Below are positions 1-48,529 of a DNA stretch of 48,529 nucleotides, one piece after another. The stretch comes from a virus, in IMG/VR virus record IMGVR_UViG_3300043602_000059, positions 1-48,529 of that record; one strand, 5' to 3'. Made by a program: the position numbers and the translations under genes. Position 1 is the first letter of the stretch. Each line of letters starts with the position of its first letter. The notes below the pieces were generated by a model. The model had not been told where the DNA came from. It did no database searches and was given only the letters and a program-made list of their open reading frames with translations.

Positions 1-47
1 GTCCCGTCGCTGCGGATGATGTGATAGCTGTGCTTGTCGCTGCCCAT
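1..47 (-). CDS. Partial copy of the 75-aa gene (window edge)
   Basis: The start codon and first 15 codons (MGSDKHSYHIIR and on) of the gene that is complete at 48123-48350. It runs off the left edge only because of the terminal repeat. Confidence 0.85.
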   Translation of the reverse strand, partial: MGSDKHSYHIIRSDG

Positions 48-226
48 TGACTGCTCCTCCGGTTACGTTACGTTACGCTCCAACACGACGAACTTCGATA
101 GCGCGTGGACCTTTCGGCGCCTCCAGACAGAGGAACTCGACGCGGTCGCCGATTTCCAGGTCGGAGAACTCCACTCCCTGAGACTTCTGCAAAGCAGTCC
201 AGTGGAAGAAGTAGTCCTGTCCATCG
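1..226. repeat. Terminal direct repeat, left copy
   Basis: These 226 bases recur at 48304-48529 with one difference (A127 here, G48430 there). The difference is the third base of codon 73 of the cold-shock gene (TGT/TGC, both Cys), so it is silent. The repeat holds the start of the 75-aa gene (minus strand, 47-1) and most of the cold-shock gene. It may be an assembly overlap of a circular or circularly permuted genome, or a true direct terminal repeat. Sequence alone cannot decide, but genes running through the junction show the ends are contiguous. Confidence 0.95.
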
Positions 227-345
227 TTGCCAGCGATGAACCCAAAACCTTCCTTGAGCTTACGCACGACGCCAGTCTCATTCTGCGCGGCGTTGACTTT
301 CTCTACGTGCGTGCCCGATTCGATTTGCCGTTCTCCGTTACGCAT
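73..345 (-). CDS. Cold-shock-domain protein, 90 aa
   Basis: After a 22-residue leader, residues 23-85 follow the cold-shock OB-fold pattern: a GVVRKLKEGFGFI strand with the RNP1-like GFGFI, then DGQDYFFHW (RNP2-like), then a DLEIGDRVEF strand and a KGPRAIEV end. The family binds single-stranded nucleic acid and often acts as an RNA chaperone or antiterminator in the cytoplasm. The start ATG at 345 is preceded by AAAGGAG and by an 11-base segment (GGAGTCGAAGG) also found before two early genes. It lies second in the late operon, just after the small-terminase candidate. The leader is longer than in typical 65-70 aa bacterial Csp proteins. Inference: it may help late mRNA expression or host takeover. 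Confidence 0.88.
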   Translation of the reverse strand: MRNGERQIESGTHVEKVNAAQNETGVVRKLKEGFGFIAGNDGQDYFFHWTALQKSQGVEFSDLEIGDRVEFLCLEAPKGPRAIEVRRVGA

Positions 346-357
346 CCTTCGACTCCT

Positions 358-1026
358 TTACGACTGTTCCGAAACAGTGCCTTCGAGATACTTCTGCTCC
401 ACCCGTTCCTCTCCCACTGAGACAGCCTCGTAGTCGGATTCCTTCTTGACCTCGGGCCGATACATATGGAAGTGGACGGTTTGCTCGGCGCTCATCTCCT
501 TCGGGAGCATCTTCTCGGAGATGATGGCAAGCTGTGACCCAACCTGAGCCAGCTCGCGCGCCTTGTCGATCTTCTTAATCTTGCTGTCATCCAGACACTC
601 AAGCACGGTGTTCAGGCGCTTGAAGGCCAAGTCTCTGATCTTGGTCCGTTGGCCCTCGATAATCTGGACGAGGCTCTGATTCGGCTTGTCGAGGTCGTTG
701 TGACCCTGCTTGCCGTGGTCCGTCATCAATCGGATGTGATCGTGATTGACATTGAACAGGTCGGCAGCCGACTGCCGTCCTATCAGCTGTCCCGTGATTA
801 CTGCATCAGCGGCTTCTCTGGGAGTAAGATGTTGCTTGGTTGGCTTTAGCGCGCGCTCGACATGACGGATGACATCTGGGTCGAGAAGATCGGGCGGGGC
901 TGGAACGAGAGGCTCGATTGGCGACGGACGGTCATCCCCATGAGGCTTGGAGTCCCTGTCAATCCGGTTAAGGATATTATGATGGGACCCGAGACGGATG
1001 TGTGCGTCTTCTTCTGAAATCCACAT
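358..1026 (-). CDS. Putative terminase small subunit, 222 aa
   Basis: The first gene of the late minus-strand operon, directly behind a consensus promoter. The middle (LTPREAADAVITGQ, then QSAADLFNVNHDHI) looks like a helical DNA-binding segment, followed by a long helix with KARELAQVGSQLAIISEKM. That last stretch resembles the oligomerisation helices of many phage small terminases. The small subunit would recognise phage DNA and deliver it to the large terminase encoded at 45087-46712. I chose ATG 1026 because the promoter at 1070-1098 lies inside the longer frame (ATG 1125). A longer form could be made only from the upstream promoter at 1280-1309. The family assignment rests on position and helical character, not on a diagnostic motif. 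Confidence 0.5.
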   Translation of the reverse strand: MWISEEDAHIRLGSHHNILNRIDRDSKPHGDDRPSPIEPLVPAPPDLLDPDVIRHVERALKPTKQHLTPREAADAVITGQLIGRQSAADLFNVNHDHIRLMTDHGKQGHNDLDKPNQSLVQIIEGQRTKIRDLAFKRLNTVLECLDDSKIKKIDKARELAQVGSQLAIISEKMLPKEMSAEQTVHFHMYRPEVKKESDYEAVSVGEERVEQKYLEGTVSEQS

Positions 1027-1069
1027 GGTTCTAATGTCCCTCGATGGACCCTGGCCCTCTGCTTGCACG

Positions 1070-1098
1070 ATTATAGCATTTTTTGAGGAACTTGTCAA
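1070..1098 (-). promoter_or_regulatory. Consensus sigma-70 promoter for the late operon (proximal)
   Basis: Read on the minus strand: TTGACA (1098-1093), a 17-base spacer, then TATAAT (1075-1070). Both hexamers and the spacer are perfect consensus. Transcription would start near 1063, giving a leader of about 37 bases before the ATG at 1026. This site sets the likely start of the terminase small-subunit candidate. Confidence 0.88.
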
Positions 1099-1225
1099 GT
1101 CGGCCAAAGTTCGCCCGATGAACATTGTTCCTGGGCCTGAACATTTCTACGGTAGGGGTGTCGAAAGGGGTATAGCCTCTATGGGACCCGTTTGATATCG
1201 GGACACTGACAGGATTTTGGCTACC

Positions 1226-1272
1226 ACCCCCCGGAGGGGGGTCATGGGACCCGCGAAGAGGCCTACGGCCTC
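1226..1272 (-). other. Two perfect hairpins in the late leader
   Basis: GAGGCC-TAC-GGCCTC (1258-1272) and ACCCCCC-GGA-GGGGGGT (1226-1242) are perfect inverted repeats with 3-base loops. Both lie downstream of the distal late promoter, the first almost at the predicted RNA 5' end. They could stabilise the transcript or attenuate it. No T-run follows, so a simple intrinsic terminator is unlikely. Confidence 0.55.
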
Positions 1273-1279
1273 CCAGTCT

Positions 1280-1309
1280 ATTATACCACACCTCGGCGGG
1301 GCGTGTCAA
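1280..1309 (-). promoter_or_regulatory. Consensus sigma-70 promoter for the late operon (distal)
   Basis: Read on the minus strand: TTGACA (1309-1304), an 18-base spacer, then TATAAT (1285-1280). It lies 211 bases upstream of the proximal late promoter and gives a leader of about 250 bases with two GC-rich hairpins. Its -35 borders the palindrome-rich control region at 1332-1447. Confidence 0.82.
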
Positions 1310-1331
1310 CATGAATGTTTATGCATCATCA

Positions 1332-1447
1332 GTGGATATTCATCCACCTCCAAGATCAAACATACTTTGTGACACAAAGTCAAGTGTAATGTTTACACGC
1401 TCGTCGCCTTCACTTTGTTTGGTAAAGTTGCAAATGAGATGTTGCAA
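1332..1447. promoter_or_regulatory. Palindrome cluster between divergent promoters (candidate operators)
   Basis: Three inverted repeats lie in a row: GTGGAT-ATTC-ATCCAC (1332-1347), the perfect 17-mer ACTTTGTGACACAAAGT (1364-1380) and GTGTAA-TGT-TTACAC (1384-1398). Two direct copies of GTTGCAA follow at 1427-1433 and 1441-1447, the second overlapping the -35 of the early promoter. The block lies between the late promoters (minus) and the first early promoter (plus), where binding of a regulator could control both arms. The binding protein is unknown. The rest of the gene-free stretch 1310-1551 shows only the early promoter and a GC-rich leader. Confidence 0.6.
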
Positions 1448-1469
1448 CAGCCCGATCCTGTGCTATCAT
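1442..1469 (+). promoter_or_regulatory. Early promoter
   Basis: TTGCAA (1442-1447), a 16-base spacer and TATCAT (1464-1469), upstream of the first plus-strand gene at 1552. The RNA leader would carry a GC-rich inverted repeat around GGCCTGAAGGCC before the ATG. The -10 TATCAT is the same as at the promoter at 3253-3281. Confidence 0.6.
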
Positions 1470-1551
1470 TGTCTTCGTTGGTTGTTGCGGCGCATGTCGC
1501 GCCGAGGCCAGCCCGGCCTGAAGGCCGGTGAACCGGTGAGATACAGAAATC

Positions 1552-1899
1552 ATGGAAAACCTGATTGTCAAGCTCGAACTCCCCATCGAAGGCAAGCCCG
1601 CGTTTGTGTGGGAATACGCCAAGCAGAAGGCCGAGTCGATCGACGACGCCAAGGTGATCGCCAAGGCGATGGCGTCGGGCGAAGAGACGCCTGCCGACTA
1701 CTTGGTCAAGGCCTTCAACTACGGCCACGACCTGCTCCTGCGCGCGTCCGAGCGGTCGAAGGCGAACAAGGCCTCGCAGGGTCCGGAGAAGGAAATCGCC
1801 AAGGCCATCAAGATGATGGTCGAGACGGTGGGCTTCACCGAGGAAGCCGCCCGCGAGATTGTCATCAACCAGCGCAAGGCCGCCGGGAAGGCGGTCTAG
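1552..1899 (+). CDS. Small early protein, 115 aa, unknown function
   Basis: The first gene of the early arm. It is soluble, charged and mostly helical in appearance, with no recognised domain. Its C-terminus (residues about 93-111, GFTEEAAREIVINQRKA) closely resembles the middle of the next protein (GFTPEQARELILAQRAKA), and a looser form occurs in the 88-aa protein at 3341. These look like members of one small phage family with a short helical, perhaps UBA-like, module. Being transcribed first, it is a candidate host-takeover protein. No function can be assigned. Confidence 0.75.
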   Translation: MENLIVKLELPIEGKPAFVWEYAKQKAESIDDAKVIAKAMASGEETPADYLVKAFNYGHDLLLRASERSKANKASQGPEKEIAKAIKMMVETVGFTEEAAREIVINQRKAAGKAV

Positions 1900-1983
1900 G
1901 CCACGACGCGGGGGGAGGCTGGTCACCTCCCTCCGTTCGGTCGCGCAATCCTGCGCCTGATGAGTCCAAGGGGACGAAACCGA

Positions 1984-2148
1984 ATGACACAGATCCAGAA
2001 GAACATCGACGCCGCCGTGCAAGTCCTCGTAGCGCGAGCCGGGTTCACGCCCGAGCAAGCTCGCGAGCTAATCCTCGCACAGCGGGCCAAGGCCTACGTG
2101 CCGCCCACGGTGTGGAAGAACGCGCCGCGACTGGTGGTGGCGCGATGA
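1984..2148 (+). CDS. Small early protein, 54 aa, related to the C-terminus of the preceding protein
   Basis: The ATG at 1984 is chosen because AAGGGGAC precedes it. An in-frame ATG at 1960 lacks a ribosome site. Residues 18-35 (AGFTPEQARELILAQRAKA) match the C-terminal motif of the 115-aa protein upstream, suggesting duplication. Its stop overlaps the next start (ATGA at 2145-2148), so translation is probably coupled. The 60-base gap before it contains the inverted repeat GGGAGG-CTGGTCA-CCTCCC. Function unknown. Confidence 0.7.
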   Translation: MTQIQKNIDAAVQVLVARAGFTPEQARELILAQRAKAYVPPTVWKNAPRLVVAR

Positions 2149-2459
2149 ACCTCTTTATCTTCGACCGCAGCGACCTCGACGAGGTGCTCTGCTACGACCC
2201 CAAGACCAAGACCTCCTACACGCGACGGGAGGAGCTTGAGCGCCGGGACTACCATCGGGCCGACGTGGTGCTCGCCAACGGCACGCGGTCGGGCGCACAG
2301 TATCTCCTGTGCGTGACGGCGACTGGCTTCGCAGGTGACCTGTGGCTCCTCGACATCCTGAACGACGAGGAGTTCGAGCGCCTCAACGCCATCGCGGGTC
2401 GGATGCGCCACAACGCGATGAACTTCCCCCCGGCCTCGAAGTATCTACAGGCCTCCTAG
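2145..2459 (+). CDS. Small early protein, 104 aa, unknown function
   Basis: Starts within the stop of the preceding gene (ATGA overlap), so it is probably translationally coupled. The protein is acidic and mixed alpha/beta in appearance (LFIFDRSDLDEVLCYD near the start, LWLLDILNDEEFERL later). No known family is recognised. It is the last gene before a strong intrinsic terminator at 2481-2517, which closes the first early transcription unit. The same frame stays open upstream to 1311, but that part lies over other genes and the control region and is not coding. Confidence 0.75.
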   Translation: MNLFIFDRSDLDEVLCYDPKTKTSYTRREELERRDYHRADVVLANGTRSGAQYLLCVTATGFAGDLWLLDILNDEEFERLNAIAGRMRHNAMNFPPASKYLQAS

Positions 2460-2480
2460 CCCGCCTCCGCCTGGCCTACG

Positions 2481-2517
2481 CCTCCCGAGGGATTGCCCTT
2501 CGGGAGGCTTTTCTTTT
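2481..2517 (+). terminator. Intrinsic terminator
   Basis: CCTCCCGA (2481-2488) pairs perfectly with TCGGGAGG (2500-2507), followed by the T-rich tail CTTTTCTTTT. It ends the first early unit just before the gene-free origin-like region. Confidence 0.9.
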
Positions 2518-2541
2518 GGCCTCATAAACTTATGAACCCAA

Positions 2542-2558
2542 TGTTCAGCCTCTGAACA
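2542..2558. promoter_or_regulatory. Palindrome TGTTCAG-N3-CTGAACA, copy 1
   Basis: A perfect 7-base inverted repeat with a 3-base spacer (CCT), just behind the early terminator. The same arms with spacer AAG recur at 5232-5248, and one half site lies at 2754-2760. Probably a binding site for a dimeric regulator. Confidence 0.6.
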
Positions 2559-2777
2559 ATACCCTGTCGAATGGCTCCGCATGAGGTTTATGAATCCAAT
2601 GACGAGTCCGGCGCTGAGCCTGGCCTGGTGGATTGGGCATCGGGGCTGTGATGGGGCGTGAACAAATTGCAAGGCCCCGTGATCAAATCGCGCGCCCGAT
2701 CGCGGCCTTCCCCCCGCGTCCAGCCAATCATTGATCACGCGCCATTCTCGCAATGTTCAGCCGATGACACCCGGTAT

Positions 2778-2843
2778 CTCTCGTGCATCTCTCGGGTATG
2801 TCTCGGGTATCTGTCGGGTGAGTCTCGGGTATCTCTCGGGTAT
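2778..2843 (+). repeat. Iteron cluster A: six tandem 11-bp repeats
   Basis: Six consecutive 11-mers with consensus STCTCGGGTAT start at 2778, 2789, 2800, 2811, 2822 and 2833. A degenerate unit precedes them at 2767-2777. Four copies match the consensus exactly. The period equals about one helical turn, so a bound protein would sit on one face. Confidence 0.92.
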
Positions 2844-2982
2844 CTTTTGACGGGGCAAGTCCTTTATTATCAATGACTTAGCGCGAGGTCCCCCCCTCCC
2901 TCCCCTATCGTCATGGGGGCCTCGGTCGTCTAATCCATATCCAGTTCGGGGGCATGTCGGGCACTTTTCCCCTCTCTATATA

Positions 2983-3028
2983 CATTTTTATATATAAAAA
3001 GAGAAATAGAGGTGTAATTTTTTTTCGA
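2983..3028. other. AT-rich stretch between iteron clusters
   Basis: A stretch with TATATA steps, A- and T-runs, ending in eight consecutive T residues. It is strongly AT-rich against a GC-leaning genome and lies between the two iteron clusters. It is a plausible DNA-unwinding element. Confidence 0.6.
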
Positions 3029-3031
3029 GGA

Positions 3032-3075
3032 GGGGGGTAGCCGAGTGGGGGTAAGGGGGGAGGGGGGAGGGGGGG
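3032..3075 (+). other. G-tract run with G-quadruplex potential
   Basis: Five runs of five to seven G (3032-3037, 3047-3051, 3055-3060, 3062-3067, 3069-3075), the last four separated by 1-3 bases. This fits a strong intramolecular G-quadruplex motif on the plus strand, next to the AT-rich element. A structural role in origin function is inference. Confidence 0.6.
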
Positions 3076-3119
3076 TCTCGGCTAACCCCTTGCGGGTCAA
3101 CAACTTAGGGGGATCTAAC

Positions 3120-3174
3120 ATACCCGACACATACCCGACACTTACCCGAGACATGCCCGACACATACCCGAGAG
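3120..3174 (-). repeat. Iteron cluster B: five tandem 11-bp repeats, inverted
   Basis: Five consecutive 11-mers with plus-strand consensus ATACCCGASAS start at 3120, 3131, 3142, 3153 and 3164. This is the reverse complement of the cluster A unit. The two clusters face each other across about 280 bases. Confidence 0.92.
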
Positions 3175-3240
3175 ATCCCGGCAGGCTCATGTCGAACAGC
3201 ACAATTACCTCATACGGCTACGCCGATAGAACGTAAACTT

Positions 3241-3281
3241 CCTCATAACCGCTTGACAACGAAACCGGGGTATGCTATCAT
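3241..3281 (+). promoter_or_regulatory. Early promoter with conserved upstream element
   Basis: TTGACA (3253-3258), a 17-base spacer and TATCAT (3276-3281). The ten bases CCTCATAACC lie two bases upstream of the -35, exactly as at the promoter at 6997-7038. It drives the zinc-ribbon gene cluster starting at 3341. The RNA leader has GC-rich inverted repeats around GCCGGGC and GCCCGGC. Confidence 0.85.
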
Positions 3282-3340
3282 AATAGACGCCGGGCGGCAC
3301 GGGCCGCTGGTGGCCTCGAAAGCCCGGCTTGGAGACAGCG

Positions 3341-3607
3341 ATGGCAAAGAGACAGGAACCGTTGAAGGTATCGAGTAAGACTCGAGTAATCGAGATTCCA
3401 CGCGTCAAGGGGAAGTCATATCCCCGGACCAACGCCGCTCGTCAGGCCTCGACCGAGGCAGTCAACCGCACCGTCGAGTTCCTCATGGGAGTGGGATTCG
3501 ACCGTGAGAGCGCGCTCCTCAGCATTGCCGCCCAGCTGCACGAATCACTGGTCGCGGTCAAGCTCTACCACGACAACAAGAAGGCCGAGAAGAAGGGAGG
3601 CAAGTAA
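3341..3607 (+). CDS. Small basic early protein, 88 aa
   Basis: The ATG at 3341 has GGAG six bases upstream; a TTG at 3329 would add four residues and is less likely. The N-terminus is rich in Lys and Arg, and the middle (VGFDRESALLSIAAQLHESL) resembles the GFTxExAR motif of the first two early proteins. The C-terminus is a Lys-rich tail. It opens the second early unit, and its stop overlaps the next start (TAATG at 3605-3609). The basic ends suggest nucleic-acid contact, but no family is recognised. Confidence 0.7.
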   Translation: MAKRQEPLKVSSKTRVIEIPRVKGKSYPRTNAARQASTEAVNRTVEFLMGVGFDRESALLSIAAQLHESLVAVKLYHDNKKAEKKGGK

Positions 3608-3777
3608 TGAAGCTTTCCTTCGAACAGTGGAAACAGCAGGTGGACAATGTCCTCCTCGTTCTGGTTGGCCTCGATTCAGAGTGCTTGCCCGACGTGGACT
3701 ACTACTCCTGGTATTCGCAGGGCACCTCACCCACGGCTGCTGCAAAGCGTGCCATCAAGATCGGAGGGTCGTTCTAA
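3607..3777 (+). CDS. Small phage protein, 56 aa
   Basis: Joined to both neighbours by TAATG overlaps, which support it as a real gene. The C-terminal half (DYYSWYSQGTSPTAAA, then KRAIK) has the W-x3-G-xSP-xxAA pattern of many tiny phage and plasmid proteins that form a short helical hairpin. No catalytic residues are seen. Function unknown. Confidence 0.75.
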   Translation: MKLSFEQWKQQVDNVLLVLVGLDSECLPDVDYYSWYSQGTSPTAAAKRAIKIGGSF

Positions 3778-4067
3778 TGCCCCGCGATTACGATGATTAC
3801 GAGCGTGACCTCGAGGCGGACATGTTCGAGGAGGACGATGACGACCATGAGTGGCGTGCATTTGGCCCCGACTACGAATACGATAGCGACGAAATCGCTT
3901 TCGCTGACCCCGGTGGCAACTCAGCCTTGCGCGCCGCTGGGCCGGGCAATCCTCGGAACCTGCCCTGCCCCACATGTGAGGCACCGAATCGCCTGACTCC
4001 CGCAGATCGCGCTCGGGGCTATCAGTGCGATGCGTGTGCAGACCGCGCAGAGAGAGGAGGCTATTAA
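3777..4067 (+). CDS. Acidic protein with C-terminal zinc ribbon, 96 aa
   Basis: The N-terminal half is strongly acidic, with runs of Asp and Glu. Residues about 69-91 form a zinc ribbon, CPTC-(16 residues)-CDAC. TAATG overlaps link it to both neighbours. The acidic half could mimic DNA or bind a basic host protein while the ribbon gives structure. That is inference, as no homologue is recognised. Confidence 0.75.
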   Translation: MPRDYDDYERDLEADMFEEDDDDHEWRAFGPDYEYDSDEIAFADPGGNSALRAAGPGNPRNLPCPTCEAPNRLTPADRARGYQCDACADRAERGGY

Positions 4068-4330
4068 TGCTCCGAGCTGCAAGGGAGATTGCGCCAGTCA
4101 AGTGTGCAGATTGTGGTTCCAAGCTGGGCACACCGCAGCACGGATTCTACATGAATCGCCAGCGCAACTTCCAGAACAACGGCTGGTTCATCAATTGCAC
4201 GTGTGGAGTCACCTACGTGTGGTCATGGGATGAGACTGGAAAGAACGGGGGCGTGTGGAAGCGCAGGTCAGAGATGCCCTTGTTCGATGACAAGGCTCGG
4301 GTCGATAACTTCGGAAAGAGGGGACAGTAA
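4067..4330 (+). CDS. Zinc-ribbon protein, 87 aa
   Basis: Begins in the stop of the preceding gene (TAATG). It has CADC near residue 13 and CTC near residue 43, spaced as in a small zinc ribbon, with aromatic residues (FYMNRQRNFQNNGWF) between them. Such CxxC-x(n)-CxC folds are common in phage proteins of unknown role. It is one of at least ten Cys-paired small proteins in this arm. Confidence 0.75.
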   Translation: MLRAAREIAPVKCADCGSKLGTPQHGFYMNRQRNFQNNGWFINCTCGVTYVWSWDETGKNGGVWKRRSEMPLFDDKARVDNFGKRGQ

Positions 4331-4331
4331 G

Positions 4332-4481
4332 ATGACACAGAGTGCATACATCGACGTGCGTGGGCCACATCCGGTCTACGTGAAGGGAATGACGGCCATC
4401 CTCCTCGAAGGCCACGCACGAACCATCACGGTTGAGGTCGCTGAAGACCTCATCGCGCATGGCCAGCTGAGGGTGCGGTAA
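4332..4481 (+). CDS. Small early protein, 49 aa
   Basis: ATG one base after the previous stop; its own stop overlaps the next start (TAATG). The sequence reads as a compact beta-rich domain (YIDVRGPHPVYVKGM, then TITVEVAEDLIAHG). No cysteine motif and no recognised family. Confidence 0.65.
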   Translation: MTQSAYIDVRGPHPVYVKGMTAILLEGHARTITVEVAEDLIAHGQLRVR

Positions 4482-4693
4482 TGCCCAACAGAAGCATCTA
4501 CATCAGGCCAGCAGACCTCCCCACGTGGGAGGCTGCAAAGGCCAAGGCCAAGCGCCTCGGCATCTCCATGAGCCAGGTAATCGAGACTGGTATCAGGACT
4601 TGGGTCCACAAGCGCGAACGGGAAATCGCGCTGGGCATCTACAAGCCTGCCAACGAGAAGCAGGCTGCTGGTCGGATGCGGAGGGTCGAGTAA
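4481..4693 (+). CDS. Ribbon-helix-helix-like protein, 70 aa
   Basis: A short N-terminal strand (RSIYIRPADL) is followed by two helices (WEAAKAKAKRLG and MSQVIETGIRTWV), the order found in ribbon-helix-helix DNA-binding proteins. RHH proteins bind DNA as dimers through the paired strand and often repress their own promoter. It is tightly coupled to both neighbours (TAATG). It is a candidate for the regulator that binds the palindromes at 2542 or 5232, but nothing in the sequence proves that link. Confidence 0.55.
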   Translation: MPNRSIYIRPADLPTWEAAKAKAKRLGISMSQVIETGIRTWVHKREREIALGIYKPANEKQAAGRMRRVE

Positions 4694-4878
4694 TGAGGAA
4701 ACAAGACGCTCAGCCAAGGGTCGAGGAGTGCAGCACGAGGGCAGGGGGCATGACATATTGCCGTGTGCATCGTCAGGAGCACGCTGCATGTCTCCAGATG
4801 GCCCACGGCAACCTCTGTCACGTCTGCTTGGAGTGGCATCAGCCGCCCCGCTGCGACGGGAAGGACACGAGGAACTAA
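4693..4878 (+). CDS. Cys/His-rich small protein, 61 aa
   Basis: TAATG overlaps on both sides. It has seven Cys/His-rich positions, with CRVH near residue 23, CHVC near residue 42 and a later WHQPPRC. This fits one or two zinc sites. No family recognised. Probably a regulatory or protein-binding zinc finger of the early takeover set. Confidence 0.7.
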   Translation: MRKQDAQPRVEECSTRAGGMTYCRVHRQEHAACLQMAHGNLCHVCLEWHQPPRCDGKDTRN

Positions 4879-5072
4879 TGGGCATCTATGATCAGAAGCT
4901 CTGCCCCTGCGGTTCCGGCCACTGGTCAGCATGGATGTTCGACTGCAAGGGCATCCCGGTGGCCAGGGTCTGCGACAAGTGCGAGACCAAGACGCGAGCC
5001 AAGTATAATCCGATGATTTTCACCGGATACACGCAGGCTGACATCGACGAGCAGATTGAGGAAGATGAGTAA
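4878..5072 (+). CDS. Zinc-ribbon protein, 64 aa
   Basis: Starts in the stop of the preceding gene (TAATG). CPCG near residue 9 and CDKCETK near residue 32 form the four-cysteine pattern of a zinc ribbon. The C-terminus is acidic (DIDEQIEEDE). It is followed by a 97-base gap holding the inverted repeat GCTGAGG/CCTCAGC, which may be a processing or attenuation hairpin. Confidence 0.72.
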   Translation: MGIYDQKLCPCGSGHWSAWMFDCKGIPVARVCDKCETKTRAKYNPMIFTGYTQADIDEQIEEDE

Positions 5073-5169
5073 CAGCTCGACTGGGCGAGCCTAAACAGCC
5101 GTTAAGCCCAGTGCGCCGCTGAGGACAATAGGAACCACCAACCCTCAGCGAGTCGGAAAGGAGGCACAA

Positions 5170-5253
5170 ATGCTCAAGTGTCCGAGGTGTGGCAGATATC
5201 TTCCAATCTGCACATGCAAGAAGTCTAACAATGTTCAGAAGCTGAACAAATAG
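5170..5253 (+). CDS. Mini zinc-ribbon peptide, 27 aa
   Basis: A 27-codon frame with a strong ribosome site (GGAAAGGAGG before the ATG). It encodes CPRC, then CTC, then a Lys-rich tail, the same CxxC/CxC arrangement as its larger neighbours. The last third of the gene contains the TGTTCAG-AAG-CTGAACA palindrome, so the frame could partly be a leader peptide over an operator. The match to the local zinc-ribbon theme favours real translation. Confidence 0.5.
   Translation: MLKCPRCGRYLPICTCKKSNNVQKLNK
5232..5248. promoter_or_regulatory. Palindrome TGTTCAG-N3-CTGAACA, copy 2
   Basis: Same 7-base arms as the palindrome at 2542-2558, with spacer AAG. It lies in the end of the 27-aa frame, 17 bases before the next start at 5265, so a bound protein or RNA hairpin could affect expression of the 302-aa gene. 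Confidence 0.55.
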
Positions 5254-5264
5254 GAGTGTGGGAA

Positions 5265-6173
5265 ATGGCACAGAGATTCTGTGAAGTGTGTAACGACCCG
5301 CTGGACCTCGTATCTGAGGAATCCATGTGCGAGTCGTGTCTAGAAGCAGTGGAAGTTGAGGTTGGCTTGATGTCGGATGCAATCAACGCCGAGGAGGATG
5401 GATGTCAGACACCGTCTGCACCAAGTGCGGAGGATATCTCATCGAGCGTAACGCCCGACGAGACAAGCACAGAAGTCAAGAGCACGTCCGAGAGCTTCGA
5501 TGTTCTCGATGCGACAAGCGATACGGGGTCAGAAAGCCTGGACTCAGCGACTCCGAGTTCAGAAGCTTCCCCGACGCCGAAAAAGCCAAAGAAGACTGAG
5601 CCGTGCGAGGCGTGTGGGACTTTGGTCGAGAACCTCAAGGCTCTCAAGCACGTTCATGCCAAGGAGCCGCTGATGCTGTGCGAAACGTGCCACGCCAGCG
5701 AGACTGCGCTCCTCGAGCACGCCAACGACCCGATGCAGGGCAAGGTGGTTCATCCTGACGAGTCAGCACGCGAAGAGCTGATGACGATGGATGACGCAGA
5801 CCGCATCCTCTACAACGAGGAGGTCATGCTCAACGTCGAGTCCCCGATTGAGCAGGTCTACAATCGCATCGCTCTCCTCGAGGGTCGGCTCCAGAGGGCC
5901 AAGCTGCTCCTCAAGGCCAGCAAGACTACGCTGTTCATGCGTATCGAACACATGAAGAAGGACGAACGGGAGGCAGAGTATCGCCGCCTGAACGAGCGAG
6001 ATGCCACGAAGCGGCGTCGGACGGCTGCAACATCGGCACCGGGTGCGCCGAAGGTCAAGAAGGCATCTGCACCGCGCAAGACCAAGGCATCGGCTTTCCG
6101 TGAGCTGATGGCCGCGCAGGGTCTGCCCAGCGAGTGGATTGAGGAACAGATCAAGAAGGCTGGCCTCGAATAG
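5265..6173 (+). CDS. Two-zinc-ribbon protein with long helical region, 302 aa
   Basis: The ATG at 5265 has AGGAG eight bases upstream; a GTG at 5256 is too close to that site. Residues 6-26 hold a first zinc ribbon (CEVC, then CESC), followed by about 60 residues rich in Ser, Thr and Pro (to about residue 105). A second ribbon (CEACG, then CETC) is followed by a long charged helix (EQVYNRIALLEGRLQRAKLL), and the basic C-terminus ends in a small helical motif (GLPSEWIEEQIKKAGLE). The Ser/Thr-rich linker coincides with a nested frame (5402-5599) that encodes another zinc ribbon, so the linker may have arisen by overprinting or fusion of two adjacent small genes. Function unknown; nucleic-acid or protein binding is likely. 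Confidence 0.65.
   Translation: MAQRFCEVCNDPLDLVSEESMCESCLEAVEVEVGLMSDAINAEEDGCQTPSAPSAEDISSSVTPDETSTEVKSTSESFDVLDATSDTGSESLDSATPSSEASPTPKKPKKTEPCEACGTLVENLKALKHVHAKEPLMLCETCHASETALLEHANDPMQGKVVHPDESAREELMTMDDADRILYNEEVMLNVESPIEQVYNRIALLEGRLQRAKLLLKASKTTLFMRIEHMKKDEREAEYRRLNERDATKRRRTAATSAPGAPKVKKASAPRKTKASAFRELMAAQGLPSEWIEEQIKKAGLE
5402..5599 (+). CDS. Nested frame: zinc-ribbon protein, 65 aa
   Basis: Lies wholly inside the 302-aa gene in another plus-strand frame. The ATG follows GAGGAGG by about five bases. The product is a good zinc ribbon (CTKC near residue 6, CSRCDKRYGV near residue 34) with charged residues between, very much like its neighbours. The overlapping frame there encodes only Ser/Thr-rich low-complexity sequence. 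The nested frame may therefore be the older gene. Alternatively it is a chance open frame or both are used. Judged on protein quality and ribosome site only. Confidence 0.45.
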   Translation: MSDTVCTKCGGYLIERNARRDKHRSQEHVRELRCSRCDKRYGVRKPGLSDSEFRSFPDAEKAKED

Positions 6174-6174
6174 C

Positions 6175-6408
6175 ATGAAGACGGAAGTCCACGAACACAG
6201 GTGGGTGGATGTTGCCTTCGTGGCGAACGTCCCCACCGAAAACGGCGATAGGCTCGGGTATCATATCCGGGCTTGTCGTGAATGTGGGTGGGCTGCTCCA
6301 GACCCCATGGAGAACTACCTGCTATCGACAGATGACCATAAGACAATGGTAGAGCACGAGCTGGCCGATATTGGTCTGCGAATGTGCTTTACAGGAGAGG
6401 AATCATGA
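6175..6408 (+). CDS. Small His/Cys protein, 77 aa
   Basis: ATG one base after the previous stop; its own stop overlaps the next start (ATGA at 6405-6408). It contains HEHRW near the start, CRECGW near residue 34 and DHKTMVEHE later, compatible with one zinc site using Cys and His. No family recognised. Confidence 0.7.
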   Translation: MKTEVHEHRWVDVAFVANVPTENGDRLGYHIRACRECGWAAPDPMENYLLSTDDHKTMVEHELADIGLRMCFTGEES

Positions 6409-6572
6409 AGTTAGACGAGATGCGTGAAGGAAAGACGTTTCAGATGTTGTTGCACGCTGCACAGTCAGATATGCCTGTCGTGCTTATCACCAAGACGAGG
6501 GTTATGACATTGACAGCCAAGGAAGTTCGTGAGCTGGTGGTCGTTATCCTCGAGAAAGAAGAGGAGAACTAA
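6405..6572 (+). CDS. Small early protein, 55 aa
   Basis: Coupled to the preceding gene by ATGA. It is a short alpha/beta sequence ending in an acidic tail (KEEEN). Its central beta strands (MPVVLITKTRVMTLTA) suggest a small folded domain. No cysteine pair, no recognised family. Confidence 0.65.
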   Translation: MKLDEMREGKTFQMLLHAAQSDMPVVLITKTRVMTLTAKEVRELVVVILEKEEEN

Positions 6573-6575
6573 TCC

Positions 6576-7004
6576 GTGGCAATCAAGGTGGCGTTCACAG
6601 GCACACAGACGGGCATGACCGAGTATCAGGAGAACAAGTTTCGAGAGTATCTCCTGTTTGTCAGGCCCAATGTCCTCATCCACGGCGGATGCATCGGGGC
6701 CGACTGCCAGGCAGACAACATCGCCTGGGAGCTTGGTATCGCTCGTGAAATCTATCCGTCGAATATCCACAAGAAGCAAGGGCTGTTCTGTCGGTTGGGC
6801 CAGTTCTACGTTCATGACCCGATGAATCCCCTCACGAGGAACAAGTTCATGGTCGAGCGTTGCGACCTCCTGATTGCTGCTCCACATCAGGGAACTGAGG
6901 TCGTGCGGTCTGGCACCTGGGCTACTGTCCGATACGGGCGCAAGAAGCTCGGACCCGAGGATGTGTGGATTATCACCCCGGAGGACAGAACGAAAACCTC
7001 ATAA
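6576..7004 (+). CDS. SLOG-domain (YpsA/DprA-like) protein, 142 aa
   Basis: A GTG start at 6576, behind the GAGGAG in the end of the preceding gene. A Rossmann-type start (IKVAFTGTQ) is followed by GGCIGADCQADNIAWELG and later by PLTRNKFMVERCDLLIAAP and RSGTWATVRYG. This order fits the SLOG superfamily, whose members bind nucleotides or related ligands (for example ADP-ribose) and include DprA and YpsA-like proteins. In phages such single-domain SLOG proteins are frequent but poorly understood; ligand sensing or hydrolysis is possible. It ends the unit begun at 3241, and a new promoter follows. Confidence 0.75.
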   Translation: MAIKVAFTGTQTGMTEYQENKFREYLLFVRPNVLIHGGCIGADCQADNIAWELGIAREIYPSNIHKKQGLFCRLGQFYVHDPMNPLTRNKFMVERCDLLIAAPHQGTEVVRSGTWATVRYGRKKLGPEDVWIITPEDRTKTS

Positions 7005-7038
7005 CCTATTGACATCGGGCAAACGGATGTGCTATGAT
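6997..7038 (+). promoter_or_regulatory. Early promoter with conserved upstream element
   Basis: TTGACA (7009-7014), an 18-base spacer and TATGAT (7033-7038). CCTCATAACC (6997-7006) lies two bases upstream of the -35, as at the promoter at 3241-3281. It drives the helicase operon starting at 7095. The upstream element overlaps the last codons of the SLOG gene. Confidence 0.85.
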
Positions 7039-7094
7039 AACTACTGGCAGCCGTTTGCCCACCCTCCCCACAACGAAAGGTAGAATGACATAGA

Positions 7095-8687
7095 ATGGCT
7101 ACGATTCACAAGAAATGCGAGGAGTGCGGCAAGGTCGCCAAGGTCAAGTATGAGATTAAGCTTGACTTCGGCTTCCTGACGACCTTCGAGTGCGGGCACA
7201 CAGTAATCTACAAGGGCATCGACAACAAAGATGTCATTAAGATTACGTCACGCACCGGCAAGGAACTCTTCCCGTTCCAAGCCGACACAATCAAGTTCAT
7301 GGAGGATGCCGGTGGCGTCTGCCTCGTAGGCCACGAGATGGCCCTTGGCAAGACGGTGTGCGCGTGTGGCTTTATCGCACGCAACAGAGAGGAAGCTCTC
7401 CCGGTTCTCATCTTCTGCAGAAGCTCCATCAAGATCAACTGGATGCGCGAGATGTTGGAATGGACGGGCATCGTGGCCCAGGTCATCAACAAGAGCGTGG
7501 AGCGGCCTCACCTCGATATCTTCCCTGTCACCATCATGTCCATTGACATGCTTGCTCGTGTGGCCTCCAAGACCATCACGAAGAACGGTGTCGCTGGGAC
7601 GCCCAATCCCGAGTATTGGGGCGATGAGATTTGGACGCAGTATAAGACGGTCATCATCGACGAGTGCCAGAGCATCAAGAACCCAGCAAGTGCTCGTTCA
7701 CAGGCAGTCAAGAAGAACTTCGCTGGCACCAAGTTCCGCCTTCCGATGAGCGGCACCGCGGTGAAGAACTCAGCCGACGAATACTTCCCGGTCCTGAACT
7801 GGATTCGTCCAGATATCTTTTCGAGCTACGCCGGTTTCATCAACTACGAAACTTACGGACGTCGGCTCTCCAATCCAGAGCGTTTCCACGAAAAGACAAA
7901 GAACTTCATCATTCGAAAGACACGGGCCGAAGTTCTCCCCGACCTGCCCAAGATCATGCGGACGTTTCGTCCGGTGCCGATGGACGACGATGTTCTCCTC
8001 AAGAAGTATCAGGAGACTGTCGAGGAGTTCACCGCGTGGATGGACGAAAACGAGGACAAAATGTCCCCGGCGAGCTACACGAACTTGCTCGCGTTCTTTG
8101 CCAAGATGCGGAAGATTACAGGGGTCGCCAAGGTTCCTGCCGCAGTCGATTACGTCGAGGAGTTCCTGCTGGAGTGCGACCGCAAGTTGGTCATCTTCCT
8201 CCATCACAAGGACGTGGCTACCCTCCTGACCGGGCGTCTGAACAAGACGATGCGGGACATGGGTTGCCCGCCCGTCCTGAGCTTCCACTCGGGGCTGGAT
8301 GGCACGCAGCGCCAGATGGTCATCGACGAGTTCTGGAAGCCTGAGAATCGTATCATGGTCGCTAGCACGCTAGCGGCTGGTGAGGGCATCAACCTTCAGT
8401 GCTGCTCGGACTGCCTCCTTCTGGAGCGTCAGTGGAACCCAGCGAACGAGGAGCAGGCAGAAGCTCGGTTCCCACGTCCGGGACAGACGGCTGATAAGAT
8501 CAACGCGACCTATATCACCGCGCTCGGCACGATTGATGAGTTCCTCGGAGAGCTTATCGAGGGCAAGCGGTCTGCGAACAAGAGCACCTTGGACAACAAG
8601 GAGCTGGATTGGGACGAGTCCTCTCTGATGCGCGACCTCGCGGACGCCATTTGGAAGGCTGGCAACAAGAGATGGAACTATAAATAA
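7095..8687 (+). CDS. SNF2-type DNA helicase/translocase with N-terminal zinc ribbon, 530 aa
   Basis: An ATP-driven double-stranded-DNA translocase of superfamily 2. Residues 8-35 form a zinc site (CEECG, then CGH). Motif I is HEMALGKT (80-87, against the usual DEMGLGKT), motif II is DECQ (189-192, against DEAH), motif III is SGTAV, and the C-terminal RecA-like domain has FHSGLDGTQR, TLAAGEGINLQ and the arginine-finger motif EQAEARFPRPGQ. Length is typical of phage SNF2 helicases. Phage members are usually placed in replication, recombination or fork restart. It opens the replication operon, and its stop overlaps the start of an HNH gene (TAATG). The altered motif II is unusual, but the two acidic residues are kept. 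Confidence 0.9.
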   Translation: MATIHKKCEECGKVAKVKYEIKLDFGFLTTFECGHTVIYKGIDNKDVIKITSRTGKELFPFQADTIKFMEDAGGVCLVGHEMALGKTVCACGFIARNREEALPVLIFCRSSIKINWMREMLEWTGIVAQVINKSVERPHLDIFPVTIMSIDMLARVASKTITKNGVAGTPNPEYWGDEIWTQYKTVIIDECQSIKNPASARSQAVKKNFAGTKFRLPMSGTAVKNSADEYFPVLNWIRPDIFSSYAGFINYETYGRRLSNPERFHEKTKNFIIRKTRAEVLPDLPKIMRTFRPVPMDDDVLLKKYQETVEEFTAWMDENEDKMSPASYTNLLAFFAKMRKITGVAKVPAAVDYVEEFLLECDRKLVIFLHHKDVATLLTGRLNKTMRDMGCPPVLSFHSGLDGTQRQMVIDEFWKPENRIMVASTLAAGEGINLQCCSDCLLLERQWNPANEEQAEARFPRPGQTADKINATYITALGTIDEFLGELIEGKRSANKSTLDNKELDWDESSLMRDLADAIWKAGNKRWNYK

Positions 8688-9034
8688 TGGCTCCTAATCC
8701 AAAGACACTCGCTGAGTGGATTCCAATTTGGATTAAGTCGTCCCAGAGGCGAGAAAGTGGTTGTCTCATTTGGCTAAATGCCACGACGCGGAGTGGATAT
8801 CCAGAAGTCAGGATAAGTCTAAACGGAACGACCAGAACATGGCGTTTGGGTCGCCTTATCCTTGAACACAAACTTGGTAGACCTCTGAAGCCAAATCATT
8901 GTGCTTGCCACACATGCGACAATCGGGCATGTATTGAGGCTGAGCACTTGTTCGAGGCAACAGACCTAGAGAATAAGCAAGATGCCCAGCGTAAAGGCAG
9001 ATTCCACTGGGCAGGCAACAATCGTAAGCAGTAG
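8687..9034 (+). CDS. HNH endonuclease, 115 aa
   Basis: Contains the phage HNH pattern GCLIWLNATTRSGYP, then HCACHTCDNRACIEAEHLF. Two cysteine pairs bind zinc around the catalytic His. The C-terminus (ENKQDAQRKGR) matches the usual tail of free-standing phage HNH proteins. Such enzymes nick or cut DNA and are often homing endonucleases. Its codon choice is more AT-rich than that of the helicase before it, consistent with insertion as a mobile gene between 8687 and 9034. It starts in the helicase stop (TAATG). Confidence 0.88.
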   Translation: MAPNPKTLAEWIPIWIKSSQRRESGCLIWLNATTRSGYPEVRISLNGTTRTWRLGRLILEHKLGRPLKPNHCACHTCDNRACIEAEHLFEATDLENKQDAQRKGRFHWAGNNRKQ

Positions 9035-9043
9035 GAGTCGAAG

Positions 9044-9286
9044 GTGATAAAGGGTGTCACGCTCAACGAGAAGCTGACCGCCATCATGGCAGAGAATGGC
9101 ATGAACATGACGTTCTATGACATTCTCTGCCCCATCTGTGGGAAGCAGACCGAGATAATGGTCGGTCCCACGGAAGACCTTGAAGTCCGGGTCGAGATTC
9201 ACCTCGCTGAGCTTCGTGAGTATCACGAGCCTGCCGAGTGGTTGGATTGCCCCGACGAGCCAAGCCCGGAGGACGCTTCGGGATAG
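9044..9286 (+). CDS. Small protein with CPIC motif, 80 aa
   Basis: A GTG start at 9044 is preceded by GGAG inside the recurrent segment GGAGTCGAAGG. It contains one CPICG pair and a later single Cys (WLDCPDE), so zinc binding may need two chains. The C-terminus is acidic. No family recognised. The 118 bases after it hold no gene but contain two competing hairpins. Confidence 0.65.
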   Translation: MIKGVTLNEKLTAIMAENGMNMTFYDILCPICGKQTEIMVGPTEDLEVRVEIHLAELREYHEPAEWLDCPDEPSPEDASG

Positions 9287-9300
9287 AGGGTGCGGATGGG

Positions 9301-9384
9301 AAAGTGGGGAGGCTTCGGCCTATGAACCGCTTCTCACCGTGGATAGAACACCCTTGACGGGGAGTCGCTGACACTCCCCACTTT
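9301..9384 (+). ncRNA. Candidate RNA switch/attenuator: two mutually exclusive hairpins
   Basis: AAAGTGGGGAG (9301-9311) is the exact reverse complement of CTCCCCACTTT (9374-9384). The inner stem GGGGAGT (9359-9365)/ACTCCCC (9373-9379) competes for the same 3' strand. The element ends a few bases before the ribosome site of the GTG-started HTH gene at 9405. Alternative pairing next to a start is typical of leader regulation. No known riboswitch class is recognised. Confidence 0.5.
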
Positions 9385-9404
9385 AACCAAAAGGAGTCGG
9401 AGTC

Positions 9405-9872
9405 GTGAAAAAGAAACTGACAGCAGGAGAGGTTGCCGAAAGGCTTGGAGTTCACCTCAGCTCGGTCCGCAAGTATGGCAACGCGGGCCTCATCGAGCGG
9501 GTGCCGTTCGGCAAGGGCAAGTCGAAGATGCATTTCCACTACGATGCAGGCTCCGTCAATGCGTTCAAGGCCCAGCGCAACGGTTCGCGCCTCCCGAAGA
9601 ACACGGTCATCAATCCAAAGCCACAGCTGAAGCTGCCGTTCGGACGGGAGCGGGTCGACGCGGTGCTGGAAGCCTACAACGAACCCATCCTCTCGCCTGA
9701 GATGGTGGTGTTCAAGCGGGTATCCCACGAGCGGATGACTCGGCTGGAACAGCGCGTTGAGCTCATCTTCCATGACCTCCAGACCATGATGAAGCTGGTT
9801 CGGGACACCGCACTCAAGTTGCTCGTCGACCAGAACGGTCGGTTGGTGATTGACCCGAAGGACATCCGGTGA
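9405..9872 (+). CDS. HTH protein (MerR/excisionase-like N-terminus), 155 aa
   Basis: Residues 4-31 read as a winged-helix start, LTAGEVAERLGVHLSSVRKY followed by GNAGLIERVPFG, as in MerR-like and excisionase-like regulators. A C-terminal helical part (RLEQRVELIFHDLQTMMKL) may form dimers. GTG start with AAAGGAG upstream. It is the best candidate in the window for a sequence-specific DNA-binding regulator and may act on the palindromes of the control regions, though no link is shown. It is followed by a GTGA overlap with the next gene. Confidence 0.75.
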   Translation: MKKKLTAGEVAERLGVHLSSVRKYGNAGLIERVPFGKGKSKMHFHYDAGSVNAFKAQRNGSRLPKNTVINPKPQLKLPFGRERVDAVLEAYNEPILSPEMVVFKRVSHERMTRLEQRVELIFHDLQTMMKLVRDTALKLLVDQNGRLVIDPKDIR

Positions 9873-10108
9873 TTCGACTCGGACCGTTTCAGATCGTCTA
9901 CACTCAGCGTGAGCAGAAGGTGCGCGACACAATCGCGCATCTCGTTCACAAGCACGGCCTTCTCAAGGCGCGTCTACTCGTCAACGAGGAATACAATCGC
10001 CACTGGATGAACCCTACGAGCGAGCCAGCGATATTCTGGAACGATGTCCGGTGGGAAATCAAACACCTGACCCATCTCTCGGGTTGGGCTGCGGAGCGAG
10101 GGCTGTGA
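9869..10108 (+). CDS. Small protein, 79 aa, unknown function
   Basis: Starts with GTG inside the stop of the HTH gene (GTGA), and its own stop overlaps the next GTG in the same way (10105-10108). The protein has a helical centre (REQKVRDTIAHLVHKHG). No recognised family. The double GTGA linkage suggests a co-translated set of three proteins (9405-10596). Confidence 0.68.
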   Translation: MIRLGPFQIVYTQREQKVRDTIAHLVHKHGLLKARLLVNEEYNRHWMNPTSEPAIFWNDVRWEIKHLTHLSGWAAERGL

Positions 10109-10596
10109 TTCACAGAGCAATCGAGACTCCTCAGGCGGGGACGGTGCACCACATTGAGTTGGAGTGCGCCGACTTCGACTGTGAAATCGGAGTTCGATAC
10201 AGTAACAAGTGCAGTGAAGGGTGTGCCGAGGGCATGAGAATGTTCGTCACCCCTTCACTGCGTGGCTCGACTATCCACGCCAACGTCTGCGCTGGCCGAT
10301 GGGAGTTCGTCAAGAAGCTCTCAAGGGAATGGTGGGTGCGTAAGGCAGCGCCAATCCTCGGATGGGACGAGCAACAGATTCGTCAACAGATAGACCCGGT
10401 CTGGGCTGCGAAAGTTCAGAACGCGAACATTAGCCGGACGTATCAAAGCAAGCCCCGTCGTGGCATGGCGGCCTGTATGATATGTGGCAAGGAAGTAAGT
10501 CGAGGCGTCGATGTCTGCGTAGCTTGCGTAGCCGAGAACGAGAACAAGCCGAAGATGGACTCCGGCTCGATTGATGATATTGATAATTGGGACTAG
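10105..10596 (+). CDS. Cys-rich zinc-binding protein, 163 aa
   Basis: GTG start coupled to the preceding gene (GTGA). The N-terminal half has several Cys (ECADFDCEIG, then KCSEGC), and residues 122-139 form a zinc ribbon (CMIC, then CVAC). The C-terminus is acidic (MDSGSIDDIDNWD). No family recognised. The central tract (WWVRKAAPILGWDEQQIRQQID) is helical and could contact DNA or protein. Confidence 0.68.
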   Translation: MIHRAIETPQAGTVHHIELECADFDCEIGVRYSNKCSEGCAEGMRMFVTPSLRGSTIHANVCAGRWEFVKKLSREWWVRKAAPILGWDEQQIRQQIDPVWAAKVQNANISRTYQSKPRRGMAACMICGKEVSRGVDVCVACVAENENKPKMDSGSIDDIDNWD

Positions 10597-10604
10597 GAGA
10601 CAAC

Positions 10605-11066
10605 ATGGAACGTAGAACCTTTCTCGCGAGCCTCTTACCTCTGGCAGCGTGTGCTTGTGGGGACAAGTTCGATTGTGGAGCGGTCCCCGATAGCACCGAG
10701 GACCGGAGGAGACAGATGCTGGAGTGCGAGGCACCCACGCCTCAGCCGACGCCGATTCCAGAGCCACCGAAAGCCAACACCATCGAGTTCCGTGTGTTGG
10801 GCGACGTGACGTATGACGGTGCGGTCAGCGGCACTGTTATCCAGTGGGGTTCGACGCAGGAAGGCACGACTTTGCTTACCTCGACTCTGCCGTGGTTCGC
10901 ATCGACCAAGACATTCAGGGACAATTTGTTCTTGGTGCTCTCAGTAAACGTGACTGGCATCGGCACTCTCCAGGCACAGATTATCATCAACAACGAACTA
11001 TTCAGGGAGGCGACTGCGACCGGGTTCAATCCGAAGATTTCACTGTCCGGTCTGTTCTCGAAGTAA
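10605..11066 (+). CDS. Tat-type lipoprotein with MmpS-like beta domain, 153 aa
   Basis: The N-terminus (MERRTFLASLLPLAACAC) joins a twin-arginine RRTFL signal to a lipobox LAAC, predicting export by Tat and lipid attachment at Cys16. A Pro-rich spacer (TPQPTPIPEPP) leads to an all-beta domain of about 95 residues with VTYDGAVSGTVIQWG, LPWF and IIINNELFREATATG. This order resembles the MmpS-like beta-sandwich (LPW, then I-x-VDG-x-x-x-EA). It would sit in the host cell envelope. An exported lipoprotein among early genes suggests superinfection exclusion or receptor masking, as for T5 Llp. That role is inference. Confidence 0.7.
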   Translation: MERRTFLASLLPLAACACGDKFDCGAVPDSTEDRRRQMLECEAPTPQPTPIPEPPKANTIEFRVLGDVTYDGAVSGTVIQWGSTQEGTTLLTSTLPWFASTKTFRDNLFLVLSVNVTGIGTLQAQIIINNELFREATATGFNPKISLSGLFSK

Positions 11067-11067
11067 G

Positions 11068-11244
11068 ATGGAGCACAGCTTGGTCTTCACTAGCGAGGAG
11101 ATACTCGCACTGAACGACTACTTCCTGCACCGTGCTGGATACATCGGTCATGATGGTCCGGCTGACGAAGCGGCGCACGCGTTGGCGAACTTGGTATCGG
11201 AAATAGTAGAGGAGATAATAGAGGGTGAGAACGATAGCGATTGA
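11068..11244 (+). CDS. Small acidic protein, 58 aa
   Basis: ATG one base after the preceding stop. The acidic helical C-terminus (NLVSEIVEEIIEGEND) overlaps the start of the nuclease gene by 20 bases. No recognised family. It may only serve translational coupling of the nuclease. Confidence 0.6.
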   Translation: MEHSLVFTSEEILALNDYFLHRAGYIGHDGPADEAAHALANLVSEIVEEIIEGENDSD

Positions 11245-12061
11245 CAGCCAAGTGCTCAACGACGTGATGGCCTGTGGATACAAGGCTTATCTGCGTTTCG
11301 TTCGGCACAAGCAACCGGAGCACAAGGCTGAAGCCCTAGAGAAGGGCGACCTCATGCACCGGATGCTGAAGTATCACTACGAGCAAATCAAGCTGGGTCG
11401 AAAGCCCGAGTATTCGGCCATCGTCGGCGAAGCAGTGCAGGTCGGGCTGAAGGCGGCGTCGGACATGGACCTCTCTCAGGGTGATGTTGCTGAGAACATC
11501 CAGCAGTATCGGGCCTACGCGCTCTACTATCAACAGGATGGTTGGTCGCCGATTGAGGTCGAACAGGTCTTCAGCAAGGTGCTATATGAATCCGAGGAGA
11601 AACAGATTCGGGTCATCTACGAGGGCATCATCGACATGGTGGCTAACACGCCGGGTGGCGTAGCTATCGTGGACCACAAGACCAGCAGGATGAGGAAGCA
11701 GCCATTCCTGCTCTCGACTCAGTTCATGGGCTACTCGTGGGCAATGAACGTCCCGCACGTCGTCGTGAACAAGATTGGGTTCCAGAAGACTTTGGCCCCC
11801 AAGGAAAGGTTCAATCGGTATCGGATGCCGTATCAGAAGGCGCACCTTGAACAGTGGAAGAAGGACGCCATCTACTATTCGCATCTGCTCATCTCGTGGA
11901 TGGATCAGGGATACTTCCCGATGAACTACACGAGCTGTGACAAGTATGGCGGCTGCATCTTTCAGCCTGTGTGTGCTTCGATTCCCGAGGTCCGGGAGCA
12001 CAAGCTGTCGATGTTGTTCAAGGAAGGCAAGCCCTGGTCTCCGCACACTAGGGACGAGTAA
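11225..12061 (+). CDS. PD-(D/E)XK nuclease with Fe-S cluster (Cas4/RecB-like), 278 aa
   Basis: GTG start inside the preceding gene. The nuclease core shows His46 (GDLMHRML), Asp137 (EGIIDMV) and Asp150-x-Lys152 (VDHKTS). Cys17 (ACGYKAYL) and a C-terminal trio (Cys238, Cys244, Cys250) fit the four-cysteine Fe-S site of Cas4 and AddB nucleases. These enzymes resect DNA ends, often 5' to 3'. With the Sak4-like ATPase and SSB-like protein downstream it makes a phage recombination module. Length is usual for phage members, and no key residue is missing. Confidence 0.88.
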   Translation: MRTIAIDSQVLNDVMACGYKAYLRFVRHKQPEHKAEALEKGDLMHRMLKYHYEQIKLGRKPEYSAIVGEAVQVGLKAASDMDLSQGDVAENIQQYRAYALYYQQDGWSPIEVEQVFSKVLYESEEKQIRVIYEGIIDMVANTPGGVAIVDHKTSRMRKQPFLLSTQFMGYSWAMNVPHVVVNKIGFQKTLAPKERFNRYRMPYQKAHLEQWKKDAIYYSHLLISWMDQGYFPMNYTSCDKYGGCIFQPVCASIPEVREHKLSMLFKEGKPWSPHTRDE

Positions 12062-12081
12062 CTGGAGTCGAAGGAGGCGTG

Positions 12082-12489
12082 ATGACTAGAGTCAGGAAGA
12101 TTGGCATGGGTATCGAGTTGATTGGCGAGCACAAGCGGACAGACAAGCCGCACCGCTATATCCTTGCAGACATAGGCCAGAACAAGGAGTATTGGGTCTA
12201 CAAGTGTATGCACCCGCTCAACTCGTGTGGTCATTACATCAAAGCAGAGGACGCCGTTGGTAGAGACACTATTTGCTGGCGTTGTGGCGAGATTTGCAAG
12301 GTGCCAGCGATGCGTCGGGACCGCTACGTCAAGCGACCGCACTGCGTGGACTGTGTGAAGGTCTACAAGAGTAAGCTCCCGAAGGCAAGCAGCAAGCCTG
12401 TCGAGTTGAGCAAGCTCGCAGAAATGTCGCTTGAGGAACTCATGGGTGACGACGAGTTGTTCAACCCGGACAAGAAGAAGGACCACTGA
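12082..12489 (+). CDS. Zinc-finger protein, 135 aa
   Basis: AAGGAGG lies four bases before the ATG at 12082; a GTG at 12079 is also possible. Cysteine pairs occur at CMHPLNSCGHYI, CWRCGEIC and CVDC, enough for two zinc sites. A Lys-rich C-terminus is followed by an acidic segment (MSLEELMGDDELF). No recognised family. It lies between the nuclease and the Sak4-like ATPase, suggesting a role with DNA. Confidence 0.7.
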   Translation: MTRVRKIGMGIELIGEHKRTDKPHRYILADIGQNKEYWVYKCMHPLNSCGHYIKAEDAVGRDTICWRCGEICKVPAMRRDRYVKRPHCVDCVKVYKSKLPKASSKPVELSKLAEMSLEELMGDDELFNPDKKKDH

Positions 12490-12490
12490 C

Positions 12491-12589
12491 ATGAGCCGAA
12501 TCCCAATCGTCTCGTGGCTTATAGAGCGCGCGCGTTGGGCCTGGTGCGAGTATCGTTATCAACGGTGGCTACGGAGGTTTGAACAATGA
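12491..12589 (+). CDS. Tiny Trp/Arg-rich peptide, 32 aa
   Basis: ATG one base after the preceding stop, and an ATGA overlap with the next gene. The product is strongly basic and aromatic (ARWAWCEYRYQRWLRR), like an amphipathic membrane- or nucleic-acid-binding helix. The close junctions on both sides support it as a real frame, but its small size leaves doubt. Confidence 0.5.
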   Translation: MSRIPIVSWLIERARWAWCEYRYQRWLRRFEQ

Positions 12590-12756
12590 CTGTGTTGAAG
12601 TATCTCATGTCGACGGGCGTTTGCACCACGGCGGAACTCATCGCGTTCAAGAAGCTGGACCCGACGGGCGCAGAGTATCGCGCTCTCGCTCAGCTGGCTC
12701 TGGACGAGATGAAGCACAAGGGCATCGAGGTTGATGCTCCCGAGGTCAAGAGCTAA
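12586..12756 (+). CDS. Small protein, 56 aa, unknown function
   Basis: Coupled upstream by ATGA and downstream by TAATG to the Sak4-like ATPase gene. Helical, with an N-terminal MSTGVCTTAELIAFKKL segment resembling a small winged-helix or helical bundle. No family recognised. Its position suggests an accessory to the recombinase. Confidence 0.65.
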   Translation: MTVLKYLMSTGVCTTAELIAFKKLDPTGAEYRALAQLALDEMKHKGIEVDAPEVKS

Positions 12757-13550
12757 TGCCATCAACGAAGGACATCGACCTTGGGCAGCGCATCATGGCG
12801 CTGTTCATCGGTTCGACCGGCGACGGCAAGTCCGTTGCTGCGGCGAGCTTCCCGAAGCCCATCAAGTTCTACGACTTCGATGGTCGGATGAAGCCAATCA
12901 AGCTCTTCTATCCCAACGACGACATCCAGTATGTCACCGTCGGGCCGAAGGCTATCCCTGCGAAGGGCATCATCGACTTCTTGGAGTTCTGTCAGGAGTT
13001 CGAGAACCTGCAGGACCGCTGCCCCTGGGCCACCGTGGTGCTCGACAGCTTCACGAACATGTCGAACACCGCTATAACGTATCAGCTTCGGGTGCGTGGT
13101 GGCTTCGACGACTTCAAGGGCAAGAAGACTTTGAGCGGTCTCCCCATTCCGGGGTTCGACGAATACAACGGAGAGACAACGAGCCTCTCTCAGATTCTCG
13201 ACGTGGCGAAGATTCTCCCGTGCAACATGATTGTGACCGCGCACCCCATCCAGAAGATGATGGACGAGGGTGGCAAGACCAAGCGATACACGAGCATGGC
13301 ATCATACGGGAACAAGATCGCCAGCATCGCACCGTCATACTTCGACGAAATCTGGGCGTTCGAACGTGACGGTGAAGCACTGGACTCGAAGCGACTGGTT
13401 TGGACTGGCGGACGGGCCATGACCAAGACTGCGCTTCCTGTTCCGGGCGTGTTCGATATCACGGGCCGCCGTCTGTATCCTCTGGTCAAAGCGGCCATCG
13501 AGGAGCACGGCATCAAGCTCGCAGAGAAGGAGGTCGCACAACCAGCGTAA
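12756..13550 (+). CDS. Sak4-like RecA-fold ATPase, 264 aa
   Basis: A RecA-type P-loop GSTGDGKS (residues 19-26), followed by a strand with acidic residues (FYDFDG) and Walker B VVLDSF with Asp97. A later strand ends in a polar residue (NMIVTAHP), as in sensor strands of RecA folds. Size and layout match phage Sak4-type single-strand annealing/recombinase proteins, which act on ssDNA with an SSB partner. The next gene encodes an SSB-like protein, which fits. The C-terminal 60 residues are less conserved. A more general DNA-repair or packaging ATPase is the alternative. Confidence 0.82.
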   Translation: MPSTKDIDLGQRIMALFIGSTGDGKSVAAASFPKPIKFYDFDGRMKPIKLFYPNDDIQYVTVGPKAIPAKGIIDFLEFCQEFENLQDRCPWATVVLDSFTNMSNTAITYQLRVRGGFDDFKGKKTLSGLPIPGFDEYNGETTSLSQILDVAKILPCNMIVTAHPIQKMMDEGGKTKRYTSMASYGNKIASIAPSYFDEIWAFERDGEALDSKRLVWTGGRAMTKTALPVPGVFDITGRRLYPLVKAAIEEHGIKLAEKEVAQPA

Positions 13551-13605
13551 GGCTACGGTAACGGGTCAACAAGACGACATCTTCAACGTGTAGGAGTAGA
13601 GAACA

Positions 13606-14046
13606 ATGGCTGAATCGCTTCGGATGACAATCACGCCAGCTGACGTCAAGCGCAACAAGATTGTGCAGGGCGGCTGGTATCAGAGCAAGGTGGTCGAGGT
13701 CAACATCGAGAAGAGCAAGAAGGACCCGACCTCGAACAACGTCGTCGTCGACGTGGAAGGCATGGAGGGTTCGTCGGAAGGAGCACGAGCCACCACGTGG
13801 TTCCCGGAGAAGTATCCGAGCATGGCTCAGGCGTTCATCGAGGCCATCACGGGTGCGAAGGTCGACGAGAACGTCGGTCTCGATTTCGTGTGGGGTCCAA
13901 GCCTCAAGGGCAAGACCATCCTCGCCCTCTGGGAACCGGGCGAATACAACGGTCGCAAGACGAACAACATCAAGGACTGGGCGCCAGTCACTGATCTTGC
14001 GGCGGCTGCTGCACAGGCGTCCAACGTTCCGGACGCGGACTTCTAG
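13606..14046 (+). CDS. Single-stranded-DNA-binding-like protein, 146 aa
   Basis: The body is beta-rich and OB-like (GGWYQSKVVEVNIEKSKKD, then NVVVDVEGMEG). It ends in a short acidic tail with terminal Phe (VPDADF), the hallmark by which SSB and T7 gp2.5-type proteins contact partners. It lies directly after the Sak4-like gene. Together with the Cas4-like nuclease, this supports an ssDNA-handling role. No experimental motif proves DNA binding. Good ribosome site (TAGGAG upstream of the ATG). Confidence 0.68.
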   Translation: MAESLRMTITPADVKRNKIVQGGWYQSKVVEVNIEKSKKDPTSNNVVVDVEGMEGSSEGARATTWFPEKYPSMAQAFIEAITGAKVDENVGLDFVWGPSLKGKTILALWEPGEYNGRKTNNIKDWAPVTDLAAAAAQASNVPDADF

Positions 14047-14140
14047 AGCTTCTCCGCCTCTGCTGGTCAGTCAGAGGATTCAGACGGTGTGGCCCCGAGC
14101 CGGGGAGATTCGGGGCAACTTAACCTTTCAGGAGCGTGTG

Positions 14141-14329
14141 ATGAATTACATGATGAGCGGTGTGGACAACGACGAGGCGGAAGTGGACGAGCAGGACTTG
14201 GTTGAGGCGAACGCCGACCTCAACGAGGACGACGACGACGAGGGCGAGTCCAGCGAGGAGCGGGAAGAGGAGAGCCTCGACGACCTCGACGACTTGGGAG
14301 CAACCACGCCTCCGGTCGTCAGCAAGTAG
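14141..14329 (+). CDS. Highly acidic protein, 62 aa
   Basis: AGGAG lies six or seven bases before the ATG. About half of all residues are Asp or Glu, including a long Asp/Glu tract. Such proteins may mimic DNA and block host nucleases, restriction enzymes or nucleoid proteins. That is a suggestion only. The 94 bases upstream contain hairpins (CCTCTG/CAGAGG and CCCCGA/TCGGGG), and an intrinsic terminator follows at 14341. Confidence 0.65.
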   Translation: MNYMMSGVDNDEAEVDEQDLVEANADLNEDDDDEGESSEEREEESLDDLDDLGATTPPVVSK

Positions 14330-14340
14330 CTAGAGGAAAT

Positions 14341-14375
14341 GGGGGGTGGCTCTGGGAAAGCTGCCCCCCTTTTTT
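14341..14375 (+). terminator. Intrinsic terminator
   Basis: GGGGGGTGGCT (14341-14351) pairs with AGCTGCCCCCC (two G-U pairs) across a 7-base loop, and six T residues follow. It ends the unit that carries the recombination genes. The next gene starts only 17 bases later, so it must depend on read-through or an unseen promoter. Confidence 0.9.
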
Positions 14376-14392
14376 CATGTCTTGGAGAAACC

Positions 14393-15688
14393 ATGAAGAT
14401 AGACTTGACAGCTATCCAGAACACTATCCCAGTGTCGTGGGAGAGTGACAAGGAGCGCGACGAATTCCTTGAATCACTCAAGGAGCAGGGCCAACTCCAC
14501 GCCATTATTGTTCGTCCGCTGAACAATTCTGAGTTCCCTTTTGACCTCGTGACAGGAGCCAAGAGGTTTGAGGCCGCAAAGCTACTCGGCTGGACCGAGC
14601 TGGACGCCGAGGTCAAGGAGCCGAACGACGTCGATGCTAAGATTATGAGGGTTCACGAGAACCTCCATCGTCACAACCTACCGTGGTATGAGGCTGTCAT
14701 ACTGGTGCAACAGCTCCATGAGCTTCGCCAGCAGCAACACGGTAAGAAGGAAGGCGTCGGTCGACCGAAGAAGGATGAGAAGGTGTGGGGTGTTCGGGAG
14801 ACAGCTTCGGAGCTTAGCCTATCAATCGGTGGGGTAAGTGAGGACTTGTCTTTGGCACGCGCTGTGCAATATGACCCCTCATTGAAGAACATCAAGGACC
14901 GCAAAACAGCAATCAAGCTCGTTCGTTCAGCCGCGCGCCGCATGCAGAACGAGACTATGGCGGCGATGAATGACATCGAAATTGGCCTGGATGAAGTCTA
15001 TCTAGGCGACAGCGCGGAGGTGCTCAGCCACTTCCCCGATGAGACGTTCGATGTGTGCATCACCGACCCGCCGTGGTTGAACTTCTTTGACCCTAGCTTG
15101 ACGGTTGACAAGCGGACCTTGCCGGTCTTCGAGCAGCTGTGGCGCGTTCTCAAGACCGACGCTTTCCTATTCGTAATCGTTTCGGTAGATGACTTCGTCT
15201 ACTACGGTGGTTACGACTATCTCAACGATTCGGGGCAGAAGGTCCACCGACTCGGCGCGCTGGAGAAGCTCGGATTCAAGATTGCCAAGACACCTGTCTT
15301 CTGGCAGAAGGAGAATAGCCTCTCTCGTCGCGGCGTCAAATCCTGGGAGTATGACCGTGACTTCGAGTTCGTCCTCATCGCTGCGAAAGGAAATCCAGTC
15401 CTTGCTCGCGTCGGTAATCTCTCGGCGTTTAAGCCGTTTCCGCAGGTTCCTCCGGCGCATCTCATTCACCCCAACGAGAAGCCTCTTGGACTCGTTGCCG
15501 ACCTTCTCGACGATTGCTCTTACAAGGGTTCAACGGTCGTCGACCCGTTCGGAGGTAGTGGTGTGGTTGCGGCTGCCTGCATCATGGGTGAAAGACGATT
15601 CGTCACCATCGAGCGAGACAAGCAGTTCTACGACGGAATCGTAGACCGTTTGGCTAGGGTCAAGGCAAGGAAAGTGGTGTCGGCGTGA
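14393..15688 (+). CDS. ParB-domain/DNA methyltransferase fusion, 431 aa
   Basis: Residues 1-110 form a ParB/Srx-type domain with GQLHAIIVRP, TGAKRFEAAK and HENLHRHNLPWYE. A linker (GVGRPKKDEK) with an HTH-like stretch (TASELSLSIGGVSEDLSLA) follows. Residues 205-425 are a beta-class DNA methyltransferase, with motif IV DPPW (225-228) before the SAM motif DPFGGSG (384-390). DPPW indicates methylation of exocyclic amino groups (N6-adenine or N4-cytosine). Such fusions are common in phages and plasmids and may protect phage DNA from restriction. ATG at 14393 with GGAG upstream. The frame also opens at 14339 over the terminator, which is not coding. Confidence 0.9.
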   Translation: MKIDLTAIQNTIPVSWESDKERDEFLESLKEQGQLHAIIVRPLNNSEFPFDLVTGAKRFEAAKLLGWTELDAEVKEPNDVDAKIMRVHENLHRHNLPWYEAVILVQQLHELRQQQHGKKEGVGRPKKDEKVWGVRETASELSLSIGGVSEDLSLARAVQYDPSLKNIKDRKTAIKLVRSAARRMQNETMAAMNDIEIGLDEVYLGDSAEVLSHFPDETFDVCITDPPWLNFFDPSLTVDKRTLPVFEQLWRVLKTDAFLFVIVSVDDFVYYGGYDYLNDSGQKVHRLGALEKLGFKIAKTPVFWQKENSLSRRGVKSWEYDRDFEFVLIAAKGNPVLARVGNLSAFKPFPQVPPAHLIHPNEKPLGLVADLLDDCSYKGSTVVDPFGGSGVVAAACIMGERRFVTIERDKQFYDGIVDRLARVKARKVVSA

Positions 15689-15768
15689 CGCTGAAGGAGG
15701 AACTCATCGAGCAGTGGGAGCGCCAGTTCGGAGGTCGAACCAGACCTAAGCCAGATAGGAGAGGAAGA

Positions 15769-16410
15769 ATGAAGGTATACGTCGCCGGGTCTTACAAGTT
15801 CAGAGCCAAAATCGACCACTTGGTCGACATGATCAAGACGGACATTCCTGAGTTCGAATCCACCAGCACTTGGATTCGTCAGGGTGAAGAAGATGACGAG
15901 TTGGAGAAGCACGGACACCAACACTTCATCGACCTCGACGTAGCGGACATCGAGCGCTGCGACGTGTTCCTGCTCGTCAATGAACCTTCTGTGTCTGTGG
16001 AGTCCACAGGCAAGTGGGTCGAACTCGGGCTGGCAATGGCCCTGAACAAGATGATTGTCGTCTGGGGCGCCGCGCAGGATTCACTGTTCCTGCATGGGGA
16101 TACCGTCGTCCAAATCCCCGACTCAGTGGACAGTCTCATCGATGGTCTGGTAATCATCAACAAGGTTAGAAAGGAACTACATGCGAATCGCAGTATCGGC
16201 AGTCGACCGGCATACGGAAGTGGAGGAGGAACTCAGGAGCGTCGAAACCAAGCTCGAAGTGAAGACCTCCGTCTTGGAATACAGCAAGTCGAAGGCGGCT
16301 CACTACATGGCGATGTCCGAACGCCTCCGGGTGGAGCTCAGGGACTTAAAAGTCCTCAAATCCGAGCTGGAGAAGCGACTCCGCCTCATGGACCATCAGT
16401 AGTCAAATGA
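15769..16410 (+). CDS. Nucleoside 2-deoxyribosyltransferase-like protein, 213 aa
   Basis: Residues 1-125 match the family: MKVYVAGSYKFR, then DLDVADIERCDVFLLV, then TGKWVELGLAMALNK with the likely nucleophile Glu. These enzymes move deoxyribose between bases or hydrolyse nucleosides; phages may use them in nucleotide salvage. ATG at 15769 with AGGAGAGGAAGA. A GTG at 15685 overlapping the methyltransferase stop (GTGA) would add 28 residues not seen in the family. The domain seems to end near base 16170, but the frame runs on to 16410, over the 73-aa coiled-coil gene, and its last 80 residues look like out-of-frame sequence. The stop overlaps the polymerase start (ATGA). A lost stop or frameshift near 16170 is possible. 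Confidence 0.72.
   Translation: MKVYVAGSYKFRAKIDHLVDMIKTDIPEFESTSTWIRQGEEDDELEKHGHQHFIDLDVADIERCDVFLLVNEPSVSVESTGKWVELGLAMALNKMIVVWGAAQDSLFLHGDTVVQIPDSVDSLIDGLVIINKVRKELHANRSIGSRPAYGSGGGTQERRNQARSEDLRLGIQQVEGGSLHGDVRTPPGGAQGLKSPQIRAGEATPPHGPSVVK
16181..16402 (+). CDS. Coiled-coil protein, 73 aa, nested in the preceding frame
   Basis: ATG with AAGGA upstream. The product is a charged helix with heptad-like Leu/Val spacing (VEEELRSVETKLEVKTSVLEY, then LRVELRDLKVLKSELEKRL). This sequence is far more protein-like than the overlapping tail of the deoxyribosyltransferase-like frame (rich in Gly, Pro and Arg). I take this frame as the real one in the overlap. Function unknown; its place directly before the polymerase suggests an accessory role. 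Confidence 0.6.
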   Translation: MRIAVSAVDRHTEVEEELRSVETKLEVKTSVLEYSKSKAAHYMAMSERLRVELRDLKVLKSELEKRLRLMDHQ

Positions 16411-18929
16411 GTAACTACGTCCCAGGCGAGGGGCGTGGTGAAAACGGACTCGTGCTTGTCGGTGAGGCTCCGGGAGCGCACGAAGACAGAATAGGTCGGC
16501 CCTTCGTAGGACCATCCGGCGACCTATTGGACGAGTTTCTCGCGGAAGCTGGTATTCACCGCTCAGAGGTTTATATAACCAATGTGGTGAAATACCAGCC
16601 TCCGATGAACGACATTAAGAAGATAGGCATGATGGGCCTCAGTCTTGAGGAGTGTGAGAAAGAACTCTGGACTGAGATTAACGCTATCAAGCCTAACTGT
16701 ATCCTCGCACTCGGGAATACAGCGTTGAAGGCTGTGTCAGGTAAGGATGGCATCCAGAAGTGGAGAGGCTCTGTCATCCTAGGCAAGGACGCTAAGACCA
16801 AGGTCATCGGCACCATCCATCCTGCGGCTCTCCTGCACGGAGAAGGCGAAGGGTCGGGCGGAGCTATGAACTTCTCTGCCCGCGTCTACATCCAACACGA
16901 TTTCAAGCGCGCTGTGTCGCACAGCAGATATCCCGATTATCGACCACCAAGGAGGAGGCTAGAGATAATCCGGAGCGCTGTGTCGCTTGGTAGATTCTTT
17001 GAGTTCTACCAGGGACATCAGACACTCTCTGTCGATATCGAAGTCATCAGGGCGATACCTGTGTGCATCGGGCTGGCCTTCCACCCGAACCACGGTGTAT
17101 CGGTGCCTCTGCTTGATGTCTTTTCCCTACAGAACAAGACCGGGATTGTCCAGCATGAACTAGCCCAGATGTGGCGCATCTTGATGAGGCATCTTGCACG
17201 GAAGGACTTGAAGGTCATAGGCCAGAACTTCAAGTTCGACCACGACAAGCTGGAGCGCCCTTGCGGGTTTGTTATCGGTAACGTCCGTGCTGACTTGATG
17301 CTCATGATGCATACCCTGTATCCTGAGCTACCGAAAGCTCTCGGATTCAGCACGTCCATTTACACGGAGGAGCCATACTACAAGGATGACGGCAAAGAGT
17401 TCAACTTCCTCAAGCAGAAGATCGATGACTTCCTTATCTACAACGCGCGCGATGCTGCTGTCACTCTTGAGGTGGCGCGAGCCTGTCTTGCTGAAGCGCG
17501 CACTGTGGAAGTGGCTGGATTCCCAGACTGGTTCGACACGTTTTATTTTGGATTTGTCCATCGTCTCCATCAGTTTTATATGGACATGGAGCGAGTTGGT
17601 CTACCAATTAATAAGGCTAAGCGTGCTGCTCTGGTTACCGAATATCAAGGGAAGGTCGTCGCTGCTGAGAAGCGCATGGAGGAGTTGGCCGGGTTCAAGC
17701 TCAACGTAAACTCTCCGAAGCAAGTGGCTATCTATCTCTACAAGGAGCTGAGGTTCCCTGAGCGTGGCGAGTGGATGGTGGCAAAGAATGGCAACCGTTA
17801 CTTCAAGTATGCGACTGACGAGGAAACGATTATCGCGCTTGCAGCAAACCATGCCAAGAAGGATGTTCGGAAACGTTCATCCTGTGAACAAATCCTTCAC
17901 ACCCGTCGACTGAAGAAGGCCCTCGGAACCTACTTCCTAGCGATACCTGACTTCGATGGACGTATGAGAACGTCTGTGCGTATCGCTGGTGCAGAGACTG
18001 GCCGCACTAGCAACTCCCTCCTGAAGGCCCCTGTTAGACCCACCGTCACTGTCAAGATAGGCAAGAAGACCAAGAAGAAGTCTATCGGACTAGCTTTCCA
18101 AACCCTGACCAAGTATGGAGATGGAGCCGAAGTCCGAGAGATATTCGAAGCGGAGGAGGAAAATGAGTTTATCGAAATCGACCAGTCCCAAGCTGAAGCG
18201 AGAGTTGTCGCTCTCCTCGGACGAGATGAGAAGACTCTTGCTATGTTTGGGAAGGTGGATATACACAAGCTCACCGCATCGTGGATATTCGGTATCCCTC
18301 CTGACAAAATTAATAAGGAGTTGCGGTTTATCGGGAAAACTACACGACATGCTGGCAACTACGGGATGCGGAAGCGACGTCTCATGTTTCTCGTTAACAC
18401 AGACGCCAAGCGTTACGGAATTGACATTGAGATTTCAGAATGGCGAGCAGGTGAAATTCTCGACGCTTTTCATCAGCACAACCCAAGTATCCGTGACACC
18501 TTCCACGTCGAAGTAGAGCAAGCCCTCCTGAACAACATGATGACCTTAGTGAATCCTTTTGGTCGTCGGCGTCAGTTCCTGTCCCGATGGAATGACGAGT
18601 TGCTCAGGGAAGCATTCGCGCAGATACCACAGTCCACCGTCGCAGACCAGACCAAGAAGGCTGGATTGGAGATAGTCGATACCATCCCTGACGCAAGGAA
18701 GTGGATCTGCTTGGAGGCCCATGACGCTCTGGTCGCCATTGTCCCCAAGGTGCGTAGAGCTGAGTATCTCAAGGTAGCCATCCCAGCCTTTGAACGGCCA
18801 ATCGACTTCCTGCACTGCACGCTCTCGCGGGAGAAGCTCATAATCCCCTGCGAGGTAAAGGTAGGTCAGAACTATGGGCAGCTGAAGGAGCTAGACACCG
18901 GAGGATACCGTGTTAAGTCCGTGGCTTGA
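16407..18929 (+). CDS. Uracil-DNA-glycosylase/family A DNA polymerase fusion, 840 aa
   Basis: Replicative polymerase. Residues 1-170 resemble family 4 uracil-DNA glycosylase: GEAPGAHED (19-27), GRPFVG, YITNVVKYQPP, and IHPA (137-140). Only one of the four usual Fe-S cysteines is visible (Cys83). The proofreading exonuclease has VDIE (210/212), NFKFD (274-278) and YNARD (345-349), so it should be active. Polymerase motif A is IDQSQAEAR (about 591-599), motif B R-x3-K-x3-H-x3-Y near 640-652 has His where Phe or Tyr is usual, and motif C is HDA (about 772-774) instead of HDE. An N-terminal UDG-like domain is known in SPO1-type phage polymerases. It may read uracil or only bind it. Overlaps the next gene by 20 bases. 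Confidence 0.93.
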   Translation: MSNYVPGEGRGENGLVLVGEAPGAHEDRIGRPFVGPSGDLLDEFLAEAGIHRSEVYITNVVKYQPPMNDIKKIGMMGLSLEECEKELWTEINAIKPNCILALGNTALKAVSGKDGIQKWRGSVILGKDAKTKVIGTIHPAALLHGEGEGSGGAMNFSARVYIQHDFKRAVSHSRYPDYRPPRRRLEIIRSAVSLGRFFEFYQGHQTLSVDIEVIRAIPVCIGLAFHPNHGVSVPLLDVFSLQNKTGIVQHELAQMWRILMRHLARKDLKVIGQNFKFDHDKLERPCGFVIGNVRADLMLMMHTLYPELPKALGFSTSIYTEEPYYKDDGKEFNFLKQKIDDFLIYNARDAAVTLEVARACLAEARTVEVAGFPDWFDTFYFGFVHRLHQFYMDMERVGLPINKAKRAALVTEYQGKVVAAEKRMEELAGFKLNVNSPKQVAIYLYKELRFPERGEWMVAKNGNRYFKYATDEETIIALAANHAKKDVRKRSSCEQILHTRRLKKALGTYFLAIPDFDGRMRTSVRIAGAETGRTSNSLLKAPVRPTVTVKIGKKTKKKSIGLAFQTLTKYGDGAEVREIFEAEEENEFIEIDQSQAEARVVALLGRDEKTLAMFGKVDIHKLTASWIFGIPPDKINKELRFIGKTTRHAGNYGMRKRRLMFLVNTDAKRYGIDIEISEWRAGEILDAFHQHNPSIRDTFHVEVEQALLNNMMTLVNPFGRRRQFLSRWNDELLREAFAQIPQSTVADQTKKAGLEIVDTIPDARKWICLEAHDALVAIVPKVRRAEYLKVAIPAFERPIDFLHCTLSREKLIIPCEVKVGQNYGQLKELDTGGYRVKSVA

Positions 18930-20094
18930 GAAAGTCCTGGACTATTCCAAGGAGTCTGAGTCACCAAAACAGTATTTCTATTGGGCAGGTTTGGCGGCGC
19001 TCTCTGGCGTAGTCAGGAACAAGGTGTATCTTGACAAGTTCTACTACAAGCTCTATCCGAACCTTTACATCCTCCTGATTGGAAAGTCAGGTATTCGTAA
19101 AGGCATCCCAGTGGCGCTTGCAAAGGAGCTTGTTAACAGTGCGAAGATAACGAGGGTAATCTCGGGCCGTGCGTCCATCCAGAAAATCATCAGCGAGCTG
19201 GCGACGGCTCATTCGATTCCTGGGGGCGCGCCGCTGTTGGATTCGGTTGGATATTTCAGCAGTTCCGAGTTTGCCTCTTTTATCATACAGGACCAACAGG
19301 CTCTAACAATCCTGACAGACCTGTATGATGGCCACTACCATCCTGACGGCTGGTCTAACATGACCAAGGTCAGTGGCAACGAGAAGCTCAAGAACGTGTG
19401 TCTGACGATGTTCGGGGCTAGTAACGAAGTCCACTTCAAGGAGGCAGTTCCAGACAATGCGTTAGGTGGTGGGTTCATCGCGCGCACGGTTATCGTCTAC
19501 GCTGACAGGAAGAATGGGATTAACTCTCTGTCTCGTAGGCCGATAGGTTCGCTCGATATAGTCCAGCTCACAGACCACCTCCAGAAGGTCAAGGAAGTAG
19601 AGGGGGAGTTTAAGTGGTCAGATGAAGGGCGAGACGTCTATGACGCCTGGTATAACGACTTCAACTCGCAGGCGTCTGATGACGACACCGGAACTCTGGA
19701 GAGAATCCACGACACGGTCCTGAAGATAGCAATGCTTATCTCGCTCTCTCGGAAGCTGGACTTGGTCTTGGAGAAGGAGGATATCGAGGAGGCCCTAGAC
19801 CAAGCACGTAAGACGGTGCCCGGCCTGAGACGGATAGTGATGGGAGCGGGAAAGAACCCTCTCGGGCCGCAGACTGCGATGATTTTGAAAGAGCTGCTAA
19901 CGAGGCCACCGACATACTCGGCCTCGAAGTCAGAGATTCTGTCCAAGTATTGGGGTCATCTAGACTCCTACGACCTAGACAGAATCTCCGAATCCTTGCA
20001 GCAACAGAAGGCCATCAAGGTCACCGAGGGTGGTGGCGATACTTACTACATCCTCAGCCCCAAGCTGGTCGAGAACTTCTTCAAGGGAAGCTAG
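18910..20094 (+). CDS. P-loop ATPase, probable replicative helicase/primase-helicase (DUF3987-like), 394 aa
   Basis: GTG start inside the polymerase gene with GGAGGA four bases before it. The N-terminal third has YFYWAGLAALSGVVRNK followed by the P-loop-like LLIGKSGIRKG, a variant Walker A typical of DUF3987-type phage and plasmid proteins. A later strand (GYFSSSEFASFI) supplies acidic residues. The C-terminal 90 residues may form a winged helix (LTRPPTYSASKSEILSKYWG). Its position after the polymerase argues for a helicase or helicase loader. No primase zinc finger is present. Last gene of the early arm, and it converges with the late arm. Confidence 0.65.
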   Translation: MLSPWLEKVLDYSKESESPKQYFYWAGLAALSGVVRNKVYLDKFYYKLYPNLYILLIGKSGIRKGIPVALAKELVNSAKITRVISGRASIQKIISELATAHSIPGGAPLLDSVGYFSSSEFASFIIQDQQALTILTDLYDGHYHPDGWSNMTKVSGNEKLKNVCLTMFGASNEVHFKEAVPDNALGGGFIARTVIVYADRKNGINSLSRRPIGSLDIVQLTDHLQKVKEVEGEFKWSDEGRDVYDAWYNDFNSQASDDDTGTLERIHDTVLKIAMLISLSRKLDLVLEKEDIEEALDQARKTVPGLRRIVMGAGKNPLGPQTAMILKELLTRPPTYSASKSEILSKYWGHLDSYDLDRISESLQQQKAIKVTEGGGDTYYILSPKLVENFFKGS

Positions 20095-20103
20095 TAGTCG
20101 AGG

Positions 20104-20140
20104 GGGTGGAGGCGCTACTGACTGGCCTCTGCCTCCGCCC
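20104..20140. terminator. Candidate bidirectional hairpin between the converging arms
   Basis: GGGTGGAGGC (20104-20113) pairs with GCCTCCGCCC (20131-20140) with one wobble across a 17-base loop. It lies where both long transcription units meet and overlaps the last codons of the 1203-aa gene. There is no clear T-run on either side, so termination is only a possibility. Confidence 0.35.
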
Positions 20141-23100
20141 TTCGCTTTGCTCTACGCCGTTCCAGAGATTCGCGCTGCTTAAACTTCTTAGCCTCCTCAC
20201 CAAATCCAAGACCAGGCATAGCCCACCGACGTCCCGGTGACTGCGTGAAGGCTGCGAATGGGTCTGAAAGGGTCTTGGTGATGCCCCATTCTGGCAGAGG
20301 TGAGATGCCACCCAAGACTTCGGCATTACCTGTCAGCGATGCCCCGAAAAGGAACGGCAGCGCATATGGACCGGCAAAGGCCGATATCATGGCCATCTTC
20401 TCTTTGTCCTCCACCTTAGAACCAACCATTGCTCCCATGATGATTGCAGCAGCATACACGTCAGGATGCTTCTGCCACCGACTGATGCCCTGTATGAACT
20501 GATTGAACGGCGTCGTTCGGAATGGGACTAGCAGCTTGCCGACTGGGTTATTCAATCCCTTTATCGAAGAGAAAGCATTGGCACCAGTCAACATGAGTTC
20601 CTTTGCTTCCTTCTCACTCAGACCTGCACGCTTGAGCGACTCAATTCCAGCAAAGTCGGCTGCACCCATTATCCTACCGGGGACGTTGAGTTTGTTCACT
20701 CCCTGAACTAATGCTGGGTTGGCGTGTGATTTCCACCCGGTCTTAAAGTCTGAGGTAATGGCCTTGATGTTGGCAAGCACCTTGAGCGGCTTCAATGATC
20801 TACCTTCCAAAGCAGCAGCAAGATGTGCTCCCACGTTACCGGCCAGAGACTTGGGCAGGGCCAGTCCTGAGAGCATCGACGTCATACGCAGCGAGTTCCC
20901 AACTTCGAATGTCTTGTCAAAACCTGCCTTCAGCTGTGCCTTGGATGGGAGACCAAGAGCGCCAGTCTGAGAACCACCTACCTTCTTGAACCAGTCTTGC
21001 ACCTTGGACAGATGCGGATCATCAATCATATCTATATCTGGGTCAGGCAATTCGACTTTCCCCGTATCCAGGTAGTGGTTGATGATGTCTTCCTTCTCCA
21101 TCTTCAGCTTGCCGTAGGCGAGTTCTCGAATCTTGGCAGCGTCCTCGAGGACTTTATCTGAAATCTCTGGAAAGACCTTCTTGATGGTTCGGATAGCACC
21201 CTCATTCGTAGCTCTGATCGCGCGAATTACGTGGAGGGCTTTGACAGCACGAGCATTCTTTGGGTCCACTCTGAGTGCCGGATTCATCTCCTTGTAGACA
21301 CGGACGGCAGCTTGGTCAAGCTCACCCTGTTCACGTGCAGCAGGGACGCCCGCCTCAATCTTCGCCATTAGCTCTTTGTGGAACTTTGTTAACCGAGGAG
21401 ACCTGTCAGATGACTTGTCAACAGCCTTAGCCACCTTTGACGTGTCCACCTTCTCAAACATGTTCTGTATAGCTGTCTTGAGAGTGGTCGATTTGATGCC
21501 AGCAGCCTTGGCGATAGAAAGAAGCTTTGCTGGGTCATTCGTAATATCCTGCACCTCGGATACTGGAAGTGCCCCCAACTTCGCCATTACCAACTTGACA
21601 CGAGCGTTCTTGGTCTTTGGCAGTGTCGTCGCAGGAGCCTCTGCCTTCGGTTCAGGTAATGCACCACGAGCCGCCAATGCAGCATTGAGTTCTGCTGCTG
21701 GATTGGGTGCCGCTGCTGCAACAGGCGCTGCGACTGGGGCTGCTGCTACGGGTGCAGGTGTAGGAGCAGCAGGGACCATCTCAGGCGCTTTGCCACCCCA
21801 GTGCGGCATCTCGATGTCGACGGTATCAGACCCCTCGGGTCCTAGCCCAGGAGCTTCCTTTGTGATCTTGAGCACCTTGAGTCGATACTCGTCAGCGATA
21901 CGATGTGCCTCTTTGAGGGAAACACCCAGCTGTTCAGCAAGACCCTCGTAGTTCGGTGCAATACCACCTCTTTCCCCACGCATCTGACGCTTTGCTCTCC
22001 CAAGTGCAGAGAAGAGGTCAACATGCAGCTTGTCGGGGAAAATAGCCCTCACAGCATCATGCACGCCACGGCCAATCCGCAGTATCCGGTCGGGCGTTGG
22101 CTTGCCGGGCACCTTCGGACGAACGAGCGGCTTGTCCGGCATGACAGCAACACGAGATGCTGCATCCCTGACTGGAGCTACTGGAGTCGGAAGGGCAGGT
22201 GCTGGTGTCGGCGCTGCTGGAGCCATGCGCGTAGTTGCAGGACCAGCATCAATGTTAGTGGGAGCAACTGGAGCAGGCGCAGCGGCAGCAGCTTCGGCTT
22301 GAACTGCTGCAATATCGTCAGGGTGTGACCCAGCTGGAGCACCATCTGAGTTTCGAATTATCTCCGCGTAGGAATGAATCTTGTCAGGGTCATGACCGAG
22401 GTCATCTAACGTAAACTCGCCACGGTCCACGATGAGCTGCATGTCGGCTTCGAGGTCTGGTGCCAATGACTCAATCGGAGGCTTCACCTCGGGGATGTTC
22501 GGAGGCTCAACAGCACCCAATGCAGAGACAGCCCTTGGAGTCGGAGGCGGCGCACCTTCAGCAACTACCGTTCGCCAGAAGTCGCTAGCTGGACGAGAGG
22601 CTCCGGGACCATCCACCGTTGTATTGGGAACCACCGGGTCTTGCAGCTGATGTGCAGCAAGGTCCATGCCCTCAGCACCCGGCTCCTGACGGAACTGCTG
22701 CCAGATACCAGCATCCTGCTCGAAGGGCTGTCCCGCAGAAGGTCCACGAGGACTAACAGGCGGCTGGAGCTGAAGGTCTTGTGCTGGTGTAGCAGCGAAC
22801 GGATCGGCCAGACTGTGCTCGCCTAGAACATCAGGTCCCTGCCCGAGTCCAGCAATGTCAATTCGGCCTCCACCTCCACCTCCGGGTGGTGGAGCGGGAG
22901 CACCAGCAGAGCCAGGCACGTAGTTCGGGTCAGACAGGTCGCCTATGCCTGATGGGCCAGCTTCGAATCGCGCGCCACCCCCAGGTGGAGGTGGAGGAGG
23001 ACCACCAGCTGGGCCAAGGAGACGAGCCGGATCGTCAATAGGCTTCAAGGTGAATGACCCATCGACAACTTCCGGACGCATACTCATAGCGTCCAAGTCA

Positions 23101-23726
23101 CCCTTACCACCCCACACGCCGAGCGCACCAAGACCCATCTGAAGTGCTGCGTTACCGTAGTCTCCCCACGTTGCTTCGTCACCCTTCGACAAAGCATCGG
23201 CCATGTTGATGCCACCACCGCCAAGACCGATAGCGCCTTGAGCCATCTGGCCAGCGCCACCGAGCTTGCCGAGTGTAGTCAGACCAGCCTTTGCTCCACT
23301 ACCAAGGCCTGAGAGTCCAGCGTATCCACCAAGGGTCAGAGCGTTCAGGGTGAGATTGATATCACTGGTCTGGTCGTCGAGCATACTTCCAGCAAACTCT
23401 CCAACCCCTTGCGGCATGGGCACGTTGAAGCCCATAAAAGGCATAGAGAGTGGCTGACCTCCACTCGCCTTATAGGCATCCTTGAATTGGTCGCCCATGA
23501 AGGTGGAGTGAGGCTTGTTTCGAGCTGCCCACCAGTCCTCGACTTCGTCTGGTATATAGCTTCTGGCCCAATTCTTCAGACCACTATTCTCACTATCCCA
23601 TCTCTCACGAGAGCGATAGGAGTCAATTTCGTAGTCTGTAGGGTCACGTTCCTGACCCCAAGGCATGACCCCCGACTCACCAGTCGAAGGGTCTTCCCAA
23701 CGCCACGATTGTCCTGGAGGAGGCAT
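20115..23726 (-). CDS. Large internal virion (ejection) protein, 1203 aa
   Basis: The last and longest gene of the late operon. The N-terminus has WEDPSTGESGVMPWG and a Gly/Ala-rich segment. Residues about 230-560 are Pro/Ala/Gly-rich low complexity (runs of Pro, then repeated APAPVAP and PTPAPA). The rest is mainly helical, with Lys-rich helices and, near the C-terminus, hydrophobic segments (AAIIMGAMVG and ISAFAGPYALPFLFGAS) that could enter a membrane. Size, position after the tail genes and this composition fit the inner-core or ejection proteins of short-tailed phages, which form a DNA channel on infection. A lytic transglycosylase motif was not recognised. Assignment is by context. Confidence 0.65.
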   Translation of the reverse strand: MPPPGQSWRWEDPSTGESGVMPWGQERDPTDYEIDSYRSRERWDSENSGLKNWARSYIPDEVEDWWAARNKPHSTFMGDQFKDAYKASGGQPLSMPFMGFNVPMPQGVGEFAGSMLDDQTSDINLTLNALTLGGYAGLSGLGSGAKAGLTTLGKLGGAGQMAQGAIGLGGGGINMADALSKGDEATWGDYGNAALQMGLGALGVWGGKGDLDAMSMRPEVVDGSFTLKPIDDPARLLGPAGGPPPPPPGGGARFEAGPSGIGDLSDPNYVPGSAGAPAPPPGGGGGGRIDIAGLGQGPDVLGEHSLADPFAATPAQDLQLQPPVSPRGPSAGQPFEQDAGIWQQFRQEPGAEGMDLAAHQLQDPVVPNTTVDGPGASRPASDFWRTVVAEGAPPPTPRAVSALGAVEPPNIPEVKPPIESLAPDLEADMQLIVDRGEFTLDDLGHDPDKIHSYAEIIRNSDGAPAGSHPDDIAAVQAEAAAAAPAPVAPTNIDAGPATTRMAPAAPTPAPALPTPVAPVRDAASRVAVMPDKPLVRPKVPGKPTPDRILRIGRGVHDAVRAIFPDKLHVDLFSALGRAKRQMRGERGGIAPNYEGLAEQLGVSLKEAHRIADEYRLKVLKITKEAPGLGPEGSDTVDIEMPHWGGKAPEMVPAAPTPAPVAAAPVAAPVAAAAPNPAAELNAALAARGALPEPKAEAPATTLPKTKNARVKLVMAKLGALPVSEVQDITNDPAKLLSIAKAAGIKSTTLKTAIQNMFEKVDTSKVAKAVDKSSDRSPRLTKFHKELMAKIEAGVPAAREQGELDQAAVRVYKEMNPALRVDPKNARAVKALHVIRAIRATNEGAIRTIKKVFPEISDKVLEDAAKIRELAYGKLKMEKEDIINHYLDTGKVELPDPDIDMIDDPHLSKVQDWFKKVGGSQTGALGLPSKAQLKAGFDKTFEVGNSLRMTSMLSGLALPKSLAGNVGAHLAAALEGRSLKPLKVLANIKAITSDFKTGWKSHANPALVQGVNKLNVPGRIMGAADFAGIESLKRAGLSEKEAKELMLTGANAFSSIKGLNNPVGKLLVPFRTTPFNQFIQGISRWQKHPDVYAAAIIMGAMVGSKVEDKEKMAMISAFAGPYALPFLFGASLTGNAEVLGGISPLPEWGITKTLSDPFAAFTQSPGRRWAMPGLGFGEEAKKFKQRESLERRRAKRRAEAEASQ

Positions 23727-23728
23727 GG

Positions 23729-24880
23729 CTACTGTCTCCCTCCGATGTATTTACTACCGCCCCGACGGTCGTTCTGTGAAGGTCCAAAGTTCGGTAGTGG
23801 TCCAGGTGGGTTCGGATTGTAAGTTCCTCCGAAGTTCACCCCTCCACCACCGATGCCGCTGAGACGCCCTTGTGTTCGAGAAGTGGCTCGCTTCTCTGCT
23901 TCTTCGAGAATCGTCGCGCGGGTATCCGGGTCTACATTCGGGCCAATCTGCCACTGGTCGGAGTATTCGTTGTATGCGATGGTCCCCGGCGGATAGTCGT
24001 TCGCCATCGAACCGAGAGCATCCTTCTCAGCCCTCCCAATATCCGCAGCAGACACAACATCGCCCTTGTTGAGACCCTGATTGTCGAAGAAGGTTTGGTC
24101 ACGACGCCGCTCGATAGCGGATTCCGTATCCATCCTGCCGGTGTGAGCCCGATAGCCCTCGATACCTAGCTGGCCGCCTCGATACTTGTTGAGCGAGTTG
24201 GCTTCGTAGACGTCGAGGTTGTAGTCTCGATCACCCTTAGTCCTGTCGTAGCCAAACTTCTCTACGTTCAAGTTGTGACCAGCTTGGTCGACTTTGAGCT
24301 TGCCCGTGGCAATGAGGTAGTCCCTCTCGTCCTTGGTGAGATTTCTCTCGTAATCAAGGTAGTCCATTTGAGACTTACGACCCTCCAACAGAGCCTTCAC
24401 CCTATCGCTCTGACTTTCACGCTCCAAGCCGGCCGCTTCCTTGAGAGGCGCTGCCTGAGCGTAGTAGTTCTTCAGGGCAGTGTCATACTTCGACCTGTTC
24501 ATGCCCATTGCAGTCTCGACACCTTTGGCTGGGTCACGATATCCAACCGAGGCACCAGCAAGGCCCGATGCGATACGTTCAAGCCAGTTCGGCTTGTAAT
24601 CACCCGATTGCGGCGAAGTTTTCAGGTAGCTACGATATTCGTCCAGCGCCGGAGTCTTCCCGTAGGCAGACCTGAGGCTATCCATGAAGCCTCCACCACC
24701 GCCACTCTGGGGCTGCTCCTGTTGTCGGGCTTGACTTCTCCAGTTATCTAGAGAGTTCTCGCCGTATTGGTTCTGAGCACCGAAGTTGATGGAGCCAAAC
24801 CCCTCCTCATCCACCCTTGACCGATAGGATGGAAAGAATGAGTCTTGCTCGATATATGGGTCGCCGTATTGTCTTGGCAT
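23729..24880 (-). CDS. Internal virion protein, 383 aa
   Basis: Lies two bases upstream of the 1203-aa gene. The N-terminus is Gln/Ser/Gly-rich, the centre is a long charged helix (YERNLTKDERDYLIATG, then NVEKFGYDRTKGDRDYN), and the C-terminus is Gly/Pro/Asn-rich. With its two large neighbours it forms a block of three helical, low-complexity virion proteins, like the ejection-protein sets of podoviruses. No enzyme motif seen. Confidence 0.6.
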   Translation of the reverse strand: MPRQYGDPYIEQDSFFPSYRSRVDEEGFGSINFGAQNQYGENSLDNWRSQARQQEQPQSGGGGGFMDSLRSAYGKTPALDEYRSYLKTSPQSGDYKPNWLERIASGLAGASVGYRDPAKGVETAMGMNRSKYDTALKNYYAQAAPLKEAAGLERESQSDRVKALLEGRKSQMDYLDYERNLTKDERDYLIATGKLKVDQAGHNLNVEKFGYDRTKGDRDYNLDVYEANSLNKYRGGQLGIEGYRAHTGRMDTESAIERRRDQTFFDNQGLNKGDVVSAADIGRAEKDALGSMANDYPPGTIAYNEYSDQWQIGPNVDPDTRATILEEAEKRATSRTQGRLSGIGGGGVNFGGTYNPNPPGPLPNFGPSQNDRRGGSKYIGGRQ

Positions 24881-24882
24881 CG

Positions 24883-26322
24883 TTAGTTACCGCTGAAGTA
24901 GCGACTCATGTTATTCCAACCCTGCTGATTGGCACCTAGACCACCCGTCGCCGCCTTGGCCGCACCGCCACCCATACCAAGAGCACCGAGTCCAGTCATG
25001 GCACCTGCAGCCATACCAGCGACTCCGCTGATGTTCTGTAGGGCACTGCTATACGGGTTGTTCTGCATGTGTTGACTTGCAGCCTGTCCCTGCTCGTTCA
25101 TGCTCATGCCACGATTACCCAGCAGAGCCTGATTCCACATGTTGACTTCACCAGGTGTGGACCTGTAGAGGTCAGTCATGCCACCACCAGCATCCATCGT
25201 GTTGCCTGCCTCAAAGTTGGCAAGCCACTGGAGGTTTCGGGTCTGCGCTGCGTTGCTGGCCGAACGATTTGCAGCGTTTGCCCGAGCTGCCGCGGCCTCT
25301 CTGTCAGCAAGCCCTTCCAGACCTTTGGTGCCGAACTGGCGACCTTCCTGGATGAGGCCACCAAGTCCAAGCTCGCCCTGAGTCCAGCCTGATGATGCAG
25401 CAGTTCGATTCTGGGCGATGCTGTTGAGCATGTTGCCACGAGTATCGGCAGCTCCACCCATCCCTTTGAGCATGTTGCCAGTTCGGAGATTCTGGAGAAC
25501 TCCCTCAGCTTCAGCACCACCCTCAGCGCCCCACCGACGTCCTTCACGAATCTGCTCGTTCAGGCCAAGCTCGGTATCAAGGCTTTGCTCGCGCATGCCC
25601 TTTGCCTGGTCCCGAGCCAATCGAGCAGACATAGCAGCTGATGCAGCGGGATTGCCTCCCTGAATGCTCGCCATACGATTCTGCCCTTGTCGGACAGCAT
25701 CATAATAGGCTGGCATGGTCGAGTTGGAGCGCGCACGAAGGTCTGAGATTTGCTCGGGAGTGTAGCCGCCTGTCTTCTGGAATTCCTCAAAGACACCACC
25801 GCCACGCATCCGATTCATGTCGTCAGCGGAAAGGCCACCCGTCTTGCCCATCTCCTCGAACTGGCCGATGAGGGCTTCTTGCTTGGCTCGGTCTTCCGGT
25901 GACCAACCACCAGAACCTGCAATGTCCCGCATCCCTGCCATAGCCGCACGGATGGGTGCCGCATCGACTCCTCCGCCCTTACCGGAGAATTCGTTGTAGA
26001 GGCCTCTGACCCCACCGTATTGGCTTGGCTTGGGAGGTGCAGCGCCACTGCTTCCGCCGCTTCCGTTACTGCCACTTCCTGGACCTACCCCGATAGAGTT
26101 CAGGTAAGCAGTCCGCATGTTCGGGTCGATCCAGCCTGCTCCTTGACCAACTCGATTGAAGTTGTCAAAGGCTGCCTGCTGAATGTTGTTCGCAGCATTC
26201 ACAGCGCCCTGTTGCTGTGGCTGTGCGATAGCGTTGAAAGCGTCGGAGCCTTTTCGACCCCAGGCGCTCTGCTCTTGAATCATCCGATTCGTCTGAGCTT
26301 TTTCCTTGCCACCACTCGACAT
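24883..26322 (-). CDS. Internal virion protein, 479 aa
   Basis: First of the three probable ejection proteins. Ala/Gly/Met/Gln-rich with many Asn-Ala helices (NAANNIQQAAFDNFNRVGQG; AARANAANRSASNAAQTRN). Near the C-terminus AGAMTGLGALGMGGGAAKAA is a Gly/Ala-rich, membrane-active-like segment. No known domain. The low-complexity, easily unfolded composition fits a protein that passes through the portal. Confidence 0.6.
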   Translation of the reverse strand: MSSGGKEKAQTNRMIQEQSAWGRKGSDAFNAIAQPQQQGAVNAANNIQQAAFDNFNRVGQGAGWIDPNMRTAYLNSIGVGPGSGSNGSGGSSGAAPPKPSQYGGVRGLYNEFSGKGGGVDAAPIRAAMAGMRDIAGSGGWSPEDRAKQEALIGQFEEMGKTGGLSADDMNRMRGGGVFEEFQKTGGYTPEQISDLRARSNSTMPAYYDAVRQGQNRMASIQGGNPAASAAMSARLARDQAKGMREQSLDTELGLNEQIREGRRWGAEGGAEAEGVLQNLRTGNMLKGMGGAADTRGNMLNSIAQNRTAASSGWTQGELGLGGLIQEGRQFGTKGLEGLADREAAAARANAANRSASNAAQTRNLQWLANFEAGNTMDAGGGMTDLYRSTPGEVNMWNQALLGNRGMSMNEQGQAASQHMQNNPYSSALQNISGVAGMAAGAMTGLGALGMGGGAAKAATGGLGANQQGWNNMSRYFSGN

Positions 26323-26333
26323 GTCGTTTCCCC

Positions 26334-26477
26334 TTACCTAATCGGTAGCGCAGTAACGAGGATGGCCACGATGATGAACAGCACAGCTATCCAGAGTGGC
26401 ACCACGCCTGGCTTCAAAGCGTGCATCAGGAGTGCAGCGAGAGCACAGAGAATGAGGAGAATAGTCACCGTAAACAT
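26334..26477 (-). CDS. Two-helix membrane protein, possible holin, 47 aa
   Basis: ATG at 26477 overlaps the stop of the GNAT-like gene (TGATG), with AAGGAGG upstream. Two hydrophobic helices (VTILLILCALAALLMHAL and VVPLWIAVLFIIVAILV) are joined by a short KPG turn, and a single Arg lies at the end. Small two-helix proteins at this place in late operons are often holins or pinholins, which time lysis. No endolysin is adjacent, so the role stays open. The longer in-frame start at 26519 has no merit. Confidence 0.7.
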   Translation of the reverse strand: MFTVTILLILCALAALLMHALKPGVVPLWIAVLFIIVAILVTALPIR

Positions 26478-26920
26478 CACTCTACCTCCTTGATAAGATG
26501 CTCCCCGAGAACATCCCAAAATCCGTAGTGTTTCCGAAGCACGTCGGCGAAGTCCGGATCCTGAGTGCAGGCATGTATCTGGTCTATCCCTGCACGTTGC
26601 GCGCCCATGATTGCTACGGGCATTATCTCTTTGAAGGCGCGCGCTCGTTCCAGCTTTGACCTGTCATGGTCCATTACCATGTAAGTCTCAGCAAACACCC
26701 TTAGGTTGCCAAAGGCAATGAGTCCCTTGTCATCTTCAACAACGCAGGTGATGATTGACGGTTCCAACTGCGGCAACGAGAACTGATGTGAATGATGCTT
26801 CTTCCACAGCTCGTCAATCTTCGCCAGATCGCTCGGATGGTATCGCCTGACTACCAGTCCACTCTCTGTGCCGAGTTCGGCCCTATCAGCAGGTCTGGTG
26901 TCCGCTTGATTACTTTCCAT
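26477..26920 (-). CDS. GNAT-like acetyltransferase, 147 aa
   Basis: ATG 26920 with GGAG eight bases upstream; the gene overlaps the end of the methyltransferase gene by 70 bases. The sequence follows the GNAT layout: LVVRRYHPSDLAKIDELW, a central strand pair around CVVEDDKGLIAFGNLRV, a helix after LERARAFKEIM and an end with IDQIHACTQDPDFADVLRKHYGF. The usual Q/R-x-x-G-x-G/A loop is not clear, so activity is uncertain. GNAT-like proteins are frequent in phage structural operons. In this cassette it could acetylate the same protein the radical SAM enzyme modifies, but that is inference. Confidence 0.65.
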   Translation of the reverse strand: MESNQADTRPADRAELGTESGLVVRRYHPSDLAKIDELWKKHHSHQFSLPQLEPSIITCVVEDDKGLIAFGNLRVFAETYMVMDHDRSKLERARAFKEIMPVAIMGAQRAGIDQIHACTQDPDFADVLRKHYGFWDVLGEHLIKEVE

Positions 26921-28182
26921 CCTTCCATCTCCCCGTATGAGTAGAAGACCGTCGCCTTTGTCCAAGTTCTGAGGCGCTCCAGCAATTGCTCCTGATTGGG
27001 TGCCTCAATGAACCGCTGCACAGAGATAAAGGCCACATCGTATTTCCGGTCGAAAACACGAGGGTCGAATATGTTCATGCAGCGAACATTTGCAATCTTC
27101 TGGGCCTTCTTAAAGGCTTCGTCGTTCGACTCGATGCCATGCAGCTCAGATGCGATATCCTTGTAAATCTTCAACAGCTCGCCAGTGCCACATCCGAGGT
27201 CGATGATTGACTGGTCTTTGCAGTTCTGTGCTGCTGCAACCACGAGGTTGTGTGCTGCGACCATCGCTTCGAAACTACCAAAACCGTTCAAGGTCCAAGT
27301 ATCCTTATTTAGGAACTTGACCTTGGTTGTGTTGTTCCTGAAGGGGAATTCGTTACCTCTCGCACCTTCATTGGGATACAATGCCCCGTGCTGAAGAATG
27401 GTATTCTTGGTATACGTAGCGTCAGTGCGGCTAATGATGCGGCACACCGGCGTCACTATCTCAGCGATACCATGCAGCGCCGTCCACTTCACAGGCCACT
27501 GGAGAGCCTCACTGAGAGTGCGATACTCCTCAAAGAAGTTCGCCCTGATGAGTTTAGAAGCTCCCTCAACGTAAGTCCTCGTCGCCTCACACTTGAAGCT
27601 GCACGGAAGATGCGACACCCATCGCAGCCCGAGATGGCGTAAAGTGACATTGCAAGCCGGGTCGGGATGGATAGTGATGATACCTTCCCGTGGCTCGCCG
27701 GTATTTAGAGCCTGCGCCCAAGTAGTGTCGACTAGCTCTTTGGCCACCCAGGTATCTTTGAAGAATCGACGACAGCACTCAGGATATCCCAAGAGGACAC
27801 CGATTGCTTCATCGTCATGGACTTTCCAAGCTTCAGTCCACATGCTGGTGACTGCTGCTTTGCAGATGGCAACGCGATAGTCGAACGAAGCACCTTCGAC
27901 GTAAGCCGCAGTAGTGGACGCATAAGAACTAGGCCCCCTCCCCTGCTGTGCTAACACTAATGCCACAAGCCCGTAGGTGCTGGCCAGACGAGATACATCA
28001 GCCATACGTTCCGGAGGGACGACAAGCAATGCTCCAGCCTTGAAACCAGCACCTACGAGGTCAATCTCGATATTCTGCCACGAGCGAGACACCTGCTGAA
28101 AACGAGGTTCCCAGACATGACGTGCCTGTGGTGCCCATTGCAACCGAGTAAAATCTTCTAACCTGAACGAAGCCGTTTCCAT
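26851..28182 (-). CDS. Two-domain protein: Cys-motif domain (GYPECC) plus class I methyltransferase, 443 aa
   Basis: Starts in the stop of the radical SAM gene (TAATG at 28182). Residues 1-260 contain LGYPECCRRF (131-140) and HLPCSFKCEATRTYVEGAS (191-209). A GYPxCC plus PCSxxC pair is remembered from uncharacterised DUF483-type proteins and could bind a metal or Fe-S cluster. Residues 300-430 are a Rossmann methyltransferase, with motif I DLGCGTGE (328-335), acidic end of strand 2 (GIES) and strand 4 YDVAFISVQRF. The enzyme would transfer methyl from SAM. In this operon the likely target is a phage protein, perhaps an Asp or His side chain of the His-X-Asp repeat protein. Target and the function of the Cys domain are inference. 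Confidence 0.78.
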   Translation of the reverse strand: METASFRLEDFTRLQWAPQARHVWEPRFQQVSRSWQNIEIDLVGAGFKAGALLVVPPERMADVSRLASTYGLVALVLAQQGRGPSSYASTTAAYVEGASFDYRVAICKAAVTSMWTEAWKVHDDEAIGVLLGYPECCRRFFKDTWVAKELVDTTWAQALNTGEPREGIITIHPDPACNVTLRHLGLRWVSHLPCSFKCEATRTYVEGASKLIRANFFEEYRTLSEALQWPVKWTALHGIAEIVTPVCRIISRTDATYTKNTILQHGALYPNEGARGNEFPFRNNTTKVKFLNKDTWTLNGFGSFEAMVAAHNLVVAAAQNCKDQSIIDLGCGTGELLKIYKDIASELHGIESNDEAFKKAQKIANVRCMNIFDPRVFDRKYDVAFISVQRFIEAPNQEQLLERLRTWTKATVFYSYGEMEGWKVIKRTPDLLIGPNSAQRVDW

Positions 28183-29375
28183 TACGTCCTCACCTCTGCC
28201 ATTGCCTGAACACGACCGTCCGTATGGTCACCATGCGAGTCCCCATGCGGAGAATCAGCATGAGCTGAGCTTGGTCTGTTCGCGCTCAAAAATTGATGTT
28301 CCCATTTCTCTCGGTCAGGATGTAATGACCCCGGAGTTTCACCGAGGTCCAACATGACATTCTCGAAGTGCTCAAAGATAGCCATGATAACCTGACAATG
28401 CTCGGTCCGATTGCGCCAGTCACCGTCAAGACCAGTGCCAGGACACTCGCCCTTGCACATGAGGAAGAAGCGGCAACCCTTGCAACCACCATACTTGTAG
28501 GGCGTGTTGTAGAGCGCGTGTTGACGCTCAATACCAGCTACGTCAGCCTTGGTCCAATCGACTCCCATCTTATTGGTCCGGCCACAATTTGTCAGTTCAC
28601 CTTGGCCGTTGATACCTTGAACAGCAGGAGTTGTCAATACGTCGCAGGCATGCCAGACACAAACAGTATCCTCGCTTTTGCCTCGGAGCAGAGTGACGTA
28701 TTGGTCGAAGTTCGTAAACTTGAGATGGGTGAACTGCCTTCCGAGGGACATGAGCTGCTTCATACGTTCGATAAGGAGCGGCATATCGACGCGAAGCTTT
28801 GACGCCTTAGCTCCATCAACCTCTAGGTAGTGCAAATTCACCCATCTCAACCCTAGCTTGTCGAGCCGGAGGAACCAATCACAAAGCATCTGGAACGATT
28901 CCTCATCACAGTTACCCTTCCAAAGAGTCGTAATGAGGGATACCCCAATGCCCTCACGCATGAGCCGTTCGATATTTTCAGTAGTCTTTAGGGTAGTTGC
29001 CCTTGTCTCCTCTAAGGTGCCAGATGCACGAGCATCGGAGCACTGTAGTGGCCCATCACAGCTAATACCCACATGGGTAGCACACTGCTTGAATAGGTCA
29101 ATGTGGGCATCGGTAATGAGCGTTGCGTTTGTTTGGACACCAGTATGTCCATGTCGCTTGAATCCATACTCCAGAGCCTGCTTGACTCTAGCGAATGGCG
29201 CGAGGAGTGGCTCACCACCATGAAGGGAGAAAGCTCCTTCCTTGTCCAGAGCGGCGCGCACCTTCTCCCAGTCCCAAGGGACGTTGACGTTCTTCGCGTC
29301 ACGCATGGGATTCTCGTAGCAATACACGCAGCCTATATTGCACGCGACGCCGGAGGGATTCAGTTCGACGCTCAT
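28182..29375 (-). CDS. Radical SAM/SPASM maturase with His-X-Asp tail, 397 aa
   Basis: Radical SAM motif CNIGCVYCY (Cys12, 16, 19) and LHGGEPLL (51-58) define a SAM-cleaving 4Fe-4S enzyme. The C-terminal part carries a full SPASM pattern: Cys244-x14-Gly-x4-Cys264, then Cys298-x2-Cys301-x5-Cys307-x3-Cys311, then Cys327. SPASM enzymes modify ribosomal peptides or proteins. After the fold, residues 372-386 contain four His-X-Asp triplets (HAD, HGD, HGD, HTD), the motif that fills the protein encoded at 29642-30541. ATG at 29375 overlaps the preceding stop (ATGA). A maturase of that protein is the natural hypothesis. A recruiting or pseudo-substrate role for the tail is inference. Confidence 0.93.
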   Translation of the reverse strand: MSVELNPSGVACNIGCVYCYENPMRDAKNVNVPWDWEKVRAALDKEGAFSLHGGEPLLAPFARVKQALEYGFKRHGHTGVQTNATLITDAHIDLFKQCATHVGISCDGPLQCSDARASGTLEETRATTLKTTENIERLMREGIGVSLITTLWKGNCDEESFQMLCDWFLRLDKLGLRWVNLHYLEVDGAKASKLRVDMPLLIERMKQLMSLGRQFTHLKFTNFDQYVTLLRGKSEDTVCVWHACDVLTTPAVQGINGQGELTNCGRTNKMGVDWTKADVAGIERQHALYNTPYKYGGCKGCRFFLMCKGECPGTGLDGDWRNRTEHCQVIMAIFEHFENVMLDLGETPGSLHPDREKWEHQFLSANRPSSAHADSPHGDSHGDHTDGRVQAMAEVRT

Positions 29376-29632
29376 TCCCTTGTAATCTTGACGGTCGATG
29401 TGCCGCCGTTGACTCGAATGAAGCTTGCTGCAACAACTTCACCGGAAGGAAGATATCCTCCGGACCCTGCGGTGACGTTCCTCCCACCACTCATATCCAG
29501 ATTGTTGCTCAAATCGTATGAGGGTGATGTCCCAGCAGAAACATACAAGCGGCCACCCCCAGCTGGAAGTGCTCTGACGAGGTTATCCGCAATAGCATGC
29601 GGAATGTCGTAACTGAGAGTATACGTTGGCAT
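29372..29632 (-). CDS. Small protein in the modification cassette, 86 aa
   Basis: Lies between the His-X-Asp protein and the radical SAM gene and is coupled to the latter (ATGA). The sequence is Gly/Ser-rich and beta-like (RLYVSAGTSPSYDLSNNLDM, then VVAASFIRVNGG). No known family and no His-X-Asp motif. It could be a minor virion protein, an adaptor or a second substrate. Confidence 0.6.
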   Translation of the reverse strand: MPTYTLSYDIPHAIADNLVRALPAGGGRLYVSAGTSPSYDLSNNLDMSGGRNVTAGSGGYLPSGEVVAASFIRVNGGTSTVKITRE

Positions 29633-29641
29633 GTCAATCTC

Positions 29642-30541
29642 CTACTCCACAAACTCGGGTTGCGCTTGACCAGGTGTATCACCGTGGTCGTCGTGTCCTG
29701 CGTCTACGTGTGCCTCGTCGATATGCGCCACGTCGTTAAATGGCGTATCACCATGACCATCCTTATGATCATTGTGAGTTACGTCACTGTGAGCCACATC
29801 CTTGTGTGCCGTATCGTCGTGGTCGTTGTCCGTATGATCAGAATGTGCCCTATCTGAGTGGGCCGTGTCTGAGTGCGGAGTATCACCATGACTGTCCCCG
29901 TGGTTATCCCCATGTAGGTCAGCATGATTAACAACGTCCGAATGACCAGCACCATCATTATGGTCAACGTGGTTAGTGAAATCGTTGTGTTGCGTATCGT
30001 TATGTGGTGCATCTGAGTGAGTATCTACGTGAGTCACGTCGGTATGTGAATCTAAGTGTGAGAGGTCATCATGGTCGTTATCAGTGTGGTCGACGTGAGT
30101 TACATCAGAGTGAGCAACGTCACTATGAGTATTATCAGTATGGTCTTGGTGCGAGAAGTCAGAATGTGCAATGTCCGTATGAACTAAATCACCATGACTT
30201 TCGTCAGTGTGAGTAGCATCGTTGTGGTCAACATGAGCCACATCTGTATGGCCTTGTCGATGTGCCTTATCAGATGCTAACCACGAGAGTCGCTTCTGAT
30301 TATCGACCCAAAGACTGCCTGCAATTCCAGTCGTTGTCTTTATGAAATGCTCGATAAGTCGCCGCTCAGAACCGCCAGCATCGACATACCAGAGATAGTC
30401 TCCCTCGACCCACACTGAGCCAGGGAGACCAGCACTACCCGGCGTAACCTGTGAACCGACATATCTCCACTCCGTGCCATCCTCAGCAACGAAGTGCAGA
30501 TTTGTGGATTCAATCCAAAGACTTCCAGGGACTTTAGCCAT
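29642..30541 (-). CDS. His-X-Asp repeat protein, probable tail fibre or modified virion protein, 299 aa
   Basis: Residues 1-95 hold three copies of a beta unit: PGSLWIESTNLHFV (from 5), PGSVWVEGDYLWYV (from 40) and AGSLWVDNQKRLSWL (from 74). Residues 98-288 contain about 40 His-X-Asp triplets, most often five residues apart as in HSDVAHSDVTHVD, with X mostly Thr, Ser, Val, Asn or Gly. Cys is absent. The C-terminus is short (QAQPEFVE). It follows a fibre gene and precedes a radical SAM enzyme. Two readings: a metal-binding trimeric rod (compare the iron-binding HxH motifs of T4 gp37 and P2 gpV), or a substrate for enzymatic modification. Both may hold. Confidence 0.82.
   Translation of the reverse strand: MAKVPGSLWIESTNLHFVAEDGTEWRYVGSQVTPGSAGLPGSVWVEGDYLWYVDAGGSERRLIEHFIKTTTGIAGSLWVDNQKRLSWLASDKAHRQGHTDVAHVDHNDATHTDESHGDLVHTDIAHSDFSHQDHTDNTHSDVAHSDVTHVDHTDNDHDDLSHLDSHTDVTHVDTHSDAPHNDTQHNDFTNHVDHNDGAGHSDVVNHADLHGDNHGDSHGDTPHSDTAHSDRAHSDHTDNDHDDTAHKDVAHSDVTHNDHKDGHGDTPFNDVAHIDEAHVDAGHDDHGDTPGQAQPEFVE
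29678..30250 (-). repeat. Tandem coding repeat encoding His-X-Asp units
   Basis: The DNA for residues 98-288 of the repeat protein is built from related units of mostly 15 bases (CAC/CAT, any codon, GAC/GAT, two more codons). Codons vary between units, so the protein repeat is older or more conserved than the DNA repeat. Such tracts can change length by recombination. Confidence 0.8.
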
Positions 30542-31005
30542 TAGCTCGTAACGTATTTATCAACGCCGACAGGAATCACGAGACCAGACCGAACGTAGAT
30601 TGTTGACGGTCGATTTGCGTTCGTTCCGATCTTGTTGGCATTGTCAGCTACAAACGAAATGTTACCAACTAATGCTAGACCAGTGATGCCAGTGAGGGAG
30701 CCACCAGTGATATTAACTGCGTTCTCGTTCTGGACTGCCATAGTGCCAAGATTGAGATTGTCCAGAATCCCCTCGGTATCACTTGCACCAGTTCCACCAC
30801 CGGCCACCGAGATTAGCTTATCAACCCACTGCGCTCCATCCCACTCTTGCAGTAAGTTTGTTGTGCGATTGTAACGAATCGAGCCAACAGGTTGATTAGT
30901 TGGCCCAGCCGAGAACATCTGAGCTGCATCGTCCAGACGAGCATCGACCTGCGCAACGAAGTCAACATAAAGGCTCGACAGTGTAGGTAGCGACCAATCA
31001 GCCAT
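30541..31005 (-). CDS. Tail fibre-like protein, 154 aa
   Basis: N-terminal helix (LSSLYVDFVAQVDARLDDAAQM), then a beta region with RYNRTTNLLQEWDGAQWV and VAGGGTGASDTEGILDNL, a motif set common in phage fibre and appendage proteins, then a repetitive beta tail (GGSLTGITGLALVGNISF). It starts in the stop of the coiled-coil gene, and its stop overlaps the His-X-Asp gene start (TAATG at 30541). Confidence 0.75.
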   Translation of the reverse strand: MADWSLPTLSSLYVDFVAQVDARLDDAAQMFSAGPTNQPVGSIRYNRTTNLLQEWDGAQWVDKLISVAGGGTGASDTEGILDNLNLGTMAVQNENAVNITGGSLTGITGLALVGNISFVADNANKIGTNANRPSTIYVRSGLVIPVGVDKYVTS

Positions 31006-31193
31006 TACTTAACCTCACGCAACCTCGGCTCGGATTCAAGCTCGTCAATGTGACTTTTGAGGGCTTCGTTCTCTTCCTTGAGCTTGTTGTATTCCTGAGC
31101 GACTTGCTCGGACTGAGCACGCAACAGCTCAAGTTCCAATGTCTTGTGGCCCAACAGGACTAAGGCCTGATTCACGTCGACGTTCAGTGGCAT
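31005..31193 (-). CDS. Small coiled-coil protein, 62 aa
   Basis: Nearly the whole chain is a heptad helix (LELELLRAQSEQVAQEY, then LKEENEALKSHIDELE). No signal peptide, so a spanin role is unlikely. It may be a fibre chaperone or a minor tail component. Adjacent to fibre genes on both sides. Confidence 0.65.
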   Translation of the reverse strand: MPLNVDVNQALVLLGHKTLELELLRAQSEQVAQEYNKLKEENEALKSHIDELESEPRLREVK

Positions 31194-31202
31194 CGGTGAC
31201 TC

Positions 31203-31484
31203 CTATCGGACGAGTGCGTATACGGCCTTGCGAACGGCGATGACGATCTGCTCATCACTGGACGAGCTATCAATGCTCAAATCAGCAGCGATGATTGGCC
31301 ATGCGCGCTCAGCGAAGTGGTAGATGTTCAAGAGAATCTCTTTGGCAATGGCAACTCTCCCTTGACCCTCGGGAGTCTGAGTATTCTCATCGACGATTTT
31401 GCGAGCTACGATGCTCAGGGCAACCGTCACTTTGCCCCTGAAGTCAGGGTCTTGCGCGAGCTGATAGTCGGACTGGAGGGACAT
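31203..31484 (-). CDS. Small helical phage protein, 93 aa
   Basis: Begins MSLQSDYQLAQDPDFRGKVTVALS, a pattern (DYxLAxDPDF) remembered from small proteins in many phage structural operons. The rest is helical with an acidic Ser-rich loop (SIDSSSSDEQ). Function unknown; it may assist tail fibre assembly. Confidence 0.65.
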   Translation of the reverse strand: MSLQSDYQLAQDPDFRGKVTVALSIVARKIVDENTQTPEGQGRVAIAKEILLNIYHFAERAWPIIAADLSIDSSSSDEQIVIAVRKAVYALVR

Positions 31485-31492
31485 AATTTCTC

Positions 31493-32590
31493 CTAGGTGG
31501 ACTGATTGACGCCAATCGCAATTTGTCCAATGACGTAATTGGTGTTAGTGGCTGCGGACCACGAAGCTCCATCGAGATGACCAATCTGTATAACCGTTCC
31601 ACTAGTAGAACAGTATGCTATGCCAGACTTTCTCACGTTATTGTTTAGGATACGAATCTGGTTTTCGAAATATCCAGCAGAGGTATATCCAGCAGGTAGA
31701 AGTATTCTTACGTCTGTAGTAGTAGCAGTCAATGTGCTGGTGCCAATGTAGAAGCTCAAAAACAAAGTTCTACCAAGTAGCATATACTTGAAGTATACTT
31801 GGTCAGCAGCTTCTACAGTCCACGCTCCAGCAGCAGCAGAAAAATTTGCTGCGTTGAATGGGATATCAATCCATTCACCAATTGCAGCTCCACGATTTCT
31901 TTCGGTAATCGTCCCAGAGAAAATTGAATCTCCAGCACTGCCAATAGTTAGCCTGACTAAGTTTTGTGTCCTGAAAATGATTGGTGCTGCACTGTATGAG
32001 CAGAAGTTAATTCCCCCAACACCTTGAGTGAAAAGATTGAATCCGTCCGCGACGAAAGCGGGATTTGTATTTGTGCTAGACGTGATAACGATGTGTGCTC
32101 TGTAATTGCCTACGTTGTTTCTGAAGTTGATACCGGCGTTGGCAGTCACTCCAGCATTGATGTTGGCAACGCTAATGAAGAAGTTAGTGTTAGTGTCACC
32201 AGAGAAAACGTGATCACCAGCCCCTATAGCATTGACACTCAAGACTCCACTTCTGCTTACAGTCAGAAGATTGACTGGAGTCGCATAGGCGTCGTCGAGT
32301 GTTCGGATACTGAGGGTTCCAGCGTTGACACCAATATCCCAATTCTTGAGATTAGCAACTGCATCAGTCTCGTTGAATCGAAGAACTGGAGCGACGTTGG
32401 ATATAGTGTTGATTCCAGTGAAGATATTATCGCCACCACCTGAAGGCAAACCAGCAGGCAGACGAGCGGGGTCAATGGTCCCCTCGGTGAGGATGCTCGC
32501 ATTGAGTGGTAGTGGATTGAAGGTGACGCCATCTGTCGAGTATTCGAAGATGTGCGTCCCTACGTTCCATTTCATCCAGCGAGTTGCCAT
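31493..32590 (-). CDS. Tail fibre protein, 365 aa
   Basis: Begins with a fibre-type start (RWMKWNVGTHIFEYSTDGVTF). The centre is a beta-helix-like tract with repeated Gly-Asp-X-X-Phe-Ser-Gly steps (GDHVFSGDT, GDSIFSGTI). The C-terminal domain (from about residue 240, GEWIDIPFNAANFSA) looks like a globular receptor-binding head. DNA in this gene is more AT-rich than in the head genes, as is usual for exchanged host-range modules. Coupled to the gene before it by TAATG (32590). Confidence 0.78.
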   Translation of the reverse strand: MATRWMKWNVGTHIFEYSTDGVTFNPLPLNASILTEGTIDPARLPAGLPSGGGDNIFTGINTISNVAPVLRFNETDAVANLKNWDIGVNAGTLSIRTLDDAYATPVNLLTVSRSGVLSVNAIGAGDHVFSGDTNTNFFISVANINAGVTANAGINFRNNVGNYRAHIVITSSTNTNPAFVADGFNLFTQGVGGINFCSYSAAPIIFRTQNLVRLTIGSAGDSIFSGTITERNRGAAIGEWIDIPFNAANFSAAAGAWTVEAADQVYFKYMLLGRTLFLSFYIGTSTLTATTTDVRILLPAGYTSAGYFENQIRILNNNVRKSGIAYCSTSGTVIQIGHLDGASWSAATNTNYVIGQIAIGVNQST

Positions 32591-34083
32591 TAGACTATTC
32601 CTCGAGCTTTCCAGCTACAGACTGCGTTGACTCGTGTCCCCGTGCTATCGTAGACCAGCACCTTAAACTCTGTGGGGTTCGGCACGTCTATGAACTCATA
32701 GATGGCTTGCAAAGGTTCTGGTTGCTTCGTTGGAGTAACGGTTATAGAGTCAACATCTTTGAAGTCCTTGTTGAACACAACCTGAGTTCCGTTCAGGTCC
32801 GCTGCCAAGGCTGTTACGAATCCCGAATCGAGCTCTTTCTTAACGTCGAGAGAAATCGTCAAGTCAGAGAAAAGTGCTAGAGCCTTCGTGGTGCTCGACG
32901 TAAAGTTGAAAGTCAGTCGTGCATATCGGAAGCTCGAAATGAAAACTGAGTTACCAATTATTGGAGGGTCCCATGTGATACCGTCCATAGAAGTTTCGAT
33001 AGACAATACAACACTGACCACCCCAAGATTCGTCAGTTGCTGAAGTAGCCAGCTGACGTTCATAATGACGTTATCGAACACGCCTCCGTAATCTAACTCC
33101 TCCCGATAGAGTGCTGTCATAGCACCCGGCTGGATGTAAATCGGGAATCCAGCGTTTACTTGGTCTGAGGGTTGGTCCCATGAGTCTTCAGTGAAATGCG
33201 TGGTCCAGGTATCGTCCTCATCAACACAGACAAGGAGCTTACCAGTGTTTCCAGCGAACCAGACATACTCCTCAGTAGCCCATCCTTGCGTGTCCGTGTA
33301 GTCCCAGCCAAGTTCAGGCTCACCGTAGATTAGAGCATTAACTCGATAACCTGCGAGTAGTGAGCGACGGATATCAATCAGCTCGAAGTCTGGTGGCTGT
33401 CTAACATCGACGCTGATCGTTGTCCTCGGACTCCGATTGCCTGCAATGTCTACAGCTTCTACGCCATACGTAAACGTCCCCGCTGCAGCCTCAAACCAGA
33501 CAAAGAACTCCCCTGCAATAGCACCGATTGATTGTCCGTTACGGAAGATGTCGTAGTGATTGATTCTCCAAGTCGAGTCTGGTCGGCTGTAGCGTAGAAG
33601 AACGTTGTTGTCGATCACCTGCGCTGTCATCATCGGCGAAGGGATTGAGGGAATCGTGATGGCAATCAGCATCATTGCTGACGAATAAGCCCCCAGTCCA
33701 TTCCGCGACTTGACAAGATACGTATGATTACCCACCAGAATCGGGTCGAGTCTAACTTCCTGTTGCGTCGTCGAGGCCACGAAAAACGCAGTATCCCAAA
33801 CCAGTCCCTTACGAACCTCATACGACGAAGCATTTGTAGCACCTGCCCAGAAGATTCTCAGGACTGACTTCTGGAGAATTTCGTAACCGATGGATGTAGG
33901 AGCTGTCGGAATAGCTCCAATCGTCCCCTCTGTGTCAGTGATGGTCTTGACAATCGGGTCGAGTTCAGCCTGTAGCTCACCGACTGCTACGACGAATGCC
34001 TGCAATATCTGATACAACTTTGGATCAGTATGCTGATAACCTTCAACCAGCGAGGCGAACGTAGTGATACGCGTCATAGCCAT
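32590..34083 (-). CDS. Tail protein with fibronectin-type repeats, 497 aa
   Basis: Helical N-terminus (ASLVEGYQHTDPKLYQILQAF) followed by at least two FN3-like modules: one with LRIFWAGATNASSYEVRKG and one with NVLLRYSRPDSTWRINHYDIFRNG. A jelly-roll-like C-terminal half follows. FN3 modules in phage tails bind surface sugars or space domains. It lies between the hub and the fibres, so it is probably the fibre-connecting part. TAATG overlaps on both sides. Confidence 0.75.
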   Translation of the reverse strand: MAMTRITTFASLVEGYQHTDPKLYQILQAFVVAVGELQAELDPIVKTITDTEGTIGAIPTAPTSIGYEILQKSVLRIFWAGATNASSYEVRKGLVWDTAFFVASTTQQEVRLDPILVGNHTYLVKSRNGLGAYSSAMMLIAITIPSIPSPMMTAQVIDNNVLLRYSRPDSTWRINHYDIFRNGQSIGAIAGEFFVWFEAAAGTFTYGVEAVDIAGNRSPRTTISVDVRQPPDFELIDIRRSLLAGYRVNALIYGEPELGWDYTDTQGWATEEYVWFAGNTGKLLVCVDEDDTWTTHFTEDSWDQPSDQVNAGFPIYIQPGAMTALYREELDYGGVFDNVIMNVSWLLQQLTNLGVVSVVLSIETSMDGITWDPPIIGNSVFISSFRYARLTFNFTSSTTKALALFSDLTISLDVKKELDSGFVTALAADLNGTQVVFNKDFKDVDSITVTPTKQPEPLQAIYEFIDVPNPTEFKVLVYDSTGTRVNAVCSWKARGIV

Positions 34084-35957
34084 TAGACGTTAACGCGACC
34101 AAACCAGAGAGTCGTGGCGTAGAGCTTCAGACGGGTCAGCTGGAAGTGGTCTGTTGCTCCATTGGTTTGCAACTTGACAGAAGCTCGCTCATCCTGGAAG
34201 TTCAGCATCCTCTCAAGCGTCCGGCCAGGCTGCGGACCTAAGCTGATACCTGCCGGCTGTATCGAGCGCGCGCGGTCAATTCCAGAGATTGTGAGGTTCA
34301 GTGCGCCATTACCTTTCGCTCGAATCTGCAAGTGACCGAATTGATAGATAACAGGGTCCGTGTCTGGCGAATCAGGAGGCAAGAGAGCAGTCTCGATGAA
34401 GCTCTCTATTGCCTGCCCAAAGTCATCCAATGCACTCTCGTCGTAAGTGTAGATATCACCTTGTCTCGACCCGAAACGGAACTGTGTCCGCTTGCTCAGA
34501 GAGTTCAAGTCTACTACGACGGTAGTTGGATTCTTGGGGAACAGCCAAGTCGTCCAGCGAATGTTCTCTGGGTCTATCCCGTCATCTATATTGCCCACAA
34601 GAAGGTGAGTAGGAGTATCAGCGCCGTCGAGAGGAACAGCACAATAAATAAGTGCCTTAATCGGGTCATGAACAATCTCGACCTGATTAAGCGCGAGACG
34701 GTTGATACGATTCCAGATATCCGCGATTTTCCTTGAGAGTTCATTGTTGCTGAACGTCCCATTAAAGAGATAAAGGCCAGACCTGTCAGCCGAGAAGAAG
34801 TTGTCCAGTGCCGAACCATTCAGGTCCATCACTTTGGCGATAGAGTGGCACTCCGCTCCGATACTCAGGTCGACGTTCGTCACTTCCCAGAAAGCGGGAG
34901 AGTCTCCAATTTCGTTGGTGACATAAGTCTTTCCGCCACCCTTGAGTAGATAGTATTGCGAACGAAACTCGACACAGTTCTTGACTCCTCCGGAGGCGTC
35001 GCCTGGATTTGCCAAGACGAATCCTTCAGTAGCCGAGAACGATTCAGGCTGCCCTGGCTCTGAGAAGTAGACGGCCGACTCATTTGTGTCAGTCCCCCAC
35101 ACTGCCATGCGGCTCTTGTAGACTCCGATACCAACACCTGCTGGAATCTCCGTGAACTGGTCCATCAAGTAATCGACGCTGGCTTGCAGGTCTGCATCGA
35201 AGAAGTCTACTACTGCGGTCGTCGTAGTGTTATCTCCGAGGCGACCGTTAGGGATACTGAAGAACTCCTGATTGGCTGCGTCACCTGCGTAATTCGTTGC
35301 AAGCTTCTTCGTCGCCAAGAGGACTCTAGCTACTGTCCCAGCCGGTCCAATCGGGATGTTGCTAAGGTTAACCTTCTTTGATCCAGGTGCGTCGTAGAGG
35401 GTGAATGTCGCTGGTCCGGGCTGAGTTAAGAAACCAGAAATGGTCTCGTAAGCTACAGCAAAGAGATGTTTGCCAATCTCAACACTACCAGCAGTTGAGG
35501 AGGTAGCAGCTACGATTGGAGGTCCAATCGGTGCAGAACCAGCCGCTGGTCGAGCAAGACCTGAGCCTTCGTAGACATATATCTTCTGGCCCGGTAGACC
35601 CTTGTTACTGTTGTGCGGCGTGATGTAAGCTCTGTTATAGAGCGACACCATGCTAAAATCCTTCATCTCTGCGATGGTAAGGATTGGTGATGCTAGACTC
35701 GTTGAGTCCCAGAGCTTGCCAGTGCCATCCAGGATAAGCAACCTGTCCGCTTCACCAATCCTCTTGTAGGACGCCATCCGACGAATATCGGCTAGCGTGA
35801 AGTTCAGGACCGTCCCTTTTCGCGTCTCGACTCCATGCTCAGTAAACACGACGTTCAATGAGTCGAGGAAGTGGTCTCCAGGGCAGACGTCATCCTCGCC
35901 GCGGTTGAAGGTGCCGCGGAATTGGTCGACCGTGATTGGGAGGTGGTCCTTCTGCAT
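34083..35957 (-). CDS. Tail hub/stabilisation protein, beta-propeller-like, 624 aa
   Basis: The ATG at 35957 lies one base after the preceding stop; an in-frame ATG at 36032 lies inside the previous gene and is rejected. The N-terminus (VDQFRGTFNRGEDDVCPGDHF, then GVETRKGT) is typical of head-closure or hub proteins that close the portal, as in the P22 gp10 or T7 gp12 group. Repeated blades follow (RMASYKRIGEADRLLILDG; NRAYITPHNSNKGL). It would form the nozzle of a short tail. Identification is from pattern memory and position. Confidence 0.7.
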   Translation of the reverse strand: MQKDHLPITVDQFRGTFNRGEDDVCPGDHFLDSLNVVFTEHGVETRKGTVLNFTLADIRRMASYKRIGEADRLLILDGTGKLWDSTSLASPILTIAEMKDFSMVSLYNRAYITPHNSNKGLPGQKIYVYEGSGLARPAAGSAPIGPPIVAATSSTAGSVEIGKHLFAVAYETISGFLTQPGPATFTLYDAPGSKKVNLSNIPIGPAGTVARVLLATKKLATNYAGDAANQEFFSIPNGRLGDNTTTTAVVDFFDADLQASVDYLMDQFTEIPAGVGIGVYKSRMAVWGTDTNESAVYFSEPGQPESFSATEGFVLANPGDASGGVKNCVEFRSQYYLLKGGGKTYVTNEIGDSPAFWEVTNVDLSIGAECHSIAKVMDLNGSALDNFFSADRSGLYLFNGTFSNNELSRKIADIWNRINRLALNQVEIVHDPIKALIYCAVPLDGADTPTHLLVGNIDDGIDPENIRWTTWLFPKNPTTVVVDLNSLSKRTQFRFGSRQGDIYTYDESALDDFGQAIESFIETALLPPDSPDTDPVIYQFGHLQIRAKGNGALNLTISGIDRARSIQPAGISLGPQPGRTLERMLNFQDERASVKLQTNGATDHFQLTRLKLYATTLWFGRVNV

Positions 35958-35958
35958 C

Positions 35959-36249
35959 TTAGACCGCCGCGATCTGCGGATACCACTTTCCCTGCGACTT
36001 GCTGAAGACCAGCACCGTCGCACGGTTGACAACGAACGTCACGGCCACCGCGATGTTCCCTGCCGCCGTGCAGGTGAGCGCCGCGAGTGGGATGAGCGTG
36101 AGCTCCTGTGATGCAATTCCACCGACCTTCGGTGTGATGTTGACGATTGCCACAGAGCCGGTGACGACGAGTTGGTCTGCGTCAGCTGCAATGGTAGCTG
36201 CTGATGCGACGACCTTCTCGGAACGCTTGCTAACGTATCCCTGAAACAT
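35959..36249 (-). CDS. Small beta-rich virion protein, 96 aa
   Basis: Thr/Val/Ala-rich beta sandwich (ADQLVVTGSVAIVNITPKVGG, then AVAVTFVVNRATVLVFSK). Lies between adaptor and hub. The composition suits a decoration or fibre-like structural protein. No family recognised. Confidence 0.65.
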   Translation of the reverse strand: MFQGYVSKRSEKVVASAATIAADADQLVVTGSVAIVNITPKVGGIASQELTLIPLAALTCTAAGNIAVAVTFVVNRATVLVFSKSQGKWYPQIAAV

Positions 36250-36260
36250 CTGACTTCTCC

Positions 36261-36908
36261 TTAGTTAGGAACCCGATATCGAGTTCGCCGACGACGTGTC
36301 GGTAATCCTTGCCCTTGTCGGATTGCCGTCACGATCAGCCTATCCAAGGCCTGACCTGTCTCCGCATCGAGTTCATCAGCCCGTGTCGGATTCTCACCGA
36401 TGTAGCGCGCTCCTAGAGCAGCAGTGCGCGCCGCGAGAACTGACTTACTATTCGCAACGCCAACCAGACTCCCAGCTCCGTTAAAGGCCGAAAGAGACTT
36501 GACGTAACGAATCCTTAGCTCGCGGTCGGCCTGAGCACCAAGGAAGAAGATCGTTTCCTCGCGCCAGACCCAAATCCGCAAGTGATTTGTTGGTGTTTCA
36601 TCAGGTTCCCAAGACCGCTCGTCCATCTCAGTGAACTGCTCGGGAGTCCCCGGTGTCCGTTCCGACAGCGTGATGGGACGCAACAAGTCAGCCGGTGGAT
36701 TGGTGAGCTGTGTTGTGTTCGCTGGGACCGCTATCAGAACGGACACATCTACCGTCGTCTTCAGCCCATGCAGGTTGTAGTAATCCTGCAGCTCTCTGTA
36801 TGCCTTGTTGAGATAAGGCAGGAGAGAATCAAAGGTATAGAAGACCCCGCCAAGGTCATTCAGCAACCCCTGAGCTTCGTTGACAACGTCCTGTGCAGTA
36901 TCAGCCAT
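36261..36908 (-). CDS. Head-tail adaptor protein, 215 aa
   Basis: N-terminal helix pair (AQDVVNEAQGLLNDLGG; LPYLNKAYRELQDYYNLHG), central beta part (VPANTTQLTNPPADLLRPITL), strand ELRIRYVKSL, helical C-terminus and a basic tail (TRRRRTRYRVP). This is the layout of T7 gp11/P22 gp4-type adaptor rings that sit under the portal. Its place before the hub gene supports the call. Confidence 0.75.
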   Translation of the reverse strand: MADTAQDVVNEAQGLLNDLGGVFYTFDSLLPYLNKAYRELQDYYNLHGLKTTVDVSVLIAVPANTTQLTNPPADLLRPITLSERTPGTPEQFTEMDERSWEPDETPTNHLRIWVWREETIFFLGAQADRELRIRYVKSLSAFNGAGSLVGVANSKSVLAARTAALGARYIGENPTRADELDAETGQALDRLIVTAIRQGQGLPTRRRRTRYRVPN

Positions 36909-36925
36909 TGTTCACCCGCTGAACT

Positions 36926-37549
36926 TTACGCGCGTGCGTAAGTCATCGCCTTGTGTCGCTCGGCGTCGAGCACGAACGAGCAATGAGAGCAAACGATAGC
37001 CTTCGGATTGACCTTCTCGAAGCACGATGGGCACTCCGAGAGAGCCTGGATGATTTCGTTGTCCAGCAACCACGGACGTTCCAGCTTCAGCGCGTTGCAG
37101 GCGTAACGCTGGATATCGGAGATGGTCTTGTGCTGCCTGAACTTGTTCCAGTCGTCATCGGCGAGGCGAACCAGATTCTTGAACCAGAGAACCTGATGTG
37201 CGTTCGCTTCGACAAGCTGCACTGTGAGGTCCTTGACCTCTTTGTGGCCGGGCACCCAGAAGAATCCCGGAATGGCGTCTGGAAGAATGACACCATATTG
37301 GGCTTCCATCCAGTCGACCACGATAGCCGCAGCGATGACGTCAGCTTCGACGGGGACACGAATGACCGACCGTTCCGGGCCAGCCTGTCCACGACCCTCA
37401 CCGACGTAAATGTCGTTAATCCCCTTGCCCACGAGCAGAATGGACGGCTTCTGGAAACTGCCAGCATCCAGGTAGAACTCGGATGGGAGGATGGGCTTCT
37501 GCTCTCGGATGGTGCATGGGACGATTGATACGAGCGTTGCCGATTCCAT
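36926..37549 (-). CDS. Virion-associated protein with C-terminal zinc ribbon, 207 aa
   Basis: An alpha/beta body (VSIVPCTIREQKPILPSEFYLD; SVIRVPVEADVIAAAIVVDWM) is followed by a zinc ribbon at Cys173, 176, 187 and 190 (CPSC, CSHC). Phage proteins of this kind occur between capsid and adaptor genes. A zinc ribbon in a presumed structural protein is unusual. The start ATG is coupled to the preceding stop at 37549. Confidence 0.65.
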   Translation of the reverse strand: MESATLVSIVPCTIREQKPILPSEFYLDAGSFQKPSILLVGKGINDIYVGEGRGQAGPERSVIRVPVEADVIAAAIVVDWMEAQYGVILPDAIPGFFWVPGHKEVKDLTVQLVEANAHQVLWFKNLVRLADDDWNKFRQHKTISDIQRYACNALKLERPWLLDNEIIQALSECPSCFEKVNPKAIVCSHCSFVLDAERHKAMTYARA

Positions 37550-38079
37550 TACGTAACCTTCCTTTTCGTCGAATCCAGAAACACGGAGTCTTCGTAGGCG
37601 AACAACGTAGAGCGCCCCGAGTCGTGAATGATAGCGAGGAACTCCTCAACTTCTCGTTCCTCCGCAGCAGCTTCTTCTTCTTCCATCTGAGTGCGAATCT
37701 CCTGAGTTGAAGGAGGTTGCTTGATGCGCTTTACGAGAAACTCGATAACCCTCATGTTCAGGGGGAGGTGGAATCCCCGCTTGTCTTTGAACACGTAGAT
37801 CGGCTCGTAACTAAAGTCTTCCGTCAACTCAGGATTCCCTACCGCCGACTGGATGCGCTCCAAAATCCAGCGGTCCTGATCGTTGGGATACTTTAAGACA
37901 GTTCGAACCTCAGAGACAGTCCTAAGGTATATCTTACCGTAGTAGTCGCTGAAGGTTCCAAATCTCTTTTCAGTCTCACCAGTAGACCAGATAACTCGAT
38001 AGTTCGGACGATTAAAGAGCGACTCTCCTAGCTCACGCGCCAGCAGGTCGTTCACTTGCTTGAGAAGCTTTGTATCCAT
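37549..38079 (-). CDS. Virion-associated protein, 176 aa
   Basis: The frame is open from 38361, but that part lies over the capsid gene; ATG 38079 (MDTKLLKQVNDLLARELGE) is the likely start. The protein has WSTGETEKRFGTFSDYY and a long acidic helix near the end (EEEEAAAEEREVEEFLAI). It lies between the capsid gene and the zinc-ribbon protein; the role is unknown. Confidence 0.65.
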   Translation of the reverse strand: MDTKLLKQVNDLLARELGESLFNRPNYRVIWSTGETEKRFGTFSDYYGKIYLRTVSEVRTVLKYPNDQDRWILERIQSAVGNPELTEDFSYEPIYVFKDKRGFHLPLNMRVIEFLVKRIKQPPSTQEIRTQMEEEEAAAEEREVEEFLAIIHDSGRSTLFAYEDSVFLDSTKRKVT

Positions 38080-38091
38080 GATTAGCCTGAC

Positions 38092-38117
38092 GGAGGGAGT
38101 GTCCCGGCACTCCCCCC
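38092..38117 (-). terminator. Hairpin after the capsid gene (attenuator or processing site)
   Basis: GGGAGTG (38095-38101) pairs with CACTCCC (38108-38114) across six bases, with further G-C pairs outside. It lies between the capsid stop and the next start on the minus strand. No T-run follows. A partial stop or RNA-stabilising hairpin behind a highly expressed capsid gene is common in phages. Confidence 0.45.
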
Positions 38118-38129
38118 GCCCTACGTTGA

Positions 38130-39407
38130 CTAGTAGCCCGCTGGAACGGCCAGCTGGTCGATGTAGACGCAAGCAGCCGGATTGTTGACGAACAGGTTGA
38201 AGCTCGCCACGATGTAATACACCTGGCTCGCCGCAACGCCGCCCGAAGCTCCACGAATCTCGAAGACCTTCCGGCCATCGACATCGTAGAATCCTGCCGC
38301 CTTCATCTCCGCCCGACCCCACACTTCCTTCACGATGAAGTCGATGCGGGTCTTGTCCCACGAGTTGGACTTGCGGATGCCCACACCGGCCATCTGCATG
38401 TTGTCGTTGAAGTAGACGTTGAGGCCTTCCTCCTTCGCCTGCTTGTTGATGATGGAGACCAGCTGGCCATACTCTTCGTATGCTTGCACCTGCGCGGGGT
38501 GCATCCAGGCTTCCATCTTCATCACGGAGTCGAAACCAACGCGGTCGGACACCTTGTTGACTGCGAGCCGTGGGAAGGGAATCGCGAAGGCCGAGTTTGC
38601 CGCTGCAACGCGGTTCGCTCGAATCTCCGGGATGAGGGCACGGTCCATACCGAGCCAGCTTCCAACGGAAGCGTTGTTGTGGTGATAGGGGACGCCGAGG
38701 AGCGAAACCGGCGGAGTCGCCGTCAGCCCCGAGACGACCAGCTTGTCACCAGCCACGGCAGGTGCTGCAACCGTCGCGTTGAAGCGAACCTGCTTGTTCG
38801 GGCCGTCGTAATACTCGATGGGACCCTCACCGTTGAGGGCACCGAGCGTCGTGAACGGCTTCCGAGTTGCCAGCGTCGAGTCGTAGACGCTGTAGAAGTG
38901 CTTCTTACGGAGCAGGCGCGCGCCGAACCCGTCAGTTGCCAGCGTGTAGGTGTCCTTGCCGCCTACGGTGCTGACGCCCGAGATGGTCGCCATCGTGCCT
39001 GTGCCGTTGGTCATGCACAGCGAATCCACTGCACGACGGAACTCCTTCATGGAGGTTGCCATCATGTGGCGGAACGTGTTGATGCGGGCCTTGCGGGCGT
39101 CGTCCGTTGCCCACTGAGCCTTGGTCTGCCACTCAACCGCGTGCTTCAGGTTGGTGGTTGACACGAGGGCCTTGTCGAACTCTGGCCCTTCACCGCGACC
39201 GAGGTCGCCGCCAGCCGGTTCAAAGTGCCCGAACAGGCCACCGGGGGAAATCTCCAGGGGCACCCGCATGTCACGTGCGGATACCTTGTCCACTGGCCGC
39301 TTTTCGATCTGCGAGTAGAACGTGGCCTCGCGCTCGAACAGGACCGGAACCTTCTCCTGGACGTTTTCCAGCTCGGTGGCGTTGACCTGAAGTTCTGTCT
39401 GCGCCAT
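38130..39407 (-). CDS. Major capsid protein (HK97 fold), 425 aa
   Basis: Order portal, scaffold, capsid is canonical. The sequence fits a coat protein: N-terminal arm (VPVLFEREATFYSQIEKRPV), a Gly-rich loop (ISPGGLFGHFEPAGGDLGRG), a spine helix with RKARINTFRHMMATSMKEF and a C-terminal strand with a GY end. No cleavage site or protease gene is visible. The gene is more GC-rich and evenly coded than the fibre genes, as expected for high expression. A hairpin follows the stop. Confidence 0.85.
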   Translation of the reverse strand: MAQTELQVNATELENVQEKVPVLFEREATFYSQIEKRPVDKVSARDMRVPLEISPGGLFGHFEPAGGDLGRGEGPEFDKALVSTTNLKHAVEWQTKAQWATDDARKARINTFRHMMATSMKEFRRAVDSLCMTNGTGTMATISGVSTVGGKDTYTLATDGFGARLLRKKHFYSVYDSTLATRKPFTTLGALNGEGPIEYYDGPNKQVRFNATVAAPAVAGDKLVVSGLTATPPVSLLGVPYHHNNASVGSWLGMDRALIPEIRANRVAAANSAFAIPFPRLAVNKVSDRVGFDSVMKMEAWMHPAQVQAYEEYGQLVSIINKQAKEEGLNVYFNDNMQMAGVGIRKSNSWDKTRIDFIVKEVWGRAEMKAAGFYDVDGRKVFEIRGASGGVAASQVYYIVASFNLFVNNPAACVYIDQLAVPAGY

Positions 39408-39412
39408 GATTG

Positions 39413-40633
39413 TTACTTCCTCGTCGTGACTTTCCCAGCGAGAATGTCTTCGTCAGATGTCTTGGACCAATCGATGTTCCGAGGATTGATCCGATTCATC
39501 CCACGTCCACCAACGGCCCCACGACCGCCGCTCGGGATATCACGCTTCTGCCTGTTGTTGTTGCTCTTGACCTTTTGACCAAGAGCCTCTGCCACCATCC
39601 TGTTTCGGATGCCGGGAAGGAGCTGCTTTGCACGCGAGAGGTGCGCGTTGAGTATCGCCTCTTTGTGCTCCTTCGTAAACCCGCCGACGGTCGCGCGCTT
39701 CCACAGCTGGCGCAGTGTCTGGTTGAGTTGCTGATCCCCACCCAACCGTTCGTCGAGTTCGGCTAATGCCTCTTTGGTGATGGCCTTTCGAGTGAAGCCG
39801 TTCAGCTTGCTTTCCGGATCGTTGATGCCCCGGTCTGCAATCCTCTCCAAACGAGTGTATGACTCGGTCGCGAGGTCGTAATTGAACGACCCATACCGCT
39901 CGTTGAAGTGCCGGTTCCGTTCTTCCCTGAGCTGGACCTCCGCAGGATGAGGTCCCGTTGATTGTGTCCTGGGCTCTGGGATGCGAGGCTCTCCGAAGAC
40001 GTGCTTGGCAATGTGCCCAGCAGCATACATCAGATTCTTGTCGTTCAGACGCTTACCATCATTGTAGGTAATGCGAATGAGATCTTCCAGCACGGGCATC
40101 GTAGCCCGCACGTAGAGGTCCTTGCTCAGTCTCTGAATAGCGGGCAAGAAGTTGTCCACCAGCAGAGGAACGGAGCCGGGTGCGTTGCGCGCGAGCTGCT
40201 GGAACACAAGACTCGGGTCGCCATTCAGGAGGCTCGCTTCGATGACGTCGAAGTCCTCCGACTTACGAGCCGCGGTCTGTGCTTCCTCAACGGTCGCGAA
40301 AGTCTCCGAGAACTTCTGCTCCCGGAAGAAAATGTCCTTCAGTCCCGGAACCTTCTTGAAGATATCCGGGTCAGCCTTCTTCAGTTCTTGATAGGTTGGT
40401 CGGCCTTCAACAGCAGGTTCTGCTTGAGCTTTTTCTTCGCCCTCTGCTTCCCCTTCGCCTTCAGGTGCTTCGTCCTCTTCTTCACCCTCATCCTCGACCT
40501 CGCCATCGTCTTCGGCACCTTCATCGACAGCATCGTCATCGACTTCCGGTTCCGCGGAGTCACTGGTGCCCTGTTCACCAGCATTGCCAGGGTCTCCGAC
40601 ATCATTTAAGATGTCCATGTCATCGTCAGCCAT
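39413..40633 (-). CDS. Scaffolding protein, 406 aa
   Basis: AAGGAG lies five bases before the ATG at 40633 (a GTG at 40636 is too close). Residues about 5-70 are almost purely acidic with Gly. The centre is helical (TFATVEEAQTAARKSEDF), and the last 70 residues are basic with Arg/Gly (SGGRGAVGGRGMNR). Acidic head, helical body, basic tail and position between portal and capsid are typical of scaffolds, whose basic end binds the coat. Confidence 0.8.
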   Translation of the reverse strand: MADDDMDILNDVGDPGNAGEQGTSDSAEPEVDDDAVDEGAEDDGEVEDEGEEEDEAPEGEGEAEGEEKAQAEPAVEGRPTYQELKKADPDIFKKVPGLKDIFFREQKFSETFATVEEAQTAARKSEDFDVIEASLLNGDPSLVFQQLARNAPGSVPLLVDNFLPAIQRLSKDLYVRATMPVLEDLIRITYNDGKRLNDKNLMYAAGHIAKHVFGEPRIPEPRTQSTGPHPAEVQLREERNRHFNERYGSFNYDLATESYTRLERIADRGINDPESKLNGFTRKAITKEALAELDERLGGDQQLNQTLRQLWKRATVGGFTKEHKEAILNAHLSRAKQLLPGIRNRMVAEALGQKVKSNNNRQKRDIPSGGRGAVGGRGMNRINPRNIDWSKTSDEDILAGKVTTRK

Positions 40634-40642
40634 CACGTCTCC

Positions 40643-43018
40643 TTATGCGGGCGGTTCCATAGCGCCCTCGCCACCAGCTTCTTCGCCGCCTTCAGCTTGC
40701 ATCTGAGCTTGCTGTTGCATCTGCATCTGCATCTGCATCTGGATGATTTGCGTGTGCTCCATATAGTGCGCGCGCACGTTCATCCATGCTGCAGGATTGT
40801 TTTCCTTCGTATCCATGCCGACCGGCGACTTCAGCCAAGAGAGGCAGATTTCAGCCTCAATCTCGTGCCGGTCTACATCCTGGTCAACTGGAACAGAGGA
40901 TTGGAACATTTCCTGCCCAGTCATGGGGTCGATTCCTGTTGGAGTCGGCTGGGCCATGATGAGCTGGGCAATCTCTATGAGCTGCTTATTCCTGTCGTCG
41001 TCACCGGGGATGTAGAGGTCTTCCATGCCGATGAGTTCGGCAACGAAAGAGGTATTCTCCGGATGCATGAAAATTTGACCGATCTGGGGGTCTTGCATCT
41101 GGATAAGTTGAAGAAGAACGTCGCGCTTCTGTGCCCATGAGATAGGAAAGGCCTCGCTGGTTTCGGGTTCGATCTCGCCCACCTTACCTTGAAGTTCGGC
41201 CTTACGAATCCACGTGTTGACAAAACTCTGTCCCTGCTCTTTCACGAACTTCTCATCCTGCGTCATGTTCTTGGCGAAGGACCGGACGGACTTGCTCATG
41301 ACCTGGGACCACCAAATCTTCAGGACGGTCCATGTCCCTGAGAGTCTCTGGAGAGCTTGTGCGCGGCTCAGCTCATACTCACGAGCAGTTCCGGAGCCTC
41401 CTTCAATAGCACCGCCATAGATAGTAGGGAAGGTCCCAACCACGAATTGAGCCGAGCTATCCAGACGGTCAGCAAACATCTCCACTTCCTGAGAGAGGCT
41501 CGCAGCCTTAATGTCATGGAAGCCTGCTGAGAGATTCTGTCCTGAAGGAGCCTTTGCTTGATTAACCATGCCCGGTCGTGCTTCTGACTTGGAGTAGTTC
41601 TCGAAGTCGAGCACAGATGGGTCAGCAAATGTTTCTGGTATTCCGAACTCGATGGTCTCCAGCGTGATGTTGGATAGCTCATTGGTCATGTCCTGAATCG
41701 GGACCAGAGATTGGCCCTCAGGTTCAGCATGAATGTGCTCGGAGAACGGCGACATTGTGGCCGTCCAGTGGTCATCGAGCACGTCGGGGAGAATCTCGAC
41801 TACCAGGTCGTTGTTGACGATGACGACGTAGCAGCCCTCGGGATACTCTTTCTTGAGGCGGACTACAATCTCGTCTTTGGTATCGCCCCACGCATTGAAA
41901 GACCAGGGCCGGAACCACATCCTGGCGACGGTGCAGATGTTGTCTTGCCATTCACCAGCATAGCGGCGATCGTTACGTGCCCATCGCTCGATTTCGTCCG
42001 TATCGTAGCTGGCCTTGATGAGGTGCGCGAACTCAGGATATGTCTCCTGGATAAGCCCTACTGGCTCCTCCGTGACGAACCTGAGATACGGTGTCTCGTC
42101 TAGTTTGGAAATGTAATGCGGGACCTCCACGTGCAGGGGTCCAAATACACGAAGGACTTCACGACTCTTGGGCCGATCGTTATACCCGACAATCGTGTCA
42201 AACGTTTCTTCTTGGTCCTGGATTTCCGGAGGAGCAACGACTCCGCAGCTCTGGCATTGCTGCTCCTGAGGAGGCATTGCTGTCGCTGGGTCGATTGCAG
42301 GTTCCTCACCTGAGGGTGCGCCGCACGCCGGACAGAAGTAAGTGCGATTGACAAGCGTTTCCTGACCAGGGATTGGCTCACGGAATGTGCCGAACTCTTT
42401 TCGAGTTTTGAGCTCATTGTAGGCAAAGACGACTCCAGTGTTGAATAGAAGGTAAAGTGCCCTCAGAAATAGAACTTCGGATTGGTTGTGTCGCTGGACG
42501 AGTTCGGCAATCTTCGAGTAGGCTTTGGCTGTCTGGACGTCGCTGGCGTTATCCGCATCGTCAGGGAAGAATCTGACGTAAGGAATGCCCGCAGCAATCG
42601 CCGAAATCCACGCCTGTCCGTGGGCTTTGTAGATATTGACAACCTTTGCAATAGCTTGAACATCGGTGTCCGCCTGTGGGTCTTCGAAGCCAACATTAGT
42701 GCGGTCTTGGTAGTCACGATAGTCCCGAGCGATGGCATCCCAGTAGATATACTGAAGGTTGTTCCAGTAGCACTCCAGCTTCTTCAGACGCTTTACGTAG
42801 GCTTCACGAACCGACCGCTCAGGGATGCAGAGGTGGTCCCTGATACGGAGGAGAGCATCTGTAATCTCCTTGGGATAGACATCCTCAGGATTGACCTCCT
42901 GCTCCTCTTCCTCGAGGTTAGTATCCTCCTGCGGAACGAGGCCGAGCTCGTCCGGGGGAAACATCTCCTCAGGTGGGAGCATCGCCGGGTCCATCTGGTC
43001 TTCGGTTGGAGGATACAT
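40643..43018 (-). CDS. Portal protein with inserted zinc ribbon, 791 aa
   Basis: ATG 43018 overlaps the preceding stop (TAATG); the frame upstream to 43051 is not needed. Portal-like features: an acidic N-terminus, clip/stem helices around IAARDYRDYQDR-like segments, a long crown, and a Met/Gln-rich C-terminal barrel (QMQMQMQMQQQAQ). The size matches the largest podoviral portals. Cys229, 232, 255 and 258 (CPAC, CQSC) form a zinc ribbon inside the wing region, which I do not remember from standard portals. The dodecameric ring would pass DNA and bind terminase. Confidence 0.82.
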   Translation of the reverse strand: MYPPTEDQMDPAMLPPEEMFPPDELGLVPQEDTNLEEEEQEVNPEDVYPKEITDALLRIRDHLCIPERSVREAYVKRLKKLECYWNNLQYIYWDAIARDYRDYQDRTNVGFEDPQADTDVQAIAKVVNIYKAHGQAWISAIAAGIPYVRFFPDDADNASDVQTAKAYSKIAELVQRHNQSEVLFLRALYLLFNTGVVFAYNELKTRKEFGTFREPIPGQETLVNRTYFCPACGAPSGEEPAIDPATAMPPQEQQCQSCGVVAPPEIQDQEETFDTIVGYNDRPKSREVLRVFGPLHVEVPHYISKLDETPYLRFVTEEPVGLIQETYPEFAHLIKASYDTDEIERWARNDRRYAGEWQDNICTVARMWFRPWSFNAWGDTKDEIVVRLKKEYPEGCYVVIVNNDLVVEILPDVLDDHWTATMSPFSEHIHAEPEGQSLVPIQDMTNELSNITLETIEFGIPETFADPSVLDFENYSKSEARPGMVNQAKAPSGQNLSAGFHDIKAASLSQEVEMFADRLDSSAQFVVGTFPTIYGGAIEGGSGTAREYELSRAQALQRLSGTWTVLKIWWSQVMSKSVRSFAKNMTQDEKFVKEQGQSFVNTWIRKAELQGKVGEIEPETSEAFPISWAQKRDVLLQLIQMQDPQIGQIFMHPENTSFVAELIGMEDLYIPGDDDRNKQLIEIAQLIMAQPTPTGIDPMTGQEMFQSSVPVDQDVDRHEIEAEICLSWLKSPVGMDTKENNPAAWMNVRAHYMEHTQIIQMQMQMQMQQQAQMQAEGGEEAGGEGAMEPPA

Positions 43019-44772
43019 TACTTTATGTGTCCGGAATGGAAGTTCGACCAATAATTCGGGTCATGCATCCGTTGCATCATGTTGCGGACCAAATCGTCAG
43101 ACTCAGAGCTATTTAATCCCGCTTCCTTCACCCACGGGTCGAGGATACTACGAATATGAGCCTCAGGAATCTGCCGAATTTCTCCAGCAGCGTCTGTGAA
43201 GAAGTCTGGCCTCTGCGACGCAATTTGATTGAAGACGCCATTACGGCGCACCTTATCATAGAAACCACCATAGATACCACCCGGAGGCAGTGGCAATCCA
43301 CGTTGGATTGCATCTAGGTCTGCTTGACCTTTATCTACACCAATGAACAGCCTTCTGCTTGGGTCATAGATAAACTGACCTGGATGTCTGTCGGGAATTT
43401 TCAGGTAAGTATCACCGACCATTTCTCGGGCTACCTGCTTAACTACCTCAGGGTCTTGCGCGTAGGCTTGCTCCTCGGGGTATGGGAACTCGTGCCAAGC
43501 ACTGAAATTACCATGCTCAAACGGCAGGATGATTCCACCTTCTGCAACTGCTGTAGCTGGAGGAGTCTTCTTATTGAATGCGTTTGACAATCTCGAAGAA
43601 GTCTGCTCAGCGATTGCATTCTCCCTCGGCATCTTAGCAATTTCGGCTGGCGAGAAATGCGAACCAGCTCCAACAGGCGATTGATGATATGGCGAACCCT
43701 TGTGAACGATACGCTCGTCATTCACTTTCGCCATCAAACGCTTGGGTCCATATCCGCCCGCGCCAGCACGACCCAAATCCTCAACAGGCTCCTGGACCAC
43801 ATCTTCGATAGTCTGCAGGTCTGGATGGACAACAGGTGCCGGGGGTTTGAATGGACCCGTGCGAGGAGTTTGACGCCGCGGTGTAATTATTGACGCATCA
43901 GGGTTAGCCCGATTAAGAACACCCAGGATGGTCTCGTTTGCCTCGTCAATATCTCCACCACTAACATTACCTCTCGATAGTTCGACAAGTGATCGAGGCT
44001 CACGACCTCTCATGCCATGAACGACATCATCCCAATGGCCTGATTGATTGATGGGCACCTCTTTGGACAGCTGCATCAGCGTGCGCGCTTGATCCTCGGT
44101 CATGCTAGGATCAAAGTGCGTTTGCAGATAATCAATCATCCGGGTCACACCCACCGGATTCTTCAAATTCTCCCGCTGTGCCATCGACCGCAATCGAGCC
44201 AGCGGGACGGCCGACATCATCGTCCCTGTGCCTTTAGCTGCCAATGCTGCTTTACCACCCAGCAATGCAGCTTTAGCACCGCCCAAGGCGAGCTTTGCCT
44301 CCTCAGGAATGACACTCAACATGTTACCAGCAAGACGTTCAGGAGAGCGATCCTTGACACTGCTCCAGAGATTTCTGCCAGACTCCTTAGCAAAGTCTAC
44401 GAATGAATCACCACCTGTGCTTCTATCGGCTTTGTTTATTTCACCGAGAGCATCGAAAGCAACATCATCCTCAAGGAAGCCCTTTGCGAAATCACTATCC
44501 GGGAGGGACTCATACATCTCTCCAGCGACCTTACCACCGGCACTAAGACTATCCCAGAAGCCTGGAGTAGGTGGAGGCCGGTTCGGGTCTTGCCTAAACT
44601 GGAACTCAGGCTGAGGATTAGGCTCCCACATCTCCCGCTTGCGTTGCTGACCCTCGGCCATCACGCTATCGAGCGCCCGACCGTCGCGCATGAAGTCGAA
44701 TTGAGCCGGTTCCACGTTAAATGGACGAGTGGATTGATAGGGGTCGAGTGTCCTAAATTCGACACTCCCCAT
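43018..44772 (-). CDS. Virion protein, 584 aa, unknown function
   Basis: The ATG at 44772 has GAGAGG four bases upstream; ATG 44793 would add seven residues. An N-terminal Pro/Arg-rich part, then Ala-rich helices (AKLALGGAKAALLGGKAALAAKG), and a C-terminal alpha/beta domain with LPPGGIYGGFYDKV and FIYDPSRRLFIGVDKGQ. Its position between terminase and portal and its composition suggest an ejection protein or a capsid-bound enzyme. No catalytic motif could be named. Confidence 0.6.
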   Translation of the reverse strand: MGSVEFRTLDPYQSTRPFNVEPAQFDFMRDGRALDSVMAEGQQRKREMWEPNPQPEFQFRQDPNRPPPTPGFWDSLSAGGKVAGEMYESLPDSDFAKGFLEDDVAFDALGEINKADRSTGGDSFVDFAKESGRNLWSSVKDRSPERLAGNMLSVIPEEAKLALGGAKAALLGGKAALAAKGTGTMMSAVPLARLRSMAQRENLKNPVGVTRMIDYLQTHFDPSMTEDQARTLMQLSKEVPINQSGHWDDVVHGMRGREPRSLVELSRGNVSGGDIDEANETILGVLNRANPDASIITPRRQTPRTGPFKPPAPVVHPDLQTIEDVVQEPVEDLGRAGAGGYGPKRLMAKVNDERIVHKGSPYHQSPVGAGSHFSPAEIAKMPRENAIAEQTSSRLSNAFNKKTPPATAVAEGGIILPFEHGNFSAWHEFPYPEEQAYAQDPEVVKQVAREMVGDTYLKIPDRHPGQFIYDPSRRLFIGVDKGQADLDAIQRGLPLPPGGIYGGFYDKVRRNGVFNQIASQRPDFFTDAAGEIRQIPEAHIRSILDPWVKEAGLNSSESDDLVRNMMQRMHDPNYWSNFHSGHIK

Positions 44773-44773
44773 A

Positions 44774-45103
44774 CTACCTCTCCGTTCGCCCATCTGGCAC
44801 CTCTACAGCTTGCGCGCGCTTCTTCCAGCGTTCTTTTTCTTCCTGTGCTGCTTCTCTTGCTGACCGAGTCTCAAGCTCTGCCTGCTTACGGGACCAAGGA
44901 ACTCTCGATTTTCTGATATTTCCCTCAAAACCCGGCTTAATCGCTTGTGCTTGCGGAGCTGGCCGGCTCTTTTCTCGTTCCTCGTCCAAAAGTCGAACTA
45001 AAAGATCGATTTCCTCGCTTTGCACTGCAATCGTATGCTTCAGCGCGGCGCACGACCCGCACGTATACGTTCGCGGCGTGAACAAATCAGCGAAGAAGCC
45101 CAC
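44774..45103 (-). CDS. Small coiled-coil protein, 109 aa
   Basis: Overlaps the end of the large terminase gene by 17 bases. It has a CGSC pair near the start, a helical stretch (AVQSEEIDLLVRLLDEEREKS) and a basic helical C-terminus (ARSAREAAQEEKERWKKRAQ). Such small genes between terminase and portal are frequent. Function unknown. Confidence 0.62.
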   Translation of the reverse strand: MGFFADLFTPRTYTCGSCAALKHTIAVQSEEIDLLVRLLDEEREKSRPAPQAQAIKPGFEGNIRKSRVPWSRKQAELETRSAREAAQEEKERWKKRAQAVEVPDGRTER

Positions 45104-46712
45104 GAAACCTCCGGTGCCGTTGAACTGATGTCACTGTCTTGTGCTTGGACTCGAGAACTTCCATCTGTCGGTGCAATCTAGTCCAATCACCCGTTTCCGT
45201 AAAGCTCTGAACGACCTGACCGAGCTGCTGGACTCTCTGGTCTCGGCTCCAAACGAGGCGGATATACTGGTCTACCTCTTTTATGAGATATCTTCCGCCG
45301 TCGTAAGCGTCGTCACCCTGGAATTCAGCTACGTCCTCGGCAACTTCACCATCTTTACTCTCATAAGTGCAGATGGGAATCGTTTTGATGAACTCTTTGC
45401 ACGTATCAAAGACCTGCAATCTCGGAAGATTCGTCTCCAGCGGCTCGGGAATGAAGGCTTCCTGATACTTCTGGAAGGCCATTGCACCCCAGTTCCGATA
45501 GATGTAAGTTGCGCGCTCCTCCGAATAGCCTTCTGCAGGTATATACTTCGGTGGCTTCGGTTCCCACCTGAGAAAACTGTGCATCAGCATCTTTCCACCC
45601 AGACGGTCATTGTCTGCCTGGATGGGTCTGAATCCTGATGCCTTCTGAAACTGCTCGGCTATCGTTTCCTTGTCTCCACGCTTGGCCCAGGCCGATGGGT
45701 CTAAGACGCAGGAGTGAATTTCGTGCCGTTCGTGCTGAGAGAGTCGGGCTATGTCCGCCGCCCAAGTCTCTACATACTGTTTGTCCTTAGCATACTCACG
45801 ATAAAGGAATACACGAGAATCAGGACTAACAGCAGCCCAACCAGCCCAAGTCTTTGCAGTGTATCCCCAGTCAACAGCCAGAATCCTCGGCCACCACTCA
45901 GGAACCTCGAACGGCTGGACAACGTGGACTGCGTGGTGCGGCTCTCCGGGACGGCGGAAATCTCTCCACTCAGCGAAGACCTGTCCGGAGAAGACATACC
46001 AGTCTCCGTCTTTCTTCGCGCGGCGTTCGGCCTCGGGGAGGATTTCAAGACGCCAAGCATATCCCGGATCAGCCTCATTGAGGTAGGGGTTATCGTCGAG
46101 TTTCGCCGGGATATAGATACGAGTAGTTCTGCTCGAGCGGTCGTGTATGATCTTATAGCCAGTTCGTGCCGGGTCAACGAATCGCTCTCGGACCCAGACA
46201 TGGCCTTGGTTGCCAGGGTTCGACGCGCTACGGACAACCGGCGGGAGGTTCGGCTCAGAAGATCGGACACGGCTTGTGACGAATGAATAGACGAACCACT
46301 TGAAGCTCGTGAGCTCATCGAACGCTGCGTAATGATACTCGGTAGTGTCATGGCGCCGTGCGTGCTTTTCCTTTTCGAGGTAGCTCGCCCTGATAATAGC
46401 CCCTGAAGGCCACTTCCAAAAGTGCTTGGCTTCGTTGAAGACGGCGCCGGTTAGCTTGTAGAACCTGTCCGCACGAGGGATGATTGATTCCTCAAGCTGC
46501 GGGAAAGTCTCGCGAAAGATGATACCGTGAAACTTCGGATGAAGATGCCATCCTCTAAGGATGGGCAGCATTATCAAGAGTTCGCTCTTGCCTCCGCCTG
46601 CTGCCCCACCATAGAGCGCTTCGAAGATCGAATCTGGAATCTCAAGAAACTTCTGTTGCTTTTCGTGAGGCTTCCAGATTCGAGTGAAGTTGTCGACTAC
46701 CTGAATCCCCAC
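45087..46712 (-). CDS. terL: Terminase large subunit, 541 aa
   Basis: Packaging motor. Start GTG 46712 lies one base after the preceding stop; an open frame to 47039 overlaps the 175-aa gene and gives Arg/Ser-rich sequence, so it is rejected. The ATPase domain has Walker A GGAAGGGKS (34-42), Walker B AAFDE (Asp132, Glu133) and coupling motif SASNPG. The nuclease domain begins with ILAVDWGYT (Asp near 281), followed by CVLDPSAW and ends with DDAYDGGRYLI. Length is normal. The partner small subunit is probably the gene at 358-1026. Confidence 0.93.
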   Translation of the reverse strand: MGIQVVDNFTRIWKPHEKQQKFLEIPDSIFEALYGGAAGGGKSELLIMLPILRGWHLHPKFHGIIFRETFPQLEESIIPRADRFYKLTGAVFNEAKHFWKWPSGAIIRASYLEKEKHARRHDTTEYHYAAFDELTSFKWFVYSFVTSRVRSSEPNLPPVVRSASNPGNQGHVWVRERFVDPARTGYKIIHDRSSRTTRIYIPAKLDDNPYLNEADPGYAWRLEILPEAERRAKKDGDWYVFSGQVFAEWRDFRRPGEPHHAVHVVQPFEVPEWWPRILAVDWGYTAKTWAGWAAVSPDSRVFLYREYAKDKQYVETWAADIARLSQHERHEIHSCVLDPSAWAKRGDKETIAEQFQKASGFRPIQADNDRLGGKMLMHSFLRWEPKPPKYIPAEGYSEERATYIYRNWGAMAFQKYQEAFIPEPLETNLPRLQVFDTCKEFIKTIPICTYESKDGEVAEDVAEFQGDDAYDGGRYLIKEVDQYIRLVWSRDQRVQQLGQVVQSFTETGDWTRLHRQMEVLESKHKTVTSVQRHRRFRGLLR

Positions 46713-46713
46713 G

Positions 46714-47241
46714 TTACTTCTTGTGGGTGTCCGCAGGCAGCTGAGTCGGCGTCGGCTTCGGTGCGGGCTTCGTCTCGACATCGGGTCCGCGACCCCGAGC
46801 CAGCGCGTGACGTGCCTTGGCCGCGTCGAGGGCTTCACCCGTGAGGTTCTCGTCGCCAGGAGCGACCTCATCGTTGAGGAGCAGAAGCTCGGGCGGGTAG
46901 GGCGCAGGCAGCGGGATGCCGAGCGCTTCGTGAATCTCGTGCGGCACAACGTAACGCTGGCCGTTGGAGAGTGTGTAGATGCCATCCTCGTGAAGAGCCT
47001 TCTGGAGGCCGTGCTGATTCTCGATGGCGAGGGGGCCACCGTAACCGAGGAACAGACGCGACTCTACGACGGTGCAGAGTTGTGTTGGTGTCAGGTCCAG
47101 AGCACCAACGGTTGGATTCGTGAACAGCTGCCCTTCAGGAGTCTGCCCAACGAGTTCGATCTCACGGCCACTACGGTCCTTGAGCAGCTGCCCGACTGGG
47201 CCTTCGATGACGGCCGCGCCGCCTACCTTCTTGTCCGCCAT
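46714..47241 (-). CDS. Virion-associated protein, 175 aa, unknown function
   Basis: The N-terminal 60 residues are beta-like (VGQLLKDRSGREIELVGQT), the centre contains helices and a YVVPHEIHEALGIPLPAPYP segment, and the C-terminus is Pro/Lys/Thr-rich and disordered (PAPKPTPTQLPAD). No recognised family. Position just before the large terminase is compatible with a head protein or a packaging accessory. Confidence 0.62.
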   Translation of the reverse strand: MADKKVGGAAVIEGPVGQLLKDRSGREIELVGQTPEGQLFTNPTVGALDLTPTQLCTVVESRLFLGYGGPLAIENQHGLQKALHEDGIYTLSNGQRYVVPHEIHEALGIPLPAPYPPELLLLNDEVAPGDENLTGEALDAAKARHALARGRGPDVETKPAPKPTPTQLPADTHKK

Positions 47242-47251
47242 TGTCTCTCTC

Positions 47252-48082
47252 CTAGAATTGAGGTTGTCCGCCGCGTCCCGCCATCGCCTGCTGGAGTGCC
47301 TGGATGTTCGGTGCCGGTCGACCAGCAGGCATCTGGTTCATGACTGGATTCGGGTTGGCCTGACGCCACTGGTCACGCTGCATGTTGGCGTTCGCCATGC
47401 CACCCTGCATCTGCTGCATCATGGCGTTCCTGTCGAATCCACCCGGACCCATGCCGCCGCCAGGTCCCGGCTGAGGAGCGACAGAACCCATCATGCCTGG
47501 TGGCTTCTGCATCTGACCCATACGAGCCTGTGACGCTTGCAGCTGTTGCATCATTTGTGCTCGCTGGTCCTCGCCAGCACCAGGCCCGGTCGGCTTGTCG
47601 AACACTCCGGCTGCACGCTGGACTTGGAACTGTTGAGGATTGAAGCCCTGAGGCGGGAGTCCCATATCGCCGCTTGCGATATCCCCACCCATCCCCGGAC
47701 CACCCGCCGGAGGCAGACCAGGGGGAGCAAATCCTCCACCCGCACCCGGCCTCGGATAGTTACCCATCGGGGGCATGCCGGGACGTGGCGCGGCGCTCGG
47801 CGGGAGAGGCATCGGACCACGCCCGGGAGGTGCGAAACCACCACCCTGAAATGGCTTTCCTCCGGCAGGCCCATCAGCGTAGGCATTTGGATTCATGCCG
47901 GGCAAGATCGGAAGGCGTCCGCCCGACATACCGGGGCCGGGCTGTTGAGCAAAGCCACCTCCCGCGCCGCCCGAGATCGGACCCTGCATCCGAGGTTGGG
48001 TCGAGCGCATGCCCATGACCTTCTTCTTGGCTGCTGGCTTCCTCTTGGCAGCGACTGAGGCTTGTGGTGCTTGCATTGGCAT
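47252..48082 (-). CDS. Gly/Pro/Met/Gln-rich low-complexity protein, 276 aa
   Basis: Starts with a basic patch (KRKPAAKKK), followed by imperfect repeats around GGGFAPPG, PGMPPMG and GGPGMGG. The C-terminal third is Met/Gln-rich with helical potential (RAQMMQQLQASQARMGQMQ). It has no Cys. The composition suggests a disordered virion or condensate-forming protein; the basic patch could bind DNA. A real gene is supported by the uniform composition, lack of stops, and close junctions in the operon. Confidence 0.62.
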   Translation of the reverse strand: MPMQAPQASVAAKRKPAAKKKVMGMRSTQPRMQGPISGGAGGGFAQQPGPGMSGGRLPILPGMNPNAYADGPAGGKPFQGGGFAPPGRGPMPLPPSAAPRPGMPPMGNYPRPGAGGGFAPPGLPPAGGPGMGGDIASGDMGLPPQGFNPQQFQVQRAAGVFDKPTGPGAGEDQRAQMMQQLQASQARMGQMQKPPGMMGSVAPQPGPGGGMGPGGFDRNAMMQQMQGGMANANMQRDQWRQANPNPVMNQMPAGRPAPNIQALQQAMAGRGGQPQF

Positions 48083-48122
48083 GACTTATCCTCGGATACA
48101 GAGTTGCCGACGGCGCGCGCGA

Positions 48123-48350
48123 CTAACGGTTGCTGATTCGATCGGGCCGGTCGACGTCGTCCTCGGAGTCGTCCCGCTTCTCGGGTTCGACGAACGACCA
48201 TGCGTGCGGCGCAAAGGCAGCAATCAGGTCGCCCATGTGGTTGGTGATGCTGAGGACGCCGCTGTCCCCGATGTGAACGTCATCGCCCTTGATGTCCGCT
48301 TCGGTCCCGTCGCTGCGGATGATGTGATAGCTGTGCTTGTCGCTGCCCAT
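48123..48350 (-). CDS. Small beta-rich protein, 75 aa, unknown function
   Basis: ATG at 48350 with GGAGGAG six bases upstream. The body is beta-like (HSYHIIRSDGTEADIKGDDVH, then GVLSITNHMGDLIAAF) and the tail is acidic (KRDDSEDDVDRPD). The N-terminal 47 bases recur at window positions 47-1, since the gene spans the repeat. Located between the cold-shock gene and the Gly/Pro-rich gene of the late operon. Confidence 0.65.
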   Translation of the reverse strand: MGSDKHSYHIIRSDGTEADIKGDDVHIGDSGVLSITNHMGDLIAAFAPHAWSFVEPEKRDDSEDDVDRPDRISNR

Positions 48351-48529
48351 TGACTGCTCCTCCGGTTACGTTACGTTACGCTCCAACACGACGAACTTCG
48401 ATAGCGCGTGGACCTTTCGGCGCCTCCAGGCAGAGGAACTCGACGCGGTCGCCGATTTCCAGGTCGGAGAACTCCACTCCCTGAGACTTCTGCAAAGCAG
48501 TCCAGTGGAAGAAGTAGTCCTGTCCATCG
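48304..48529. repeat. Terminal direct repeat, right copy
   Basis: Second copy of window bases 1-226, matching at every base except G48430 versus A127. It contains the first 47 bases of the 75-aa gene and the 3' part of the cold-shock gene on the minus strand (stop at 48376-48378, reading frame open to the window edge). Remove one copy when circularising the genome. Confidence 0.95.
48376..48529 (-). CDS. Partial copy of the cold-shock gene (window edge)
   Basis: The last 51 codons (about 50 residues plus the stop) of the cold-shock gene that is complete at 73-345, differing by one silent base (G48430). Its start is cut off by the window edge. Confidence 0.85.
   Translation of the reverse strand, partial: DGQDYFFHWTALQKSQGVEFSDLEIGDRVEFLCLEAPKGPRAIEVRRVGA

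Follow-up and report, generated by a model that had tools for sequence, protein, structure and literature searches.

A phage tail protein with a long array of His-X-Asp (HxD) triplets is encoded beside a radical SAM/SPASM enzyme, and this enzyme, assisted by a DUF483 protein, probably crosslinks the array between residues i and i+2 into a stapled rod. The stretch of DNA analysed here, called the window, is a single virus record of 48.5 kb with terminase, DNA polymerase, primase, helicase and tail genes. Downstream of the tail genes, on the minus strand, lies a cassette encoding the array protein, an 86-aa protein, the radical SAM/SPASM enzyme, a DUF483-methyltransferase fusion and a small protein. 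Its overlapping stop and start codons, already pointed out in the preliminary description, can be read directly from the sequence (ATGA at 29375-29372, TAATG at 28184-28180 and TGATG at 26479-26475). Taken more widely, it seems fairly likely that a new radical SAM/SPASM-DUF483 family of widespread phages and of some bacteria and archaea staples structural domains via dozens of consecutive cyclophanes, which would constitute the first covalent modification of a virion by a radical enzyme and a new type of crosslinked rod. Peptide crosslinking by radical SAM enzymes is known from small secreted peptides, while the apparent substrate here is a viral tail protein in which each chain offers about 40 sites, and a search of the open-access literature found no report of radical SAM modification of phage tails or of covalent tail stitching in any virus.

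The candidate substrate is a 299-aa protein of the tail module (29642..30541, minus strand) that consists of an N-terminal repeat domain followed by the array (29678..30250, minus strand). The estimate of about 40 HxD triplets in 190 residues proved accurate, as 41 are counted within residues 98-288 (191 residues). In this stretch each of the 41 His is followed by Asp at +2, and two of the three Phe sit in the triplets FTN and FND. Composition-preserving shuffles of the array contain 10.0 ± 2.5 HxD with a maximum of 19 in 2000 shuffles. A simple DNA repeat as origin of the array is ruled out by the mixed codons over the whole protein (His CAC/CAT 22/22, Asp GAT/GAC 27/25) and by 12-mers that are 99.5% unique within the array, indicating that the pattern is kept at the protein level. 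Moreover, in comparison with three close relatives the H/D positions are 91-99% identical, as against 42-58% for the other positions of the array and 65-73% for the N-terminal domain. This domain (30272..30541, minus strand) contains, by motif comparison, about three repeats of PGSxWxEGxxLHYxDxxG and is about 40% identical to the array proteins of the Thermus phages phiMa and Cumys. The same motif also heads the arrays of distant phages and of loci L206, L207 and L210, and the domain could possibly serve as an assembly or recognition module. As to classical RiPP features, the array protein is 299 aa long with an N-terminal domain, and a non-exhaustive look recognised no protease or transporter in the cassette; small array proteins are present in Acidobacteria (L197, L199).

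How tightly are array and enzyme linked beyond the window? An enzyme-first search yielded 69 viral loci, of which 63 were counted because they showed an array or offered 3 kb or more of upstream sequence to look in, and 61 of these 63 carry an array in the sequence retrieved. In the opposite direction, a search blind to the enzyme, with a nucleotide pattern that encodes four HxD units, found 119 viral loci, 51 of them with an array reading frame. Genuine arrays were separated from simple repeats by 5-mer diversity with a cut chosen post hoc, no value lying between 0.37 and 0.48. The enzyme is encoded in the same record for 35 of the 39 diverse arrays and for none of the 12 simple tandem repeats. 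Of the four records with a diverse array and no enzyme one is a 10-kb fragment and three are fragments of 36-78 kb, for which a 105-kb phage relative carries the enzyme about 45 kb away. Since many records are related, these counts are not independent events; relatives were also gathered with patterns from the same family, and the shuffles treat related sequences as independent. The association recurs in Thermus phages, many metagenomic phage lineages, bacterial genomes and archaeal genomes. It could be imagined that a low-complexity tail protein and an unrelated accessory gene are neighbours by chance, which operon proximity in a single genome would not exclude. This is extremely improbable given the contrast between diverse and simple arrays and the recurrence in different genome contexts, including bacteria and an archaeal MAG. 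The preliminary description had proposed a phage RiPP-like system acting on the HxD units of a tail protein and had asked whether homologous HxD proteins mostly occur away from radical SAM genes; they mostly occur in records that encode this enzyme, and the proposal is thus supported, the modification itself being an inference. Within the 8 kb examined no array was found at the loci of Bradyrhizobium (L203, L204), Lysobacterales (L205), Tahibacter (L208) and an Alphaproteobacterium (L212), and therefore other substrates may exist for some cellular relatives.

The arrays themselves reveal a rule that is wider than HxD. In 86 non-redundant arrays Asp or Asn is found at +2 of His in 2846 of 2936 cases (97%), of Phe in 174 of 308 (56%), of Trp in 69 of 141 (49%) and of Tyr in 173 of 455 (38%), as compared to 88 of 1788 (5%) for Leu, Ile, Val and Met taken together. 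When residues outside the Hx[DN] pairs are shuffled, 84 ± 8 [FYW]x[DN] triplets are obtained versus 416 observed. Furthermore, comparison of related arrays in 20 disjoint pairs shows that 1000 of 1023 homologous sites retain His, and that 11 of the 14 replacements with D/N kept introduce Phe or Tyr. Of the 38 changes at +2 in these pairs 29 exchange D for N or the reverse, and the middle residue is just 62% identical. Some arrays have shifted altogether, those of L207 (an archaeal MAG) and L210 being dominated by W-x-N, W-x-D and Y-x-D and that of L047 being rich in F-x-N. The true motif is therefore aromatic-X-[D/N], mostly His-X-Asp. The side chain of Phe cannot coordinate a metal and that of Trp very rarely does, and both residues are two or three base changes away from His, so that the motif looks like a chemical rule acting on the ring. 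These observations bear on the idea that the array is a metal-binding rod in which HxD units coordinate Zn, Fe or Ca, similar to the HxH iron sites of phage tail tips, and that the radical SAM gene has another purpose. Both His and Asp bind metals well, and domains that hold iron through HxH have been proposed in a phage tail fibre (PMC11705849). We nevertheless regard such a rod as improbable, since the ligand residues are not conserved as ligands, Phe, Trp and Tyr replacing His while D/N is kept, since the protein upstream of the enzyme in a Fulvivirga (Bacteroidota) relative ends in H-x-K repeats, and since the arrays co-occur almost exclusively with the enzyme, which bears an HxD tail of its own. 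Some metal binding by unmodified triplets may contribute.

The aromatic-X-[D/N] rule matches the substrate rule of the synthases of three-residue cyclophanes, or triceptides. These enzymes form a bond between the ring of Trp, Phe, Tyr or His and the Cβ at i+2, with Asn, Asp, Arg, Ser or Ala as published i to i+2 acceptors (PMC11002830). At the third position OscB uses Asn and Asp and YxdB uses Asp, and YhhB accepts Tyr and His (PMC11002830). A His-to-Asp crosslink is absent among the characterised cyclophane cases covered here. By analogy, the enzyme would take a hydrogen from the β carbon of Asp or Asn at i+2 in the long aromatic-X-Asp/Asn array of the tail protein (41 HxD, FTN and FND in the window), with DUF483 assisting, and this carbon would then be bonded to the ring of His, Phe, Tyr or Trp at i. 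One three-residue cyclophane would result per triplet, with a loss of 2 Da each and of up to about 87 Da for the window array, and the array would thereby be stiffened into a stapled rod within the tail. The product probably undergoes further tailoring by the fused methyltransferase in the lineage of the window. The triceptide maturases XncB, OscB/GrrM, MscB, YhhB, HaaB and YxdB resemble the window system in combining a SPASM enzyme with a fixed i/i+2 aromatic rule; they differ from it in that the latter has a large structural substrate with dozens of triplets and a DUF483 partner, is found mostly in phages, and includes an enzyme that has a substrate-like tail and scores far under each family cut-off.

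The enzyme (28182..29375, minus strand) was assigned by its match to Pfam PF04055 (1.5e-11), its cysteines, an AlphaFold2 model and Foldseek. The cysteine pattern is complete, as first described, with CxxxCxxC formed by C12, C16 and C19 and with the SPASM cysteines at G259-x4-C264, C298-x2-C301-x5-C307-x3-C311 and C327. The SPASM assignment rests on this spacing, as the Pfam SPASM model gave no match at E 0.001. In an alignment of 40 sequences, with members as low as 29% identity to the window enzyme, C12, C16, C19, C239, C244, C264, C298, C301, C307, C311 and C327 are invariant, and all 40 match Pfam Radical_SAM. The closest curated NCBIfam models are mostly peptide maturases, several of them named as cyclophane-forming (AmcB, YhhB, GrrM/OscB, FxsB, XyeB), and the AmcB, YhhB, GrrM/OscB and FxsB models match 40 of 40 family members. 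The window enzyme misses the curated cut-off of every one of these subfamilies (AmcB, YhhB, GrrM, FxsB, XyeB), the best being AmcB with 74 bits versus 425. Judged by sequence, it is distantly related to the cyclophane maturases yet forms its own family, being a member of no named subfamily, and as all scores are far under the cut-offs the exact chemistry is not transferable. The model has a confident core (mean pLDDT 88.9), and its best Foldseek matches, at 17-18% identity in the structural alignment, are ChlB (9gm3, crystallised with a precursor leader) and the anaerobic sulfatase maturase anSME (4k38), which are the nearest solved structures although their substrates differ. Membership in the sulfatase maturases was rejected (TIGR03942, 61 bits versus a cut-off of 349).

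Could the enzyme act on the array by a different chemistry? Epimerisation, β-hydroxylation, crosslinks between triplets or between chains, and side-chain oxidation as in sulfatase maturases come into consideration, as the enzyme is also near anaerobic sulfatase maturase in fold and sequence and as its link to the substrate is much firmer than the reaction. A fixed i/i+2 rule with interchangeable H, F, Y and W, however, fits a crosslink from ring to Cβ and not obviously the others, and we consider such a change unlikely, if well worth keeping in mind. Crosslinking of ring and Cβ also has to be set against the His-Xaa-Ser system (HxsA/HxsB/HxsC/HxsD), to which the preliminary description had likened the cassette. 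The likeness of a repeated His-X-polar triplet paired with a radical SAM maturase stands. In the window system, by contrast, the third residue is D/N and position 1 exchanges among aromatics, so that three-residue cyclophane synthases of the FxsB, GrrM/OscB and YhhB kind, and not HxsB/HxsC specifically, offer the closest chemical precedent. Membership in the His-Xaa-Ser system was rejected, the HxsB model giving 23.4 bits versus a cut-off of 370 and HxS repeats being lacking; Ser is found at +2 of 5 of the 2936 His positions in the 86 arrays.

HxD units at the C-terminus of the enzyme itself (HADSPHGDSHGDHTD, residues 372-386, 28218..28262, minus strand) had been overlooked at first. Among the family's viral reading frames, 57 of 71 have at least two Hx[DN] within the last 110 aa, and such a tail is also seen in divergent enzymes whose C-terminal regions otherwise differ. 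The tail may serve docking or self-modification; as it is disordered in the AlphaFold model (residues 368-397), the model is silent on either.

The core module consists of array, radical SAM enzyme and DUF483, the last often fused to a methyltransferase. Nearly all loci that extend far enough encode DUF483 directly downstream of the enzyme or close to it; several bacteria have it fused to the enzyme, and many phages have it fused to a methyltransferase. In the window the fusion protein (26851..28182, minus strand; GYPxCC ... CxxxC) was assigned by profile, sequence and fold matches. Its description as a Cys-motif/methyltransferase protein holds insofar as the Cys part is DUF483, but the methyltransferase turns out to be optional and DUF483 to be the partner kept nearly everywhere. 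DUF483 retains Cys136, Cys137, Cys198 and usually Cys194, which suggests a metal or Fe-S site. The methyltransferase domain has its best sequence and fold match in BpumL, one of the plantazolicin RiPP methyltransferases (BpumL/BamL). Such domains are generic. In a fold search with the model of the whole fusion, all of the 50 matches listed correspond to methyltransferases in size and type. Two further proteins that had been counted as parts of the system do not belong to its core: the 86-aa protein (29372..29632, minus strand) is lineage-specific and confined to the closest relatives (L006-L009), and the small 'GNAT-like' protein (26477..26965, minus strand, likely ATG start at 26920) occurs in one lineage only, sometimes 2 kb from DUF483, and has no sequence match in Pfam, PHROG, NCBIfam or PDB that would identify it as GNAT.

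The Thermus phages Cumys, phiMa and phiLo possess the same module with an array protein (Cumys_13, phiMa_29), DUF483 and a radical SAM enzyme of 43-47% identity, though, unlike the window, without the methyltransferase fusion. Cumys_13 and phiMa_29 contain 53-54 HxD. The module was described in 2024 as rSAM and DUF483 accompanied by a protein of unknown nature, DNA modification being suggested as the function, and the available part of that article does not describe the HxD repeat (PMC11437467). Modification of DNA (or tRNA) by the radical SAM-DUF483 module could draw on homologues that, according to the same article, lie beside deazapurine DNA genes in cyanobacteria (PMC11437467), and the cyanobacterial locus L283 lacks an array. 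Yet the module lies in the tail region with the array next door, the nearest curated relatives of the enzyme are mostly peptide maturases, and even the L283 enzyme ends near PHQD, making nucleic acids a very improbable target. The data point to modification of the adjacent array protein instead of DNA. As phiMa, Cumys and phiLo are isolated phages growing on a laboratory host, Thermus thermophilus HB8, crosslinking of the array is directly testable. If true, DUF483 and the published 'rSAM module' would gain a function, a further means of hardening viral fibres would be known, and protein materials could be made with a crosslinking enzyme that is promiscuous and acts repetitively.

A place of the array in the tail is indicated by the neighbour outside the module (30541..31005, minus strand), which has weak tail-spike and tail-fibre matches, and by the upstream gene 32590-34083, which matches the tail protein phrog_1727 (3.9e-14). 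In other phages arrays are part of large tail proteins: that of L010 lies within a protein resembling central tail fibre J (2.7e-47), and that of L043, a locus with matches to tail-fibre families, follows a collagen-like tail fibre. A role in the virion is thus likely, as far as genes tell. In bacteria, short forms of the motif close large proteins with crystallin or laminin-G domains that are encoded upstream of the enzyme. Among cellular genomes the family is rare, as scans of the Nannocystis group (189 genomes) and of the Roseofilum group (292 genomes) found it in one genome each. In a quickly built tree, the deep order of which is uncertain, the cellular members cluster together among phage branches (SH-aLRT 96), and the owners of Trp-rich arrays branch deeply.

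Very large proteins with arrays of HxD triplets are encoded in Thermus phage phiLo by phiLo_136 and phiLo_137, which lie at about 12–17 kb on the minus strand of the locus (L004) and are annotated as hypothetical. Two neighbouring radical SAM genes of the enzyme family are found at L062 (8001–13542) and at L119 (10391–13315); at L062 they are accompanied by two genes for the usual partner DUF483, with an array gene farther downstream.

In Fulvivirga marina the large protein (L202, 4832–7972) encoded upstream of the radical SAM gene ends in PHLKHIKAPHIKHIKAPHIKHVKLPHVK. Since these C-terminal repeats are H-x-K in place of H-x-D, their sequence suggests that the acceptor residue differs from clade to clade. 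Short [HFY]x[DN] tracts were also seen at the ends of large bacterial proteins adjoining the enzyme (L196, L200, L198 and L211), which contain laminin-G or crystallin domains or no known domain; these four loci possibly represent a cellular form of the array-enzyme system. No array was found near the enzyme and DUF483 of a cyanobacterium (L283, 8326–12050), where the enzyme terminates in PHQDTFAVY and the adjoining protein in VFRDSSL.

Elsewhere in the window, a 47-residue hydrophobic protein (26334–26477), overlapping the cassette end via TGATG, appears holin-like by eye. The 1203-residue proline/alanine-rich protein (20115–23726), without match in the PHROG search, is perhaps a virion or ejection protein, and PHROG matches identify a DNA methyltransferase with a fused ParB-like domain (14339–15688).
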